IMG/VR virus record: IMGVR_UViG_3300030329_002170
Coordinates: 1-44,540 of that record
DNA length: 44,540 nt
Source of the DNA: a virus
Reading direction: 5' to 3' (one strand)
Numbering within the stretch: the first letter of the stretch is position 1; each line of letters opens with the position of its first letter. The translations under genes were made by a program, and so were the position numbers. Shown piece after piece: positions 1 through 44,540 of this stretch. The notes under the pieces were generated by a model. That model saw nothing but the letters and a program-made list of their open reading frames with translations, searched no databases and was not told the DNA's origin.

Positions 1-98
1 TAGGTCTTTTAAAATCTTCATTAGTTAACCAATTGTTTATTCTAAACTTATTAGAGCTAACATTGCTTAATTTATCTCCATCATAAAAATAAATACCT
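1..98. repeat. Terminal overlap, left copy
   Basis: These 98 bases are identical to 44442-44539. Both copies lie inside the same reading frame, and joining them gives one uninterrupted gene. The repeat therefore marks a circular or circularly permuted molecule rather than a biological insertion. The unique circle is about 44,441 bp. Confidence 0.95.
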
Positions 99-3000
99 TC
101 AGCATTTACCCAAAAAATTCCATTAGGTGTTTTTGCTATTTGACAAGGATGTTTAACTCCTGCTCCTGCCCAAGTTCCTGCTAATTCTTCACCTCTTGAT
201 GTTACTCTAATAGCATATGCTGTTTTTTCTTTAAATTGAATTAATTTATCTCCTGTAGATTCTAACGCTACAATACTTTCACCATCAGATGTAGCAACGT
301 CAATAAAATGAGTTCCATCATCTGGAAAAGTGTCAAATCTATCAATATCTGATTTTAACATTCTATCAGGAAATGTTTTGTCTCCAATTTTTAAATTACC
401 AATAAAAACTTTTCTTTTAACAACTGCTACACATTTATATCTTGCAGATAAATTTGTATCTGCTTCATAACCGTTTTCTGATTCGTAAGTTGATATTGGA
501 GGAACTTTAATTGAGTCTCCCTTAGTATTTCCTGTTATAAGCGCTTTATTATCAGTAGAGTTAGTTGCGTCCCACGCATTGCTAGGCACATCCCCTAATC
601 TTAATAACTCTTCATCGCTATCTTTAGCGTGCATCACATATGTACCTTCTTTTAAATCTACATCATAAAGCATTGTCCATTCGTCTGCTAATCCACCACC
701 AATAATATCTACTTGTTTCATATAAATTCTAAAACCTTCAATACGCTCATTCCAAGTATTATTAGGGGTAATATTAAAGTAACCCCCTGTTTTTGAGTTA
801 TTACATAAAAATGATAAATAACTTTTACCTACATCTTTTACTTGTCTTAAATCAAGAGCATTTGTTTGAGACATTGGGGACAAATTTTTCTTTGTAACAT
901 TTATTGAATGTAAAGTAACAAGTTCTCCACCTCCTCCAGTATTATTTCTAAGTTGTATAGCAACTGGCACAGAATAGTCAATAGAGCTTCCAGAGGTCGC
1001 AGTTCCAGCAAATTCAATTAAGCCTGTAAAAGGGTTTGTAGGTTGAGATATTGTTAATGGTACAGGTGCAGGAGACCCAGCACTAACATCCATTTGTCCA
1101 GGGCCAACACCTACATATATTCTAATATCGTCAGTTGTTTCTGCTTTGCCTGTATAAGAAATAGCGCCTGACACATAATATTCTGTTTCTTGTTCTACAA
1201 CACTTGTTCCTGCTTCATAATATATCCAATTTCTGAAACCATTATTTGTAACAGTTCCAGGGCTTACAAAATCAAAATTATTAGTATTACTAGTATCTAA
1301 AGGGGCTGAAAGTTCTTTAAGGCTAAAATTATCCAAAGAAGCTGTAAATACACTAGAAACAGCTGCATTAATAATTATTTTAGTGCAACTAGCGTCATAA
1401 ACAAAATCTAAAGTTTCTGTTGTTGAAGAGCCATAATCTCCTTGTGCTGTATGAGAATTTTTATCTTGTATAACAAAACTATCATTAGATGTCCCTATAG
1501 ACAAAGTTCCTTTTGTAAAAGAAGAAATTGTAAGGTCATAAGATAATCTGTAAGTCCTTCCTACAACCATTGCTTCTCCACTTGCACCATCAGCATCTGC
1601 CCAATGAGATTCATCTAAATATGCATATTGCCTATTAGATGCGTCATCATCAGGAGTAACAGTTATGTCATTAGTTTCATTATACGAATTAAAAGCATTA
1701 TCTCCAGCTGCATTAACCCAATAATTTCCTCCTGAAAGTGTTCTATTACCTGCCTCACTTATTTGTTCATCATGAAGACTCATATCATCACCACTACCAA
1801 GTATTGTTTTCCAATGAGGAGCTGTAGTATTAACCTCTGGAAATGTATTGTCAGGTTTTATTAAGTTAGCGGAATTATTAGCTAATGCTGTAGTAACATT
1901 AGATTCTTGCAACGCAGAACCTCCACCATCATATAAAAATGACATTCCTAATATATATTTATTTTTTAAATTATCATCTATTATTTCATCTTCAAGTATT
2001 ACAATTTCAGTTCCAAGTTGCGTATAGCCAACAGTATCTGTGTCTGCAGCAATCTTTACTTCTCCAGTTGCATCACCAAAACCTACAACTTCATGCACAC
2101 CATTTAAAGCAGCACCATCACCAGTAGCTCCAGATATAGATATAAATTTACCTACAGCAAAGTTATAAGTAGCAGAAGTAACATCTACTGATGTATCAGG
2201 AGTTGCTGTTGCAGCTAATGTAATAGTAATGACAGTTTCAGTACTTGTTGTATCTGCGGAAACAACAGCGCCTGTTTTAAAATTTAATGTAGCATCAGTT
2301 TCTATTGTACTTAATGAAACTCCAAGGTGAACTTTTTCAGGCTCTGTAGGATATAATCCATCTGATATTAAGTTACTACCATTAAAGCCTAATATGTTTG
2401 TTCTAAAAACAGTTAATGCATCATACTTAGGAGCTTCAGGAACTTGTATGTCTTGAACCCATCTATTAATATTTACATTAGCTCCAGCCTTTTTAAGCAT
2501 AGGACGTTTAATATGAGCAAATGTTTTAGGCACATTGATTTTAAATATTTTAGAGTCGTCATCATGATTTTCTATTTTAGTTCCAAAACGTCCTCTTTCT
2601 ACAGTTAAAGAAGTAGCATTTGAAACTGTCACTTTCATTACTTCTGAATCTATTTGGATATATTCTCCAACAACTAATCCATGCCCTGCATCAACATTAA
2701 ATGTTACAGTCGCATCTGAAGTGATTGCTGCTGCTGTTAAAGCGCTTAATTCTTCTTCTCCAAAATTAGCATCACATACTCTAAGACCGTTGTCTGCTTT
2801 ATAGTAAATAGGTTTAACACATTTTAAATCTACTAAATCTTCACTATCACCATCTGTTCCAGTATTATGTACAGTTCCCATAGATATAATAGAATCTTTC
2901 CAGTTATCATAACCACCAAAAGGATTTATATAATCTGTCCAAATATCTATATCTGCACCATCATTAACACATATAAATTCTGTACTAACTTCTTTTGGTT

Positions 3001-3310
3001 CAACAATACTGTCTGTATTATTAAAATCATAGTCATGTGTAAACGAAAATAGCCCATGACCTGATGATATGGGCGTTTCATTTTGGAATCTATTTTGACC
3101 GTCTTGACCGTCGGTAGGACTAACAGGTACATTATCTGCGTTTACAGTTACAAATGAAGATTTACCATCACCTGATAGTACTATTCTACCTTTATTAGAG
3201 ACACTAGCATTAGTAACTTCTACTAATTCATTATTTTCTATATCTCTAGGGTCAGCCTTTTTATTGATACCACCTTCAAAAGATTTTATATGGTATACTT
3301 TTTTAGGCAT
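1..3310 (-). CDS. Tail stabilisation / nozzle-like virion protein, N-terminal 1,103 codons (continues at right end)
   Basis: This reading frame opens at the ATG at 3310 and runs off the window at base 1. Through the terminal repeat it continues to the stop at 44251, giving 1,166 residues. The N-terminus has the FEGGINKKADPRD pattern (residues 11-23), which I recognise from tail tubular B / packaged-DNA stabilisation proteins of short-tailed phages. The last 250 residues look beta-propeller-like, with motifs such as KTFPDRML and IDVATSDGESIVALE. About residues 500-665 hold an apparent jelly-roll module (VGRTYRLSYDL, then SLDNFSLKEL) that also occurs in the two LamG genes of this phage. The upstream 61-codon gene stops directly before the ATG (TAGATG), so translation is probably coupled. 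The role as tail or nozzle component is inferred from family resemblance. Confidence 0.72.
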   Translation of the reverse strand, partial: MPKKVYHIKSFEGGINKKADPRDIENNELVEVTNASVSNKGRIVLSGDGKSSFVTVNADNVPVSPTDGQDGQNRFQNETPISSGHGLFSFTHDYDFNNTDSIVEPKEVSTEFICVNDGADIDIWTDYINPFGGYDNWKDSIISMGTVHNTGTDGDSEDLVDLKCVKPIYYKADNGLRVCDANFGEEELSALTAAAITSDATVTFNVDAGHGLVVGEYIQIDSEVMKVTVSNATSLTVERGRFGTKIENHDDDSKIFKINVPKTFAHIKRPMLKKAGANVNINRWVQDIQVPEAPKYDALTVFRTNILGFNGSNLISDGLYPTEPEKVHLGVSLSTIETDATLNFKTGAVVSADTTSTETVITITLAATATPDTSVDVTSATYNFAVGKFISISGATGDGAALNGVHEVVGFGDATGEVKIAADTDTVGYTQLGTEIVILEDEIIDDNLKNKYILGMSFLYDGGGSALQESNVTTALANNSANLIKPDNTFPEVNTTAPHWKTILGSGDDMSLHDEQISEAGNRTLSGGNYWVNAAGDNAFNSYNETNDITVTPDDDASNRQYAYLDESHWADADGASGEAMVVGRTYRLSYDLTISSFTKGTLSIGTSNDSFVIQDKNSHTAQGDYGSSTTETLDFVYDASCTKIIINAAVSSVFTASLDNFSLKELSAPLDTSNTNNFDFVSPGTVTNNGFRNWIYYEAGTSVVEQETEYYVSGAISYTGKAETTDDIRIYVGVGPGQMDVSAGSPAPVPLTISQPTNPFTGLIEFAGTATSGSSIDYSVPVAIQLRNNTGGGGELVTLHSINVTKKNLSPMSQTNALDLRQVKDVGKSYLSFLCNNSKTGGYFNITPNNTWNERIEGFRIYMKQVDIIGGGLADEWTMLYDVDLKEGTYVMHAKDSDEELLRLGDVPSNAWDATNSTDNKALITGNTKGDSIKVPPISTYESENGYEADTNLSARYKCVAVVKRKVFIGNLKIGDKTFPDRMLKSDIDRFDTFPDDGTHFIDVATSDGESIVALESTGDKLIQFKEKTAYAIRVTSRGEELAGTWAGAGVKHPCQIAKTPNGIFWVNAEGIYFYDGDKLSNVSSNKFRINNWLTNEDFKRP

Positions 3311-3496
3311 CTAATCTTCTATTAAAGCCTCTTTAACTACTTCTTCAACAGAATCCCAAATAGCATTTAAAATTTTTTCTTCTGTTTTTTCTGATATAAG
3401 TGGAATGTCCACATTATCATTCATTTTTTTTATTAATTTTTCTTTCATATCGTCATTGAATATATATCCAGCAACTATTTTACCGAAACTTGACAT
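3311..3496 (-). CDS. Small acidic hypothetical protein in virion operon
   Basis: A 61-residue protein that I do not recognise. It starts MSSFGKIVAGYIFNDD and is largely helical and acidic in its second half (EKTEEKILNAIWDSVEEVV). Its ATG overlaps the stop of the preceding basic protein by one base (TAATG) and its own stop abuts the next ATG, so it sits inside a translationally coupled chain. The position between the small basic proteins and the tail stabilisation protein suggests a virion-assembly role, but nothing in the sequence shows it. Confidence 0.6.
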   Translation of the reverse strand: MSSFGKIVAGYIFNDDMKEKLIKKMNDNVDIPLISEKTEEKILNAIWDSVEEVVKEALIED

Positions 3497-3762
3497 TAGT
3501 ATACTCCTTTTGTTGAACGATTTCTTGCGTCCCTTGTTGGTGTTTTGGTTCCTACATTTTTTTGAGAAGCTTTTGCTTTCCTTTTTAATCTTACTTGTCT
3601 CGCTCTTTCTTTTAAAGCTTCTGAGGTTTTTTTTATAGGTGAATATTTTAAACCTTCTTTTTTAACTGTTTGTTTAGTTGAAGCTGGACTTACAACTTTT
3701 CCATCTTTATATTTTTTAGGTCTACCTACTTTAGACCCATATGTACCTTTACCTTGTGGCAT
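3496..3762 (-). CDS. Small basic protein, GRPKK motif
   Basis: An 88-residue, very Lys/Arg-rich protein. It starts MPQGKGTYGSKVGRPKK, containing an AT-hook-like GRPKK core near residue 13, and ends with TRDARNRSTKGVY. Proteins with this opening occur in marine phages between the neck genes and the tail genes; their function is unknown to me. The DARNRS motif at residues 78-83 also occurs near the N-terminus of the adjacent upstream gene. The composition suggests nucleic-acid binding or a packaged basic peptide, which is inference. Confidence 0.7.
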   Translation of the reverse strand: MPQGKGTYGSKVGRPKKYKDGKVVSPASTKQTVKKEGLKYSPIKKTSEALKERARQVRLKRKAKASQKNVGTKTPTRDARNRSTKGVY

Positions 3763-3774
3763 AATGCCTCCTAT

Positions 3775-4035
3775 TTATTTTTTTGTTGGAAATTTTGAAC
3801 CTCCCATTAGTGCAGGACCCGCTTTTTTCTTCCATTTAGGTTCCTCACCTGTTGCTAGCTTTCTATTTATTGATGCTAAAGAATCTACTTTTTTTCTTTT
3901 TTCCTTTTTAGGCTCTTTTTTACTTTCTCGTTCCTTTAACCTTTTTAATTCCATTTCAGCTTCTCTTCTACTACCTTCCATAAACCTATATCTGGATGAA
4001 CGATTCCTTGCATCTTTTATTTTGCCTTCTGCCAT
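3775..4035 (-). CDS. Small basic helical protein sharing DARNRS motif
   Basis: An 86-residue protein with a charged helical centre rich in Arg, Lys and Glu (residues 15-50) and a basic tail ending GGSKFPTKK. Residues 8-13 read DARNRS, the same six residues that occur near the end of the next gene. A Shine-Dalgarno-like aggaggtg stands just upstream of the ATG. Function unknown. The gene lies between a holin-like membrane protein and another basic protein in the late operon. Confidence 0.65.
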   Translation of the reverse strand: MAEGKIKDARNRSSRYRFMEGSRREAEMELKRLKERESKKEPKKEKRKKVDSLASINRKLATGEEPKWKKKAGPALMGGSKFPTKK

Positions 4036-4043
4036 AACACCTC

Positions 4044-4343
4044 CTAGTGTTGTTCGTATTTCTTGTTTTTTAAAAATCTTTCTTTTAGACCATTACCGCT
4101 TAAAGCAGCAAGTATTTCTACAATTGCTCTATAGCTTGCTTTTATATCTTCTTGACCTAATTGCATTTGTTTTTGCGCATCTATAAGCTTTATAACAATA
4201 CCTTCAAACCTATCATTAGCATCATCTAAATCTTTTTTTAAATCGTCCTGTATCCAATTATTTTGTTTCCATATAAAATAACCAAATGCTACAGTCATTA
4301 CTACAGGGACTCCAAATTTTTCTATTGCTTGAAATAAATCCAT
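4044..4343 (-). CDS. Membrane protein with coiled coil, holin candidate
   Basis: A 99-residue protein with one N-terminal membrane segment (about residues 10-25, VPVVMTVAFGYFIW) followed by a charged coiled-coil region (30-75). This single-helix plus cytoplasmic coil layout resembles BhlA/UviB-type holin-like proteins. It sits among neck genes, far from the endolysin at 17638-18036, so a structural or membrane-anchoring role is an alternative. A second candidate holin lies at 18233-18481. Confidence 0.5.
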   Translation of the reverse strand: MDLFQAIEKFGVPVVMTVAFGYFIWKQNNWIQDDLKKDLDDANDRFEGIVIKLIDAQKQMQLGQEDIKASYRAIVEILAALSGNGLKERFLKNKKYEQH

Positions 4344-4344
4344 A

Positions 4345-4752
4345 CTATAACCTAGGAACTGATAAGGACCTTACTCCGCTTTTTCTGTGAGGATATTTTT
4401 TAATAACTCGTTCATACTTATTTCTATAATAACCTGCTCGTTGCAAATCTCCACCATCTTCTAATAATCTTGATTTTACATAATCAATTATAGAAGAGTG
4501 TAATGATGTATCTACTCCTGAATTAGCTTTTAAGTCATCATCTAATTGCTCAACTGTACCATACTTAGAATGAGTATGTATACGTAATCCACCTGTAATA
4601 CTGCTTTCGCTATATGTATCATACCTATCTATTGTAGTTTCAGTTGTATCACTAGTATCGCTAGATATAACTTTACATACAATAGCTAATCTATCATCAT
4701 CATTATACCATGCAAAATAACTATTTGGATAGCTTCTTTTATTTGTAGCCAT
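4345..4752 (-). CDS. Probable neck / head-tail connector protein
   Basis: A 135-residue protein that I do not recognise at family level. Its place directly after two adaptor-like genes and before the basic proteins fits a neck or tail-completion component. The sequence has a polar, Thr/Ser-rich N-terminal half and a helical, basic C-terminal part (SIIDYVKSRLLEDGGDLQRAG, then basic residues). It is separated from its neighbours by 8 and 1 bases, so it is in the same transcript. Confidence 0.45.
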   Translation of the reverse strand: MATNKRSYPNSYFAWYNDDDRLAIVCKVISSDTSDTTETTIDRYDTYSESSITGGLRIHTHSKYGTVEQLDDDLKANSGVDTSLHSSIIDYVKSRLLEDGGDLQRAGYYRNKYERVIKKYPHRKSGVRSLSVPRL

Positions 4753-4760
4753 TTAATCTC

Positions 4761-5228
4761 CTATTTACATGCAACAAAAACTTCTACGTCACAGGCTGCT
4801 GTATCTGCTGTAGCTGTAACATTTACTAAATCATTTAAACTTACAGTTAAAGCTGAACCACCAGCATGCATAGTATTTACTACACCGCCAGATAAATCAC
4901 CATTATAGATAAAAGATTGACCTTTATCTAAAAGAAGCGCAACTTCTGTATTGTCTTCATCTTTAAAAGTTAAAGTTACATGATTAGTGTCATCTAAATT
5001 CGTAATACGAATATATAAAACATCACTTTCAATAAATGTTCCTGCAGCTACCGCTGTATCCATTGCAATAATCTCTACTTCAGAAGCAGGTACATCAATA
5101 ATTCTTCTTGATACTGTTGCTATAGAAGGAATCGATAAAGTTTGTGTTCCACCTTGGTTTTTACCATTTAGTGTTATTGACTCAGATATTGTAACTGTCA
5201 TTGTTGAGGCTGTTACTGTACTTGCCAT
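4761..5228 (-). CDS. Beta-rich minor virion protein
   Basis: A 155-residue protein with alternating hydrophobic and polar residues, many Thr, Ser and Val, and almost no Trp or His, as expected for a beta-sandwich virion protein. The central part (about residues 65-115: ESDVLYIRITNLDDTNHVTL ... FIYNGDLSGG) looks like a jelly-roll or Ig-like fold. It lies between neck adaptor genes. Capsid decoration or a tail accessory role are both possible, and I cannot choose between them. Confidence 0.5.
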   Translation of the reverse strand: MASTVTASTMTVTISESITLNGKNQGGTQTLSIPSIATVSRRIIDVPASEVEIIAMDTAVAAGTFIESDVLYIRITNLDDTNHVTLTFKDEDNTEVALLLDKGQSFIYNGDLSGGVVNTMHAGGSALTVSLNDLVNVTATADTAACDVEVFVACK

Positions 5229-5237
5229 TTCTTACTC

Positions 5238-5567
5238 CTATTTTAATGAATCAGACGTTTCGTCTGTATCATCCTTTAATAATGTATGTGAGTCTGCCAA
5301 CATAGGTATTCTCACATATCTATCATTGTTATCTAAAATTTCGACTTTTGTTACATCTATAACAGAGTCGTCTAATTTATACCATCTTTGTTTTGAATTT
5401 AAATTTTGTACTTTTTCTGTAGTGTAATGCTGAATCTTGCCTGACATATCCATTAAAGCATCATTTATAAGTTGCACTAAATATTTTTCAGGCTGTCTTC
5501 CCATTGTGTATTCTATTTGTTGTATTAAATCTTTAACCTTCACGCTGACCTCCTGGCTGTCTAACAT
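5238..5567 (-). CDS. Head-tail adaptor-like protein
   Basis: A 109-residue protein with an N-terminal helical part (VKDLIQQIEYTMG ... LVQLINDALMDM) followed by short beta strands (KRWYKLDDSVIDVTKVEIL-like). Helices followed by a small beta domain are typical of neck adaptors that dock under the portal. It starts inside the 3' end of the 211-residue gene (35-bp overlap), so the two are translated together and probably act side by side. The product class is inferred from position and pattern. Confidence 0.5.
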   Translation of the reverse strand: MLDSQEVSVKVKDLIQQIEYTMGRQPEKYLVQLINDALMDMSGKIQHYTTEKVQNLNSKQRWYKLDDSVIDVTKVEILDNNDRYVRIPMLADSHTLLKDDTDETSDSLK

Positions 5568-6168
5568 TAGCTCCTATAGTTTGTAAAGCCTGAGCATAGT
5601 CTTGTTTTAATCCTGCTATCATAGGAATGTATAATTCTGCATCTTCTTCTTCAGCTAATAATGCTTCAGCAGACTTAATTGCTGCGTATAAAACAACAAC
5701 ATAAGTCATATCATTTGAAAGATTATCAATACTGCTTCCTGCAGATGCATCAATACTTGTTAAAGGTAAATAATATATATCAGCTGTTTGAGATGCAGTT
5801 GGGTCAGGATAAACATTTAGTACTGCATTATTAATAAAATAAACAGGGTCAGTATCTTTTACGTGCATTAAATCGTTAGGGTCAGTTATTCTAGATGACA
5901 TAGCTGCTGGCATTTGCCTACATATTTGACTAATTCCTCTAGAATCTTTTCTAACCACAGTTACAATAGGACCTATAGTTATAGTATCTAAATCTAATGT
6001 AGCAGGCGAATTACTTAATGTTGTTGATGTTGAACATTCTGCTAATTTAGAAGCAGGCAAAATATTATATAATTGCGCTAATCCATCAGATAGAAAAGTA
6101 TCCATAGCAGCTTGGTCTGTCATTGCAGTTCCTACTAAATCTTGTATTTGTGCGTCAAAATTTGCCAC
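5533..6168 (-). CDS. Head-tail connector / neck protein
   Basis: A 211-residue protein. The N-terminus is helical (MANFDAQIQDLVG), the middle has short beta strands ending in the pattern NAVLNVYPDPTASQTADIYY (about 112-131), and the C-terminus is a long helical pair (YVVVLYAAIKSAEALLAEEE onward). This arrangement is common in neck proteins of podovirus-like marine phages (DUF6682-like). Its ATG overlaps the upstream stop by one base and its 3' end overlaps the next adaptor gene. Confidence 0.6.
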   Translation of the reverse strand: MANFDAQIQDLVGTAMTDQAAMDTFLSDGLAQLYNILPASKLAECSTSTTLSNSPATLDLDTITIGPIVTVVRKDSRGISQICRQMPAAMSSRITDPNDLMHVKDTDPVYFINNAVLNVYPDPTASQTADIYYLPLTSIDASAGSSIDNLSNDMTYVVVLYAAIKSAEALLAEEEDAELYIPMIAGLKQDYAQALQTIGANVRQPGGQREG

Positions 6169-6365
6169 TATCTTCTATTCCTATCTGCTATATCTTGGTC
6201 TATTGTTGTTTGAGAAAATTCTACTTTAGTTTGTCCGCTCCAAGTTTTTCTCATATTAATATATTTACTTATGTCTCCACGACTTTGATTAAAGCCTTTA
6301 TTATGCTTACAACTATCTGGTTTTACTGTTTTTCCACAGTTTTCACAGTATATAAATATAGCCAT
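6168..6365 (-). CDS. Small zinc-finger-like protein
   Basis: A 65-residue protein with a CENCGK knuckle at residues 7-12 and a further Cys/His group (DSCKH) about ten residues on, together able to bind one zinc ion. The remainder is polar. It overlaps the downstream neck gene by one base. Function unknown; a short zinc protein inside the neck block is unusual but is consistent with an assembly or nucleic-acid-contacting role. Confidence 0.55.
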   Translation of the reverse strand: MAIFIYCENCGKTVKPDSCKHNKGFNQSRGDISKYINMRKTWSGQTKVEFSQTTIDQDIADRNRR

Positions 6366-6398
6366 TATATTTTAGTTCTCCCAATTATTTTATGTATA

Positions 6399-6752
6399 TT
6401 ATTCACCTGTAAATGTACTACTATTTACTAATTCTTGAGCTTCTGTTTTAGTCAAAACGCTAAAATCTGGATAGCTAGAACTTGAACCTAAATCAGCTAG
6501 CTCTGATAGGGTTCCATTTTTCATAGACCATTCACCTTTAATAATAACATAAGATTTATCATATGAATATCTAGGCGACCCTACTTGACCACTCATTATA
6601 ATATCATACCATGTAGGTGCTGACTTATAAGTGACTTCTTCAGTTTCTTCATTAACTGATTCTACTATAGGGTATAACCCTTTTATTTTGTCACCAACAG
6701 CACTATTAAATGCGCTGCTAGGTATGCAAAAATACATTTCATAATGTGCCAT
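6399..6752 (-). CDS. Hypothetical virion-operon protein
   Basis: A 117-residue protein with mixed alpha/beta composition and several aromatic residues (MYFCIPSS, PTWYDIIMSG, SYVIIKGEWSM). The C-terminus is Ser/Thr-rich. Its start overlaps the stop of the large LamG gene (TAATG), so it is translationally coupled to it and might be a chaperone or attachment factor for that lectin-like protein. I do not recognise the family. Confidence 0.55.
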   Translation of the reverse strand: MAHYEMYFCIPSSAFNSAVGDKIKGLYPIVESVNEETEEVTYKSAPTWYDIIMSGQVGSPRYSYDKSYVIIKGEWSMKNGTLSELADLGSSSSYPDFSVLTKTEAQELVNSSTFTGE

Positions 6753-9373
6753 TATCTGTGACTCCTTTTACCTGCGTTGTAATTTCTTGTTATTTCTGCT
6801 TGTGATAATACTTTATCATAAATACATACATCATCTACTTCTCCAAAAAACCCTTCATTTTCAAGTGATGAATTATGTCTACCTATAGTTACTCCATCAA
6901 CAGCTGATACTGCATCCATATCAGCAGAAGTATCGCCATTTGTTGTATCACCTCCAGTTACTCCATTTAAATAGAGAGTTAATGCTCCACTACCATTATT
7001 ACTAGGGTCTCCATCAAAAGTACCAACAGTATGATACCAAGTACCTTCTGATAATGCACTATCAGTTACAGCATTAGCTAAGTTACCATTTTCTTCAATA
7101 TTAAATTGAAGTTTATTTGCGCTATTAACCATAAATCTCCACCCATCAGTATTATCATTTCTTGATAAAAAAACTTGAGCAGTTGAAGCTAAATGATGGA
7201 CTTTTATCCAACAACTTAAAGAAAAAGCATCTCCTACACCAATAAAAGCTAAATCATCATCTCCGCTAGCTTCTATTCTAGCATAATCAAATGTTCCATC
7301 TGGCATACCAGAATCATTAGCAAAATTCAAACTATTAGTAGTTCTTTGCCTATTCATCAAGAACCCTTGTGAATCTCTTGAGCTGTCTACACCTGCTGTA
7401 ATAAGCATTGTTTCGGTAACACTAGTTGGAGTTCCATCTCTATTATTAGCTGTTAAATCTTGCCAAGTTGCAACTCCATTATTCCTCCAATAACCTATTA
7501 AATTACTAGAAGCACTATGAGTTGTAGCATCAAGAGCTAAACCACTATTATATAATTCCGTTACCTCTGTTTGAGATAATTCTTTATTCCATATACAAGC
7601 TTCAGTAGTACTTCCATTTGCCCACTTAGTATTAGCCCCATCATTACCAATAGATACAACCGAACCAAGTTGTTCAGTAGCTGTATAACTACCACTTGCA
7701 AAATCAGCATCATCAAGTTTCTCTCCATTTATATAAAGAGCAAAACCAGAACTTGCCTCTGTATCATCTTTGGTTCCAACAAGATGTACCCATTTTCCAA
7801 CATAAGAAGCCATAGAAGTATTATACTTGCGTCCAATATAAGCATCTGTAGATTCATCAAAAGTAAAGAAATTTAATTTTTGGTCAGCAAAACTTACTCT
7901 AAATCCCCATTCTCTTGTTGAAGTACTACCATATTTATTTATTATAGGATAACCATCATCAATATTATTCATGAATACCCAAGCTGATACACTAAATGCG
8001 CTATCCGAACTACCATCACCAAAACTAAAGTCATTATGGTCAGCTATTGATACATGGTCAGCAGCCCCATCAAACCAAGCTAAATGATTATAAGATTGTA
8101 ATGCTGTTTGAGGTATATCAAGTTGTTGGTCTGCATCTGTCCAACCTGTTGCTGTTCCTATTTCTTTTAATGATATATCCTTAATCCAAAGTATATCACC
8201 TGAATCCATATTATTAAATCTAAAAGCAGCATTAGTAGCATGAGCGGCAACAAAGTCTTTTGTAAGAGTTGTAAAACTTGTTTCTGTAAGATTTGAGGTT
8301 TCAAAAGTACTGTCCCCTTTATTTATTTGCGCATTCATTGTAGTTCCATCATCTGTATTTATTTTATATGTATAAGTTAATCTATAACTTCTACCTACAG
8401 TTAAATCTGAATTTAAATCTGCAGCATTATTTAACATTAACTTAGCGCCATCATCGTTATCTGCATAGGTGATTTTCAAAGCACTAGTATCATTAGTCAT
8501 ACCATTACCTCCTTGCGCAACCCATGCTCCTGTACTATCACCATAATCTCCGACACCAGCATCAAATAAATCATCACCATAAAATACAGTTGTTGCGTTG
8601 TTTTTAGTTCCACCTGTATTAGAAGCATCAAGTACATAAGACTGGTTACCTCTATGACCATCGTTCATTGGATACCATAGTTTAAGATTAGAGTTAGTTA
8701 ATGATGTGCCGCTATTATTTAATGCTAATTGTTCTGGATTAAGATAATCATAGGTTACATCATCTTGAGTCCAAGCACCTTGCCATGCTTGCAAATCAGA
8801 CATTTTGCCAGCAAATGGAGAAGTTATTACGCCACTATCTATTTTAGCACCTATCATTTCTAAAGCTAAATCAGCATTATCTGAATCTGTAGCATTAGTT
8901 ATTGCTCCACTACCATCAGCTACACCGTTTACATAAAAGTTTATAGTATCAACACCATTAAATACATATACTGCTCTATACCAAGTACCTGGGTTTAATA
9001 CTGTATCTGCAACCCTCCAAGCACTTCCGCTTAAATCATATATAGTTAATTTTTCTGAACCATTTAAAGCAATCCACATAGGGACAGAAGTAGCCCCACC
9101 AGAATCATTGCGACCTAAAAAATATTGAGTAGCAGAACCTGCAGCATCAAAGTTAAACCAAAAAGCTATAGTCCAAGCTCTATTAGCAACTGTTGCTTCT
9201 GCTGAAACATCAACTAAACTTAAAACACTCCCACCATTTACATTTAAATAATCGGTGACACCATCAAACTCTAATGCTCTACCTGAATATATTTGTGCGT
9301 GATTGTTATTACCAGAAGTATCTAATGCTCTGGCTCGTGTTGGTTTTGCTATTGTTTGTATTGTAGTTGCCAT
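6752..9373 (-). CDS. Multi-LamG lectin-like virion protein
   Basis: An 873-residue protein with three LamG/concanavalin-A-like domains at about residues 30-215, 430-640 and 680-865. Each shows the alternation typical of the fold: a strand such as FDGAADHVSI, a WTIAFWFNF or SVSAWVFMNN strand, a GTWYHTVGTFDG strand, a LYLNG hairpin, and a closing EVDDVCIYDKVLSQAEI-type strand. Between domains 1 and 2 (about 285-410) is a jelly-roll-like module (VGRSYRLTYTYKI ... KDISLKEIG) shared with two other virion genes here. LamG domains usually bind glycans. It lies between capsid and neck genes and is coupled (TAATG) to both neighbours, so a head fibre or capsid-surface adhesin is more likely than a tail fibre. 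Confidence 0.8.
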   Translation of the reverse strand: MATTIQTIAKPTRARALDTSGNNNHAQIYSGRALEFDGVTDYLNVNGGSVLSLVDVSAEATVANRAWTIAFWFNFDAAGSATQYFLGRNDSGGATSVPMWIALNGSEKLTIYDLSGSAWRVADTVLNPGTWYRAVYVFNGVDTINFYVNGVADGSGAITNATDSDNADLALEMIGAKIDSGVITSPFAGKMSDLQAWQGAWTQDDVTYDYLNPEQLALNNSGTSLTNSNLKLWYPMNDGHRGNQSYVLDASNTGGTKNNATTVFYGDDLFDAGVGDYGDSTGAWVAQGGNGMTNDTSALKITYADNDDGAKLMLNNAADLNSDLTVGRSYRLTYTYKINTDDGTTMNAQINKGDSTFETSNLTETSFTTLTKDFVAAHATNAAFRFNNMDSGDILWIKDISLKEIGTATGWTDADQQLDIPQTALQSYNHLAWFDGAADHVSIADHNDFSFGDGSSDSAFSVSAWVFMNNIDDGYPIINKYGSTSTREWGFRVSFADQKLNFFTFDESTDAYIGRKYNTSMASYVGKWVHLVGTKDDTEASSGFALYINGEKLDDADFASGSYTATEQLGSVVSIGNDGANTKWANGSTTEACIWNKELSQTEVTELYNSGLALDATTHSASSNLIGYWRNNGVATWQDLTANNRDGTPTSVTETMLITAGVDSSRDSQGFLMNRQRTTNSLNFANDSGMPDGTFDYARIEASGDDDLAFIGVGDAFSLSCWIKVHHLASTAQVFLSRNDNTDGWRFMVNSANKLQFNIEENGNLANAVTDSALSEGTWYHTVGTFDGDPSNNGSGALTLYLNGVTGGDTTNGDTSADMDAVSAVDGVTIGRHNSSLENEGFFGEVDDVCIYDKVLSQAEITRNYNAGKRSHR

Positions 9374-10596
9374 TATTTTAGTACCCCATAATTTCCATTT
9401 ACTTCTTGAATAACAACATTATCTATAGTTCCAGTCCATCTAGTTCCTCCTGAACCAGAATAAAAATATACATTCTCATTTGCTCCTGCTACAAGATAAT
9501 ATATAACAGTACCATCAACTTGCGTACGACCTTTAACATTGTCTGTTACACTTCCACTATGAGCTTCCCCTAAGTATATTAACAAAGGATTACCATTAGT
9601 AGTAGAAACATCAACTGTAACTTTATAAAGTTTTCCTTCTGTTAATCCAGATGTAGCGCGATAAGCTGTATTATAACTATCAGTTGTATCTCGTCTAAGT
9701 TTACCATCGCTAATTGACCATCCTGAATTTAAAGTCCATCCTGAATCAGAAGACATATCGCCTCCTGTCATAACATCGCCTCCTAAAGTATCTCCACCTC
9801 CATGGTGATTATCAAACACATATTGGGTAGTCTCAGTACTTTCAGTTGTATCATCTATATCATAAGCTGAATCTAAATTCCACCATGATACTAAGTTTGT
9901 TTTTTCGCTAGATGTTAATCCAGCATAATTCTTGTTCATTATAGATTTAATTTGTGCTTGTGTTAATACTGACGACCACATACCAGTATTAGATATATAA
10001 CCCTCAAAAGACCTGTCTGCAAGAGTGCTTGCTCCTATATACAAGTTTTGAGAAGCATCATCTGACTTTGTCCCTGCAGGACCGCTTCCAATTTTTGTAA
10101 GAGCTACAATAGCTCCGTTTACATAGATTATAGGCTCATTAGATGTTGAATCATCATTATATGTAAGAGCAAAATGAGTCCAAGTATGTGTAGGAACTTC
10201 CCTAGCAGTAGTAGTCCATCTACCATAAGTAGTTGAATGACCAACCATAAAATTCAAATCAACAGCATTTGAGCTGTGGTCTTCAACTGTAAGTGACCAT
10301 CCATCAACACCATTACCTGCACTTGCTTTATCTAAGATTCTACCAAAATTACCTTGACCATCAGATATAGCGTATATCCATCCCGATATAGTTCCACCTC
10401 CATCAAATATATTATCAACACTTGAATCGGAGCCAATTAAAATATTATCATCATCACCATCAAAATATGCAGCACCATCACTTACAGGTATTACACTGCC
10501 TGCAGAATAATTGTGTTTTAATACTAGATTATCTGTTACTATACCAGGTGTAACCATCCCTGTAGAAGATAAGTTATTGCCTAATCCTAAAGACAT
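9373..10596 (-). CDS. LamG lectin-like virion protein with jelly-roll module
   Basis: A 407-residue protein with one LamG/concanavalin-A-like domain (about residues 35-235: GGTISGWIYAI, HTWTHFALTYND, EPIIYVNGAIVAL, FEGYISNTGMWSSVLT). A C-terminal jelly-roll-like module follows (about 275-400, EGKLYKVTVDVS ... TIDNVVIQEV). The same two module types are combined in the next gene, so the two are probably related by duplication and may form one surface structure. No signal peptide is present, as expected for a virion protein. Glycan binding is known for many LamG domains but is inferred here. Confidence 0.78.
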   Translation of the reverse strand: MSLGLGNNLSSTGMVTPGIVTDNLVLKHNYSAGSVIPVSDGAAYFDGDDDNILIGSDSSVDNIFDGGGTISGWIYAISDGQGNFGRILDKASAGNGVDGWSLTVEDHSSNAVDLNFMVGHSTTYGRWTTTAREVPTHTWTHFALTYNDDSTSNEPIIYVNGAIVALTKIGSGPAGTKSDDASQNLYIGASTLADRSFEGYISNTGMWSSVLTQAQIKSIMNKNYAGLTSSEKTNLVSWWNLDSAYDIDDTTESTETTQYVFDNHHGGGDTLGGDVMTGGDMSSDSGWTLNSGWSISDGKLRRDTTDSYNTAYRATSGLTEGKLYKVTVDVSTTNGNPLLIYLGEAHSGSVTDNVKGRTQVDGTVIYYLVAGANENVYFYSGSGGTRWTGTIDNVVIQEVNGNYGVLK

Positions 10597-10597
10597 A

Positions 10598-10900
10598 TTA
10601 ACCTATATAAGCTATTACTGCACCAGATGTTAAATCTATACTAGTCCAACGACCATAAATAGTCATACCTGCTGGTATAGTTTCTGAAGCCATTGTGTTA
10701 CCATTGTATGAACCTACCCCATAACCATTTGTAGTATCTGCAGGTGTTAAGGCATTAAACACAGTATCTTCTATACATTGTATTGCTACAAAGTTTCCTG
10801 AGTGAACCGCCTGGTCTGATATAAATTTAGCTCCAGCCTGACCTAAAGCAGCATTTTGTGCTTCTACGACTGTAAGCTTATGTAAACTTGATGTTGCCAT
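10598..10900 (-). CDS. Small capsid-associated protein
   Basis: A 100-residue protein with an N-terminal helix-like part (LHKLTVVEAQNAALG) and a beta-rich remainder that closes with MTIYGRWTSIDLTSGAVIAY. This closing pattern, a compact domain with a Trp near the end, is common in small virion proteins encoded directly after phage capsid genes. A decoration or fibre-anchoring role is inferred. It is one base from the LamG gene and is preceded by a stem-loop in the 143-bp gap that separates it from the capsid block. Confidence 0.5.
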   Translation of the reverse strand: MATSSLHKLTVVEAQNAALGQAGAKFISDQAVHSGNFVAIQCIEDTVFNALTPADTTNGYGVGSYNGNTMASETIPAGMTIYGRWTSIDLTSGAVIAYIG

Positions 10901-10978
10901 TTTATTCTCCTTTTGAGTGTACTTTAAGCTCTGGCATGAGCATGAACGTACTTGTTATAAAAAATTCTTAGTAGATTC

Positions 10979-11006
10979 GGGGTAAACCTTTTATATGATT
11001 TACCCC
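10979..11006. other. Intergenic stem-loop, GGGGTAAA / TTTACCCC
   Basis: A perfect 8-bp inverted repeat with a 12-base loop in the gap between the 150-residue protein and the 100-residue protein. Read on the minus strand a T-rich stretch follows only about 14 bases later, so it is not a classical terminator. It may attenuate or process the late transcript after the highly expressed capsid genes, or be a protein-binding palindrome. The stem core recurs at 24926-24958. Confidence 0.5.
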
Positions 11007-11043
11007 ATAGTTCTACAAAACTATTAATCCTTATATATTCGGA

Positions 11044-11496
11044 TTACGCAAATGGTGTAGCAGCAGTTCCTTCAGAATATACAACTGCTTCTATTTGCCA
11101 CATTTTATCACTTAAACCTACAAGCTCAACTGTTCCAGAAATACCAGTTGTTCCACCATTCATTGTGAAAACATCATCATCTGTTTCATCTGGTGCAAAA
11201 ACTTTGCATTGAGCTGCTGTACCATCGGCATCCAACATAAGAGAGTATCCACTAAATAAAGTAGTTGTTGCATCACATGTAATCGTATGATTATTACTTG
11301 TAACACATCCAAAAACTATCTTGATTCTATCTCCAACATTTGGTGCAGGTAAAGTAACAGCACAACCGTCTGCGTCAGTAACGAGATAACAAAATCCGTC
11401 AGCTGCCGTAAAAGCTGCAGTTTTAGCTGAAAACTTCCATTTATCTATTTGTTGTCCATAGCTATTGCTACTTGAGTTTAATACATCACTTCTCAT
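11044..11496 (-). CDS. Probable capsid decoration protein
   Basis: A 150-residue beta-rich protein encoded immediately after the major capsid gene (2-base gap). Strands such as DGFCYLVTDADGCAVTLPAP, DRIKIVFG and KMWQIEAVVYSEG with little helix suggest a compact beta-barrel head-decoration or trimer-like protein. Position and composition are the only evidence. A small tail-side protein is less likely so close to the capsid gene. Confidence 0.55.
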   Translation of the reverse strand: MRSDVLNSSSNSYGQQIDKWKFSAKTAAFTAADGFCYLVTDADGCAVTLPAPNVGDRIKIVFGCVTSNNHTITCDATTTLFSGYSLMLDADGTAAQCKVFAPDETDDDVFTMNGGTTGISGTVELVGLSDKMWQIEAVVYSEGTAATPFA

Positions 11497-11498
11497 AA

Positions 11499-12839
11499 TT
11501 AAGCTCCTTCTATGTTAAACAACGCATGTGTTTCAGGAAGAGTTATTTCAAGACCTGCTTCTGTAAGAATCATATCTTTTCTTAAATCTTCATCTGCTTG
11601 TTGCACATTTGTTGTAATTGATGTATCACGATTAATACCATTACCAACTAATGGTCTGTAAGACACGTGGTCTAAATCAACTAAAGCCATAAATGTTGAA
11701 GCTAAACCTCTAAATAAAGGTTCTTTCACAAGTGATAAATCACCATGAATTGTTTCAATCTTCATTATTTTATGACCAAAAGTTCCATTAGAACGCTCAA
11801 ACATGTATCTTCCAGGATTATCTTCTGTACCACCAAAAGAATCATCTATAAAAGAACTACCACCTATTTTATTAAATAGAGATATAACAGGTAATGAACA
11901 TAATGCTAATTTAGATGAACTACCACCTCTAGCAGGGTCAAAAACAACTTCTAAATCAGAAAGAAAGTTGTCATATGTCATACTGCCTGAAGCTATAGAT
12001 TTATGATAAGCTGCACCTTCTGTATAAGAAAGTTGAGTATCGTCTGTTGCAGGAGCTGCACCTTCAGCAATAATATGTCCTACAATACCTTCACTATATT
12101 GAACACCACCAACAGAAGCTCTTTGTCCGAACAACATTGCTCTTTCAATGTCAATTTTATGTTCTCTTAATTTAAGATTCCATATTCTTTGCCATTCATC
12201 AGCATATCCTCTATATACAGTAGCTCTAGCTGTATTAGACATCTCACAAGCTGTTTTAAAGATTTGGGTAAAACCATAATCGTTATCTAACTTTTGAGAC
12301 CATACATCTGGCGCACCTGAACCTTCAGCAAATGCTGTTCCAATTACTTGGCATTTTACTGCTGTACTAGAACCATCAATAGAAACTGCAGATGTTGAGT
12401 TTTCACGCAACCATCTAACTTCTATTTCTGTTGCTGAATTTACAGCTGTAACAACGCATGTTGCTGCATTTGTTCCTTCACCCATACCAGATATAGTAGA
12501 TGAAACCATAATTACCATACCTTTAATTATCCATGGTGATGAAGATATAGTCATTGTGTCTGTAGTGTCTTCTGCTATAGCACCAAGATTACTTGATGTA
12601 GTAAAGCTTCTATCAGTCATTGCAATTTTAGTTCTATCTTCTAAAAACCTAAACTGAGAATCAGTTGTAGGTACTTTTCCTACTTTTGACAAGTATACAA
12701 AAAATGGTGACTCATCTGGGGCTAAGTCTGCGATTCTATCGCTAAAGTCATACAGCCTTCTTGTGCTTAAATTTGCACTATCTACTGTATTGCCACCAGG
12801 AGTACCAAAATTTACTTGTCCGCTATTATAAGTCGGCAT
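11499..12839 (-). CDS. Major capsid protein (SU10/DUF5309-like, HK97 fold)
   Basis: A 446-residue protein with the opening seen in SU10/DUF5309-type capsid proteins: a short arm, then RRLYDFSDRIADLAPDESPF and a TDSQFRFLEDRT strand. The C-terminal half contains the expected A-domain strands (FGHKIMKIETIHGDLSLVK ... LDHVSYRPL). Length is normal for the family. A strong Shine-Dalgarno (aaggag) lies 7 bases before the ATG. It follows the scaffold gene and precedes the decoration candidate, the canonical podovirus head order. Confidence 0.85.
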   Translation of the reverse strand: MPTYNSGQVNFGTPGGNTVDSANLSTRRLYDFSDRIADLAPDESPFFVYLSKVGKVPTTDSQFRFLEDRTKIAMTDRSFTTSSNLGAIAEDTTDTMTISSSPWIIKGMVIMVSSTISGMGEGTNAATCVVTAVNSATEIEVRWLRENSTSAVSIDGSSTAVKCQVIGTAFAEGSGAPDVWSQKLDNDYGFTQIFKTACEMSNTARATVYRGYADEWQRIWNLKLREHKIDIERAMLFGQRASVGGVQYSEGIVGHIIAEGAAPATDDTQLSYTEGAAYHKSIASGSMTYDNFLSDLEVVFDPARGGSSSKLALCSLPVISLFNKIGGSSFIDDSFGGTEDNPGRYMFERSNGTFGHKIMKIETIHGDLSLVKEPLFRGLASTFMALVDLDHVSYRPLVGNGINRDTSITTNVQQADEDLRKDMILTEAGLEITLPETHALFNIEGA

Positions 12840-12864
12840 TTTTTCTCCTTGATTATATTATAAT

Positions 12865-13590
12865 TTACAATACATTCGTACGACTACCAGCTTTTACAAT
12901 ACCATCCCACATAGAATCTACGTCATTTTTAGGAGTTTCAGGTGCTTGACCTTGTAATACTCCTCCTTGTGCAGGTGTACCCTGCGTTTGACGTATACCA
13001 TCAAGTGGATTTTCTACTTGTTGTCCGCTAGCTTCAGCAGCATCTACAGCTCTCCACATTTTAATAGCGCCTTCAACACCGTAGTTAGCAGGATTTTGAT
13101 TAGCAAAATTCATAAAAGAGTCTACTTCTTGCGGGCTTAAACCTCGTTGTTGTAGTTCGGTCTTTAATTGCATTTCGCCTTGAGTTCTTTGTAATCCTTG
13201 CATTTGATGTTGAACAGCTCCATTTATAGAGTCCTGTAATTCTTGCTGCCTATATTGGTACGATTTAGACTGTGGGTCATTATAGGCTTCCCATGGGTCA
13301 AATTCATCTTTATCTAATGCTACACGTTGAGGTTGTTGTGGTTGACCTGGTCCATCTATCATACTAGTTATAGTTTGAGTTATATCTGGACGAGATTCCA
13401 ATAGGTTACCTATTTGCTCGTATTGCTTTAGTTTAGAGTTTTCCGCTGCGAGCTTATCCTTTTCACTTTGGAAGTATTTTGCTTGGTCTTCCCAGTTTTC
13501 AGAACTCTCTTGCGTATTTGAGTTATCGTCTTGCCCTACATTATCAACGGTTTCACCTTCTAGATGTCCGTTTTCATATGCGTCATTCAT
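12865..13590 (-). CDS. Capsid scaffolding protein
   Basis: A 241-residue, hydrophilic, Gln/Glu/Asp-rich protein located between portal and major capsid genes. The N-terminal part is acidic and disordered, followed by a coiled coil (EDQAKYFQSEKDKLAAENSK, about 33-52), a Pro/Gln linker and a C-terminal helical region. These properties and the gene order are those of podovirus scaffolds. Only 2 bases separate it from the portal stop. Confidence 0.78.
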   Translation of the reverse strand: MNDAYENGHLEGETVDNVGQDDNSNTQESSENWEDQAKYFQSEKDKLAAENSKLKQYEQIGNLLESRPDITQTITSMIDGPGQPQQPQRVALDKDEFDPWEAYNDPQSKSYQYRQQELQDSINGAVQHQMQGLQRTQGEMQLKTELQQRGLSPQEVDSFMNFANQNPANYGVEGAIKMWRAVDAAEASGQQVENPLDGIRQTQGTPAQGGVLQGQAPETPKNDVDSMWDGIVKAGSRTNVL

Positions 13591-13592
13591 TG

Positions 13593-15623
13593 TTATGTAT
13601 TTCCTTTCTGCAATTTCTCTTGTCTTCGTTGAGCTTCACTACTATTAATACGTAATTTCTCTGACTCGAGTTTAACTGCATCTTTTAGTCTACCAGTTGC
13701 CAACTTGTTAGCGGCACGAGATTCATATTTTTGCTCTGCCAATTGGCTTTTGAATTTTTCTACTTCAGTACGTTTTCTAGCTGCAATACTTTCTCTGTCT
13801 GCAGTTTGTAAATCGCCTGAAAGCTTTTTAAGTTCTTGTTGTGCCTGTGAAAGCATACCTTGTAATTTACCAATTTCATCAGTTCTTTGCAATACCCCTT
13901 GTTTATCGAATATTTCTGTCTTTTTCAATGCTTCCACCCTATCTATTAATCCAGCTTGATAAGCTTCCATATAAAGTTGGAACTCCCCATATTTGTTGGA
14001 TGGTAATGTAGAACCTCCAAGTATACGAATATCAAACTGGCCTATTGTTATGTCATTATCTATTGCCATTAGTTCATTTGTTTTATCATCATACAAACGA
14101 GCATTTACCGTAAATTCGTTTATATCATTGTTAGGTTGAACTATTCTAAATGTTTTTTTGAACGTATAATGTTGTCTAGACATATTATATACAACTTGAC
14201 CTAATCTTTTCATAGAACCTTCAATGTCTCTTAATTTAGATTTTGAACGTCTTTGTCCAACATTCTCCATCATCATTGTAGCTGAGTAAGTTCTAGGTGC
14301 AGCATCTGTACTGCCTTGCATCATTTCAAAAATACCTATATTTAAATCAATATAACCTTCTATCATTTTTGGTAATTGCAATATACTACCTGATAAAGGC
14401 TGTGGTGCTGGAAAATGAGGCTCCCCAAAAGATGGGTCGTATTCGATAGTAGCGTTAGGATTCGCCCAGTCTCTTTCAAGCTCTTCAATATCACTAACAC
14501 TACCTTGGGGAACTAATAACTTCAGACCTGCTGAAGCTTGTGCGTGCGATGTAATGAGGGATACCGTCTTGTTGAGGAACCTTTGAAATGCTTTATTTTT
14601 TCTAACATCACTCATTGGGTATGGAGTATTGGTCCAGATGTTAGGAACAGGGATAACTGGATAAATGTCTGTATCACATATCATTTCATATAAAACTATT
14701 TGGCCAACAGTACATGTTAATTTTATTCTTGTTTGTGTTACTTCCACAAAATCAATTAATTTGTTTTCTATTGCTGCAGCAAAATCCCTATCTTCCGCCA
14801 TTACAGCAAATTTTTCTTGAGTCATAATCTTCTCGTCACCACTTCTAGAATCTACAACTCTATAAAATGGAACTCTTACCTTTTTGTAATGTTCAAGAAG
14901 TCTATACTTTTCGATATGATAGTCTTTATCTTTGACATTATCTGGCGTAAAGCTTTCCATAGTCGTTTTATTAGTTGCATCAGGATAATCCTCCTCTTTA
15001 TCAAATGTTGATATTTCATCTATTAATAATTTTTCTGAATCTTCACCAATAGGTTGATTCATTTGTGGGTATAAATCTATTAACTGTTGTCTAGTTAATA
15101 TAGTTGATACTATAATACCTGAAGCATCATCAAAATATTTGTGTCTTGAGCTAGGGTCAACATAAACTCTAAAAGGGTCTACGTATGTAAATTTAACTTC
15201 ACCTCTACCAAAATCAGCATCTCTATCTAAATATGCATAAAAATAACCAAGACCAGTAATAGCATAGTCATGAACTACCTGCTTGAATACCTCGTTCCCG
15301 TCAGACTTGTCCCAAATATATTCTAATATAGTTTTCCAAACAGTCGCTAACTTACTATCAGAGTCTTCTCTTCCTATTGCGCTAAATTTTGGCTGCTTAG
15401 ATGTAACAATAGCTTTGAACTGCTCAATAGCAGCGTAAAGTCTATCCATAGGCATTGATGATTGGTTTCTTGAATCAAGCTCGTCAAGCTCTGCTTGTGT
15501 GAAGTGGTTGCCTAAATAAAAGTCAATATCTTCTCTAGCGGCAATATCCCAGTCTTTTCGGGCATCTTTCCACTTATCAAACAGTTCTTTTATTTCTTTT
15601 ACCCTAAAATCTTCTTGTATCAT
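13593..15623 (-). CDS. Portal protein (P22-like)
   Basis: A 676-residue portal, twelve copies of which would form the DNA gate at the capsid vertex. Recognisable features are the N-terminal helical region (WKDARKDWDIAAREDIDFYL), the middle strand pattern VDPFRVYVDPSS, and the helix NVGQRRSKSKLRDIEGSMKR characteristic of P22-type portals. A long charged coiled coil (about 575-665) forms the C-terminal barrel. It lies 17 bases downstream of the large terminase and directly before the scaffold. Confidence 0.88.
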   Translation of the reverse strand: MIQEDFRVKEIKELFDKWKDARKDWDIAAREDIDFYLGNHFTQAELDELDSRNQSSMPMDRLYAAIEQFKAIVTSKQPKFSAIGREDSDSKLATVWKTILEYIWDKSDGNEVFKQVVHDYAITGLGYFYAYLDRDADFGRGEVKFTYVDPFRVYVDPSSRHKYFDDASGIIVSTILTRQQLIDLYPQMNQPIGEDSEKLLIDEISTFDKEEDYPDATNKTTMESFTPDNVKDKDYHIEKYRLLEHYKKVRVPFYRVVDSRSGDEKIMTQEKFAVMAEDRDFAAAIENKLIDFVEVTQTRIKLTCTVGQIVLYEMICDTDIYPVIPVPNIWTNTPYPMSDVRKNKAFQRFLNKTVSLITSHAQASAGLKLLVPQGSVSDIEELERDWANPNATIEYDPSFGEPHFPAPQPLSGSILQLPKMIEGYIDLNIGIFEMMQGSTDAAPRTYSATMMMENVGQRRSKSKLRDIEGSMKRLGQVVYNMSRQHYTFKKTFRIVQPNNDINEFTVNARLYDDKTNELMAIDNDITIGQFDIRILGGSTLPSNKYGEFQLYMEAYQAGLIDRVEALKKTEIFDKQGVLQRTDEIGKLQGMLSQAQQELKKLSGDLQTADRESIAARKRTEVEKFKSQLAEQKYESRAANKLATGRLKDAVKLESEKLRINSSEAQRRQEKLQKGNT

Positions 15624-15639
15624 AGTGTATAATATAGCA

Positions 15640-17196
15640 TTACTTTCTGGCTCCAGTCAACCAATTATATGCTTTTTTTGGTTTTGACCACATTCCAGAC
15701 TTATTTTTAGTCTTTTTCTTTTTCTTTGGCTGGCCTTTAGCAAATTGAGTAGCAAGCCAAAATGCATCAATAGTATCATCATGACTTCCTTTCGGGAAAT
15801 CAAGTAATTCACCTATAAACTCATGCATTTCTTTTTTAATGTGTACAGCCCCTGCTTTAAACATTGGTTGAAGTCCTTCAAATAATCTATCCTTTTTCTT
15901 TTGGTTATAATTTTTAATACCTTTTTCAATTCCTGGTAAAAACATTCCTTCGCTTTTACTTCTTTTCATAACATAATCTCTAAGCATTTCTTGATATGCT
16001 ATTGTTTCTATATTTATTCTACGAATCGGTTGGTATCGTTTTGTAATTTCAAATATCTTGTCTGCACAGTCCATCGGTAATACTCGCTCTCTCCAATATT
16101 CAATAACATAATAATCAAAACTATCGGTGACACCAATAACCATAATAACACTATAGTCATTCCTAACACCAACTGTTGAAGCGGGGTCCACACCAATGTA
16201 TATATTGACATACTCTTTCCTTCCATCGTCAAGCTTAATATACCAAGAGTCATATTCCTGGTCAAATCTAGCAAAACCTTTATATTGCGCATTATTTATA
16301 TCTTCTTCACTAAATATTTGGTCTTCAGGAGATTTAGCTTGATTCATATACTCTTGATAGAATTTAGCTGGTGTTCCTGAATCTATATAAAATTGTTTTC
16401 TTTCTTCTAATTTTTTAACGGGCCATCTTGAGGGCCATATAGGTTTACCATCTTCTAGAGCTTTTCTTGTAAATACTTCCCAAGCAAACTCTTCACCTGT
16501 TTTTTGACATTCTTGATGTTTGGTTACTAGTCCATTTAAAAAACTATCATAATGGACAATAGTTCCATTACACCATAAAAATCCTTTTTTATCAAAATCA
16601 ATAGCTGGATATACTGCAGCTGTTACCCATTCTTTAATTTGACGTCTAGAATCAGGTGTTTTAGTATTTAATTCTGATTCAAAGTCATCAAGTACTATTC
16701 CAGTATATCTTGTAGAATTTTGTTTTTTACCCCTTAATCTTTGTGAAGCACCCTTACCAATCATTCTACAGCCATTTTTTAAAGTAAATTCTGTTTTAGT
16801 CCACTTATCGCCTTCTAAGTCTCCAAAATAATAATGTATAGCTGGATTACTATATATATGGTTTTGAATCCAAGATATATTATCTACAGCCTGGTCTTGT
16901 GCTTCACCTACCCAAGCTATAAACTGTGGTTCATCTTTGTTTGCAAATAAGAACTTATGCATAATAGCAGTTGCTGCTAATGTAGACTTTGCATGGTCTC
17001 TAGGTAAAACAAGCGCTAATTGTTGTTTAGTAGGATTTAAGAATAATTCACCAACATCTTTATGAAAATCAGGTGTTGCTGAGGCTAAAAAGTCTTGAGG
17101 GCTAAATAGTTTTCCAAATGTAATTAAATTATTATAAGCTAAATGAAGGGCTTCTTCGTTTTTACTAACATCACCATTAAGATTTAAATTGGCCAT
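15640..17196 (-). CDS. terL: Terminase large subunit
   Basis: A 518-residue DNA-packaging motor with N-terminal ATPase and C-terminal RNase H-like nuclease. The Walker A-like segment is LPRDHAKST (residues 64-72), a variant common in phage terminases. Walker B is GIVLDDFE (166-173). The nuclease domain shows the first acidic strand IYIGVDPAST (about 340) and the terminal GSHDDTIDAF motif (about 475-485). The tail is Lys-rich. Its ATG overlaps the stop of the 146-residue gene (TAATG), coupling it to the lysis cluster upstream. Confidence 0.93.
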   Translation of the reverse strand: MANLNLNGDVSKNEEALHLAYNNLITFGKLFSPQDFLASATPDFHKDVGELFLNPTKQQLALVLPRDHAKSTLAATAIMHKFLFANKDEPQFIAWVGEAQDQAVDNISWIQNHIYSNPAIHYYFGDLEGDKWTKTEFTLKNGCRMIGKGASQRLRGKKQNSTRYTGIVLDDFESELNTKTPDSRRQIKEWVTAAVYPAIDFDKKGFLWCNGTIVHYDSFLNGLVTKHQECQKTGEEFAWEVFTRKALEDGKPIWPSRWPVKKLEERKQFYIDSGTPAKFYQEYMNQAKSPEDQIFSEEDINNAQYKGFARFDQEYDSWYIKLDDGRKEYVNIYIGVDPASTVGVRNDYSVIMVIGVTDSFDYYVIEYWRERVLPMDCADKIFEITKRYQPIRRINIETIAYQEMLRDYVMKRSKSEGMFLPGIEKGIKNYNQKKKDRLFEGLQPMFKAGAVHIKKEMHEFIGELLDFPKGSHDDTIDAFWLATQFAKGQPKKKKKTKNKSGMWSKPKKAYNWLTGARK

Positions 17197-17636
17197 TAAG
17201 GGGTGTAAGGATTATTTCTTGCTACAGCTAGCAGATATGAAGCTAAATTTTTATCCATGCCTTGAGATTCTGGATTTTGCTTTAAATTTTGAGCTGCTTT
17301 AGTATAAGTTGCTTCATTTATACTTCCGTACCTATCATCATCATAATATCTGTCTGCAGTACTAGATACCACTTTTATTGTACTATCTGGGTTTAATACT
17401 CTAAATAAGTCTGTAATATTCCTTCCGCTTGACATTCTTGCAAGTCTAGCAATTTTTGCATTTGGGTCAGCATTTTCTATTAATTTATTGATTTCACCAT
17501 GCGCACCACGATGTTCACTAGGAGATACACTATCTATTAAATAATTAACTAAATTGTTTAAAAATCCTTGTTCTTCAAATGGTTGAGAGCTAAACTCTCC
17601 CCACTCATAGCCGCCTTGCATTTCTTTATTTCCCAT
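17196..17636 (-). CDS. Hypothetical protein between endolysin and large terminase
   Basis: A 146-residue soluble protein that I do not recognise. It contains a central His-rich loop (SEHRGAHGEINKLI, about 40-54) and a Tyr/Asp cluster (DRYYDDDRYG), with a helical C-terminus (LASYLLAVARN). It is coupled to terL by a one-base overlap. A packaging accessory or lysis-timing role are both possible; nothing visible decides. Confidence 0.55.
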   Translation of the reverse strand: MGNKEMQGGYEWGEFSSQPFEEQGFLNNLVNYLIDSVSPSEHRGAHGEINKLIENADPNAKIARLARMSSGRNITDLFRVLNPDSTIKVVSSTADRYYDDDRYGSINEATYTKAAQNLKQNPESQGMDKNLASYLLAVARNNPYTP

Positions 17637-17637
17637 A

Positions 17638-18036
17638 TTAAAAATCCTTTATAAGTTCAAAATGAGGAAAATCATCAAAATTGTTATCATCTACCTCAAA
17701 GTTTTTATTCCAATCGCCTCCCCAGCGAATATTTATTTCCATAGACTGAGCAATCCCCATGACAAAGCCAGCAAAAAGGTGGAAACGCTCTCTATCATCC
17801 CAATCAATAGGATAGGGAACAACATCAGCAGCCCTACTAGGACTAGCATTATGACGACCATCTGGGTATCGAACTTTAGTCCTTCCTTCTTCATATAATT
17901 TATCCTGCCTTTCTTGACTTCTATGTCCTTCAATAACTGAACAGTCAACGTATTTAATAACTTCGTTAAATAAATCTTGTAAGTCTTCATGACATGTTGC
18001 AAGGTTTTTTCTTGACCTACTTCCAAATCTTGGCAT
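17638..18036 (-). CDS. Endolysin, peptidase M15 family (T5-lysin-like)
   Basis: A 132-residue zinc peptidase resembling L-alanyl-D-glutamate endopeptidases of the VanY/M15_4 type, which cut peptidoglycan stem peptides during lysis. The sequence shows the family start (CSVIEGHRSQERQDKLYEEG, about 33-52), the zinc-ligand segment RHNASPSRAADVVPYPIDW (about 66-84, His and Asp ligands) and the final ligand motif FPHFEL near the C-terminus. There is no signal peptide, so a holin is needed for export. The holin-like gene at 18233-18481 and a small coiled-coil gene lie directly upstream with 1-4 base overlaps, making a lysis cluster. Confidence 0.87.
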   Translation of the reverse strand: MPRFGSRSRKNLATCHEDLQDLFNEVIKYVDCSVIEGHRSQERQDKLYEEGRTKVRYPDGRHNASPSRAADVVPYPIDWDDRERFHLFAGFVMGIAQSMEINIRWGGDWNKNFEVDDNNFDDFPHFELIKDF

Positions 18037-18236
18037 TATTTCTCCTCTTTACAGTTACACCTTAAATTTTTAGGTGGATGAGCCATTTTTTCTAATAAAT
18101 TAAGGCGCGCCTCTACATCTTTCATTTTTTCGTCTAACTCATTTTCATCAAACACGTATGACATAATCTTATCTAACCCAAAATGTTTAGTTAATTTTGC
18201 TGCTACTGCATTTATTACAAATTTTGATAATATCAT
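18036..18236 (-). CDS. Small conserved protein of lysis cluster
   Basis: A 66-residue protein with an amphipathic N-terminal region (KFVINAVAAKLTKHFGLDKI) and a coiled-coil stretch ending LNLLEKMAHPPK, followed by a CNC pair. Proteins ending in LEK(M/L)AHPP-type motifs occur next to lysis and terminase genes in many marine phages. The function is unknown; partner of the holin or a spanin-like role are guesses. It overlaps the holin candidate by 4 bases (ATGA) and the endolysin by 1. Confidence 0.6.
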   Translation of the reverse strand: MILSKFVINAVAAKLTKHFGLDKIMSYVFDENELDEKMKDVEARLNLLEKMAHPPKNLRCNCKEEK

Positions 18237-18481
18237 TCTAAGTCCATTAATATTTCTTCAAGTCTATCAAATCTATCATCTAACTGAGTTTCTATTTTTG
18301 CAACACTAACTTTTAGATTAACTATATTTTCTTCGTTAGACTGAATCCTTTTTACAGTTTTAACTTGTTCATTACTAATATTTTCTATCTGACTTGAGTT
18401 ATTACCAAAAGAAACTGCTGCGCCTACAATAATAGTTCCAATAGTTAATAATGAGCCTAGTGAAATCTTTTTATCTATCAT
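18233..18481 (-). CDS. Holin or spanin candidate, single-pass membrane protein
   Basis: An 82-residue protein with a KK pair, one hydrophobic segment (about residues 7-25, SLGSLLTIGTIIVGAAVSF) and then a long coiled coil (35-80). It is directly upstream of the endolysin, with a 4-base overlap to the gene between them. Size, topology and location fit a holin or inner-membrane spanin. The coiled-coil periplasmic-length tail is more spanin-like than a classical two-helix holin. Confidence 0.6.
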   Translation of the reverse strand: MIDKKISLGSLLTIGTIIVGAAVSFGNNSSQIENISNEQVKTVKRIQSNEENIVNLKVSVAKIETQLDDRFDRLEEILMDLE

Positions 18482-18511
18482 TTACTTGTTTTACCTTATA
18501 CAATTTAAGCT

Positions 18512-18751
18512 TTATGCTTGTCCGCCTTCTGTTTCGCTGCCATAAATATACAAAATATTATCATCTAAATCAAACTCTGATTTACATGCAGGGCATTTCC
18601 ATGACTCTATATCTCCATTTGGCTCTATAACACCTATCCTTTTGCTACATTCATCATCGTAATATAGATTTTTTTCACATATTGGACAAGGGTCTACTTT
18701 ATCAGATAAATCACTCTTTTTCTTTATGTGCAAGTATTTTTGTTTCTCCAC
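18512..18751 (-). CDS. Zinc-ribbon protein next to small terminase
   Basis: A 79-residue protein with paired knuckles CPICEKN (about 22-28) and CPACKSE (about 53-59), a classical zinc ribbon. A GTG start is chosen because a good Shine-Dalgarno (ctggagg) stands 9 bases before it. The gene begins 41 bases inside the end of the small terminase gene, so the two are co-translated. Function unknown; DNA-contacting packaging accessory is a guess. Confidence 0.68.
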   Translation of the reverse strand: MEKQKYLHIKKKSDLSDKVDPCPICEKNLYYDDECSKRIGVIEPNGDIESWKCPACKSEFDLDDNILYIYGSETEGGQA

Positions 18752-19481
18752 CTTTAATAGCCTCCAGTTGTTCAGGGCTAAACCCAGCCCATACAGTTAA
18801 TTCTTCACGTTTCTTTTCTGTCTCAAATAAGCCAGACATCTTAGCTAAAGCATCTAAACTTCTAAGCCTATCTTGGTCTCTTTCTGAAACATCAGCTATA
18901 TCTTTATACTTTTGTATAATATACTCTGGTGTAACACCTTCTTCTTTTAAAATTAAGGATATTTCTTCTTTTACCATCTTCATTACCTTTTCTTGTTGTA
19001 ATAATTTGTTTGCTGCAGTCTTAATATACTGCCTATCTGATGCTTTTGGGTAAACTCTACTGTATGCTTCTTCCATATCCACCCCAGCCGCTACATATTT
19101 AGCAAATAATAGCTTTTTAGAGGATAATTTAGTTGAACGTATTTTTTTAATCGTGTCATAGTTGCCTGAAAACGTATAAATGTTCTCTGCAACGCCATTT
19201 TCGCCTAATATCTGCGCATTTTTCTGTTTACACACAAAACTACCACATACTGTGCGCACACATTTGCGTTTTTCTTTAGAGTTGGGGACTGTAATGTAAT
19301 AAACCTTTAGTATTTGCACTACATGATGGTCATCTGTAAACACCCAATCTCCTTCATTTGATTCTCTCCAATCATCCTTGGGCGTCAAAGCACCTTGAAA
19401 GGCGCAAAACTCTTCGTGACTATCATAAAGCCTGTGTTCTACACCTTTTATTTTTTTGATTTCCATTAAAATAATATACAT
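18711..19481 (-). CDS. Probable terminase small subunit
   Basis: A 256-residue protein. Residues 115-170 form the helical DNA-binding region typical of small terminases: SSKKLLFAKYVAAGVDMEEA, then a KTAANKLLQQEKVMKMV helix. A coiled-coil oligomerisation region and an acidic C-terminus (SPEQLEAIKGG) follow. The N-terminal 100 residues are an extra domain of unknown role, with two CVRTVCGSFVC cysteines. It is the first gene of the late arm. The ATG at 19481 or the one five codons later could be used; neither has a clear ribosome-binding site. Function is inferred from helix pattern and from its place in the terminase/lysis block. Confidence 0.68.
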   Translation of the reverse strand: MYIILMEIKKIKGVEHRLYDSHEEFCAFQGALTPKDDWRESNEGDWVFTDDHHVVQILKVYYITVPNSKEKRKCVRTVCGSFVCKQKNAQILGENGVAENIYTFSGNYDTIKKIRSTKLSSKKLLFAKYVAAGVDMEEAYSRVYPKASDRQYIKTAANKLLQQEKVMKMVKEEISLILKEEGVTPEYIIQKYKDIADVSERDQDRLRSLDALAKMSGLFETEKKREELTVWAGFSPEQLEAIKGGETKILAHKEKE

Positions 19482-19530
19482 CCAATTAATAATGATTGCA
19501 TAGAATATTTATTTGTATTAATATTAGTGC

Positions 19531-19764
19531 GCTATATGGGTTGGTTAGACACTTCTAGCATATAGTAAAGTTAAATGACTACTAGAAGGGGATTAGTTAC
19601 ACAGTCAAAAGCAAGTCGAAGGTAATTGAGCTAGTAACAGAAAAGATTACCCTACCATAATAACAGGCTCCGAAACAGCTATATGGGAATTGAGACTAAT
19701 CTCTTTGTATTTATTATAAGGGGATTAGATAGTCTCTACCCAAAACCCACCAAAACAGCTATAT
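19531..19764. repeat. Iteron-like short direct repeats
   Basis: GCTATAT occurs three times in the same orientation at 19531, 19678 and 19758. Copies one and two share GCTATATGGG; copies two and three share AAACAGCTATAT (19673-19684 and 19753-19764). A second pair, AAGGGGATTAG, stands at 19586-19596 and 19718-19728. Such spaced direct repeats are typical of binding-site arrays for replication or transcription proteins. Confidence 0.55.
19552..19736. ncRNA. Candidate structured RNA or leader with three stem-loops
   Basis: Stem-loop 1 (19552-19588) pairs CTTCTAG with CTAGAAG and, after a 4-base bulge, TAGT with ACTA. Stem-loop 2 (19621-19651) pairs GGTAAT with ATTACC. Stem-loop 3 (19692-19736) pairs GAGACTA with TAGTCTC and inside it ATCTC with GGGAT, including one G-U pair on the plus strand. 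The first ATTAG repeat could alternatively pair with the CTAAT of stem-loop 3, giving mutually exclusive folds. It could be a plus-strand RNA or the 5' leader of the late minus-strand mRNA; the strand is undecided. Confidence 0.35.
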
Positions 19765-19951
19765 TTAACTATAGTTATAAAAAATAATAGAAAACTTTTA
19801 AAAATAATATTAGAATGTGTGTGGCTGTTGTTTACGCGATAGGTCCCCCCTAAAAAGCCTGTGTACCCCTCCTCGTTGTGTTGAAAATTCTGTAAAATAG
19901 TTGATAATTATAATGATTAGCTAGGATTTTAAAATCATTTAGTAAAAGAAC

Positions 19952-19985
19952 AAGCCCCAACCTTTAGCAGTCGGGGCTTTTTTTT
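19952..19985 (+). terminator. Intrinsic terminator with no plus-strand gene upstream
   Basis: AAGCCCC pairs with GGGGCTT around a 14-base loop and is followed by an uninterrupted run of eight T. On the plus strand it is a textbook intrinsic terminator, although no plus-strand gene precedes it. On the minus strand the hairpin is followed by the interrupted T-rich sequence TTGTTCTTTT, so it may also end the two minus-strand genes at 20018-20620. Confidence 0.85.
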
Positions 19986-20017
19986 GTGGGGTTATTGCGG
20001 GCTTAGTATAGTGCGAA

Positions 20018-20332
20018 CTATGGAAGACTTGGTAATATATCACCGCTCAGTTTATCAATTACTATATAGTCTGCAAACTCTGCGGTCGTGCTTGGTGTCT
20101 TGACATACCATATATAATTTTTTTGAAATACTAAATAGTTTAATCTGTAAACGTCTGATGCTTGATTCATTCTACGTTTAGTAGTAGGTGTTAACCATCC
20201 GCCACTATTTAATATAACATATCTATCATTTACTACTTGTACTACTGCGGTATTATGAAATGTTACGATTAATCTTGACTGTTCATTATTAATTGGTATG
20301 TTTGCTGTAGTTGTTCTATGTGTTCCTATCAT
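20018..20332 (-). CDS. Conserved phage protein of unknown function
   Basis: A 104-residue protein. The middle segment VILNSGGWLTPTTKRRMNQA (about 40-59), followed by a VFQKNYIWYV strand, is a pattern I associate with a widespread small phage family whose role is unknown. An AAGGAG ribosome-binding site precedes the ATG. Together with the next gene it forms a short minus-strand unit between the late arm and the early arm, ending at the bidirectional terminator candidate at 19952-19985. Confidence 0.65.
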   Translation of the reverse strand: MIGTHRTTTANIPINNEQSRLIVTFHNTAVVQVVNDRYVILNSGGWLTPTTKRRMNQASDVYRLNYLVFQKNYIWYVKTPSTTAEFADYIVIDKLSGDILPSLP

Positions 20333-20377
20333 TTTATATACTCCTTTATTTAATATACTTTATTTATAAGTTATCTG

Positions 20378-20620
20378 TTATTTATCTATTGATTCGCTTA
20401 ACATTTTTAATTTGTCGAGCGCATTATCAAGCCCTGAGATATATCCTCTTATATTTTCAATCTGTAGGTCAATCTCGTAAACTTCTGCATCTACTACTTT
20501 AGGGCTGTAATTATTGTCTAACTGTTCAAAGTCATCTATTGATTTACGTAGCTCAGACTTCCAATAGGCTCTGTCTGACTCAATACGATTTATAACTCCT
20601 TTTATCTTTCTAGCATTCAT
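20378..20620 (-). CDS. Small coiled-coil protein, RKIKGVINRI N-terminus
   Basis: An 80-residue, charged, helical protein. It starts MNARKIKGVINRIESD, nearly the same as the start of the 54-residue plus-strand gene at 22841-23005 (RKIKAVINRI). The rest forms heptads. A GGAG site stands upstream of the ATG. It diverges from the early arm across a 167-bp promoter region and could be an early regulator, which is inference from position only. Confidence 0.6.
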   Translation of the reverse strand: MNARKIKGVINRIESDRAYWKSELRKSIDDFEQLDNNYSPKVVDAEVYEIDLQIENIRGYISGLDNALDKLKMLSESIDK

Positions 20621-20787
20621 TTTTTTATTCTCCTATATTATTTTAATTAGTTCGCAATAATAATATAATACCTTTTTATATATTTTCATACATTTATTTA
20701 TCTTGTTTATATTGTTTATTTAATATATATTTATATGTGTTCAGCAACACAATTTATAATTAAATGAAAAAAACAAAAGGAGATAAA
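20621..20787. promoter_or_regulatory. Divergent early promoter region
   Basis: An extremely AT-rich gap between the minus-strand unit and the early plus-strand arm. A plus-strand sigma70-like match is TTGTTT (20703-20708), 17-base spacer, TATATT (20726-20731). Immediately downstream GTGTT-CAGC-AACAC (20737-20750) forms a small hairpin or operator-like palindrome at the expected transcript start. The first early gene follows with AAAAGGAG seven bases from its ATG. Confidence 0.5.
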
Positions 20788-21189
20788 ATGCTAGACGATA
20801 CGATAGTAAGAGGCGCACTTCAAGGCCTTATAGATGATAGCAAAATAGTAGATAAAGTAGCTAAGAGGCTAGACTGTCATAGGACTGAAATACTTGCTAA
20901 AATAGAAGATAGTTTTGCTCTTGAAAGTGAACCAATTGCTACAATAGACCAAATAAAAGAAGTAATTAGTTCAGTTAAGAGCGCACAGACATATATTGAT
21001 GACGCTCGTTATAGTGCCGAAGAAGCTAAAGACCGAGCCTATAATGCAGTAAGTGAAACCGAGGACGCTCATACTTATATTGAAGATGCGCTTAGAGTAA
21101 CAGAGGAATGGGAAATTGCAATTAAACAAATTGCGGAACCAAAAGAAGAGACAACAGAAGAAGTAACAAAAGTAACAGTAAATAAATAA
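20788..21189 (+). CDS. First early gene: acidic coiled-coil protein with internal repeat
   Basis: A 133-residue acidic helical protein. The ATG at 20788 is preferred over the in-frame one at 20764 because it has the strong site AAAAGGAGATAAA directly before it. Residues 66-73 (AQTYIDDA) and 94-101 (AHTYIEDA) are an internal repeat exactly 28 residues, four heptads, apart, so a coiled coil is likely. The gene is followed at once by an intrinsic terminator, which makes it a separately controlled and probably strongly expressed transcript. Family and function are unknown; a host-takeover role is inferred from first position. Confidence 0.72.
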   Translation: MLDDTIVRGALQGLIDDSKIVDKVAKRLDCHRTEILAKIEDSFALESEPIATIDQIKEVISSVKSAQTYIDDARYSAEEAKDRAYNAVSETEDAHTYIEDALRVTEEWEIAIKQIAEPKEETTEEVTKVTVNK

Positions 21190-21203
21190 ATAGAGAGGAC
21201 TAA

Positions 21204-21233
21204 ACCCGTACATTAATTTGTGCGGGTTTTTTT
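21204..21233 (+). terminator. Intrinsic terminator after first early gene
   Basis: ACCCGTAC (21204-21211) pairs with GTGCGGGT (21220-21227) including one G-U pair, with one further A-T pair and a 6-base loop, followed by seven T. Read-through must occur, or another promoter must exist, for the genes downstream. Confidence 0.88.
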
Positions 21234-21241
21234 ATATCAAT

Positions 21242-21388
21242 ATGCAGACAGAAAAACAAATAATAGAACTTAACTTTCAATATCAATATTTAAGAATAGA
21301 CGAATTAAAAACAAAAATTAAGTCATTAGAAAAACAAAAGAAAATATTAATGAATACAATAAAAGATTTAACAAGAGAGGGAAAGTAA
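21242..21388 (+). CDS. Small coiled-coil protein
   Basis: A 48-residue Lys/Glu/Ile-rich helical protein (MQTEKQIIELNFQYQYL start). No ribosome-binding site is visible because the terminator occupies the upstream bases, which lowers confidence. Its stop lies one base before the next ATG, an arrangement shared by the real genes that follow. Confidence 0.45.
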   Translation: MQTEKQIIELNFQYQYLRIDELKTKIKSLEKQKKILMNTIKDLTREGK

Positions 21389-21389
21389 T

Positions 21390-21683
21390 ATGAAAGAAGA
21401 AAAGCAAAATAAAATGATTGAAGAAACGCATAGATTATTAGAAAGAAAAAGAGAAGAACTTAAAAAGGAAATAAATTTTTTAGAAAAGCAAGTAAAAATT
21501 CACAATGAAGAGTATGAAGATATTTGTGATTGGATTATTGCTGATTGGTTTGATAAAATAGAAAATTATCACGATACAAGATTCTATAAAGAAGAGATGA
21601 AAAGATATAGCACCGCTTTATCTTTAAAATATGGATATGAGCAAGAGTTAGAAAGAGTAAAAGAAAAACTTAATAAAATATAA
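21390..21683 (+). CDS. Coiled-coil protein
   Basis: A 97-residue protein made almost wholly of charged helix. There are heptads at about residues 5-40 and 75-97, interrupted by an aromatic patch (DICDWIIADWFDKIENY). An AGAGAGGG site precedes the ATG. Function unknown; it lies in the block of small early genes that usually act on the host. Confidence 0.65.
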   Translation: MKEEKQNKMIEETHRLLERKREELKKEINFLEKQVKIHNEEYEDICDWIIADWFDKIENYHDTRFYKEEMKRYSTALSLKYGYEQELERVKEKLNKI

Positions 21684-21695
21684 AAAGGAGATAGG

Positions 21696-22037
21696 ATGGA
21701 AAAGGAAATAACAAGAGTTGATTATCACGATAATTATACACCAAATAAGATTACAAAAATAGAGGAAATCAATAAAATACTTACAGAGACAAGGAGGTGG
21801 AGTTTTACCGTTGACGGACCTGAATATATCAAGCAGATGCATAATAGAACAGCAGAAGAAGACCACGGTAATTATGCTATTGGCAAATTTAAAATGATGC
21901 AAGATAATTTCGGGGATTGGTATGCAAGTTTAGATGACAAGCACAGAAATAGATTAGCAACAATAATTTATAAAAGAATTTATAATAACGAGTTAAATAA
22001 ATGGGAAAATAGTTATGGTCCCGAAGGAGACAAATAA
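21696..22037 (+). CDS. Hypothetical early protein
   Basis: A 113-residue protein, mixed charge and aromatic-rich (GDWYASLDDKHRNRLATIIY, about 74-93). AAAAAGGAGATAGG precedes the ATG. Its stop overlaps the next ATG by one base (TAATG). No family recognised. Confidence 0.65.
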   Translation: MEKEITRVDYHDNYTPNKITKIEEINKILTETRRWSFTVDGPEYIKQMHNRTAEEDHGNYAIGKFKMMQDNFGDWYASLDDKHRNRLATIIYKRIYNNELNKWENSYGPEGDK

Positions 22038-22360
22038 TGATTAAGATAAGAAAAATAGTTAGCGGATACGAGGGTTGTGATTTAGATGATTTTGCCTGTG
22101 AATATTGCGGTAAAACACCCGACCAAACTGAAATACAAGAGGCTTATGCAAGTGGTACGTATATTTGCGGAGAAATAGAATGTTGGAACGAATATATGTT
22201 TGATTGGGCTTGGACAGGAAATACAATGGAAGTAGTGGATGAAGAGTATGAAGTTTGCGATAGCTGTGAAGAAGAAGAAGATACAAGCTATGACGGAATG
22301 TGTATGCTTTGTTGGGAAGACTTTAACTCGTATTTAGCTGAAGAAAAAGAGGATGCATAG
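22037..22360 (+). CDS. Acidic multi-cysteine zinc-binding protein
   Basis: A 107-residue acidic protein with several zinc knuckles: CEYCGK (about 22-27), a CGEIEC pair (about 44-49), then CDSCEE (about 74-79) and CMLCWE (about 91-96). Two zinc sites are likely. The very acidic linker is unusual for a DNA-binding protein, so a protein-interaction module or a DNA mimic with structural zinc is possible. Coupled to the preceding gene by TAATG. Confidence 0.68.
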   Translation: MIKIRKIVSGYEGCDLDDFACEYCGKTPDQTEIQEAYASGTYICGEIECWNEYMFDWAWTGNTMEVVDEEYEVCDSCEEEEDTSYDGMCMLCWEDFNSYLAEEKEDA

Positions 22361-22362
22361 AT

Positions 22363-22530
22363 ATGGACAAAAAAGAAATATTAAATACTTTAGAAGATAC
22401 TATTGATTCATTAAATCTACTTATTGATTATTCTGAAGATAATGAAAGATTAAGAATAACAGTTAATGACACAGTTGATGAATTAAGAGCAGTACAATGG
22501 GCAATAAACACAAAAATGGAGGATAGGTAA
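22363..22530 (+). CDS. Small acidic helical protein
   Basis: A 55-residue protein (MDKKEILNTLEDTIDSLN start) with alternating hydrophobic heptads. It begins two bases after the previous stop and ends one base before the next ATG. Function unknown. Confidence 0.55.
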   Translation: MDKKEILNTLEDTIDSLNLLIDYSEDNERLRITVNDTVDELRAVQWAINTKMEDR

Positions 22531-22531
22531 T

Positions 22532-22828
22532 ATGATAGAGGTAGTTACTGAAAGTCAATTTATAGACCGTTTTAGGCAGATTAGACCAACAAACTTTACA
22601 TATGAAGGGTTACAAGCTTTATTTGAGTATTTGGAGCAATATGAGGACGATACAGGCGAAGAAATAGAACTTGACGTAATAGGTTTGTGCTGTGAATTTG
22701 GTCAATACGATAATTTAAAAGAATTTCAAGATGATTACGGAAAAGACTACGAATGTATTGAAGATATAGAAAACGAGACAATGGTAGTACCTGTAGATGA
22801 AGAAAGTTTTATAATAAGACAATTTTAA
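22532..22828 (+). CDS. Conserved small acidic phage protein
   Basis: A 98-residue acidic protein. The pattern FTYEGLQALFEYLEQYEDD followed by IELDVIGLCCEFGQYD (about 22-63) occurs in a widespread family of small phage proteins that has no assigned function that I know. GGAGG stands eight bases before the ATG. It probably acts early, given the position. Confidence 0.68.
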   Translation: MIEVVTESQFIDRFRQIRPTNFTYEGLQALFEYLEQYEDDTGEEIELDVIGLCCEFGQYDNLKEFQDDYGKDYECIEDIENETMVVPVDEESFIIRQF

Positions 22829-22840
22829 AAAGGAGTAGAA

Positions 22841-23005
22841 ATGTTATATCCTGAAAGAAAAATAAAAGCAGTTATTAATAGGATTGATGATGAGATTAAA
22901 GAGTTAAAAAATAAGAAAGATAAATCACATACAACTTTGGCTATAAGAGTAGGTATGCAACGAGCAAGAAATAGGATTGCTATGTTATTGAGTGAGAAGG
23001 AGTAG
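22841..23005 (+). CDS. Small basic helical protein, RKIKAVINRI N-terminus
   Basis: A 54-residue protein with AAAAAGGAG upstream. Residues 6-15 (RKIKAVINRI) match the start of the minus-strand gene at 20378-20620 in nine of ten positions, suggesting paralogues. The C-terminal half is basic and amphipathic (MQRARNRIAMLL). Function unknown. Confidence 0.58.
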   Translation: MLYPERKIKAVINRIDDEIKELKNKKDKSHTTLAIRVGMQRARNRIAMLLSEKE

Positions 23006-23008
23006 AAT

Positions 23009-23572
23009 ATGGAAAAGAAAAAAATAAAAAAAGCAACACAAAAACAGAAAGATAAAATAAGGGAATTTATCAAAGGGCATAATACTTCATTTATAGATTT
23101 AAAAATTTGTGGGTGTTACGATGAAATTAATCAGAATGACGATGCACTTAATGCAGATGATTATAAAGAAATAACTTATGAAGAAATTATATCTAATTTA
23201 AATAATAATTTAACGTGTTCCTGTAGTAAAGAATCACAAGACAAATTTCTTGATAGCCTTAATATTGTTGAGGCTTCACAAATTATAACTAATGTTTATG
23301 TAAGTGATTTAGATAAACTTATTAAAAGAGAAGAAGAATTTCTTGAAATGTTTACAAGAACTACCAAAAGATTAATTGATGAAGGACATATGGGAAATGC
23401 CTATGGCGACATTCACGACCAACCTCTTGTAGAAGAATATACAGATGATGAAGAAATTATAGCACAACATAAAACATATGGAAAAGAATTTGACGATTTA
23501 GAAAAATATCAAAATGTAAAAACCAATATACTAAAAATAAATCAAAACATATTAGAAAGGTATGGTAAATAG
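23009..23572 (+). CDS. Hypothetical early protein, charged
   Basis: A 187-residue protein. The N-terminus is Lys-rich and resembles a short linker, followed by cysteine groups (CGCYDE, CSCSKE at about 34-75) and a long acidic helical region. It is the largest protein in the early small-gene cluster. No family recognised; the cysteines could form one zinc site. Confidence 0.65.
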   Translation: MEKKKIKKATQKQKDKIREFIKGHNTSFIDLKICGCYDEINQNDDALNADDYKEITYEEIISNLNNNLTCSCSKESQDKFLDSLNIVEASQIITNVYVSDLDKLIKREEEFLEMFTRTTKRLIDEGHMGNAYGDIHDQPLVEEYTDDEEIIAQHKTYGKEFDDLEKYQNVKTNILKINQNILERYGK

Positions 23573-23573
23573 A

Positions 23574-23717
23574 ATGAACGATTTAATTAAAGTATTAGAA
23601 GATAATTTTAGTCTGCACGATTCTGACGAAATATATAATCTATTATCTGAATTTTCAGAAGTAGATACAGATTGTGGTAGAATAACTTTTAAAAAATGGA
23701 TAAGGAGTAAAATATGA
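23574..23717 (+). CDS. Small acidic protein
   Basis: A 47-residue protein (MNDLIKVLEDNFSLHD start), acidic in front and basic at the end (KKWIRSKI). It overlaps the next gene by ATGA. Size and coupling support a real gene; function unknown. Confidence 0.5.
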   Translation: MNDLIKVLEDNFSLHDSDEIYNLLSEFSEVDTDCGRITFKKWIRSKI

Positions 23718-23848
23718 AATTATTATTAGTAGCGGAATTAATTGGAGTTTTAGCGCTTGGACTTATAGGAATAATTGTTATATCAAATATATGGATTTGC
23801 TTTATGTCGTGGCGCGATGGACGCAAATTTTTCTATTGGAAAGATTAA
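23714..23848 (+). CDS. Single-pass membrane miniprotein
   Basis: A 44-residue protein with one long hydrophobic segment (about residues 2-31) and a short basic, aromatic tail (RDGRKFFYWKD). A GGAG site lies upstream inside the preceding gene and the start overlaps its stop (ATGA). One of five tiny membrane proteins in this arm; probably inserted in the host inner membrane. Confidence 0.58.
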   Translation: MKLLLVAELIGVLALGLIGIIVISNIWICFMSWRDGRKFFYWKD

Positions 23849-23869
23849 TAAAAAAAAGGAGAAAAGTAA

Positions 23870-24019
23870 ATGAAAAAGAAAACATTTAAACTTATAACAA
23901 AGAAAAAGAACCCACAGGATGAATTAGACATTTTCACCGCTTGGCTTTACTGTTGTCCTGTGAAGTGGGAAAAGTTAGAAGGAGAACATACATATTTTTT
24001 TGATAAGGAGGAAAAGTAA
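23870..24019 (+). CDS. Small basic hypothetical protein
   Basis: A 49-residue protein with a Lys-rich front (MKKKTFKLITKKKNPQ) and a compact C-terminal part with a CC pair. AAAGGAG precedes the ATG. Its stop overlaps the next start (TAATG). Confidence 0.52.
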   Translation: MKKKTFKLITKKKNPQDELDIFTAWLYCCPVKWEKLEGEHTYFFDKEEK

Positions 24020-24156
24020 TGGGAGATGTAGCTATTGAAGTTATTTATACAATAGATTTAATAATGACGATAATACTAAAGACAGTTGGAATTATATGTT
24101 TAGGAATTTGGATAATTTATAAAAAAGGAGGGCGCTGTGAAAACAACAGGCGATAG
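24019..24156 (+). CDS. Single-pass membrane miniprotein
   Basis: A 45-residue protein with hydrophobic residues about 4-34 and a basic end (YKKGGRCENNRR). Start overlaps the previous stop and its own end overlaps the next gene by 20 bases. GGAGG upstream. Function unknown. Confidence 0.52.
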   Translation: MGDVAIEVIYTIDLIMTIILKTVGIICLGIWIIYKKGGRCENNRR

Positions 24157-24307
24157 AATGGAAGAACTTATGGATGAGATAGATTATCACGTATTATGGT
24201 TTAAATGGTTTAGCACTTATCCAAGAAATACAGAAATAGCTAGATTTAATAATATGAACAAAAAACAACAAATAAAATTTTTAAAAACAGAAGAAAGGAA
24301 AAAATGA
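24137..24307 (+). CDS. Small hypothetical protein, GTG start
   Basis: A 56-residue protein. GTG is chosen because GGAGGGCG lies just before it and no upstream ATG exists in frame. Trp-rich centre (VLWFKWFSTYP) and basic tail. It ends with ATGA overlap to the next gene. Confidence 0.5.
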   Translation: MKTTGDRMEELMDEIDYHVLWFKWFSTYPRNTEIARFNNMNKKQQIKFLKTEERKK

Positions 24308-24492
24308 GCGTAAATAAAATATCAGAATGGTTAAAAGAAAGTAAATTGGTGGCGCTAGATGGTAATGACCTAGAACTTGTTAGAGATTATATAGATGACA
24401 AATGTATCTTAATAATACCCACAGAATACTTTGATAAGGCAAACGCAGACTTATCATCATCACATATTGAAGAATCACAAAGGAGGAAATAA
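24304..24492 (+). CDS. Small acidic hypothetical protein
   Basis: A 62-residue protein (MSVNKISEWLKESKLVALDG start), with a mixed fold suggested by alternating helix and strand patterns (CILIIPTEYF). Directly coupled to both neighbours. Function unknown. Confidence 0.55.
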   Translation: MSVNKISEWLKESKLVALDGNDLELVRDYIDDKCILIIPTEYFDKANADLSSSHIEESQRRK

Positions 24493-24627
24493 ATGATTAT
24501 AGACTTAATAGTTTATTTTGTAATGTTTGTATTTTTTACAACATACATAACGCTTTTAATTATTTACATAGCAAAAAAGAAACATGATGAACAAAATAAA
24601 AAAATAACAAAGGAGATAAAATGGTAA
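24493..24627 (+). CDS. Single-pass membrane miniprotein
   Basis: A 44-residue protein with hydrophobic residues about 2-26 and a strongly basic tail (AKKKHDEQNKK), consistent with the tail facing the cytoplasm. GGAGG upstream. It overlaps the next gene by 7 bases. Confidence 0.55.
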   Translation: MIIDLIVYFVMFVFFTTYITLLIIYIAKKKHDEQNKKITKEIKW

Positions 24628-24815
24628 AACCTGATTACGCAGAAATGAGAAGTATGCTGTCATTTAGAGAAGCAGAAGGTATGACATACAAAGATATACA
24701 AGAAATATTATTATTTGGAACTAAACCATACTATGAGATAGACAATGATGATATAATGGATATGTTTATAGACACGTTTGGCTCAGATTATATACCAAAG
24801 AAGGAGGTTAAATGA
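24621..24815 (+). CDS. Small acidic protein
   Basis: A 64-residue acidic protein (MVKPDYAEMRSMLSFREAEG start) with a helix-turn-helix-like GMTYKDIQEILLFG segment (about 20-33) that may be coincidental. It has the recurrent site AAAGGAGATAAAATG, used by several early genes. Function unknown. Confidence 0.55.
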   Translation: MVKPDYAEMRSMLSFREAEGMTYKDIQEILLFGTKPYYEIDNDDIMDMFIDTFGSDYIPKKEVK

Positions 24816-24880
24816 CAGAAATAGTACTTGGAGCAATAGTTTTATTTATTTTTTATGACTTTGCTAGAAGATTAAGATAA
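24812..24880 (+). CDS. Very short membrane peptide
   Basis: A 22-residue peptide: hydrophobic residues 4-15 and a basic end (ARRLR). GGAGG lies six bases before the ATG and the start overlaps the previous stop (ATGA). The ribosome-binding site and coupling support translation despite the size. Confidence 0.42.
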   Translation: MTEIVLGAIVLFIFYDFARRLR

Positions 24881-24925
24881 ATAAATGTTGCTTATAATAT
24901 TAAGCATTAATAAAATATACAACAA

Positions 24926-24958
24926 TATGTGGGGTAATAATCTAAATTACCCCATATA
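24926..24958. other. Intergenic stem-loop, GGGGTAAT / ATTACCCC
   Basis: A 13-bp stem (one G-T pair) with a 7-base loop, between the small-gene cluster and the ribbon-helix-helix gene. No T-run follows, so it is not an intrinsic terminator. It could stabilise or process the mRNA, or act as a palindromic binding site. The core GGGGTAA/TTACCCC is shared with the hairpin at 10979-11006. Confidence 0.55.
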
Positions 24959-24985
24959 AAAAAGAAAAAGGAGAGCGATTAAACA

Positions 24986-25153
24986 ATGATAAATCTTGAG
25001 AATCAAGAACAGAATAAAACAAAAAAGAATGTAATCATAGCAAATATGGATAAAAATCTTTGGAACAAATTCAAAGGTACGTGTTATTCTAGAGGAATGT
25101 CTATGAATAAAACGATAGCAGAACTTATCGAATCATTTGTTTCTGAAAAATAG
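24986..25153 (+). CDS. Ribbon-helix-helix DNA-binding protein
   Basis: A 55-residue protein with an Arc/CopG-like layout: a short strand (KNVIIANM, 15-22), helix 1 (DKNLWNKFKGTC) and helix 2 after a turn (SMNKTIAELIESF). Such dimers insert the strand in the DNA major groove. GGAGAGCG precedes the ATG. As the first gene of the recombination-replication block, directly downstream of a palindromic stem-loop, it is a good candidate regulator of that block; this link is inference. Confidence 0.65.
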   Translation: MINLENQEQNKTKKNVIIANMDKNLWNKFKGTCYSRGMSMNKTIAELIESFVSEK

Positions 25154-25161
25154 GAGAAGCT

Positions 25162-25983
25162 TTGAAAGATAAATGTCCTGTTGATATAGAGTCAATCTAT
25201 AACGACCATATTGTAAGAAAAAACGAAGAAAACTACAAAGAGAGATATGTTGGTAAGGAGCAGTATTATCATGCTTCTGGGACAGGTACTTGTTCTAGAA
25301 AATTATATTACGAATCTATTGAACTTGCTCCTACTACAAATCCAGCCAATGAAAAGTCATCTAGAATTATGCGTTTAGGTACAATTGTTCATGATGATTT
25401 ACAGCAAGCACTTTCCGATACTACTATATATAGTACTACTACAAATAGTAATACTACATATGAAGAATCTATATATAGTAAAGAAAAAGATATATATAAT
25501 ATCCAAAAAGAAAATTTTAAATATCACATTGAAGGTGAAGTTATTATTGAGCCTTTGAACGTAAGAGGTTTTTATGATTTAGTTGCTGTTAGCGAGGATG
25601 ATGGTAGTGTTCATTTAATTGACTTTAAAACTATGGCTAGCTATTCTTGGTCAAGAAAGTTTGGGTGGAAAAATCCAAACCCTAATGCTTCTCTTCATCA
25701 AGAGATGCAGTTAGGAACTTATGGTTTAGCTATAAAAGAAAAATTTGGTAGACTTGATAGTATGTGGTTGTACTATTACAATAAAGACAATTCACAGATG
25801 AGGTCTTACCAAGTTCCAATGGTTATGCTTGATAGAGCAAAAGCTTTTTGGACTAACGTAAACGAAGAACATAAGAAAGGTCTTCCAATGTTTAGAGAAA
25901 AATTCAGTCCTGTAGAGGATTGGAATTGCAATTATTGTAGATTTCTAGACCATTGTAAACCGCCTTTCTTTAAGAAAAAGTAA
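25162..25983 (+). CDS. Cas4/RecB-like PD-(D/E)XK exonuclease with iron-sulfur cysteines
   Basis: A 273-residue nuclease. The TTG start at 25162 is preceded by AGGAGAAGC. Catalytic residues are visible as GFYD (D139) and LIDFKT (D154, K156). Cys44 together with C256, C259 and C265 reproduces the Cas4/AddB-type four-cysteine cluster that holds a 4Fe-4S centre. A QMQLGTYG helix matches the QxxxY motif of RecB-family nucleases. It is followed by an annealing protein, the usual two-component phage recombination pair, where the exonuclease makes single-stranded ends. Confidence 0.85.
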   Translation: MKDKCPVDIESIYNDHIVRKNEENYKERYVGKEQYYHASGTGTCSRKLYYESIELAPTTNPANEKSSRIMRLGTIVHDDLQQALSDTTIYSTTTNSNTTYEESIYSKEKDIYNIQKENFKYHIEGEVIIEPLNVRGFYDLVAVSEDDGSVHLIDFKTMASYSWSRKFGWKNPNPNASLHQEMQLGTYGLAIKEKFGRLDSMWLYYYNKDNSQMRSYQVPMVMLDRAKAFWTNVNEEHKKGLPMFREKFSPVEDWNCNYCRFLDHCKPPFFKKK

Positions 25984-25994
25984 AGGAGATAAAC

Positions 25995-26549
25995 GTGAGT
26001 GTATTTCAAAAACTAAAAGACGTTGACATCTCTAAATTAGCAGAGCAAAAAGGTAAGTTTGATTACTTGTCTTGGGCGCATGCAGTAAGAGAGATGTTGA
26101 AAGTATTTCCAGAGGCAACTTGGGAAGTACATGAATATGATGGTATGCCTTATATGCAAACAACTACAGGCTACTACGTAAAAGTAAGTGTAACAATTGA
26201 TGGTATTTCTAGAACTCAGATACATCCTGTTCTTGATAATAAAAATCAAACTATTGATACACCTAACGCTTTTCAAATAAACACATCAATTCAAAGATGT
26301 TTAGCAAAAGCAATAGCATTACATGGACTTGGTCTTGTTTTATTTGCTGGTGAAGATTTACCAAATAATATTACAGACAAGCAAGAAAAAGAAATAACTA
26401 AGTTTGCTAATCAAGTAAAAGATGATAAGGCTAGAAATGCTATATTAAGCGCAATTAAAAACGGAAATGTTAACGAATCAAACTATGCAAAAAGTTTGGA
26501 ACATTGTAAAACAATCATAAAAAACGAAAAAGGAGATAAAAATGGCTAG
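25995..26549 (+). CDS. Single-strand annealing protein, DUF1071/Sak type
   Basis: A 184-residue protein. The opening KGKFDYLSWAHAVREMLKVF (about 16-35), the YYVKVSVTI strand and the segment NTSIQRCLAKAIALHGLGL (about 95-113) are the pattern of DUF1071 proteins, a Rad52-like annealing family. It would anneal the single strands made by the upstream nuclease. GTG start with AAAGGAG upstream; its 3' end overlaps the SSB-like gene by 8 bases. Confidence 0.82.
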   Translation: MSVFQKLKDVDISKLAEQKGKFDYLSWAHAVREMLKVFPEATWEVHEYDGMPYMQTTTGYYVKVSVTIDGISRTQIHPVLDNKNQTIDTPNAFQINTSIQRCLAKAIALHGLGLVLFAGEDLPNNITDKQEKEITKFANQVKDDKARNAILSAIKNGNVNESNYAKSLEHCKTIIKNEKGDKNG

Positions 26550-27168
26550 TGAAACAGCTAAAATGTTTGACGATATGTTAAACGATACAGAGAGTTTCTT
26601 TGTTCCAGGCGAAGAAACAGAAAAACCTAAACCTAAAAACGCACCAAATGTAAGAGGAGAGTTTTATGGTCACATGCAAAATGCTACAAGTAGAGAAGTT
26701 TCATGGACTAAGGATGGAAAAACTTTTAAAGCGTTGGTTTATAATTACGAGTTTGTTATAGATGCTAAAAATTCAGAACAGACTTATGAAAAAGATGGCC
26801 AAACATACAAGGGAGAAGAATATGTTGGTAGGACTTACAGGTCTAATGGTATTTTTAGATTTTTAGAACCTAAAAAAGGAGATGATTTTGAATCTAATTC
26901 TTCAGGTAACAAAAGATACTTTCAATTTTGTGAAACTATTGGTGTTGAGATACCTAGAAAAGTAGTTAAGATGGATGGTAAAGATGTAGAAGTTCAGGTT
27001 TTGCCGCCACTTAAAGGTACAGACATTGATGGTGCGCCAGCTATAGCGCTAATAGATGCTGGAAAACCATACAAAAACAAAGAGGGAGAGGAAAGAACTC
27101 CACATGTTGTTAAGTTTGTTAAAGAGTGGGAAGGAGGCGTTAAAAAAGATGCAGACATTCCATTCTAA
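26542..27168 (+). CDS. SSB-like single-stranded DNA-binding protein
   Basis: A 208-residue protein with an OB-fold-like beta-rich core (about 35-140: GEFYGHMQNATSREV, KALVYNYEFVI) and an acidic C-terminus ending KKDADIPF. That tip closely matches the D-x-I-P-F tip by which bacterial SSB recruits partner proteins. It has the site AAAAAGGAGATAAAA. It lies between the annealing protein and the helicase block, as expected for a replication/recombination SSB. The OB fold itself is inferred from pattern. Confidence 0.75.
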   Translation: MASETAKMFDDMLNDTESFFVPGEETEKPKPKNAPNVRGEFYGHMQNATSREVSWTKDGKTFKALVYNYEFVIDAKNSEQTYEKDGQTYKGEEYVGRTYRSNGIFRFLEPKKGDDFESNSSGNKRYFQFCETIGVEIPRKVVKMDGKDVEVQVLPPLKGTDIDGAPAIALIDAGKPYKNKEGEERTPHVVKFVKEWEGGVKKDADIPF

Positions 27169-27307
27169 GAAAAGACGATACAGAAAAGTAGGTTGGCCAA
27201 GAGAGTTTATTATCAATGCTTTATATAGCTTTGGTGTAAAAGGCAAAAGAATAAGTAGAATCGTTGGAGTTTCTCCAGCTACAGTCTACAGACACATAAA
27301 AAGATAA
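27149..27307 (+). CDS. Small basic helix-turn-helix protein
   Basis: A 52-residue protein. The internal ATG at 27149 is chosen because AAGGAGGCG precedes it by 9-10 bases, and translation therefore begins inside the last codons of the SSB-like gene. Residues 18-52 form a resolvase/homeodomain-type HTH (EFIINALYSFGVKGKRI, then VSPATVYRHIKR). The basic front (KKRRYRK) is likely DNA-contacting. A DNA-binding regulator or recombination accessory. Confidence 0.65.
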   Translation: MQTFHSKKRRYRKVGWPREFIINALYSFGVKGKRISRIVGVSPATVYRHIKR

Positions 27308-27313
27308 ATCTAT

Positions 27314-27399
27314 GGGAGACTTTGTATATCGCGAGAATACATGGGTGGTTTTCGGGCGGTTCTCTCTACCGCAATTCTTTTCCGCCTTTCAGGTCTCCC
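27314..27399 (+). ncRNA. Candidate compact structured RNA element
   Basis: GGGAGAC at 27314 pairs with GTCTCCC ending at 27399. Inside are TGTAT/ATACA (27323-27341, 9-base loop) and GCGGT/ACCGC (27356-27372, 7-base loop), the latter exclusive with GGCGG/CCGCC (27355-27386). The stretch is clearly richer in G and C than its surroundings. It lacks the TTCGA arm and a plausible anticodon, so it is not a normal tRNA. It could be a small RNA or a regulatory leader of the zinc-ribbon gene that starts at 27421. Confidence 0.4.
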
Positions 27400-27420
27400 T
27401 ATTTTTGAAAGGAGAGAAAA

Positions 27421-27588
27421 ATGGAATGCTGGCATTGTAAGTCTGAATTGATTTGGGGAGGAGACCATGATTATGAAGACTATGGAAAAGAAGGAGAAGG
27501 TATAGTTAGTAATTTTCAATGTCCAGATTGTAATTCTTATTATGAATGTTATTTACCTTTAGGAGGGCAGAATGAAAAAATGGATTAA
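27421..27588 (+). CDS. Small zinc-ribbon protein
   Basis: A 55-residue protein with knuckles CWHCKS (residues 3-8) and CPDCNS (about 34-39), a one-zinc ribbon of the type seen in many small phage proteins. AAAGGAGAG precedes the ATG. It overlaps the next gene by 17 bases. Confidence 0.7.
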   Translation: MECWHCKSELIWGGDHDYEDYGKEGEGIVSNFQCPDCNSYYECYLPLGGQNEKMD

Positions 27589-27673
27589 CGCTTTTGTTTA
27601 TGTAAGCATGTTTATGGTAGGGGTTTATTGTTGGGCAGGTATAATAGTATTTTTAGTTAAATCATTAAGATAG
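27572..27673 (+). CDS. Single-pass membrane miniprotein
   Basis: A 33-residue protein with one membrane segment (about 8-29, YVSMFMVGVYCWAGIIVFLV) between basic ends (MKKW and KSLR). GGAGGG precedes the ATG inside the zinc-ribbon gene. Function unknown. Confidence 0.5.
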   Translation: MKKWINAFVYVSMFMVGVYCWAGIIVFLVKSLR

Positions 27674-27681
27674 GAGGGATT

Positions 27682-27825
27682 ATGGGAACAAAAAATCGTA
27701 CATGGAAAAGAGTTCAGAAAATAAGAGCTGAACTTGAAAAAAGCCCTAATGGGTGGCCACTATGTAAGATGGTAGGCGCAGAGTATTTTGAAAATAGAGC
27801 GCCAAAGAATTGGAAAGATGCGTAG
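27682..27825 (+). CDS. Small basic hypothetical protein
   Basis: A 47-residue basic protein (MGTKNRTWKRVQKIRAELEK start) preceded by AGGAGGG. It overlaps the next gene by 8 bases. The family is unknown to me. Confidence 0.55.
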   Translation: MGTKNRTWKRVQKIRAELEKSPNGWPLCKMVGAEYFENRAPKNWKDA

Positions 27826-28144
27826 AAAAGATATGCAAATATTGATGGGTCAAATTTTAGACCAGATTTCTAAAACTAGAGATGCTGGGCAAAAAGAGTA
27901 TGCCAGAGACCTAGATAATGTGTTTGCTAATTTTGAAAGGGTTGCATCTTTTGTCGGTGTTAGTAGAGAAAAGGCATTACTTACTTATATGATAAAACAT
28001 GTAGATGGCTTATGCGCTTACGCTGATGGACATCAATCTCAAAGGGAGGATGTTCGAGGAAGGTTAACAGATATTATAGTGTATTGTATTTTGATGTGGG
28101 GTATGGTAGAAGATAATCAGATAAAGCATGAGTCAAAAGACTAG
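27818..28144 (+). CDS. Helical phage protein, DUF6378/MazG-like pattern
   Basis: A 108-residue all-helical protein. The ATG at 27818 is preferred over an in-frame ATG at 27788 because GGAAAG precedes it and it overlaps its neighbour in the way common here. The segment NFERVASFVGVSREKALLTY, followed by HVDGL and REDVRGRLTDIIVYCILMW, resembles helical phage proteins of the DUF6378/Nmad class. A nucleotide-related role is suggested by those families but not shown. Confidence 0.55.
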   Translation: MRRKDMQILMGQILDQISKTRDAGQKEYARDLDNVFANFERVASFVGVSREKALLTYMIKHVDGLCAYADGHQSQREDVRGRLTDIIVYCILMWGMVEDNQIKHESKD

Positions 28145-28607
28145 GAGATGCAATCATTGTGAAAAAATATTTAAAGAGACCGACTTTAGTTGGAAGATTA
28201 AGAGACTCAATAAGCGAGGAAATAAATGTAAATCATGCACAAACGAGTATTCTAGAAAACATTACAGAAAGAATATAGAAAGATACAAGAAGAGGGTTAA
28301 GGTAAATAATGAGAAATATAAAGAGCTTAGAAGGAATTTAATCTATGAGTTTAAGCTTAGTAATCCTTGTACTTCTTGTGGTGAAAGCAATCCTATCGTC
28401 CTGGAATTTCACCATCTTGACCCGAAAACGAAAAGAAATGATGTATCGAATATGGCAACACATGGATACTCAATTAAAAGTATTGAAGAAGAAATCGAAA
28501 AATGCGTCATATTATGCGCAAATTGTCACAGAAAAAAAACTGCCAAGCAACAGAATTGGCACTCACACAAACAAAGGAAAAGGAGTAAAACGTGGGAAGA
28601 GCAATAG
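28128..28607 (+). CDS. HNH endonuclease, zinc-binding
   Basis: A 159-residue nuclease with an N-terminal zinc knuckle pair (CNHCEK at about 8-13, CKSC at about 34-37) and a C-terminal HNH/treble-clef core. The core reads CTSCGESNP, then the catalytic LEFHHLDPKTK (about 92-102) and CANCHRKK. This domain order is usual for free-standing phage HNH nucleases, which may be homing enzymes or host-DNA nickers. It overlaps the preceding gene by 17 bases. Confidence 0.85.
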   Translation: MSQKTRRCNHCEKIFKETDFSWKIKRLNKRGNKCKSCTNEYSRKHYRKNIERYKKRVKVNNEKYKELRRNLIYEFKLSNPCTSCGESNPIVLEFHHLDPKTKRNDVSNMATHGYSIKSIEEEIEKCVILCANCHRKKTAKQQNWHSHKQRKRSKTWEEQ

Positions 28608-28795
28608 ATATGGAGAACGATATTACCAAGTTAAAACAAGAAGTAAAAAAAGTCAAAGACGTATTACAAGAAATATTAAATGAGGTAAAGAAAGATGAAA
28701 AGAAAAAAACCAACGTCAAAGGAAGTGCAAAGAGTAATAGAAAGTCTAATAATGCAAGTACTAAAGCTGGAGGAGACGGTTCTAGCTCTAAGTAG
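28592..28795 (+). CDS. Small coiled-coil protein, GRAIDME start
   Basis: A 67-residue protein with a GTG start, chosen because GGAAAAGGAG stands directly upstream. The opening MGRAIDMENDITKLKQEVKK followed by a coiled coil is a pattern that I associate with small marine phage proteins of unknown function. The Ser/Lys/Asn-rich tail is disordered. Its second half overlaps the next gene for 101 bases in another frame. Confidence 0.6.
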   Translation: MGRAIDMENDITKLKQEVKKVKDVLQEILNEVKKDEKKKTNVKGSAKSNRKSNNASTKAGGDGSSSK

Positions 28796-28916
28796 CGGTT
28801 TTGTAGAATATATAGAGTTTAAGAAAGATTCAAAAAAATTTGATAACTACTTAAAAAAGAAGGAGAAAGTTAATGTTAGAAAGAAAAGTTCTAGAAAAAG
28901 TTCTAACGGAAAATAG
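28695..28916 (+). CDS. Small basic coiled-coil protein
   Basis: A 73-residue protein with a basic front (MKRKKPTSKEVQRVIESL), a hydrophobic helix (VLKLEETVLALSSGFVEYI) and a basic tail (KKSSRKSSNGK). GAGG lies upstream. It overlaps the previous gene for 101 bases and the next for 44, so three reading frames are stacked here. Function unknown. Confidence 0.6.
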   Translation: MKRKKPTSKEVQRVIESLIMQVLKLEETVLALSSGFVEYIEFKKDSKKFDNYLKKKEKVNVRKKSSRKSSNGK

Positions 28917-29082
28917 TTGGGGTTTATATTTAAAAGGTAGACCTTTAGAGGAAATCAATACCAATGTAGGTGTTATCTATAAAATATGTGAAGTATCAGT
29001 AGAAAAGTTAGTAGATAGCTACAATAGTCATTTGAAACACTTACAAGCTGAACAACTAAAAAAAATGAAAAAGGAAGAATAA
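28873..29082 (+). CDS. Small hypothetical protein before helicase
   Basis: A 69-residue helical protein (MLERKVLEKVLTENSWGLYL start) with GAAGGAGAAAG before the ATG. Helices with a mid-chain NVGVIYKICEVSVEKLV segment suggest a small helical bundle. It lies 15 bases before the helicase and might be a helicase accessory, which is inference from position. Confidence 0.58.
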   Translation: MLERKVLEKVLTENSWGLYLKGRPLEEINTNVGVIYKICEVSVEKLVDSYNSHLKHLQAEQLKKMKKEE

Positions 29083-29097
29083 ACAAAAGGAGATAAA

Positions 29098-30444
29098 ATG
29101 CAAGAGATAGCTGATGTGACCACAGAAGATGTGGTTTTAGGGAGCGTTATCTTTTACCCAAAAGAATACAGTAGAGTAGCCCAGTATATACCAGATAGAA
29201 AAGTTTTTACACAAATTAAAGCAAAGAATTTGTGGGACAAGCTTACGCAGATGATTAAAGAAAATAAAAGTGTAGATGTACCACTATTGTGTGCTTCGCT
29301 TACTAATGAAGATAATCTTAATGGTATTACTACTGCATATATATTAGATATAACAAACGATGTGTGTGGTATGGGTATGATGGAATCCTACGCTCAGGTT
29401 ATTTACGAAAAATACCTACTCAGACAAACAATAGACGCTACAGAAAATATTAAAAGAGATGCTTTAAATAAAGGTGGAGATGTTTATACTTTAATTAATG
29501 AGGCTCACTCACTTATGGGAGAGCTTATTAGAGTAAGGCCAGGAGAAAAATTCACTATAGATAAAGCTATGACTGATACCCTTAATACTATGCAAGAGGG
29601 TAATAAGAAGATGATTAAAACAGGTTATAAAGAAATCGATAGTCTCGCAGGGGGGTTAACAAGAGGAGAGATAAGTATTGTTGGAGGAAGGCCAGGCCAT
29701 GGTAAAACAACTTTTCTAGTGAACTTGTTAGCCTCTCTTATAAAGGGTGGTTATAAAGTAGCTATGTTTAATAGAGAATTACCCAATAGCGAGGTTATTA
29801 AAAAATTAATTTGTATAGAAAATCCAAGACTAAATTATAGAGATGTAAGAAAAGGTATAATAGATAAGAGTAATATTGGTTTTATTGAAGAACTCAAAAA
29901 AGCTTCAAGAAAGATAGCAGATATATATGGGGAAGATAGGTTTATTATGTTTGACACTATTAGAGATTTGCCTAAAACTGCATCAGAAGTAAAAAAGTTT
30001 GAGCCAGATGTTATTATAGATGATTATATACAACTTGTAAGTCCAAGTGGTAAAGAGACTGAAAGAAGATTACAGCTTGAACGTATCTGTAATGAATACA
30101 AATGGCTTGCTAAAGAAACAAAGTGTGCAGTAGTACTTGCTTCACAGCTTAATAGGTCATTAGAATCAAGGAATAAAGAGGCTAAGAGGCCACAACTGTC
30201 TGACCTAGCTGAATCAGGCGCTATAGAACAGGTGGCAGAGAATGTATTTTTTGTTTACTATTCTTATAAGGTTGACCCTTCTATGCACTCTAAAAACGAA
30301 ATTAGATTAATTGCAAGTAAAGTTAGGTACGGAGAGTCTTCTGAAATAACTCTTAATTACAATGGAGATATTTGTACTATTTACGATAATTGGTCAATAC
30401 CACACGCAAAGGAGCTAGATGTCACAAAAGACTTACCATTCTAA
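29098..30444 (+). CDS. DnaB-like replicative helicase
   Basis: A 448-residue hexameric helicase that unwinds DNA ahead of the replisome. The N-terminal helical domain (about 5-110) is followed by a RecA fold with Walker A GGRPGHGKT (196-204), Walker B VIIDDY (305-310) and the SQLNR motif (about 345) with the ESGAIEQ segment. Length is normal for DnaB. The very end reads VTKDLPF, an SSB-like tip not expected in a DnaB. It has AAAAGGAGATAAA upstream and overlaps the resolvase gene by 26 bases. No primase or polymerase gene accompanies it. Confidence 0.9.
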   Translation: MQEIADVTTEDVVLGSVIFYPKEYSRVAQYIPDRKVFTQIKAKNLWDKLTQMIKENKSVDVPLLCASLTNEDNLNGITTAYILDITNDVCGMGMMESYAQVIYEKYLLRQTIDATENIKRDALNKGGDVYTLINEAHSLMGELIRVRPGEKFTIDKAMTDTLNTMQEGNKKMIKTGYKEIDSLAGGLTRGEISIVGGRPGHGKTTFLVNLLASLIKGGYKVAMFNRELPNSEVIKKLICIENPRLNYRDVRKGIIDKSNIGFIEELKKASRKIADIYGEDRFIMFDTIRDLPKTASEVKKFEPDVIIDDYIQLVSPSGKETERRLQLERICNEYKWLAKETKCAVVLASQLNRSLESRNKEAKRPQLSDLAESGAIEQVAENVFFVYYSYKVDPSMHSKNEIRLIASKVRYGESSEITLNYNGDICTIYDNWSIPHAKELDVTKDLPF

Positions 30445-30916
30445 AGCTTATATAGGAATAGACCCTGGAAAATCTGGAGGTATATGTTGTATTCAAGATA
30501 ATAGAATATGGGCTTCTAAATGCCCAGACTCTGTTCAGGGTATGGCAGACCTATTTAACAAAATTATAACAGATGTTCAAACTAAAGACATATCATTATG
30601 TATAGAAAAAGTATGGGCTATGCCACATGATGGTAAGAGTTCAATATTTACTTTTGGACAAAATTATGGCCAATGGGAGGGGGTTATTGCATCTTTTAAC
30701 ATAATCCCTATATATATAACCCCTTCCACTTGGATGAAGCATCATGAAGTAGAAAAGGGATTAAAGAAGCAAGAAAGAAAAAATATACTTAAACAAATGG
30801 CACAAGAATTTATTAATTCAAGTAGTTATATCTCATATCAATGGAAAGGAGTTGCTACTCTAGCTACTGCAGATGCGGTTATGATAGCAAAATACGCAAT
30901 TGATAACGCTGATTGA
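30419..30916 (+). CDS. RuvC-like Holliday junction resolvase
   Basis: A 165-residue RNase H-fold nuclease that cuts branched DNA before packaging or in recombination. The first acidic motif is YIGIDPGKSGG (D15), the second LCIEKVWAMP (E63) and the third ATADAVMIAKYA (D152), matching the RuvC catalytic set. The start overlaps the end of the helicase gene, and its first residues are encoded by the same bases as the helicase tip. Confidence 0.88.
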   Translation: MSQKTYHSKAYIGIDPGKSGGICCIQDNRIWASKCPDSVQGMADLFNKIITDVQTKDISLCIEKVWAMPHDGKSSIFTFGQNYGQWEGVIASFNIIPIYITPSTWMKHHEVEKGLKKQERKNILKQMAQEFINSSSYISYQWKGVATLATADAVMIAKYAIDNAD

Positions 30917-31358
30917 TATATATGATGTTTTTGGAGACCTTAATTTAATAACAAATGATGGAAGGAAAATACCGTTGGATTACGAAGAAATGAAAAAGTT
31001 TGACATTGACCTAGAATTTGGTAAAATGGGTGAGGACTTTGTCAGAGACCTACAAAATGGCAACAACATGATAGAGGTTAAAACAGAGAGAGATTTATGG
31101 AAAACTACAGGTAATATAGCTGTAGAAATAAGGTGTAGCGGCAAACCTAGCGGCATATCTACAACAGGTTCTAATATATGGATTCATTTATTATCTGATA
31201 ATGATAAGATTGTAGGTGGGTATATATTTAGTGTTGATTACTTAAAGCAAAAGATAATAGACCTCAAAAAAGAAGGTAAATTAAAGCTTGTAATGGGTGG
31301 AGACTTTAATGCAAGCCAAATGGCTTTGATACCAAGAACAGAATTATTTAAAACTTAA
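30900..31358 (+). CDS. PD-(D/E)XK family nuclease
   Basis: A 152-residue protein. A TTG start is proposed, overlapping the resolvase stop; no ribosome-binding site or upstream ATG in frame is evident. E45 in GKMGEDFV, MIEVKTE (E59-x-K61), then GNIAVEI and SGISTT followed by a Trp form a pattern common in small phage PD-(D/E)XK nucleases. It closes the plus-strand arm only 7 bases before the converging late arm. Probable role: DNA degradation or branch resolution. Confidence 0.75.
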   Translation: MITLIDIYDVFGDLNLITNDGRKIPLDYEEMKKFDIDLEFGKMGEDFVRDLQNGNNMIEVKTERDLWKTTGNIAVEIRCSGKPSGISTTGSNIWIHLLSDNDKIVGGYIFSVDYLKQKIIDLKKEGKLKLVMGGDFNASQMALIPRTELFKT

Positions 31359-31365
31359 ATTATTT

Positions 31366-34300
31366 TTAGTTATAAAACACAGAATATCTTTTGTAATTTT
31401 CTGAACTTGTTGTAGAATTAAGTAATTTTCTTTTTCTGTAGAAAAATTCATCTTTAGCTTTTTTATATCTAGTTCTAAGCTTATCGTTATTTAAATATTT
31501 TATAAATTCTTTTTCAGGATTCATTCCCTTATCTGTACTATAAGCATCAGATATTCTTGCAGGCCCATAACTATTTAAGTGTGCATCCAAAGCTTTCATA
31601 GTAGCTTTGTGTATTTGTTTAGTAGATAAACCTTGTGAATTGCCTTTATAATCTTTTATGTAAGTAGTAGCAATATAATTATAAGCCGCCCAGTACGCTC
31701 TATCAAAATCTTTCTGATTCCCATTATAAAAAGCATTTCTCAAGCTTCTATAAAAAGGTGTTCTATCTCCCATAAGGTATGGTCTGTCAAGGTTTTTATA
31801 TCCATTTTCTGTTTTCCATCGTCTAGCATAAGTATTAAACTCTTTGTAAGTTTTATAAAGTTTATCATTTTTCCAACCTAAACCAAATGGTTCTTGAAAG
31901 TTTTTTCTATACTGAGCATATAAAACTACTGTACTGCTTAAATAGTCATCAAGCGCTTGACCAACAAATTTTCTTTCTTCTGTTAAACCTAGTTGCGGCA
32001 AAAATGTTTGACCAAATAGACTAGCAGCGCTTGTTAAATTACCAATTACTGCACTACCATATATAGGATTAAAAGAGCTAGCCATCATCTGGTCATCATA
32101 ATTAAGAAAACTAAATTTATCTGATTTTGAAAAAAGACTATTTCCGTAAGGGTTTAATAACATATCTGTGCCTAGCTGCAGCCATTCCGAACGCCACAAA
32201 TAAGAAGATATTTTAGTTAAAGCATCTTCGTTTTCCATTGGATTTTTAGTCTCAAATAATGTATCATACATAGCCCATAACGCCCAACCAGATAAAGCAT
32301 TGCCTACTGTAGCTCTAGCTAAAGGAGCTATATTTTGATGCTTTACTATTGGCTTTAAATGGTTTTGATACATATCAAAAGTTGTAGAGTAGGCCATACG
32401 GTAAAAAAGCGATAAAGGTTTAATATAGCGGTTATTCATCCAATATGGTAAAAGTTGAGGGCCAGTCCCTCCAGACGTAGAAACGTGTGAATAATGCGAT
32501 ATTTTAGCTCTAATATAATCCATTTTACCTGTCATATCCGCATCAGCTAGTCCATCTTGTATTTTTCTGTAATTTTTTTTGTCTAATAAAAAATCTACTT
32601 CATCATCAGATAGCTTGAATACTTTTTTCCAGAAGTCTTTAATTTGTTTTTTAGGTGTGGTTGGAAGAATGTTTTTAATTCCATGAATTTTATCTAATTG
32701 TAATTCAAAAGTCATAAGGCCAGCTTGTACTTGAGCTACACGCCCCCAACTTTCTGTCTTAGTCATTAAGTTAAAATCAAACAATTTTTCCATGCTAAAT
32801 TCACCAAGATTAAATGGCAATTTAACAGCTTTATCTTGTAATGCTAAAGTTTTAGTTTGGTAAGTACTAAATCCTTCTCTTCTAGCTTTGTCCATTAAGC
32901 TTCCATAATTATTGTACAATCTCAAGAATGACCTTGCTGTATTTATTGCCCCAAATGTTCCTAAGCTTCTAGGAATAGTAATAAGTAAATTTTTAACTCC
33001 TGATGTAGGCGATGAAAGACCTGCAGCAGCAGATAGTGTAGAAGTTACAGATAGAAAATTAGTTATTGCATTCCCGTCGCTTCTAGTAATGCCTAATATT
33101 TCCTCTATTTGTTTTGCTGTCCATTTAGCTTGTTTGTTAGAAGACTTATGCATGTCTGCTAGTAAAGCTTTTCCTCCACCAGATATTTTAAACTTAGTTC
33201 CAAAATTAGTAAATTCTGGGAAAAATTTTGCTACTGATATAAATTTAGATGTTACAGTAGAATATCTATCCATGACACTTCCATAATCTTGGATATACGT
33301 TCTAACTTTTTTTGTTTTTTTGCCTGTTAATTTTTGTTTAATAATATTAACTGGTATTTCAGTTTCATAATCTAGTAATATACCTCTAGCTTTAAAGTGT
33401 TTATTAACAACCCTTGCAGGATTATAAGTCATAATGTTATAGGCTTCTTCTTTTATTGCCCTTAAAAGCCCTACATCATTTAAATTCTTTTCGTATTCTG
33501 CTTCCCATTTATTAGGATTATCTTTTTTGTTAAACTTTTTAGAGGCTATCTCACTAGCTCTTTCTTTTATTTTTTTGTTGGCAATCTTTACAATAATAGG
33601 GTTATTTGCTCCTGACGTTGCTATATATTGTAATACTTCTCTACTTACTGCTCTTGTCATGTAATTTTGTACATATTTTTGGTCAAACTCTTTTAACCAT
33701 TCTTCATATTGAAATTTAGTAGATTTTGCTTTTACTTCTTGCTTAACTCTTTTCCAGTAAAAGTCTGTCATTTGTCTGTGATAGTCTCTTGCAACAATGT
33801 GTTTTTGTGTAAAATTGTCTAGCTTATCAAAACCCTCATCATTCATGCTCCATAACTTTTTAGTTTTAGGGTTAACCAGGTCAAACGCTTCGATAGCTTT
33901 TCTTTCGTTAACAGTTAAAGGTCTACCTTTTTGAGTTCTCATATCAACCTCTAAAAGCTCCATATTATTTACATCATTACCTAATACTTCTTTTACTTTA
34001 ATAATAGTGTCATCAGCAAAAGCTTTATCTTTTGTGTAAACTACATCGTAATCTAATAAATCATCTGCTAATTTTTGTGAAGCTTTGCCTCCTTTAGATA
34101 AAACGTAGTATACTGGGAAAAAAAGTTTATTTAAACCAAATGATTGTATTCCTTGTTCTTCTGCAATATCTCTCATGCTAGGACTGTCAAAGTTAAAATC
34201 ATTAACTTTTTCATAGCTATTATAATACTGTTTAACCATATCTATAGTTTTTTGCCCTGAAATATTTTGTATCTCTCCATCTTTAACCCCTAAAGATTCT

Positions 34301-34422
34301 AGAAGCTTAACAGATTCAGATGCAGGAATATTTTGTTTTTTTCTTAATTTTTCTAAATTAAATTTAGGAATATAAAGTTCATCGTCATCTATTAGATTTA
34401 AGTTTAAGCATGCTTTTGCCAT
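31366..34422 (-). CDS. Large internal virion / ejection-type protein
   Basis: A 1,018-residue, mostly helical protein and the last gene of the late arm. The middle (about 500-520) and the stretch ARATVGNALSGWALWAMY (about 725-745) are hydrophobic enough to contact membrane. The segment SGGTGPQLLPYWMNNR (about 670-685) followed by a long helix resembles polyvalent-protein-associated domains (LPD38-like) found in ejected virion proteins. No lytic transglycosylase motif is visible. Coupled by TAATG to the 1,213-residue gene. A role in DNA ejection, like T7 gp15/gp16, is inferred from size, order and composition. Confidence 0.62.
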   Translation of the reverse strand: MAKACLNLNLIDDDELYIPKFNLEKLRKKQNIPASESVKLLESLGVKDGEIQNISGQKTIDMVKQYYNSYEKVNDFNFDSPSMRDIAEEQGIQSFGLNKLFFPVYYVLSKGGKASQKLADDLLDYDVVYTKDKAFADDTIIKVKEVLGNDVNNMELLEVDMRTQKGRPLTVNERKAIEAFDLVNPKTKKLWSMNDEGFDKLDNFTQKHIVARDYHRQMTDFYWKRVKQEVKAKSTKFQYEEWLKEFDQKYVQNYMTRAVSREVLQYIATSGANNPIIVKIANKKIKERASEIASKKFNKKDNPNKWEAEYEKNLNDVGLLRAIKEEAYNIMTYNPARVVNKHFKARGILLDYETEIPVNIIKQKLTGKKTKKVRTYIQDYGSVMDRYSTVTSKFISVAKFFPEFTNFGTKFKISGGGKALLADMHKSSNKQAKWTAKQIEEILGITRSDGNAITNFLSVTSTLSAAAGLSSPTSGVKNLLITIPRSLGTFGAINTARSFLRLYNNYGSLMDKARREGFSTYQTKTLALQDKAVKLPFNLGEFSMEKLFDFNLMTKTESWGRVAQVQAGLMTFELQLDKIHGIKNILPTTPKKQIKDFWKKVFKLSDDEVDFLLDKKNYRKIQDGLADADMTGKMDYIRAKISHYSHVSTSGGTGPQLLPYWMNNRYIKPLSLFYRMAYSTTFDMYQNHLKPIVKHQNIAPLARATVGNALSGWALWAMYDTLFETKNPMENEDALTKISSYLWRSEWLQLGTDMLLNPYGNSLFSKSDKFSFLNYDDQMMASSFNPIYGSAVIGNLTSAASLFGQTFLPQLGLTEERKFVGQALDDYLSSTVVLYAQYRKNFQEPFGLGWKNDKLYKTYKEFNTYARRWKTENGYKNLDRPYLMGDRTPFYRSLRNAFYNGNQKDFDRAYWAAYNYIATTYIKDYKGNSQGLSTKQIHKATMKALDAHLNSYGPARISDAYSTDKGMNPEKEFIKYLNNDKLRTRYKKAKDEFFYRKRKLLNSTTSSENYKRYSVFYN

Positions 34423-37400
34423 TATTTACACTCCATATCGTCTAATATTCTAGATACTACACCTTCATCGACCATGTCATCATCTAAACTTATTTTTTTC
34501 ATTTTTTTAATGTCCATATCAGTCATACCATAATGTTTTAAAATTAATTTTAAATTAGATTCATACTTTTTATTTCCAAGGTTTGCTCTTGAAAAGTCTC
34601 CATGTCGTCCGCCAGTAATTAATATTTTAGCTTTAGCTTTAAGAGTATTTATATCATCAGCAGAGTTTTTAGTTAAAGCTGATTTTTTAAATTTATCCCC
34701 AGGTTTAGTCTGTAATGTGTTAAAGTCTACATCATCCAGTCCTGCCCCAGACTTAATATTAAAACCTGTTTTTTTAGCTAAACTTTCAAGAGATTTAGAT
34801 ATAAAAACACCACTATCTGTAATAGGCATTTTTCTTTTATTATCTACTTTTGCAACAATATCAGTTATTCTTGCTGATGTTTCTGAAAATGTTCTAAATA
34901 AACCTTCTAAAACATGCTTATGTATTGCCATTTTTACAGACTTGCTTTTCGAATCTGTTATTATTTTACCATCTTTACTAAAGTAAATATAACCTTGCTT
35001 GTCTGCATTTTTTGCAATATTATTTAAATTTTCATAACCTTTTTTTAGTTGATATATAGAAATACCTTCTGCGTAATCTAAAGCCCCTTTAGCTAAACCA
35101 TATTTTTTTAGTTGAGCATCACTCATTTTTTCTAATTGACTTGATTTTTTACTATCAAAAATTAACTTTTGATATTCATTTTGTAATTTTTGTAAATCTT
35201 TAAAAGCTTTTGGGTTTTTAGGTAAACCTGTATTTTTGTCCATTTTAAGACCATCTACATAAGCTTTAGTTTCTTTTCCGTATTTTGCTAATTTGTGACC
35301 TAAACCAAACTTATCAACTAAAATAAACTTTTTACTTTCTATCCCATAATTACTTTCTACCCATGTAGAGAATCCTTTTCTATATGTTTTACCTGTAACA
35401 CCAAAAATAGATTGAGACAGTTGTTTAAATGTTTTTTCACCAATAACTTTGTTTGTAAGTTTATCGGAAAGCTTTGTTCTTGATTTTGCAAAAAATGGAA
35501 CAATAAACTGCTTTACTTGCTTTAAAGCATCTTCTCCTTGTATTTTGTTTTTTTTGGCTATTTTAAGAACTGATTTCATCAATCTAGAATAAGAAAGTTT
35601 TTCACCTATAGTGGCTTTTATTTTAGATGCAATTATACCTGCAACTCTTTTGCCTTTTGTTTTGCCCATTGGGTAAGAAACTTTAATTGTTCCATTTTTA
35701 AATTCAAAAGATTTACTTTCTATACCTATACCTAAAGGAGCTTTTTTTTGAGGGTCACTTTTATATAAAGTTGTTAAAGATTTTTTAACTGATGGGTTTG
35801 CTAATCCTTGAGAATCTAAAAACCTATAAAAACTTACTAAACCTAATTTTGGTTTTCCTGTTAATTTACTAGCGTAGTTTTCTAGCCTAGAACCTTTTAT
35901 ATTACCTAAAAAAGAATCATCTCCATCTTTAATCATATTAGTTATAATATCTAATACACCTTTAGCGTACTCCCTAACACCTCCAGGTCCTAGAATAGTT
36001 CCTGCGCCCGCGCCAGACTTCACTTGATACTCAGGCAAAATATCTGTAATAAAGGTTTGAGCCATAAGGAGGTTTTGTCTGGCCATATTTTTTTCAGAAT
36101 CTGTTAGATTTAAATCATCAAGCTTTTCAATTTCAATATCTATTTCTGACCTAATTTTGTCAGCCTCTTTTAAATTAAGCAAAATATCCTCTGCTGGACC
36201 TTCAGGGTCTTTTCTCATTTCATCTGAACGTCTTTTAATTTGAGCTTCTAATTGGTCGCTAGTTTGATTTAAATCTTCTATAACTCTATTTACATTAGCA
36301 TCATCTACAGGTTTAGCTACTTTTGTTCCTAGCTTTTCTTTTAACCTCATATCTAAAAAGTTAACAGTTTCTTCTAATATTTGACTGTCAGAAAAATTAG
36401 GATTTTCTTTTCTAAAAACATTTTCTACTTCATTTATATCAATATCTTGCGCACGTTTAATTTTGTCAGGGCCTGTAACATCCATTTTTAAGGTTGGACC
36501 CTCAGCCTCAAGCCTTTCTAAAAGTCTTATTTTTTTGTCACTTAAATCTGTTTTTTCAGCAGTTAATGATTTTAATGCATTTTCATTTCCTTGTTCCATC
36601 CATTTGTCTAAACGCTCTACCTCATCAAACATCTCACCAGCTTCATCAAAATAATTTCTTACTTTAGCAAAGGCAGCCATTCTTTTTTCATAAAATTCAA
36701 TTGCCTCTTTAGCACTTATTGGTTTACCTTCTTTTATTTTTCTACTATTATTTTTTTCAAACGCTTCTATTTCATCTAGAATTTCTAAATATTCTTTATA
36801 CTCTGGAGACTCTTCCCAAGCTTGCCTTCTTGAATCAATATCAGAAACAGTATCGTCAAATGACGATTGTTTTGCTTGGATTTCAGCGTCTGAGTCGAAT
36901 TGGTCTGCTGATTTTGCGTTTATACTATTTTGAATAGCCTCTTCTTTTTCTAAATATCTTTTTCTTTCTTCAAATTTTTGTTTGTATATTCTTTGTGCTT
37001 TTTCTAAAGGTTCGGCAACAGTTCTTTGAAGACCTATTCCAGCCAATCTAGTAGCTCCTGCAAAACCGCCCATAGTTAAAAGACTAGTCATCATTTCTTC
37101 TGCAGACTTTAGCTGACCATAAGCAACAGCTGTCCCTGTAATATCACCAAGTGTTAGTCCTGCAACGTCAGTAGCGTATTGACCTAATTGACCAGTATAT
37201 TTCATTTTGCTTTTTAAATTTATCAGTCTTTTTTGGCTGGCTCCAGTAAGCTTTTTTTGTAATTCCATATTATCAACAGTTCTTAACATTCTTGTGTGTT
37301 TAGCTGCTAAGAAGGGTCTTGTTGCTCCACCCATAACACCCATAATACCACCATGAACAATACTTGCAAAAGTTTCTTTTGTTATTTCCCCACTAGATAA

Positions 37401-38063
37401 AGGTTTTGGAAAGTTTTCTGGGTCTCTTATATGTTGAGTTCTAGCATACATATTACCTTTCATTCCCTCGTAAGGTATATACATCATTTCACTACCAATA
37501 ATATTTCTAATAGAAGACTCTATAGCTGCTCGCGATTTTTTTAAACCAGGAATTTTTTTAACTGCTTGTTTTGTTAAATATTTAATAGAACCTTTAGCTG
37601 CCCCTGTTGACAAAACTGCCCTACCTAAAATACTACCACCTCCAAATAGACTTAACGCATCAAGTGGCATACCAAAAGCCATGATTCCTGCAATAGCTTC
37701 CTCCCAAATAGCTGGTTGTCTTTCTAATGTAAATTTAGGTTTTCCTCTGGACAAGTCATCTACCATCCCTTGTAAGGACCTGCTATATGCTAGTCTTGCT
37801 AAAAAAGAACTATCCTCATCTATGCCATATAAATTAAACTTATCCATAAAACTATCTTCGTCTGTTTGTTTTAAGTAAACATCAGCAGGGTCTTTTTTTG
37901 GAATAGTAACAGTTTTGTAATTTATTTTGTCCCAGTCTTGTATAGGGGCATCAGGATATTTTTCTCTAGCTTCACGATAAACTTGCTCGTCAGTATAGTA
38001 TCTATACTTATTTGGAAAAGCGTCTCTTAGCTGTTGGATAGCACTTTCTGGGGATACAGGCAT
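34422..38063 (-). CDS. Very large internal virion protein with tyrosine-recombinase-like segment
   Basis: A 1,213-residue protein. Residues 115-345 include Gly/Ala-rich hydrophobic helices (EEAIAGIMAFGMPL, GGIMGVMGGATRPFL). Residues 350-700 are long charged coiled coils. Residues 700-945 look like a tyrosine recombinase: a core-binding-like stretch ending GLANPSV (N756), a beta-hairpin with basic turn GKTKGKR (K801 region), then K892-T-Y-R895 with GFSTW, LGH (H923) and TKAY (Y935). The canonical first arginine is not apparent. The remaining C-terminus is Lys-rich. By position it is an ejected internal protein, 1 base from a 494-residue coiled-coil gene. Confidence 0.65.
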   Translation of the reverse strand: MPVSPESAIQQLRDAFPNKYRYYTDEQVYREAREKYPDAPIQDWDKINYKTVTIPKKDPADVYLKQTDEDSFMDKFNLYGIDEDSSFLARLAYSRSLQGMVDDLSRGKPKFTLERQPAIWEEAIAGIMAFGMPLDALSLFGGGSILGRAVLSTGAAKGSIKYLTKQAVKKIPGLKKSRAAIESSIRNIIGSEMMYIPYEGMKGNMYARTQHIRDPENFPKPLSSGEITKETFASIVHGGIMGVMGGATRPFLAAKHTRMLRTVDNMELQKKLTGASQKRLINLKSKMKYTGQLGQYATDVAGLTLGDITGTAVAYGQLKSAEEMMTSLLTMGGFAGATRLAGIGLQRTVAEPLEKAQRIYKQKFEERKRYLEKEEAIQNSINAKSADQFDSDAEIQAKQSSFDDTVSDIDSRRQAWEESPEYKEYLEILDEIEAFEKNNSRKIKEGKPISAKEAIEFYEKRMAAFAKVRNYFDEAGEMFDEVERLDKWMEQGNENALKSLTAEKTDLSDKKIRLLERLEAEGPTLKMDVTGPDKIKRAQDIDINEVENVFRKENPNFSDSQILEETVNFLDMRLKEKLGTKVAKPVDDANVNRVIEDLNQTSDQLEAQIKRRSDEMRKDPEGPAEDILLNLKEADKIRSEIDIEIEKLDDLNLTDSEKNMARQNLLMAQTFITDILPEYQVKSGAGAGTILGPGGVREYAKGVLDIITNMIKDGDDSFLGNIKGSRLENYASKLTGKPKLGLVSFYRFLDSQGLANPSVKKSLTTLYKSDPQKKAPLGIGIESKSFEFKNGTIKVSYPMGKTKGKRVAGIIASKIKATIGEKLSYSRLMKSVLKIAKKNKIQGEDALKQVKQFIVPFFAKSRTKLSDKLTNKVIGEKTFKQLSQSIFGVTGKTYRKGFSTWVESNYGIESKKFILVDKFGLGHKLAKYGKETKAYVDGLKMDKNTGLPKNPKAFKDLQKLQNEYQKLIFDSKKSSQLEKMSDAQLKKYGLAKGALDYAEGISIYQLKKGYENLNNIAKNADKQGYIYFSKDGKIITDSKSKSVKMAIHKHVLEGLFRTFSETSARITDIVAKVDNKRKMPITDSGVFISKSLESLAKKTGFNIKSGAGLDDVDFNTLQTKPGDKFKKSALTKNSADDINTLKAKAKILITGGRHGDFSRANLGNKKYESNLKLILKHYGMTDMDIKKMKKISLDDDMVDEGVVSRILDDMECK

Positions 38064-38064
38064 G

Positions 38065-39549
38065 TTATTTGCTTATAGTGTTAAGCCAAGTATTCATATC
38101 TGTATTTTTTAATATATCCTCAGCTTGCCTTAATTGATTTTCTAAGTTTTGTATTTCTATATTCATTTCATTTTTACGTTTTACTAAAGACTCTTTATTA
38201 AAAGAAGTTAGTTTAGTTGCCTTATTTTTTTTATCCTCAATATCTTTCCTTAAATCGTCTATTTGTTTTTTAAATGTAACTTGAAATTTTTTAAATTCTT
38301 TTTTAGCTTGAGCTAACTGTTTGTCAGTTAAAGTAGGTTGCGCATCAGTTCCTTTTTTTATTATTTTTTCTTCCCCTCCTGGAACAATAATATCTTCTCC
38401 AAAAGTAAAATCCCCACCTAAAGTTTTATCAGTTTTTTCCCACGCCCATTTTCCGTCAGACTCTAATTGAGAAACATAAGAATCTGGCTGACCAGTAGCT
38501 CCAGCATTTAACTCTTTGTACCGCACATCTTTTTTATCAATTTCTCTGATTATGTTCTGTTTTTGAGCATCCAACAAATCTAATGTTTTTGTTTTTGTGT
38601 CATATTTGGTATCATTTATAACATAAATATAATCATCTCCACTATCATCAACATAAGTTTTTGCTGATTCTCGTTGTGGTCCTGTAAGCTCAGACCATAA
38701 TGGTATTTCATTTTTTTCTATTTGATTATAAATATTGTGAATAGGCATATAGCTATCAAGGTACAAACTTTTCATTTCGTTACCCAGTAAAGGCATAGTT
38801 TGGTTCAACGCTCTACCTGTTGTTTGATTGTAATGTGCCTGTATAGCAGCATTAAATGATGCTTCTGTTATTTCTCCTTTTAATAGCTTAGAATAAAGCA
38901 TTTTTTCACTTTCATCAAAAAGCCCAATCAAATCGCTTGGAAGTTTTTCTAGTACACTTTTTAAACCTAAAGTGTTTTCTGCAAGGTCCATATTAGCGTC
39001 TGGCATTACACTATTAAATTCTGCAGCTTTTGAGTTGTATCTATTAATTAACTTTGATGCTTTAGTAAATTCATCTTTAAATTCTTGTTCAGTCCCATCA
39101 AATACATAATTTCCGCTACCATCAACACCTAGTATCATATTGTTCATTTTATCAATACCAGTCATTATTTCATTTTTAGATTGATTAAAATCTGAATGAG
39201 TTTTTTTTATTGGCTCGATAGCTGTAGACAAAATAGTTGTATAAAATGCATCAGCTCTATCTGATAATTCAGGGTTTTCACTAACAAATCTATCTCTTGT
39301 TTGTTTTAAAAATTCTTCCCCTTTAGAAACACTATCTATATCTGAATTATCTACAAGCTTCATAGAGTTTAACATCATTGTTTGATAAGATTCTTCTTTA
39401 ATAGCTTCACGTCTATCTCTTTGTAGTTGAGCTTGATTAAAAGCACCTTGTACTTGTGAAGCAACTTGAATAGTTTTTAATAATCTATCAAATGGGTCGG
39501 CGCCTAAATTAAGATTTACACTAGCTCCTGGCGGAAGTACTTTAACCAA
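38065..39549 (-). CDS. Coiled-coil internal virion protein
   Basis: A 494-residue hydrophilic helical protein with heptads around residues 50-130 and a long terminal coil (about 405-485, KKQIDDLRKDIEDKKNK). Central residues 270-330 are less helical. It sits between two other internal-protein genes with single-base gaps. No enzymatic motif was seen. Structural or ejection role inferred. Confidence 0.55.
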   Translation of the reverse strand: MVKVLPPGASVNLNLGADPFDRLLKTIQVASQVQGAFNQAQLQRDRREAIKEESYQTMMLNSMKLVDNSDIDSVSKGEEFLKQTRDRFVSENPELSDRADAFYTTILSTAIEPIKKTHSDFNQSKNEIMTGIDKMNNMILGVDGSGNYVFDGTEQEFKDEFTKASKLINRYNSKAAEFNSVMPDANMDLAENTLGLKSVLEKLPSDLIGLFDESEKMLYSKLLKGEITEASFNAAIQAHYNQTTGRALNQTMPLLGNEMKSLYLDSYMPIHNIYNQIEKNEIPLWSELTGPQRESAKTYVDDSGDDYIYVINDTKYDTKTKTLDLLDAQKQNIIREIDKKDVRYKELNAGATGQPDSYVSQLESDGKWAWEKTDKTLGGDFTFGEDIIVPGGEEKIIKKGTDAQPTLTDKQLAQAKKEFKKFQVTFKKQIDDLRKDIEDKKNKATKLTSFNKESLVKRKNEMNIEIQNLENQLRQAEDILKNTDMNTWLNTISK

Positions 39550-39550
39550 T

Positions 39551-40468
39551 TTAGCCTCCTTGAACTGTTTTTATTAATCCTTGATAATCTGCTAATTCTT
39601 TAGCTAAACCTTGAAGAGCTTGACCTCTTTGTCTTCCTACATCACCATAAATGTTTTGAACACCTGATTCAAAAGCTTCCTCTGCAGCAGTTGTAGCGGC
39701 AGCTCTTCCTCCGTAACCTGCAAAATCACCACCTGTAGCAGCAGCAGTCTGCCTTTGTCCAACCAACTTGTCAGCTAACGACCCTCTTCTTTGACCAACT
39801 TGAGCAGAAAAACTTGCTGGGTCTATCCCTCGTAACGAAGATAATTTCATAGGTTTTACCATTCCAGCTCTACCACCTTCCACACCACTTCTTGCTAATG
39901 CTTGAGATAAAGATTGTTGAGAAAATATATTAGGAGCTGGACCTGACTCACTTAAAAACATACCGCTGTCAACATTCATCATATTTTTTAACTCGTTAGT
40001 ATATTGTGATTTGCTCATAAGCTCACCTGTTTTTTTATTTTTAATAAATCCGCCATCTTTTACATAATCCCCTGTTAACATCATCATATCAGCCATTTCT
40101 TTTGTAGGTTGATAGCCTTGTCTTTGCATTTCAAGAAAAGCATCGTAGGTTGCTTGGTCGCTTATTCCTGGAGTAAATTCATTTGCAGCAATATTATATT
40201 GTTTTGGCATAAAAGTTGTTTGCACATCAGACATAAAGCTTGGAGTTAATAAGGAGTCTAGAAGTCCACCTCCTCCTTGCATCCCCACGTTAGTTCCATA
40301 CGTTTGTGCGCTAGGTTGCTGAAAGAAATCAGATGATACGCCTCCTTGGTTCTGTTGGTCCATATAATCTTGAGCATAACCATAATCATCAAAATCTAAA
40401 GACTCTCTCCAATCTTCACCAGTACCAAAATCTACTTCGTCTACCCACTCTCCATCAACCCATGGCAT
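39551..40468 (-). CDS. Probable internal virion protein
   Basis: A 305-residue protein with an acidic, aromatic front (MPWVDGEWVDEVDFGTGEDW), Gln/Gly-rich disordered middle, and an Ala/Gly/Arg-rich C-terminus (GRAAATTAAEEAFESG) that is likely a helical coil. Composition and position match podovirus internal core proteins. Function inferred only. Confidence 0.5.
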   Translation of the reverse strand: MPWVDGEWVDEVDFGTGEDWRESLDFDDYGYAQDYMDQQNQGGVSSDFFQQPSAQTYGTNVGMQGGGGLLDSLLTPSFMSDVQTTFMPKQYNIAANEFTPGISDQATYDAFLEMQRQGYQPTKEMADMMMLTGDYVKDGGFIKNKKTGELMSKSQYTNELKNMMNVDSGMFLSESGPAPNIFSQQSLSQALARSGVEGGRAGMVKPMKLSSLRGIDPASFSAQVGQRRGSLADKLVGQRQTAAATGGDFAGYGGRAAATTAAEEAFESGVQNIYGDVGRQRGQALQGLAKELADYQGLIKTVQGG

Positions 40469-40485
40469 ATAAAAACTCCTTTATC

Positions 40486-41568
40486 TTAATAATATCTTCT
40501 GCTAGGACCTTGAGCTTCAGTTATTACTGGCTCCCCAGCTGGTTGTGTTAAATAATTCATATACAAATCTTGTGCTAAAGGTGCATAATTAGATGGTGTA
40601 AATATAGCTTGACCTAAAGCACTATCTCCGCCTAAACCCATTAAAGGCTGATTAAGTTTATCGAAAGTTGCCCCTCCCATAAACGGAATTGATTTACCTC
40701 CTGCTTTTTCAGCTAATGCAGCTATTTTTTGTGAAAAATCACTTGCTTCAAAAGTTTGCCCACCTATTACATCTCTACTAATTGCTGGTGTTAATTTTTC
40801 AGCTCCACCTTGAATAACCTCAGCAGAAGCATCACCTGGGCCACCGTAATCTGTAATACCTTTTTCAGTTTTAGCAAAAAGCCTATTAAGTATTTTGTCA
40901 GAGTCTGAGTCTTGAGGAAAATAACCCATTTCACCTTTTTTTAATTGCTGCATCGTTTTATCTTTAGCACTTTGAAATGTATCTTTAGCTTTTTGTCCTA
41001 CTTTTTGACCTACATCTTGAGCTACATCTTTAACTTTAGCGCCCGCCCCTTTTAATGATGATGATAACTCTGGGGCTACTTTTCCAACTGAAATAAGGTC
41101 GCCACCTAAAGCGATTAAATCTGATATTCCTGCTGCTTTTTTTCTTCCTTTTAGCATCTCTCCTAATTGAGCTTTACTGCTTTCCGCTCCACCTTTTAAG
41201 TAATTTTCTAAAAAAGTTCCTTTAAATTGAGCTGGAACTCCACCCATACTTTTTATATCTTTTTGCATCTTTTTTAAATCTTTTTGTCTTTTTGCAGCAT
41301 CAGCGGCAGTAAGAACAAGTTTTGCAACTTTTCCCCACGGACCTAAAAACGTGCTTCCAATATTTAGTCCTGTTTTAAGAAGTTTGCCAAATTTACCTTT
41401 AAATAAGCCAGCTCCTTTTTGAGCTTTTTTTTGCATTTTTTCGATTAAATTTTTCATTGCTTTTGTACCTGTTTGTGTCATGTCTGAAACATATCTATCT
41501 TTCATCATGTCTTCGCTGGTACTTATTTGGTCTGCAACCTGTTGCTCTAGTGAAAATGGCTGTCTCAT
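40486..41568 (-). CDS. Probable internal virion protein, Lys/Gly/Ala-rich
   Basis: A 360-residue protein. Residues 35-100 contain a basic amphipathic region with a hydrophobic centre (GLNIGSTFLGPWGKVAKLVL) that could insert in membrane. Residues 170-205 have a repeated VGQKxxx/AKDK pattern like late-embryogenesis coils. It starts the block of internal proteins after an 83-bp AT-rich gap behind the fibre gene; a GGAG site precedes the ATG. Ejection-protein role inferred. Confidence 0.5.
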   Translation of the reverse strand: MRQPFSLEQQVADQISTSEDMMKDRYVSDMTQTGTKAMKNLIEKMQKKAQKGAGLFKGKFGKLLKTGLNIGSTFLGPWGKVAKLVLTAADAAKRQKDLKKMQKDIKSMGGVPAQFKGTFLENYLKGGAESSKAQLGEMLKGRKKAAGISDLIALGGDLISVGKVAPELSSSLKGAGAKVKDVAQDVGQKVGQKAKDTFQSAKDKTMQQLKKGEMGYFPQDSDSDKILNRLFAKTEKGITDYGGPGDASAEVIQGGAEKLTPAISRDVIGGQTFEASDFSQKIAALAEKAGGKSIPFMGGATFDKLNQPLMGLGGDSALGQAIFTPSNYAPLAQDLYMNYLTQPAGEPVITEAQGPSRRYY

Positions 41569-41651
41569 AATTCTCCTTTAAATCTTGCATATAATTTATA
41601 AAAATAAATTAAATATTCATAATAAATATTTTTAAATATTCCAAGCATTTT

Positions 41652-43319
41652 TTAAATTGTATACCTCCAAACGCTTGAAGCTGTAGTATAGCTTAATTTT
41701 GTAGCAGGGTCAACGCTAATTCTTACTCTATCCCCAGCACTAAATGATACTTGGTCATCAGCTAGTGTTGTAAAGTCAAAAGTAGCAGATGTTTCGTTAG
41801 ATAAAGTAACCTGAACAAAACTTTTATCAGAGCCATTTACTCTTAAAAGCATTCTTGTTGCTCCTGCATCTCCTGTGCTACTTCCATGATGAATTACTAA
41901 TTTTATTAATTTTCCATTGTATGGAGGAATAAATAATGTGTCATCATTAGTATTATCTCCAGTAGAGTTACCTTCAATATTTGATGGTCCAAATGGAAGA
42001 TAATCTTGGTTAGCATCTGTTGTTACAAACATATGTAATTGAACATCATAAAAATAACTATCTACATAATCTTTTACTGCAGCAGATGTAGGTATGCTTG
42101 TATCATTATCATTACTTCCAATACCGTCAGCTTCATCAACAAATTTTAATATGCTTATAGATTCTCCACTATCAGTTAAAGTTCCAAATGAAACAATACC
42201 TGAAGCTGATACATTAGGTGCAGCTAAAGTCCCTGTTATTGTTAAATTTCCATTATCAGCTAATGAAAACTCAGGACTACTAGTTAAATCTGCATTACTA
42301 GAAATTCTTAATATATCATCACTAGCATCTAATACACCTACAGACCAATCATGTTGAGCGCCTCGATAAAATTGAAGAGAATTTTGAGTAGGAGGCCCAA
42401 CAATTCTAAGCGCATAATTTGCTGAATTATCATCGTATGAAAATTTCACAACATTACTTGTTGATGTATTTATTACAGGTCTAGCTGCAGAACCATCAGT
42501 AGCTCCTGTTATTTCAGGATTAGTAAACATAGTTGCTTTAGATTCATTAGTAACATTACCTAAATCTAAAGAAGATTTAACTGCATCAAAATTAGCACCA
42601 CCTAATAAAGTGACTACATTAGCACTTAAACTTGTTAAACCTGTGCCTCCATTACCTGCAGGAAGAGTCCCAGTTACATCATTTGCCATATCTACATTAC
42701 TTAAACTGTTTCCTGTACCATTAGCATCAAATGTTTTATTTGTTAAAGTGTCTGTTGAAGTTGCAGTTATGCCGCCTACATCCGACGCGGCTAAAGCAGT
42801 ACCATTAATTTTAAATTGCTTTCCTGATGCTAAATTTAAATCACTACTTACACCAACTTTTCCTGTGCCAGCAGGAACAATATCTATATCTGCATCATCT
42901 CCATCTGTTATTGTAATTGTACCTGTATCGCTATTACCTGTCTGTAAAACAAGGTTGTGATTTCCGTTTGACTCTAAGGTTACATTTGCATCTCCGTTAC
43001 CAAGTGCAATATTTCCTGCATCATTTTTTATACCAATTGCAGCGGCACCACCTGACTGTCTAAGTAAAACTTTATCTACAACAGGAATGTTATTTGTTTT
43101 ATTTGATAATCTTTTAACTTCTTTTTCTAATCTTTGTATTGTTCCTACTAAACTTCTTAAATCAATATCTAAATCAATACCATGCCACTTATTAGATTCT
43201 TTAACATAAAGTTTTAAACCTCTTATAGATGAACGTATAGTCATATCTCCATTTTGACCTTCAGAGTTTTGTGGAGTGCCTTTACCTATTGTTATTCCTC
43301 TTGGTTCTGGAATTGCCAT
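41652..43319 (-). CDS. Tail fibre protein
   Basis: A 555-residue fibre. The N-terminus (residues 1-50, EPRGITIGKGTPQNSEGQNG) is probably the virion-attachment part, followed by a coiled coil (VGTIQRLEKEVKRLSNKTNN, about 58-77). Repetitive beta-rich shaft sequences come next (STDTLTNKTFDANGTGNSLS, TLPAGNGGTGL), typical of trimeric fibres. The C-terminal part (about 425-555), beginning FYDVQLHMFVTTDANQDYLP, is a beta domain likely to bind the receptor. Coupled by TAATG to the preceding gene. Confidence 0.82.
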   Translation of the reverse strand: MAIPEPRGITIGKGTPQNSEGQNGDMTIRSSIRGLKLYVKESNKWHGIDLDIDLRSLVGTIQRLEKEVKRLSNKTNNIPVVDKVLLRQSGGAAAIGIKNDAGNIALGNGDANVTLESNGNHNLVLQTGNSDTGTITITDGDDADIDIVPAGTGKVGVSSDLNLASGKQFKINGTALAASDVGGITATSTDTLTNKTFDANGTGNSLSNVDMANDVTGTLPAGNGGTGLTSLSANVVTLLGGANFDAVKSSLDLGNVTNESKATMFTNPEITGATDGSAARPVINTSTSNVVKFSYDDNSANYALRIVGPPTQNSLQFYRGAQHDWSVGVLDASDDILRISSNADLTSSPEFSLADNGNLTITGTLAAPNVSASGIVSFGTLTDSGESISILKFVDEADGIGSNDNDTSIPTSAAVKDYVDSYFYDVQLHMFVTTDANQDYLPFGPSNIEGNSTGDNTNDDTLFIPPYNGKLIKLVIHHGSSTGDAGATRMLLRVNGSDKSFVQVTLSNETSATFDFTTLADDQVSFSAGDRVRISVDPATKLSYTTASSVWRYTI

Positions 43320-44251
43320 TATTTAACAGCTTTCTCTCTATAGACTATAGCTATATCATTAATTTGAAATGATGAATGAATATATCCAACATCATATAAA
43401 GTAGATGTACTAGCGCTTACAGATAAAGCAGAATTTAAAGTTGCTATTTTAGTACTTTGAGCATAACTTATTATTTTTCTTATTTGACCATAACCGTCAC
43501 CGCCATAAAAAAATATTGGCATACCATTATAAAAATTTTCTGTTGAACTTGCATTTGAAGCAAGGGTTACTTTATTTGATGCTGTGTGTCCTGCTAGCTT
43601 TCCTACTTGACCAGCATTTGAGTAAGAAAATTGTAAAGCTATAGAGTAAACATTGTTGATTGAAGAAGATGGTTTTAATGCTACTGTTATCCATTGACCA
43701 GTACTTGTCCCAGCATTGTATGAATCAAAACCTTTTGCGTTAGTATAATATGTTGTATCTGCAAATTCTCCTGTAAAATTATTAGAACCGTTAGTAGCAT
43801 AATTTACTTTTACGCCTGATATATAATTATTACATTTAAATGTAACATAAATTTTATAAACTTTTTTTCTTACACTTGGGCCTGATACAGGAGAATCGTC
43901 AAAATCAAAATCTTTTGTTCTTATTTTAAATTTTTCTGCTGCTTTAGTATGATTCCATAAATCTCTAGAAGAATCATCCCATACTGATATATCTCCTAAT
44001 GCTGATGTTTGGTCTGTAGAAGTATACATAATAAGCCCACCATTACGAGACATAATCATATTACTTCTAAACATATTGTTAGCTTCTACGGGTAAATTTT
44101 CATTGTCCCCACTACTCATTACAATTAAAGGCTCACCTGGAATAGTAGACGCAGCATCAGCCCCTGAATTAGGAATTAAAAAAGAGTCCTGAAAAGGAAC
44201 ATTTAGCCTAAAGGAGTCAAAAGGTTTGCTTGATTCGTCGTTTTTAGCCAT
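43319..44251 (-). CDS. Tail protein, apparent C-terminal partner of the stabilisation protein
   Basis: A 310-residue protein starting one base inside the stop of the 1,166-residue gene (TAATG) with GGAG upstream. The segment IRTKDFDFDD...SVRKKVYKIYVTF (about 110-136) is one that I associate with the C-terminal portion of single-chain stabilisation or nozzle proteins in related phages. Here it is on its own reading frame. Beta-rich throughout. It may be the second half of a split protein or a separate nozzle subunit. Confidence 0.6.
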   Translation of the reverse strand: MAKNDESSKPFDSFRLNVPFQDSFLIPNSGADAASTIPGEPLIVMSSGDNENLPVEANNMFRSNMIMSRNGGLIMYTSTDQTSALGDISVWDDSSRDLWNHTKAAEKFKIRTKDFDFDDSPVSGPSVRKKVYKIYVTFKCNNYISGVKVNYATNGSNNFTGEFADTTYYTNAKGFDSYNAGTSTGQWITVALKPSSSINNVYSIALQFSYSNAGQVGKLAGHTASNKVTLASNASSTENFYNGMPIFFYGGDGYGQIRKIISYAQSTKIATLNSALSVSASTSTLYDVGYIHSSFQINDIAIVYREKAVK

Positions 44252-44540
44252 TATAACTCCGTTTCTGTGTTACCTATTATAGTATCTGTAGGATTAGATA
44301 ATGCATACCAATTAAATAAATTATCATGTTGGGTTATAGCTCCATTGTTAATATCATAAATATAACCACTACTAGCAGCACCAGAAATATTTGTTGTTAG
44401 TATAATTATTTTATTAGAAAACTTATCGTAACCTACAATAATAGGTCTTTTAAAATCTTCATTAGTTAACCAATTGTTTATTCTAAACTTATTAGAGCTA
44501 ACATTGCTTAATTTATCTCCATCATAAAAATAAATACCTA
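44251..44540 (-). CDS. Tail stabilisation / nozzle-like protein, C-terminal end (same gene as 1-3310)
   Basis: The frame enters from the right edge and stops at 44251-44253 (TAA). Codons in 44442-44539 duplicate those at 1-98. The part from 44441 downward adds 63 residues (beginning IVGYDKFSNKIII) plus the stop to the gene that starts at 3310, giving 1,166 residues in all. The last strand pattern looks like the end of a propeller blade. The stop overlaps the ATG of the 310-residue tail gene. Confidence 0.85.
   Translation of the reverse strand, partial: GIYFYDGDKLSNVSSNKFRINNWLTNEDFKRPIIVGYDKFSNKIIILTTNISGAASSGYIYDINNGAITQHDNLFNWYALSNPTDTIIGNTETEL
44442..44539. repeat. Terminal overlap, right copy
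   Basis: Identical to bases 1-98. The final base, 44540 (A), disagrees with base 99 (T), so the overlap is 98 bases with one extra unmatched terminal base. Confidence 0.95.

Follow-up and report, generated by a model that had tools for sequence, protein, structure and literature searches.

A probable circularly permuted tyrosine recombinase within a large protein of an uncultured marine phage

Our sequence comparisons indicate that residues ~694–1085 of a 1,213-aa phage protein are likely to form a tyrosine recombinase whose catalytic domain is circularly permuted. The enzyme would probably be active, and it is part of a polyvalent-type protein that would be ejected with the genome. The region contains, in this order, a core-binding domain, a lysine-bearing beta-hairpin, an HxxR box, an LGH box, the tyrosine, a linker and then the box I helix, which is TxxRxxE-like and has its arginine (R1065) located C-terminal to the tyrosine. 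This permuted order is found in the 1,213-aa protein, in its split relatives and in twelve giant proteins of the same lineage (L123, L124, L126, L129, L130, L133, L134, L138, L152, L220, L223, and L225, several of which are near relatives of one another and one of which, L130, is a fragment); QTGPRLNEV and ETNARIGEL are examples of the permuted box I helix. The window analysed is the whole of IMG/VR record IMGVR_UViG_3300030329_002170, 44,540 bases of a marine phage, and the features under discussion are these:

34422–38063, minus strand: gene of the 1,213-aa protein, an open reading frame equivalent to the first half of the fused giant in relatives
37539–38063, minus strand: N-terminal region, residues 1–175, of which 9–175 and 81–170 match frames of 2236 and 2274 aa
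35754–35984, minus strand: SAM-like core-binding domain, residues ~694–770, similar to the canonical core-binding region
35640–35696, minus strand: beta-hairpin with K801, residues 790–808, first in rank with the hairpin profile and invariant in 15 aligned rows
35376–35390, minus strand: (H/K)xxR box, with K892 variable and R895 invariant, from the alignment and the HxxR profile
35295–35303, minus strand: LGH box with H923, second in rank with the LGH profile
35259–35261, minus strand: Y935, the presumed nucleophile, first in rank with the tyrosine profile and invariant
34944–35216, minus strand: helical linker from the tyrosine to box I, residues 950–1040, from AlphaFold2 secondary structure and homologous in the permuted giants
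34839–34931, minus strand: displaced box I helix, residues 1045–1075, with R1065, first in rank with the box I profile and invariant
31366–34422, minus strand: gene of a 1,018-aa protein that matches the second half of giants of 2236, 2273, and ~1950 aa

An identical 98-base terminal repeat at positions 1–98 and 44442–44539 suggests that the genome is probably complete and circularly assembled, and a 1,103-aa frame that runs past the start of the record shows that the molecule was opened within a gene. The genome encodes a P22-like portal, an SU10-like major capsid protein and a large terminase, together with a DnaB helicase, a Sak-like annealing protein and a PD-(D/E)XK nuclease. Given that the terminase shares less than about 27% identity with the terminases of the sequenced phages that rank best, we place the phage in an uncultured lineage without close isolates; a host search with two queries across 84,980 species genomes returned no relative. 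We recognised no lysogeny genes in the phage genome, and no separate PF00589 integrase is detectable in the 44,540-base record, in agreement with an earlier note on this DNA.

Few relatives span the whole 1,213-aa protein: three near ones have 78–98% identity, and examination of terminase neighbours and further scans yielded others at about 36–48% (L094, L095, L108–L110, L112, and L115). Identities of 98, 79, 48, and 38% were recorded along this series, the last of them in L115 too. Elsewhere in the lineage, as in L096, L097, and L122–L134, the 1,213-aa protein and the 1,018-aa protein that follows it are fused into a single chain of about 2,200 residues (mostly 1,950–2,900). We collected about two dozen of these giants, mostly through a conserved neighbouring nuclease-like gene. 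In the window this gene (30900–31358, plus strand) encodes a conserved 152-aa protein with the motif EVKTERDxWKTTGN, nuclease-like by eye; in those relatives that were inspected it is convergent with the genes of the giant protein, and its product is 57–97% identical within the lineage and has more than 550 matches in IMG/VR. The part of the 1,213-aa protein that still matches the fused giants is the N-terminal region, which hydropathy analysis shows to have a single hydrophobic stretch (residues 123–141). The recombinase-like region sits between the N- and C-terminal parts of the giants and is followed in many of them by an HExxH zincin-like motif. This motif is found in 15 of 24 giants and is absent from all five split proteins examined, including the 1,213-aa form, as if the splitting of the gene had replaced proteolytic processing; the split forms are one clade and hence count as one event. 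Two shorter giants, L105 (1,620 aa) and L141 (1,637 aa), have no recognised recombinase region.

Searched as a single sequence, the 1,213-aa protein has only chance-level matches in Pfam, NCBIfam, PHROGs and PDB, none of them to an integrase family, and tblastn against 50,697 phage records returned nothing for the protein or for its C-terminal part; the similarity to recombinases thus becomes visible only when relatives are included. In profile–profile comparison with 15 canonical recombinases (lambda Int, XerC, XerD, FimB/E, and phage integrases), the core-binding domain and the K-hairpin-to-Tyr segment of the combined family are colinear with the reference set (P = 3.5e-9; reversed control 0.81). 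The K-hairpin-to-Tyr segment alone gives P = 1.9e-6 (reversed 0.17), and a core-binding domain is present ahead of the catalytic domain (P = 6e-5 against the canonical core-binding region). The box I piece by itself is too short to reach significance (P of 0.06–0.25) but, where it aligns, does so onto canonical box I. Between the 1,213-aa group and the permuted giants the homology is colinear (P = 2.5e-21; reversed 0.02–0.11), and it holds for residues 955–1100 as well (P = 6.6e-11).

The fused giants carry recognisable recombinases at the same place. Many have the canonical order there and others have the shuffled order, giants being assigned to the canonical or the permuted class from motifs read by eye. 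The canonical-order giants as a group are colinear with the 15 canonical recombinases (P = 1.2e-9), and the core-binding domain exceeds the Pfam cut-off in one of them, L096 (PF02899, E = 2.2e-5), and in the permuted giant L133. Matches to PF00589 in L116 (1.6e-7), L127 (1e-4) and L138 (1.8e-4) are all under the curated cut-off, and that to the permuted L138 spans profile positions 43–137 only.

Motif evidence was obtained by sliding five short profiles, built from the 15 canonical enzymes only, along the permuted alignment. K801, R895, H923, and Y935 had been named beforehand in the earlier note, and R1065 was chosen after inspection of the same sequences and before the profile test. R1065 is the best of 371 columns with the box I profile (z = 6.9, the next column reaching 3.1), and 300 shuffled profiles gave a maximum z of 5.7. 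K801 ranks first of 374 columns with the hairpin profile, Y935 first of 380 with the tyrosine profile, H923 second of 382 with the LGH profile, and R895 sixth of 378 with the HxxR profile. When proteins are scored one by one, the box I site comes first to third among 1,200–2,400 positions for 8 of 12 (L094, L110, L123, L124, L129, L134, L138, and L152); it ranks 6th in L095, 9th in the 1,213-aa protein and in L133, and 51st in L115. A codon check places N756-P757, K801, K892, R895, H923, and Y935 exactly where they had been reported. The P-values with their clean reversed controls and the motif ranks indicate that the likeness of residues 700–945 to a recombinase is more than chance, and the earlier assignment to the tyrosine recombinases is supported by the profile comparisons, by the motif profiles and by the recombinases that occupy this place in the fused giants.

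The same note took the fold to be degenerate or repurposed, with the first arginine missing. This alternative holds that box I was lost, that the domain cuts no DNA and only binds it in the virion or during ejection, and that R1065 lies in an unrelated helix. The absence of box I from its usual place speaks for it, as do the non-significant P-values of the box I piece alone, the variability of two catalytic positions and the lack of a fold match by Foldseek. The variable positions are K892, which is K, Q, S, or R among relatives, and H923, the column of which holds H in 10, D in 4 and Q in 1 of 15 rows; N756 is not conserved among relatives either. The conservation of the remaining residues argues for the opposite. 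In a 15-row alignment with a median pairwise identity of 21% and a minimum of 15%, six gap-free columns are fully invariant, and four of the six are K801, R895, Y935, and R1065; the chance of these four named columns falling among the six is 5.6e-8, R1065 having been named from the same sequences. R-K-R-Y is the tetrad of tyrosine recombinases. In an 18-row MAFFT alignment only the tyrosine and the box I arginine are invariant, with R895 conserved in at least 90% of rows. The catalytic order is K-R-H-Y-R in all 15 rows (the 1,213-aa protein and 14 others), and none follows the canonical R-K-HxxR-H-Y. The region is under purifying selection, with dN/dS of about 0.2–0.35 in the larger comparisons. 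Invariant residues combined with purifying selection are the pattern expected of an active enzyme and not of a discarded fold, and a dead domain would not need to keep the tyrosine, the lysine and both arginines amid near-total change; the box I profile score of R1065 likewise counts against a lost box I.

We therefore regard a degenerate fold as unlikely. The first arginine is indeed absent from its usual place, as had been claimed, but a box I helix with R1065 lies C-terminally, so that the description as degenerate is probably wrong because the arginine moved and was not lost. With respect to the four residues for which conservation had been proposed as a check, two (R895 and Y935) are invariant, two-thirds of the rows retain H923, and K892 has been dropped as a catalytic residue because relatives do not retain it. 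Three further candidates were set aside: a box I at K774, before the hairpin with canonical spacing, which distant relatives do not conserve; a full second recombinase at residues 1045–1213, where only box I is conserved; and a zincin remnant at the C-terminal end of the 1,213-aa protein, for which the comparison gave no support (P = 0.27).

A second alternative is that the region comprises two tandem copies, the first keeping the K-hairpin-to-Tyr part and the second only the N-terminal helices with box I, so that the active site would be completed between copies or subunits and not by a true permutation inside a single fold. Duplication followed by loss is a standard route to permutation, there are helices between Y935 and R1065, and the split forms have a hairpin-like stretch after R1065 (NKRKMPIT / RVDIPVS). 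However, we see no second conserved HxxR-LGH-Y set after R1065, and no more than about 100 residues separate box I from the zincin region that comes after it in the permuted giants; we accordingly judge tandem copies to be quite improbable. That the protein contains no recombinase, being a helical ejection protein with motifs arisen by chance, is very improbable: direct Pfam, PDB and Foldseek matches are absent for the 1,213-aa sequence and neither predicted model matches any structure, but the profile P-values with clean reversed controls, the motif ranks and the matches of relatives at the same place to PF02899 (above cut-off) and PF00589 (below cut-off) all speak against it.

Structure prediction with AlphaFold2 is poor for the segment of the 1,213-aa protein (8 sequences, pLDDT 55) and fairly confident for the relative L134 (18 sequences, pLDDT 78.7, pTM 0.72). 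The L134 model has the elements to be expected of a recombinase: four N-terminal helices, a hairpin at the lysine, and helices that carry HxxR and GH and precede box I, with the tyrosine loop in a low-confidence region. Foldseek found no convincing recombinase match for the L134 model in PDB or among viral models and nothing for the poor model; the method requires the same chain order, and a permuted fold can therefore be missed.

On a quick tree built from the C-terminal half that all share, the permuted and canonical orders require four changes, of which at least two are forced by well-supported branches. Permuted L123, L124, L129, L134, and L138 are scattered relative to canonical L096, L097, L101, L122, and L127, and the 1,213-aa clade is placed apart from the permuted giants L123–L134. 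This scatter suggests exchange of recombinase modules between lineages, which is the simplest reading of the tree; repeated permutation appears less likely.

If the region is a permuted recombinase, the fold would bring R1065, K801, R895, H923, and Y935 into one ordinary active site, in which Y935 would attack a DNA phosphate to form a 3'-phosphotyrosine link, the two arginines would hold the phosphate, K801 would serve as the acid and the strand would then be rejoined. Given a recombinase with a core-binding domain in a giant protein among structural genes, and no recognised lysogeny genes, we posit that the enzyme most likely acts on the entering genome: it would work at once on incoming phage DNA and not in prophage integration, with relaxation, end joining, or circularisation (perhaps site-specific) of a terminally redundant genome as candidate outcomes. 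On the fuller proposal, that a competent permuted recombinase is carried in the virion and injected by a phage of lytic type, with canonical and permuted versions swapped in one slot of the giant family, we are evenly divided.

The proposed region shares with tyrosine recombinases and phage integrases (PF00589 with SAM-like PF02899/PF13495; lambda Int, XerC, XerD) a core-binding and a catalytic domain and, by profiles, the K-hairpin, the arginine, to some extent the histidine, the tyrosine and the box I arginine. It differs in its order (K-R-H-Y-R, against R-K-R-H-Y), in being embedded in a giant phage protein and in that the H/K of HxxR is not conserved. Type IB topoisomerases, which belong to the same superfamily, would have the same chemistry, but the SAM-like core-binding domain favours the recombinase side. 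The podovirus ejection (pilot) proteins, such as P22 gp7/16/20 and T7 gp14-16, are large and encoded among structural genes, as is the 1,213-aa protein, here with P22-like portal and terminase families; sequence searches found no homology between it and them. By this analogy the 1,213-aa product probably belongs to the internal (pilot) proteins of the virion and leaves it together with the genome. Polyvalent proteins (Iyer et al. 2017, PMC5512222) are large phage proteins that combine unrelated enzymatic domains, commonly including a zincin, and are presumed to enter the host along with the DNA. The fused relatives are likewise large and would combine a recombinase with, in most of them, a zincin-like motif after it, unlike the split 1,213-aa form. 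Carriage in the virion and action after ejection are thus plausible from gene position, giant-protein architecture and the analogy with polyvalent and ejection proteins.

The words 'integrase', 'recombinase' and 'tyrosine recombinase' are all absent from the main text of PMC5512222, and searches of open-access papers showed no title or abstract that reports a natural circular permutation of a tyrosine recombinase catalytic domain or a virion-borne tyrosine recombinase. If our proposal is true, the injected protein would bring a pre-loaded recombinase that acts ahead of any phage gene expression, which would add an enzyme type to the injected polyvalent-type proteins and offer a testable route for DNA processing on entry by uncultured marine phages. 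A single protein slot that naturally holds both permuted and unpermuted versions would also provide material for studying how far the fold tolerates rewiring.

Elsewhere in the window, a 555-aa protein (41652–43319, minus strand) has its first ~108 residues 62–74% conserved in three relatives while the remainder diverges, a pattern that resembles that of a receptor-binding protein with a fixed anchor. Two genes (6752–9373 and 9373–10596, both minus strand) encode proteins with Laminin_G_3 (ConA-like lectin) domains; three stretches pass the domain threshold in the product of the former and one in that of the latter.
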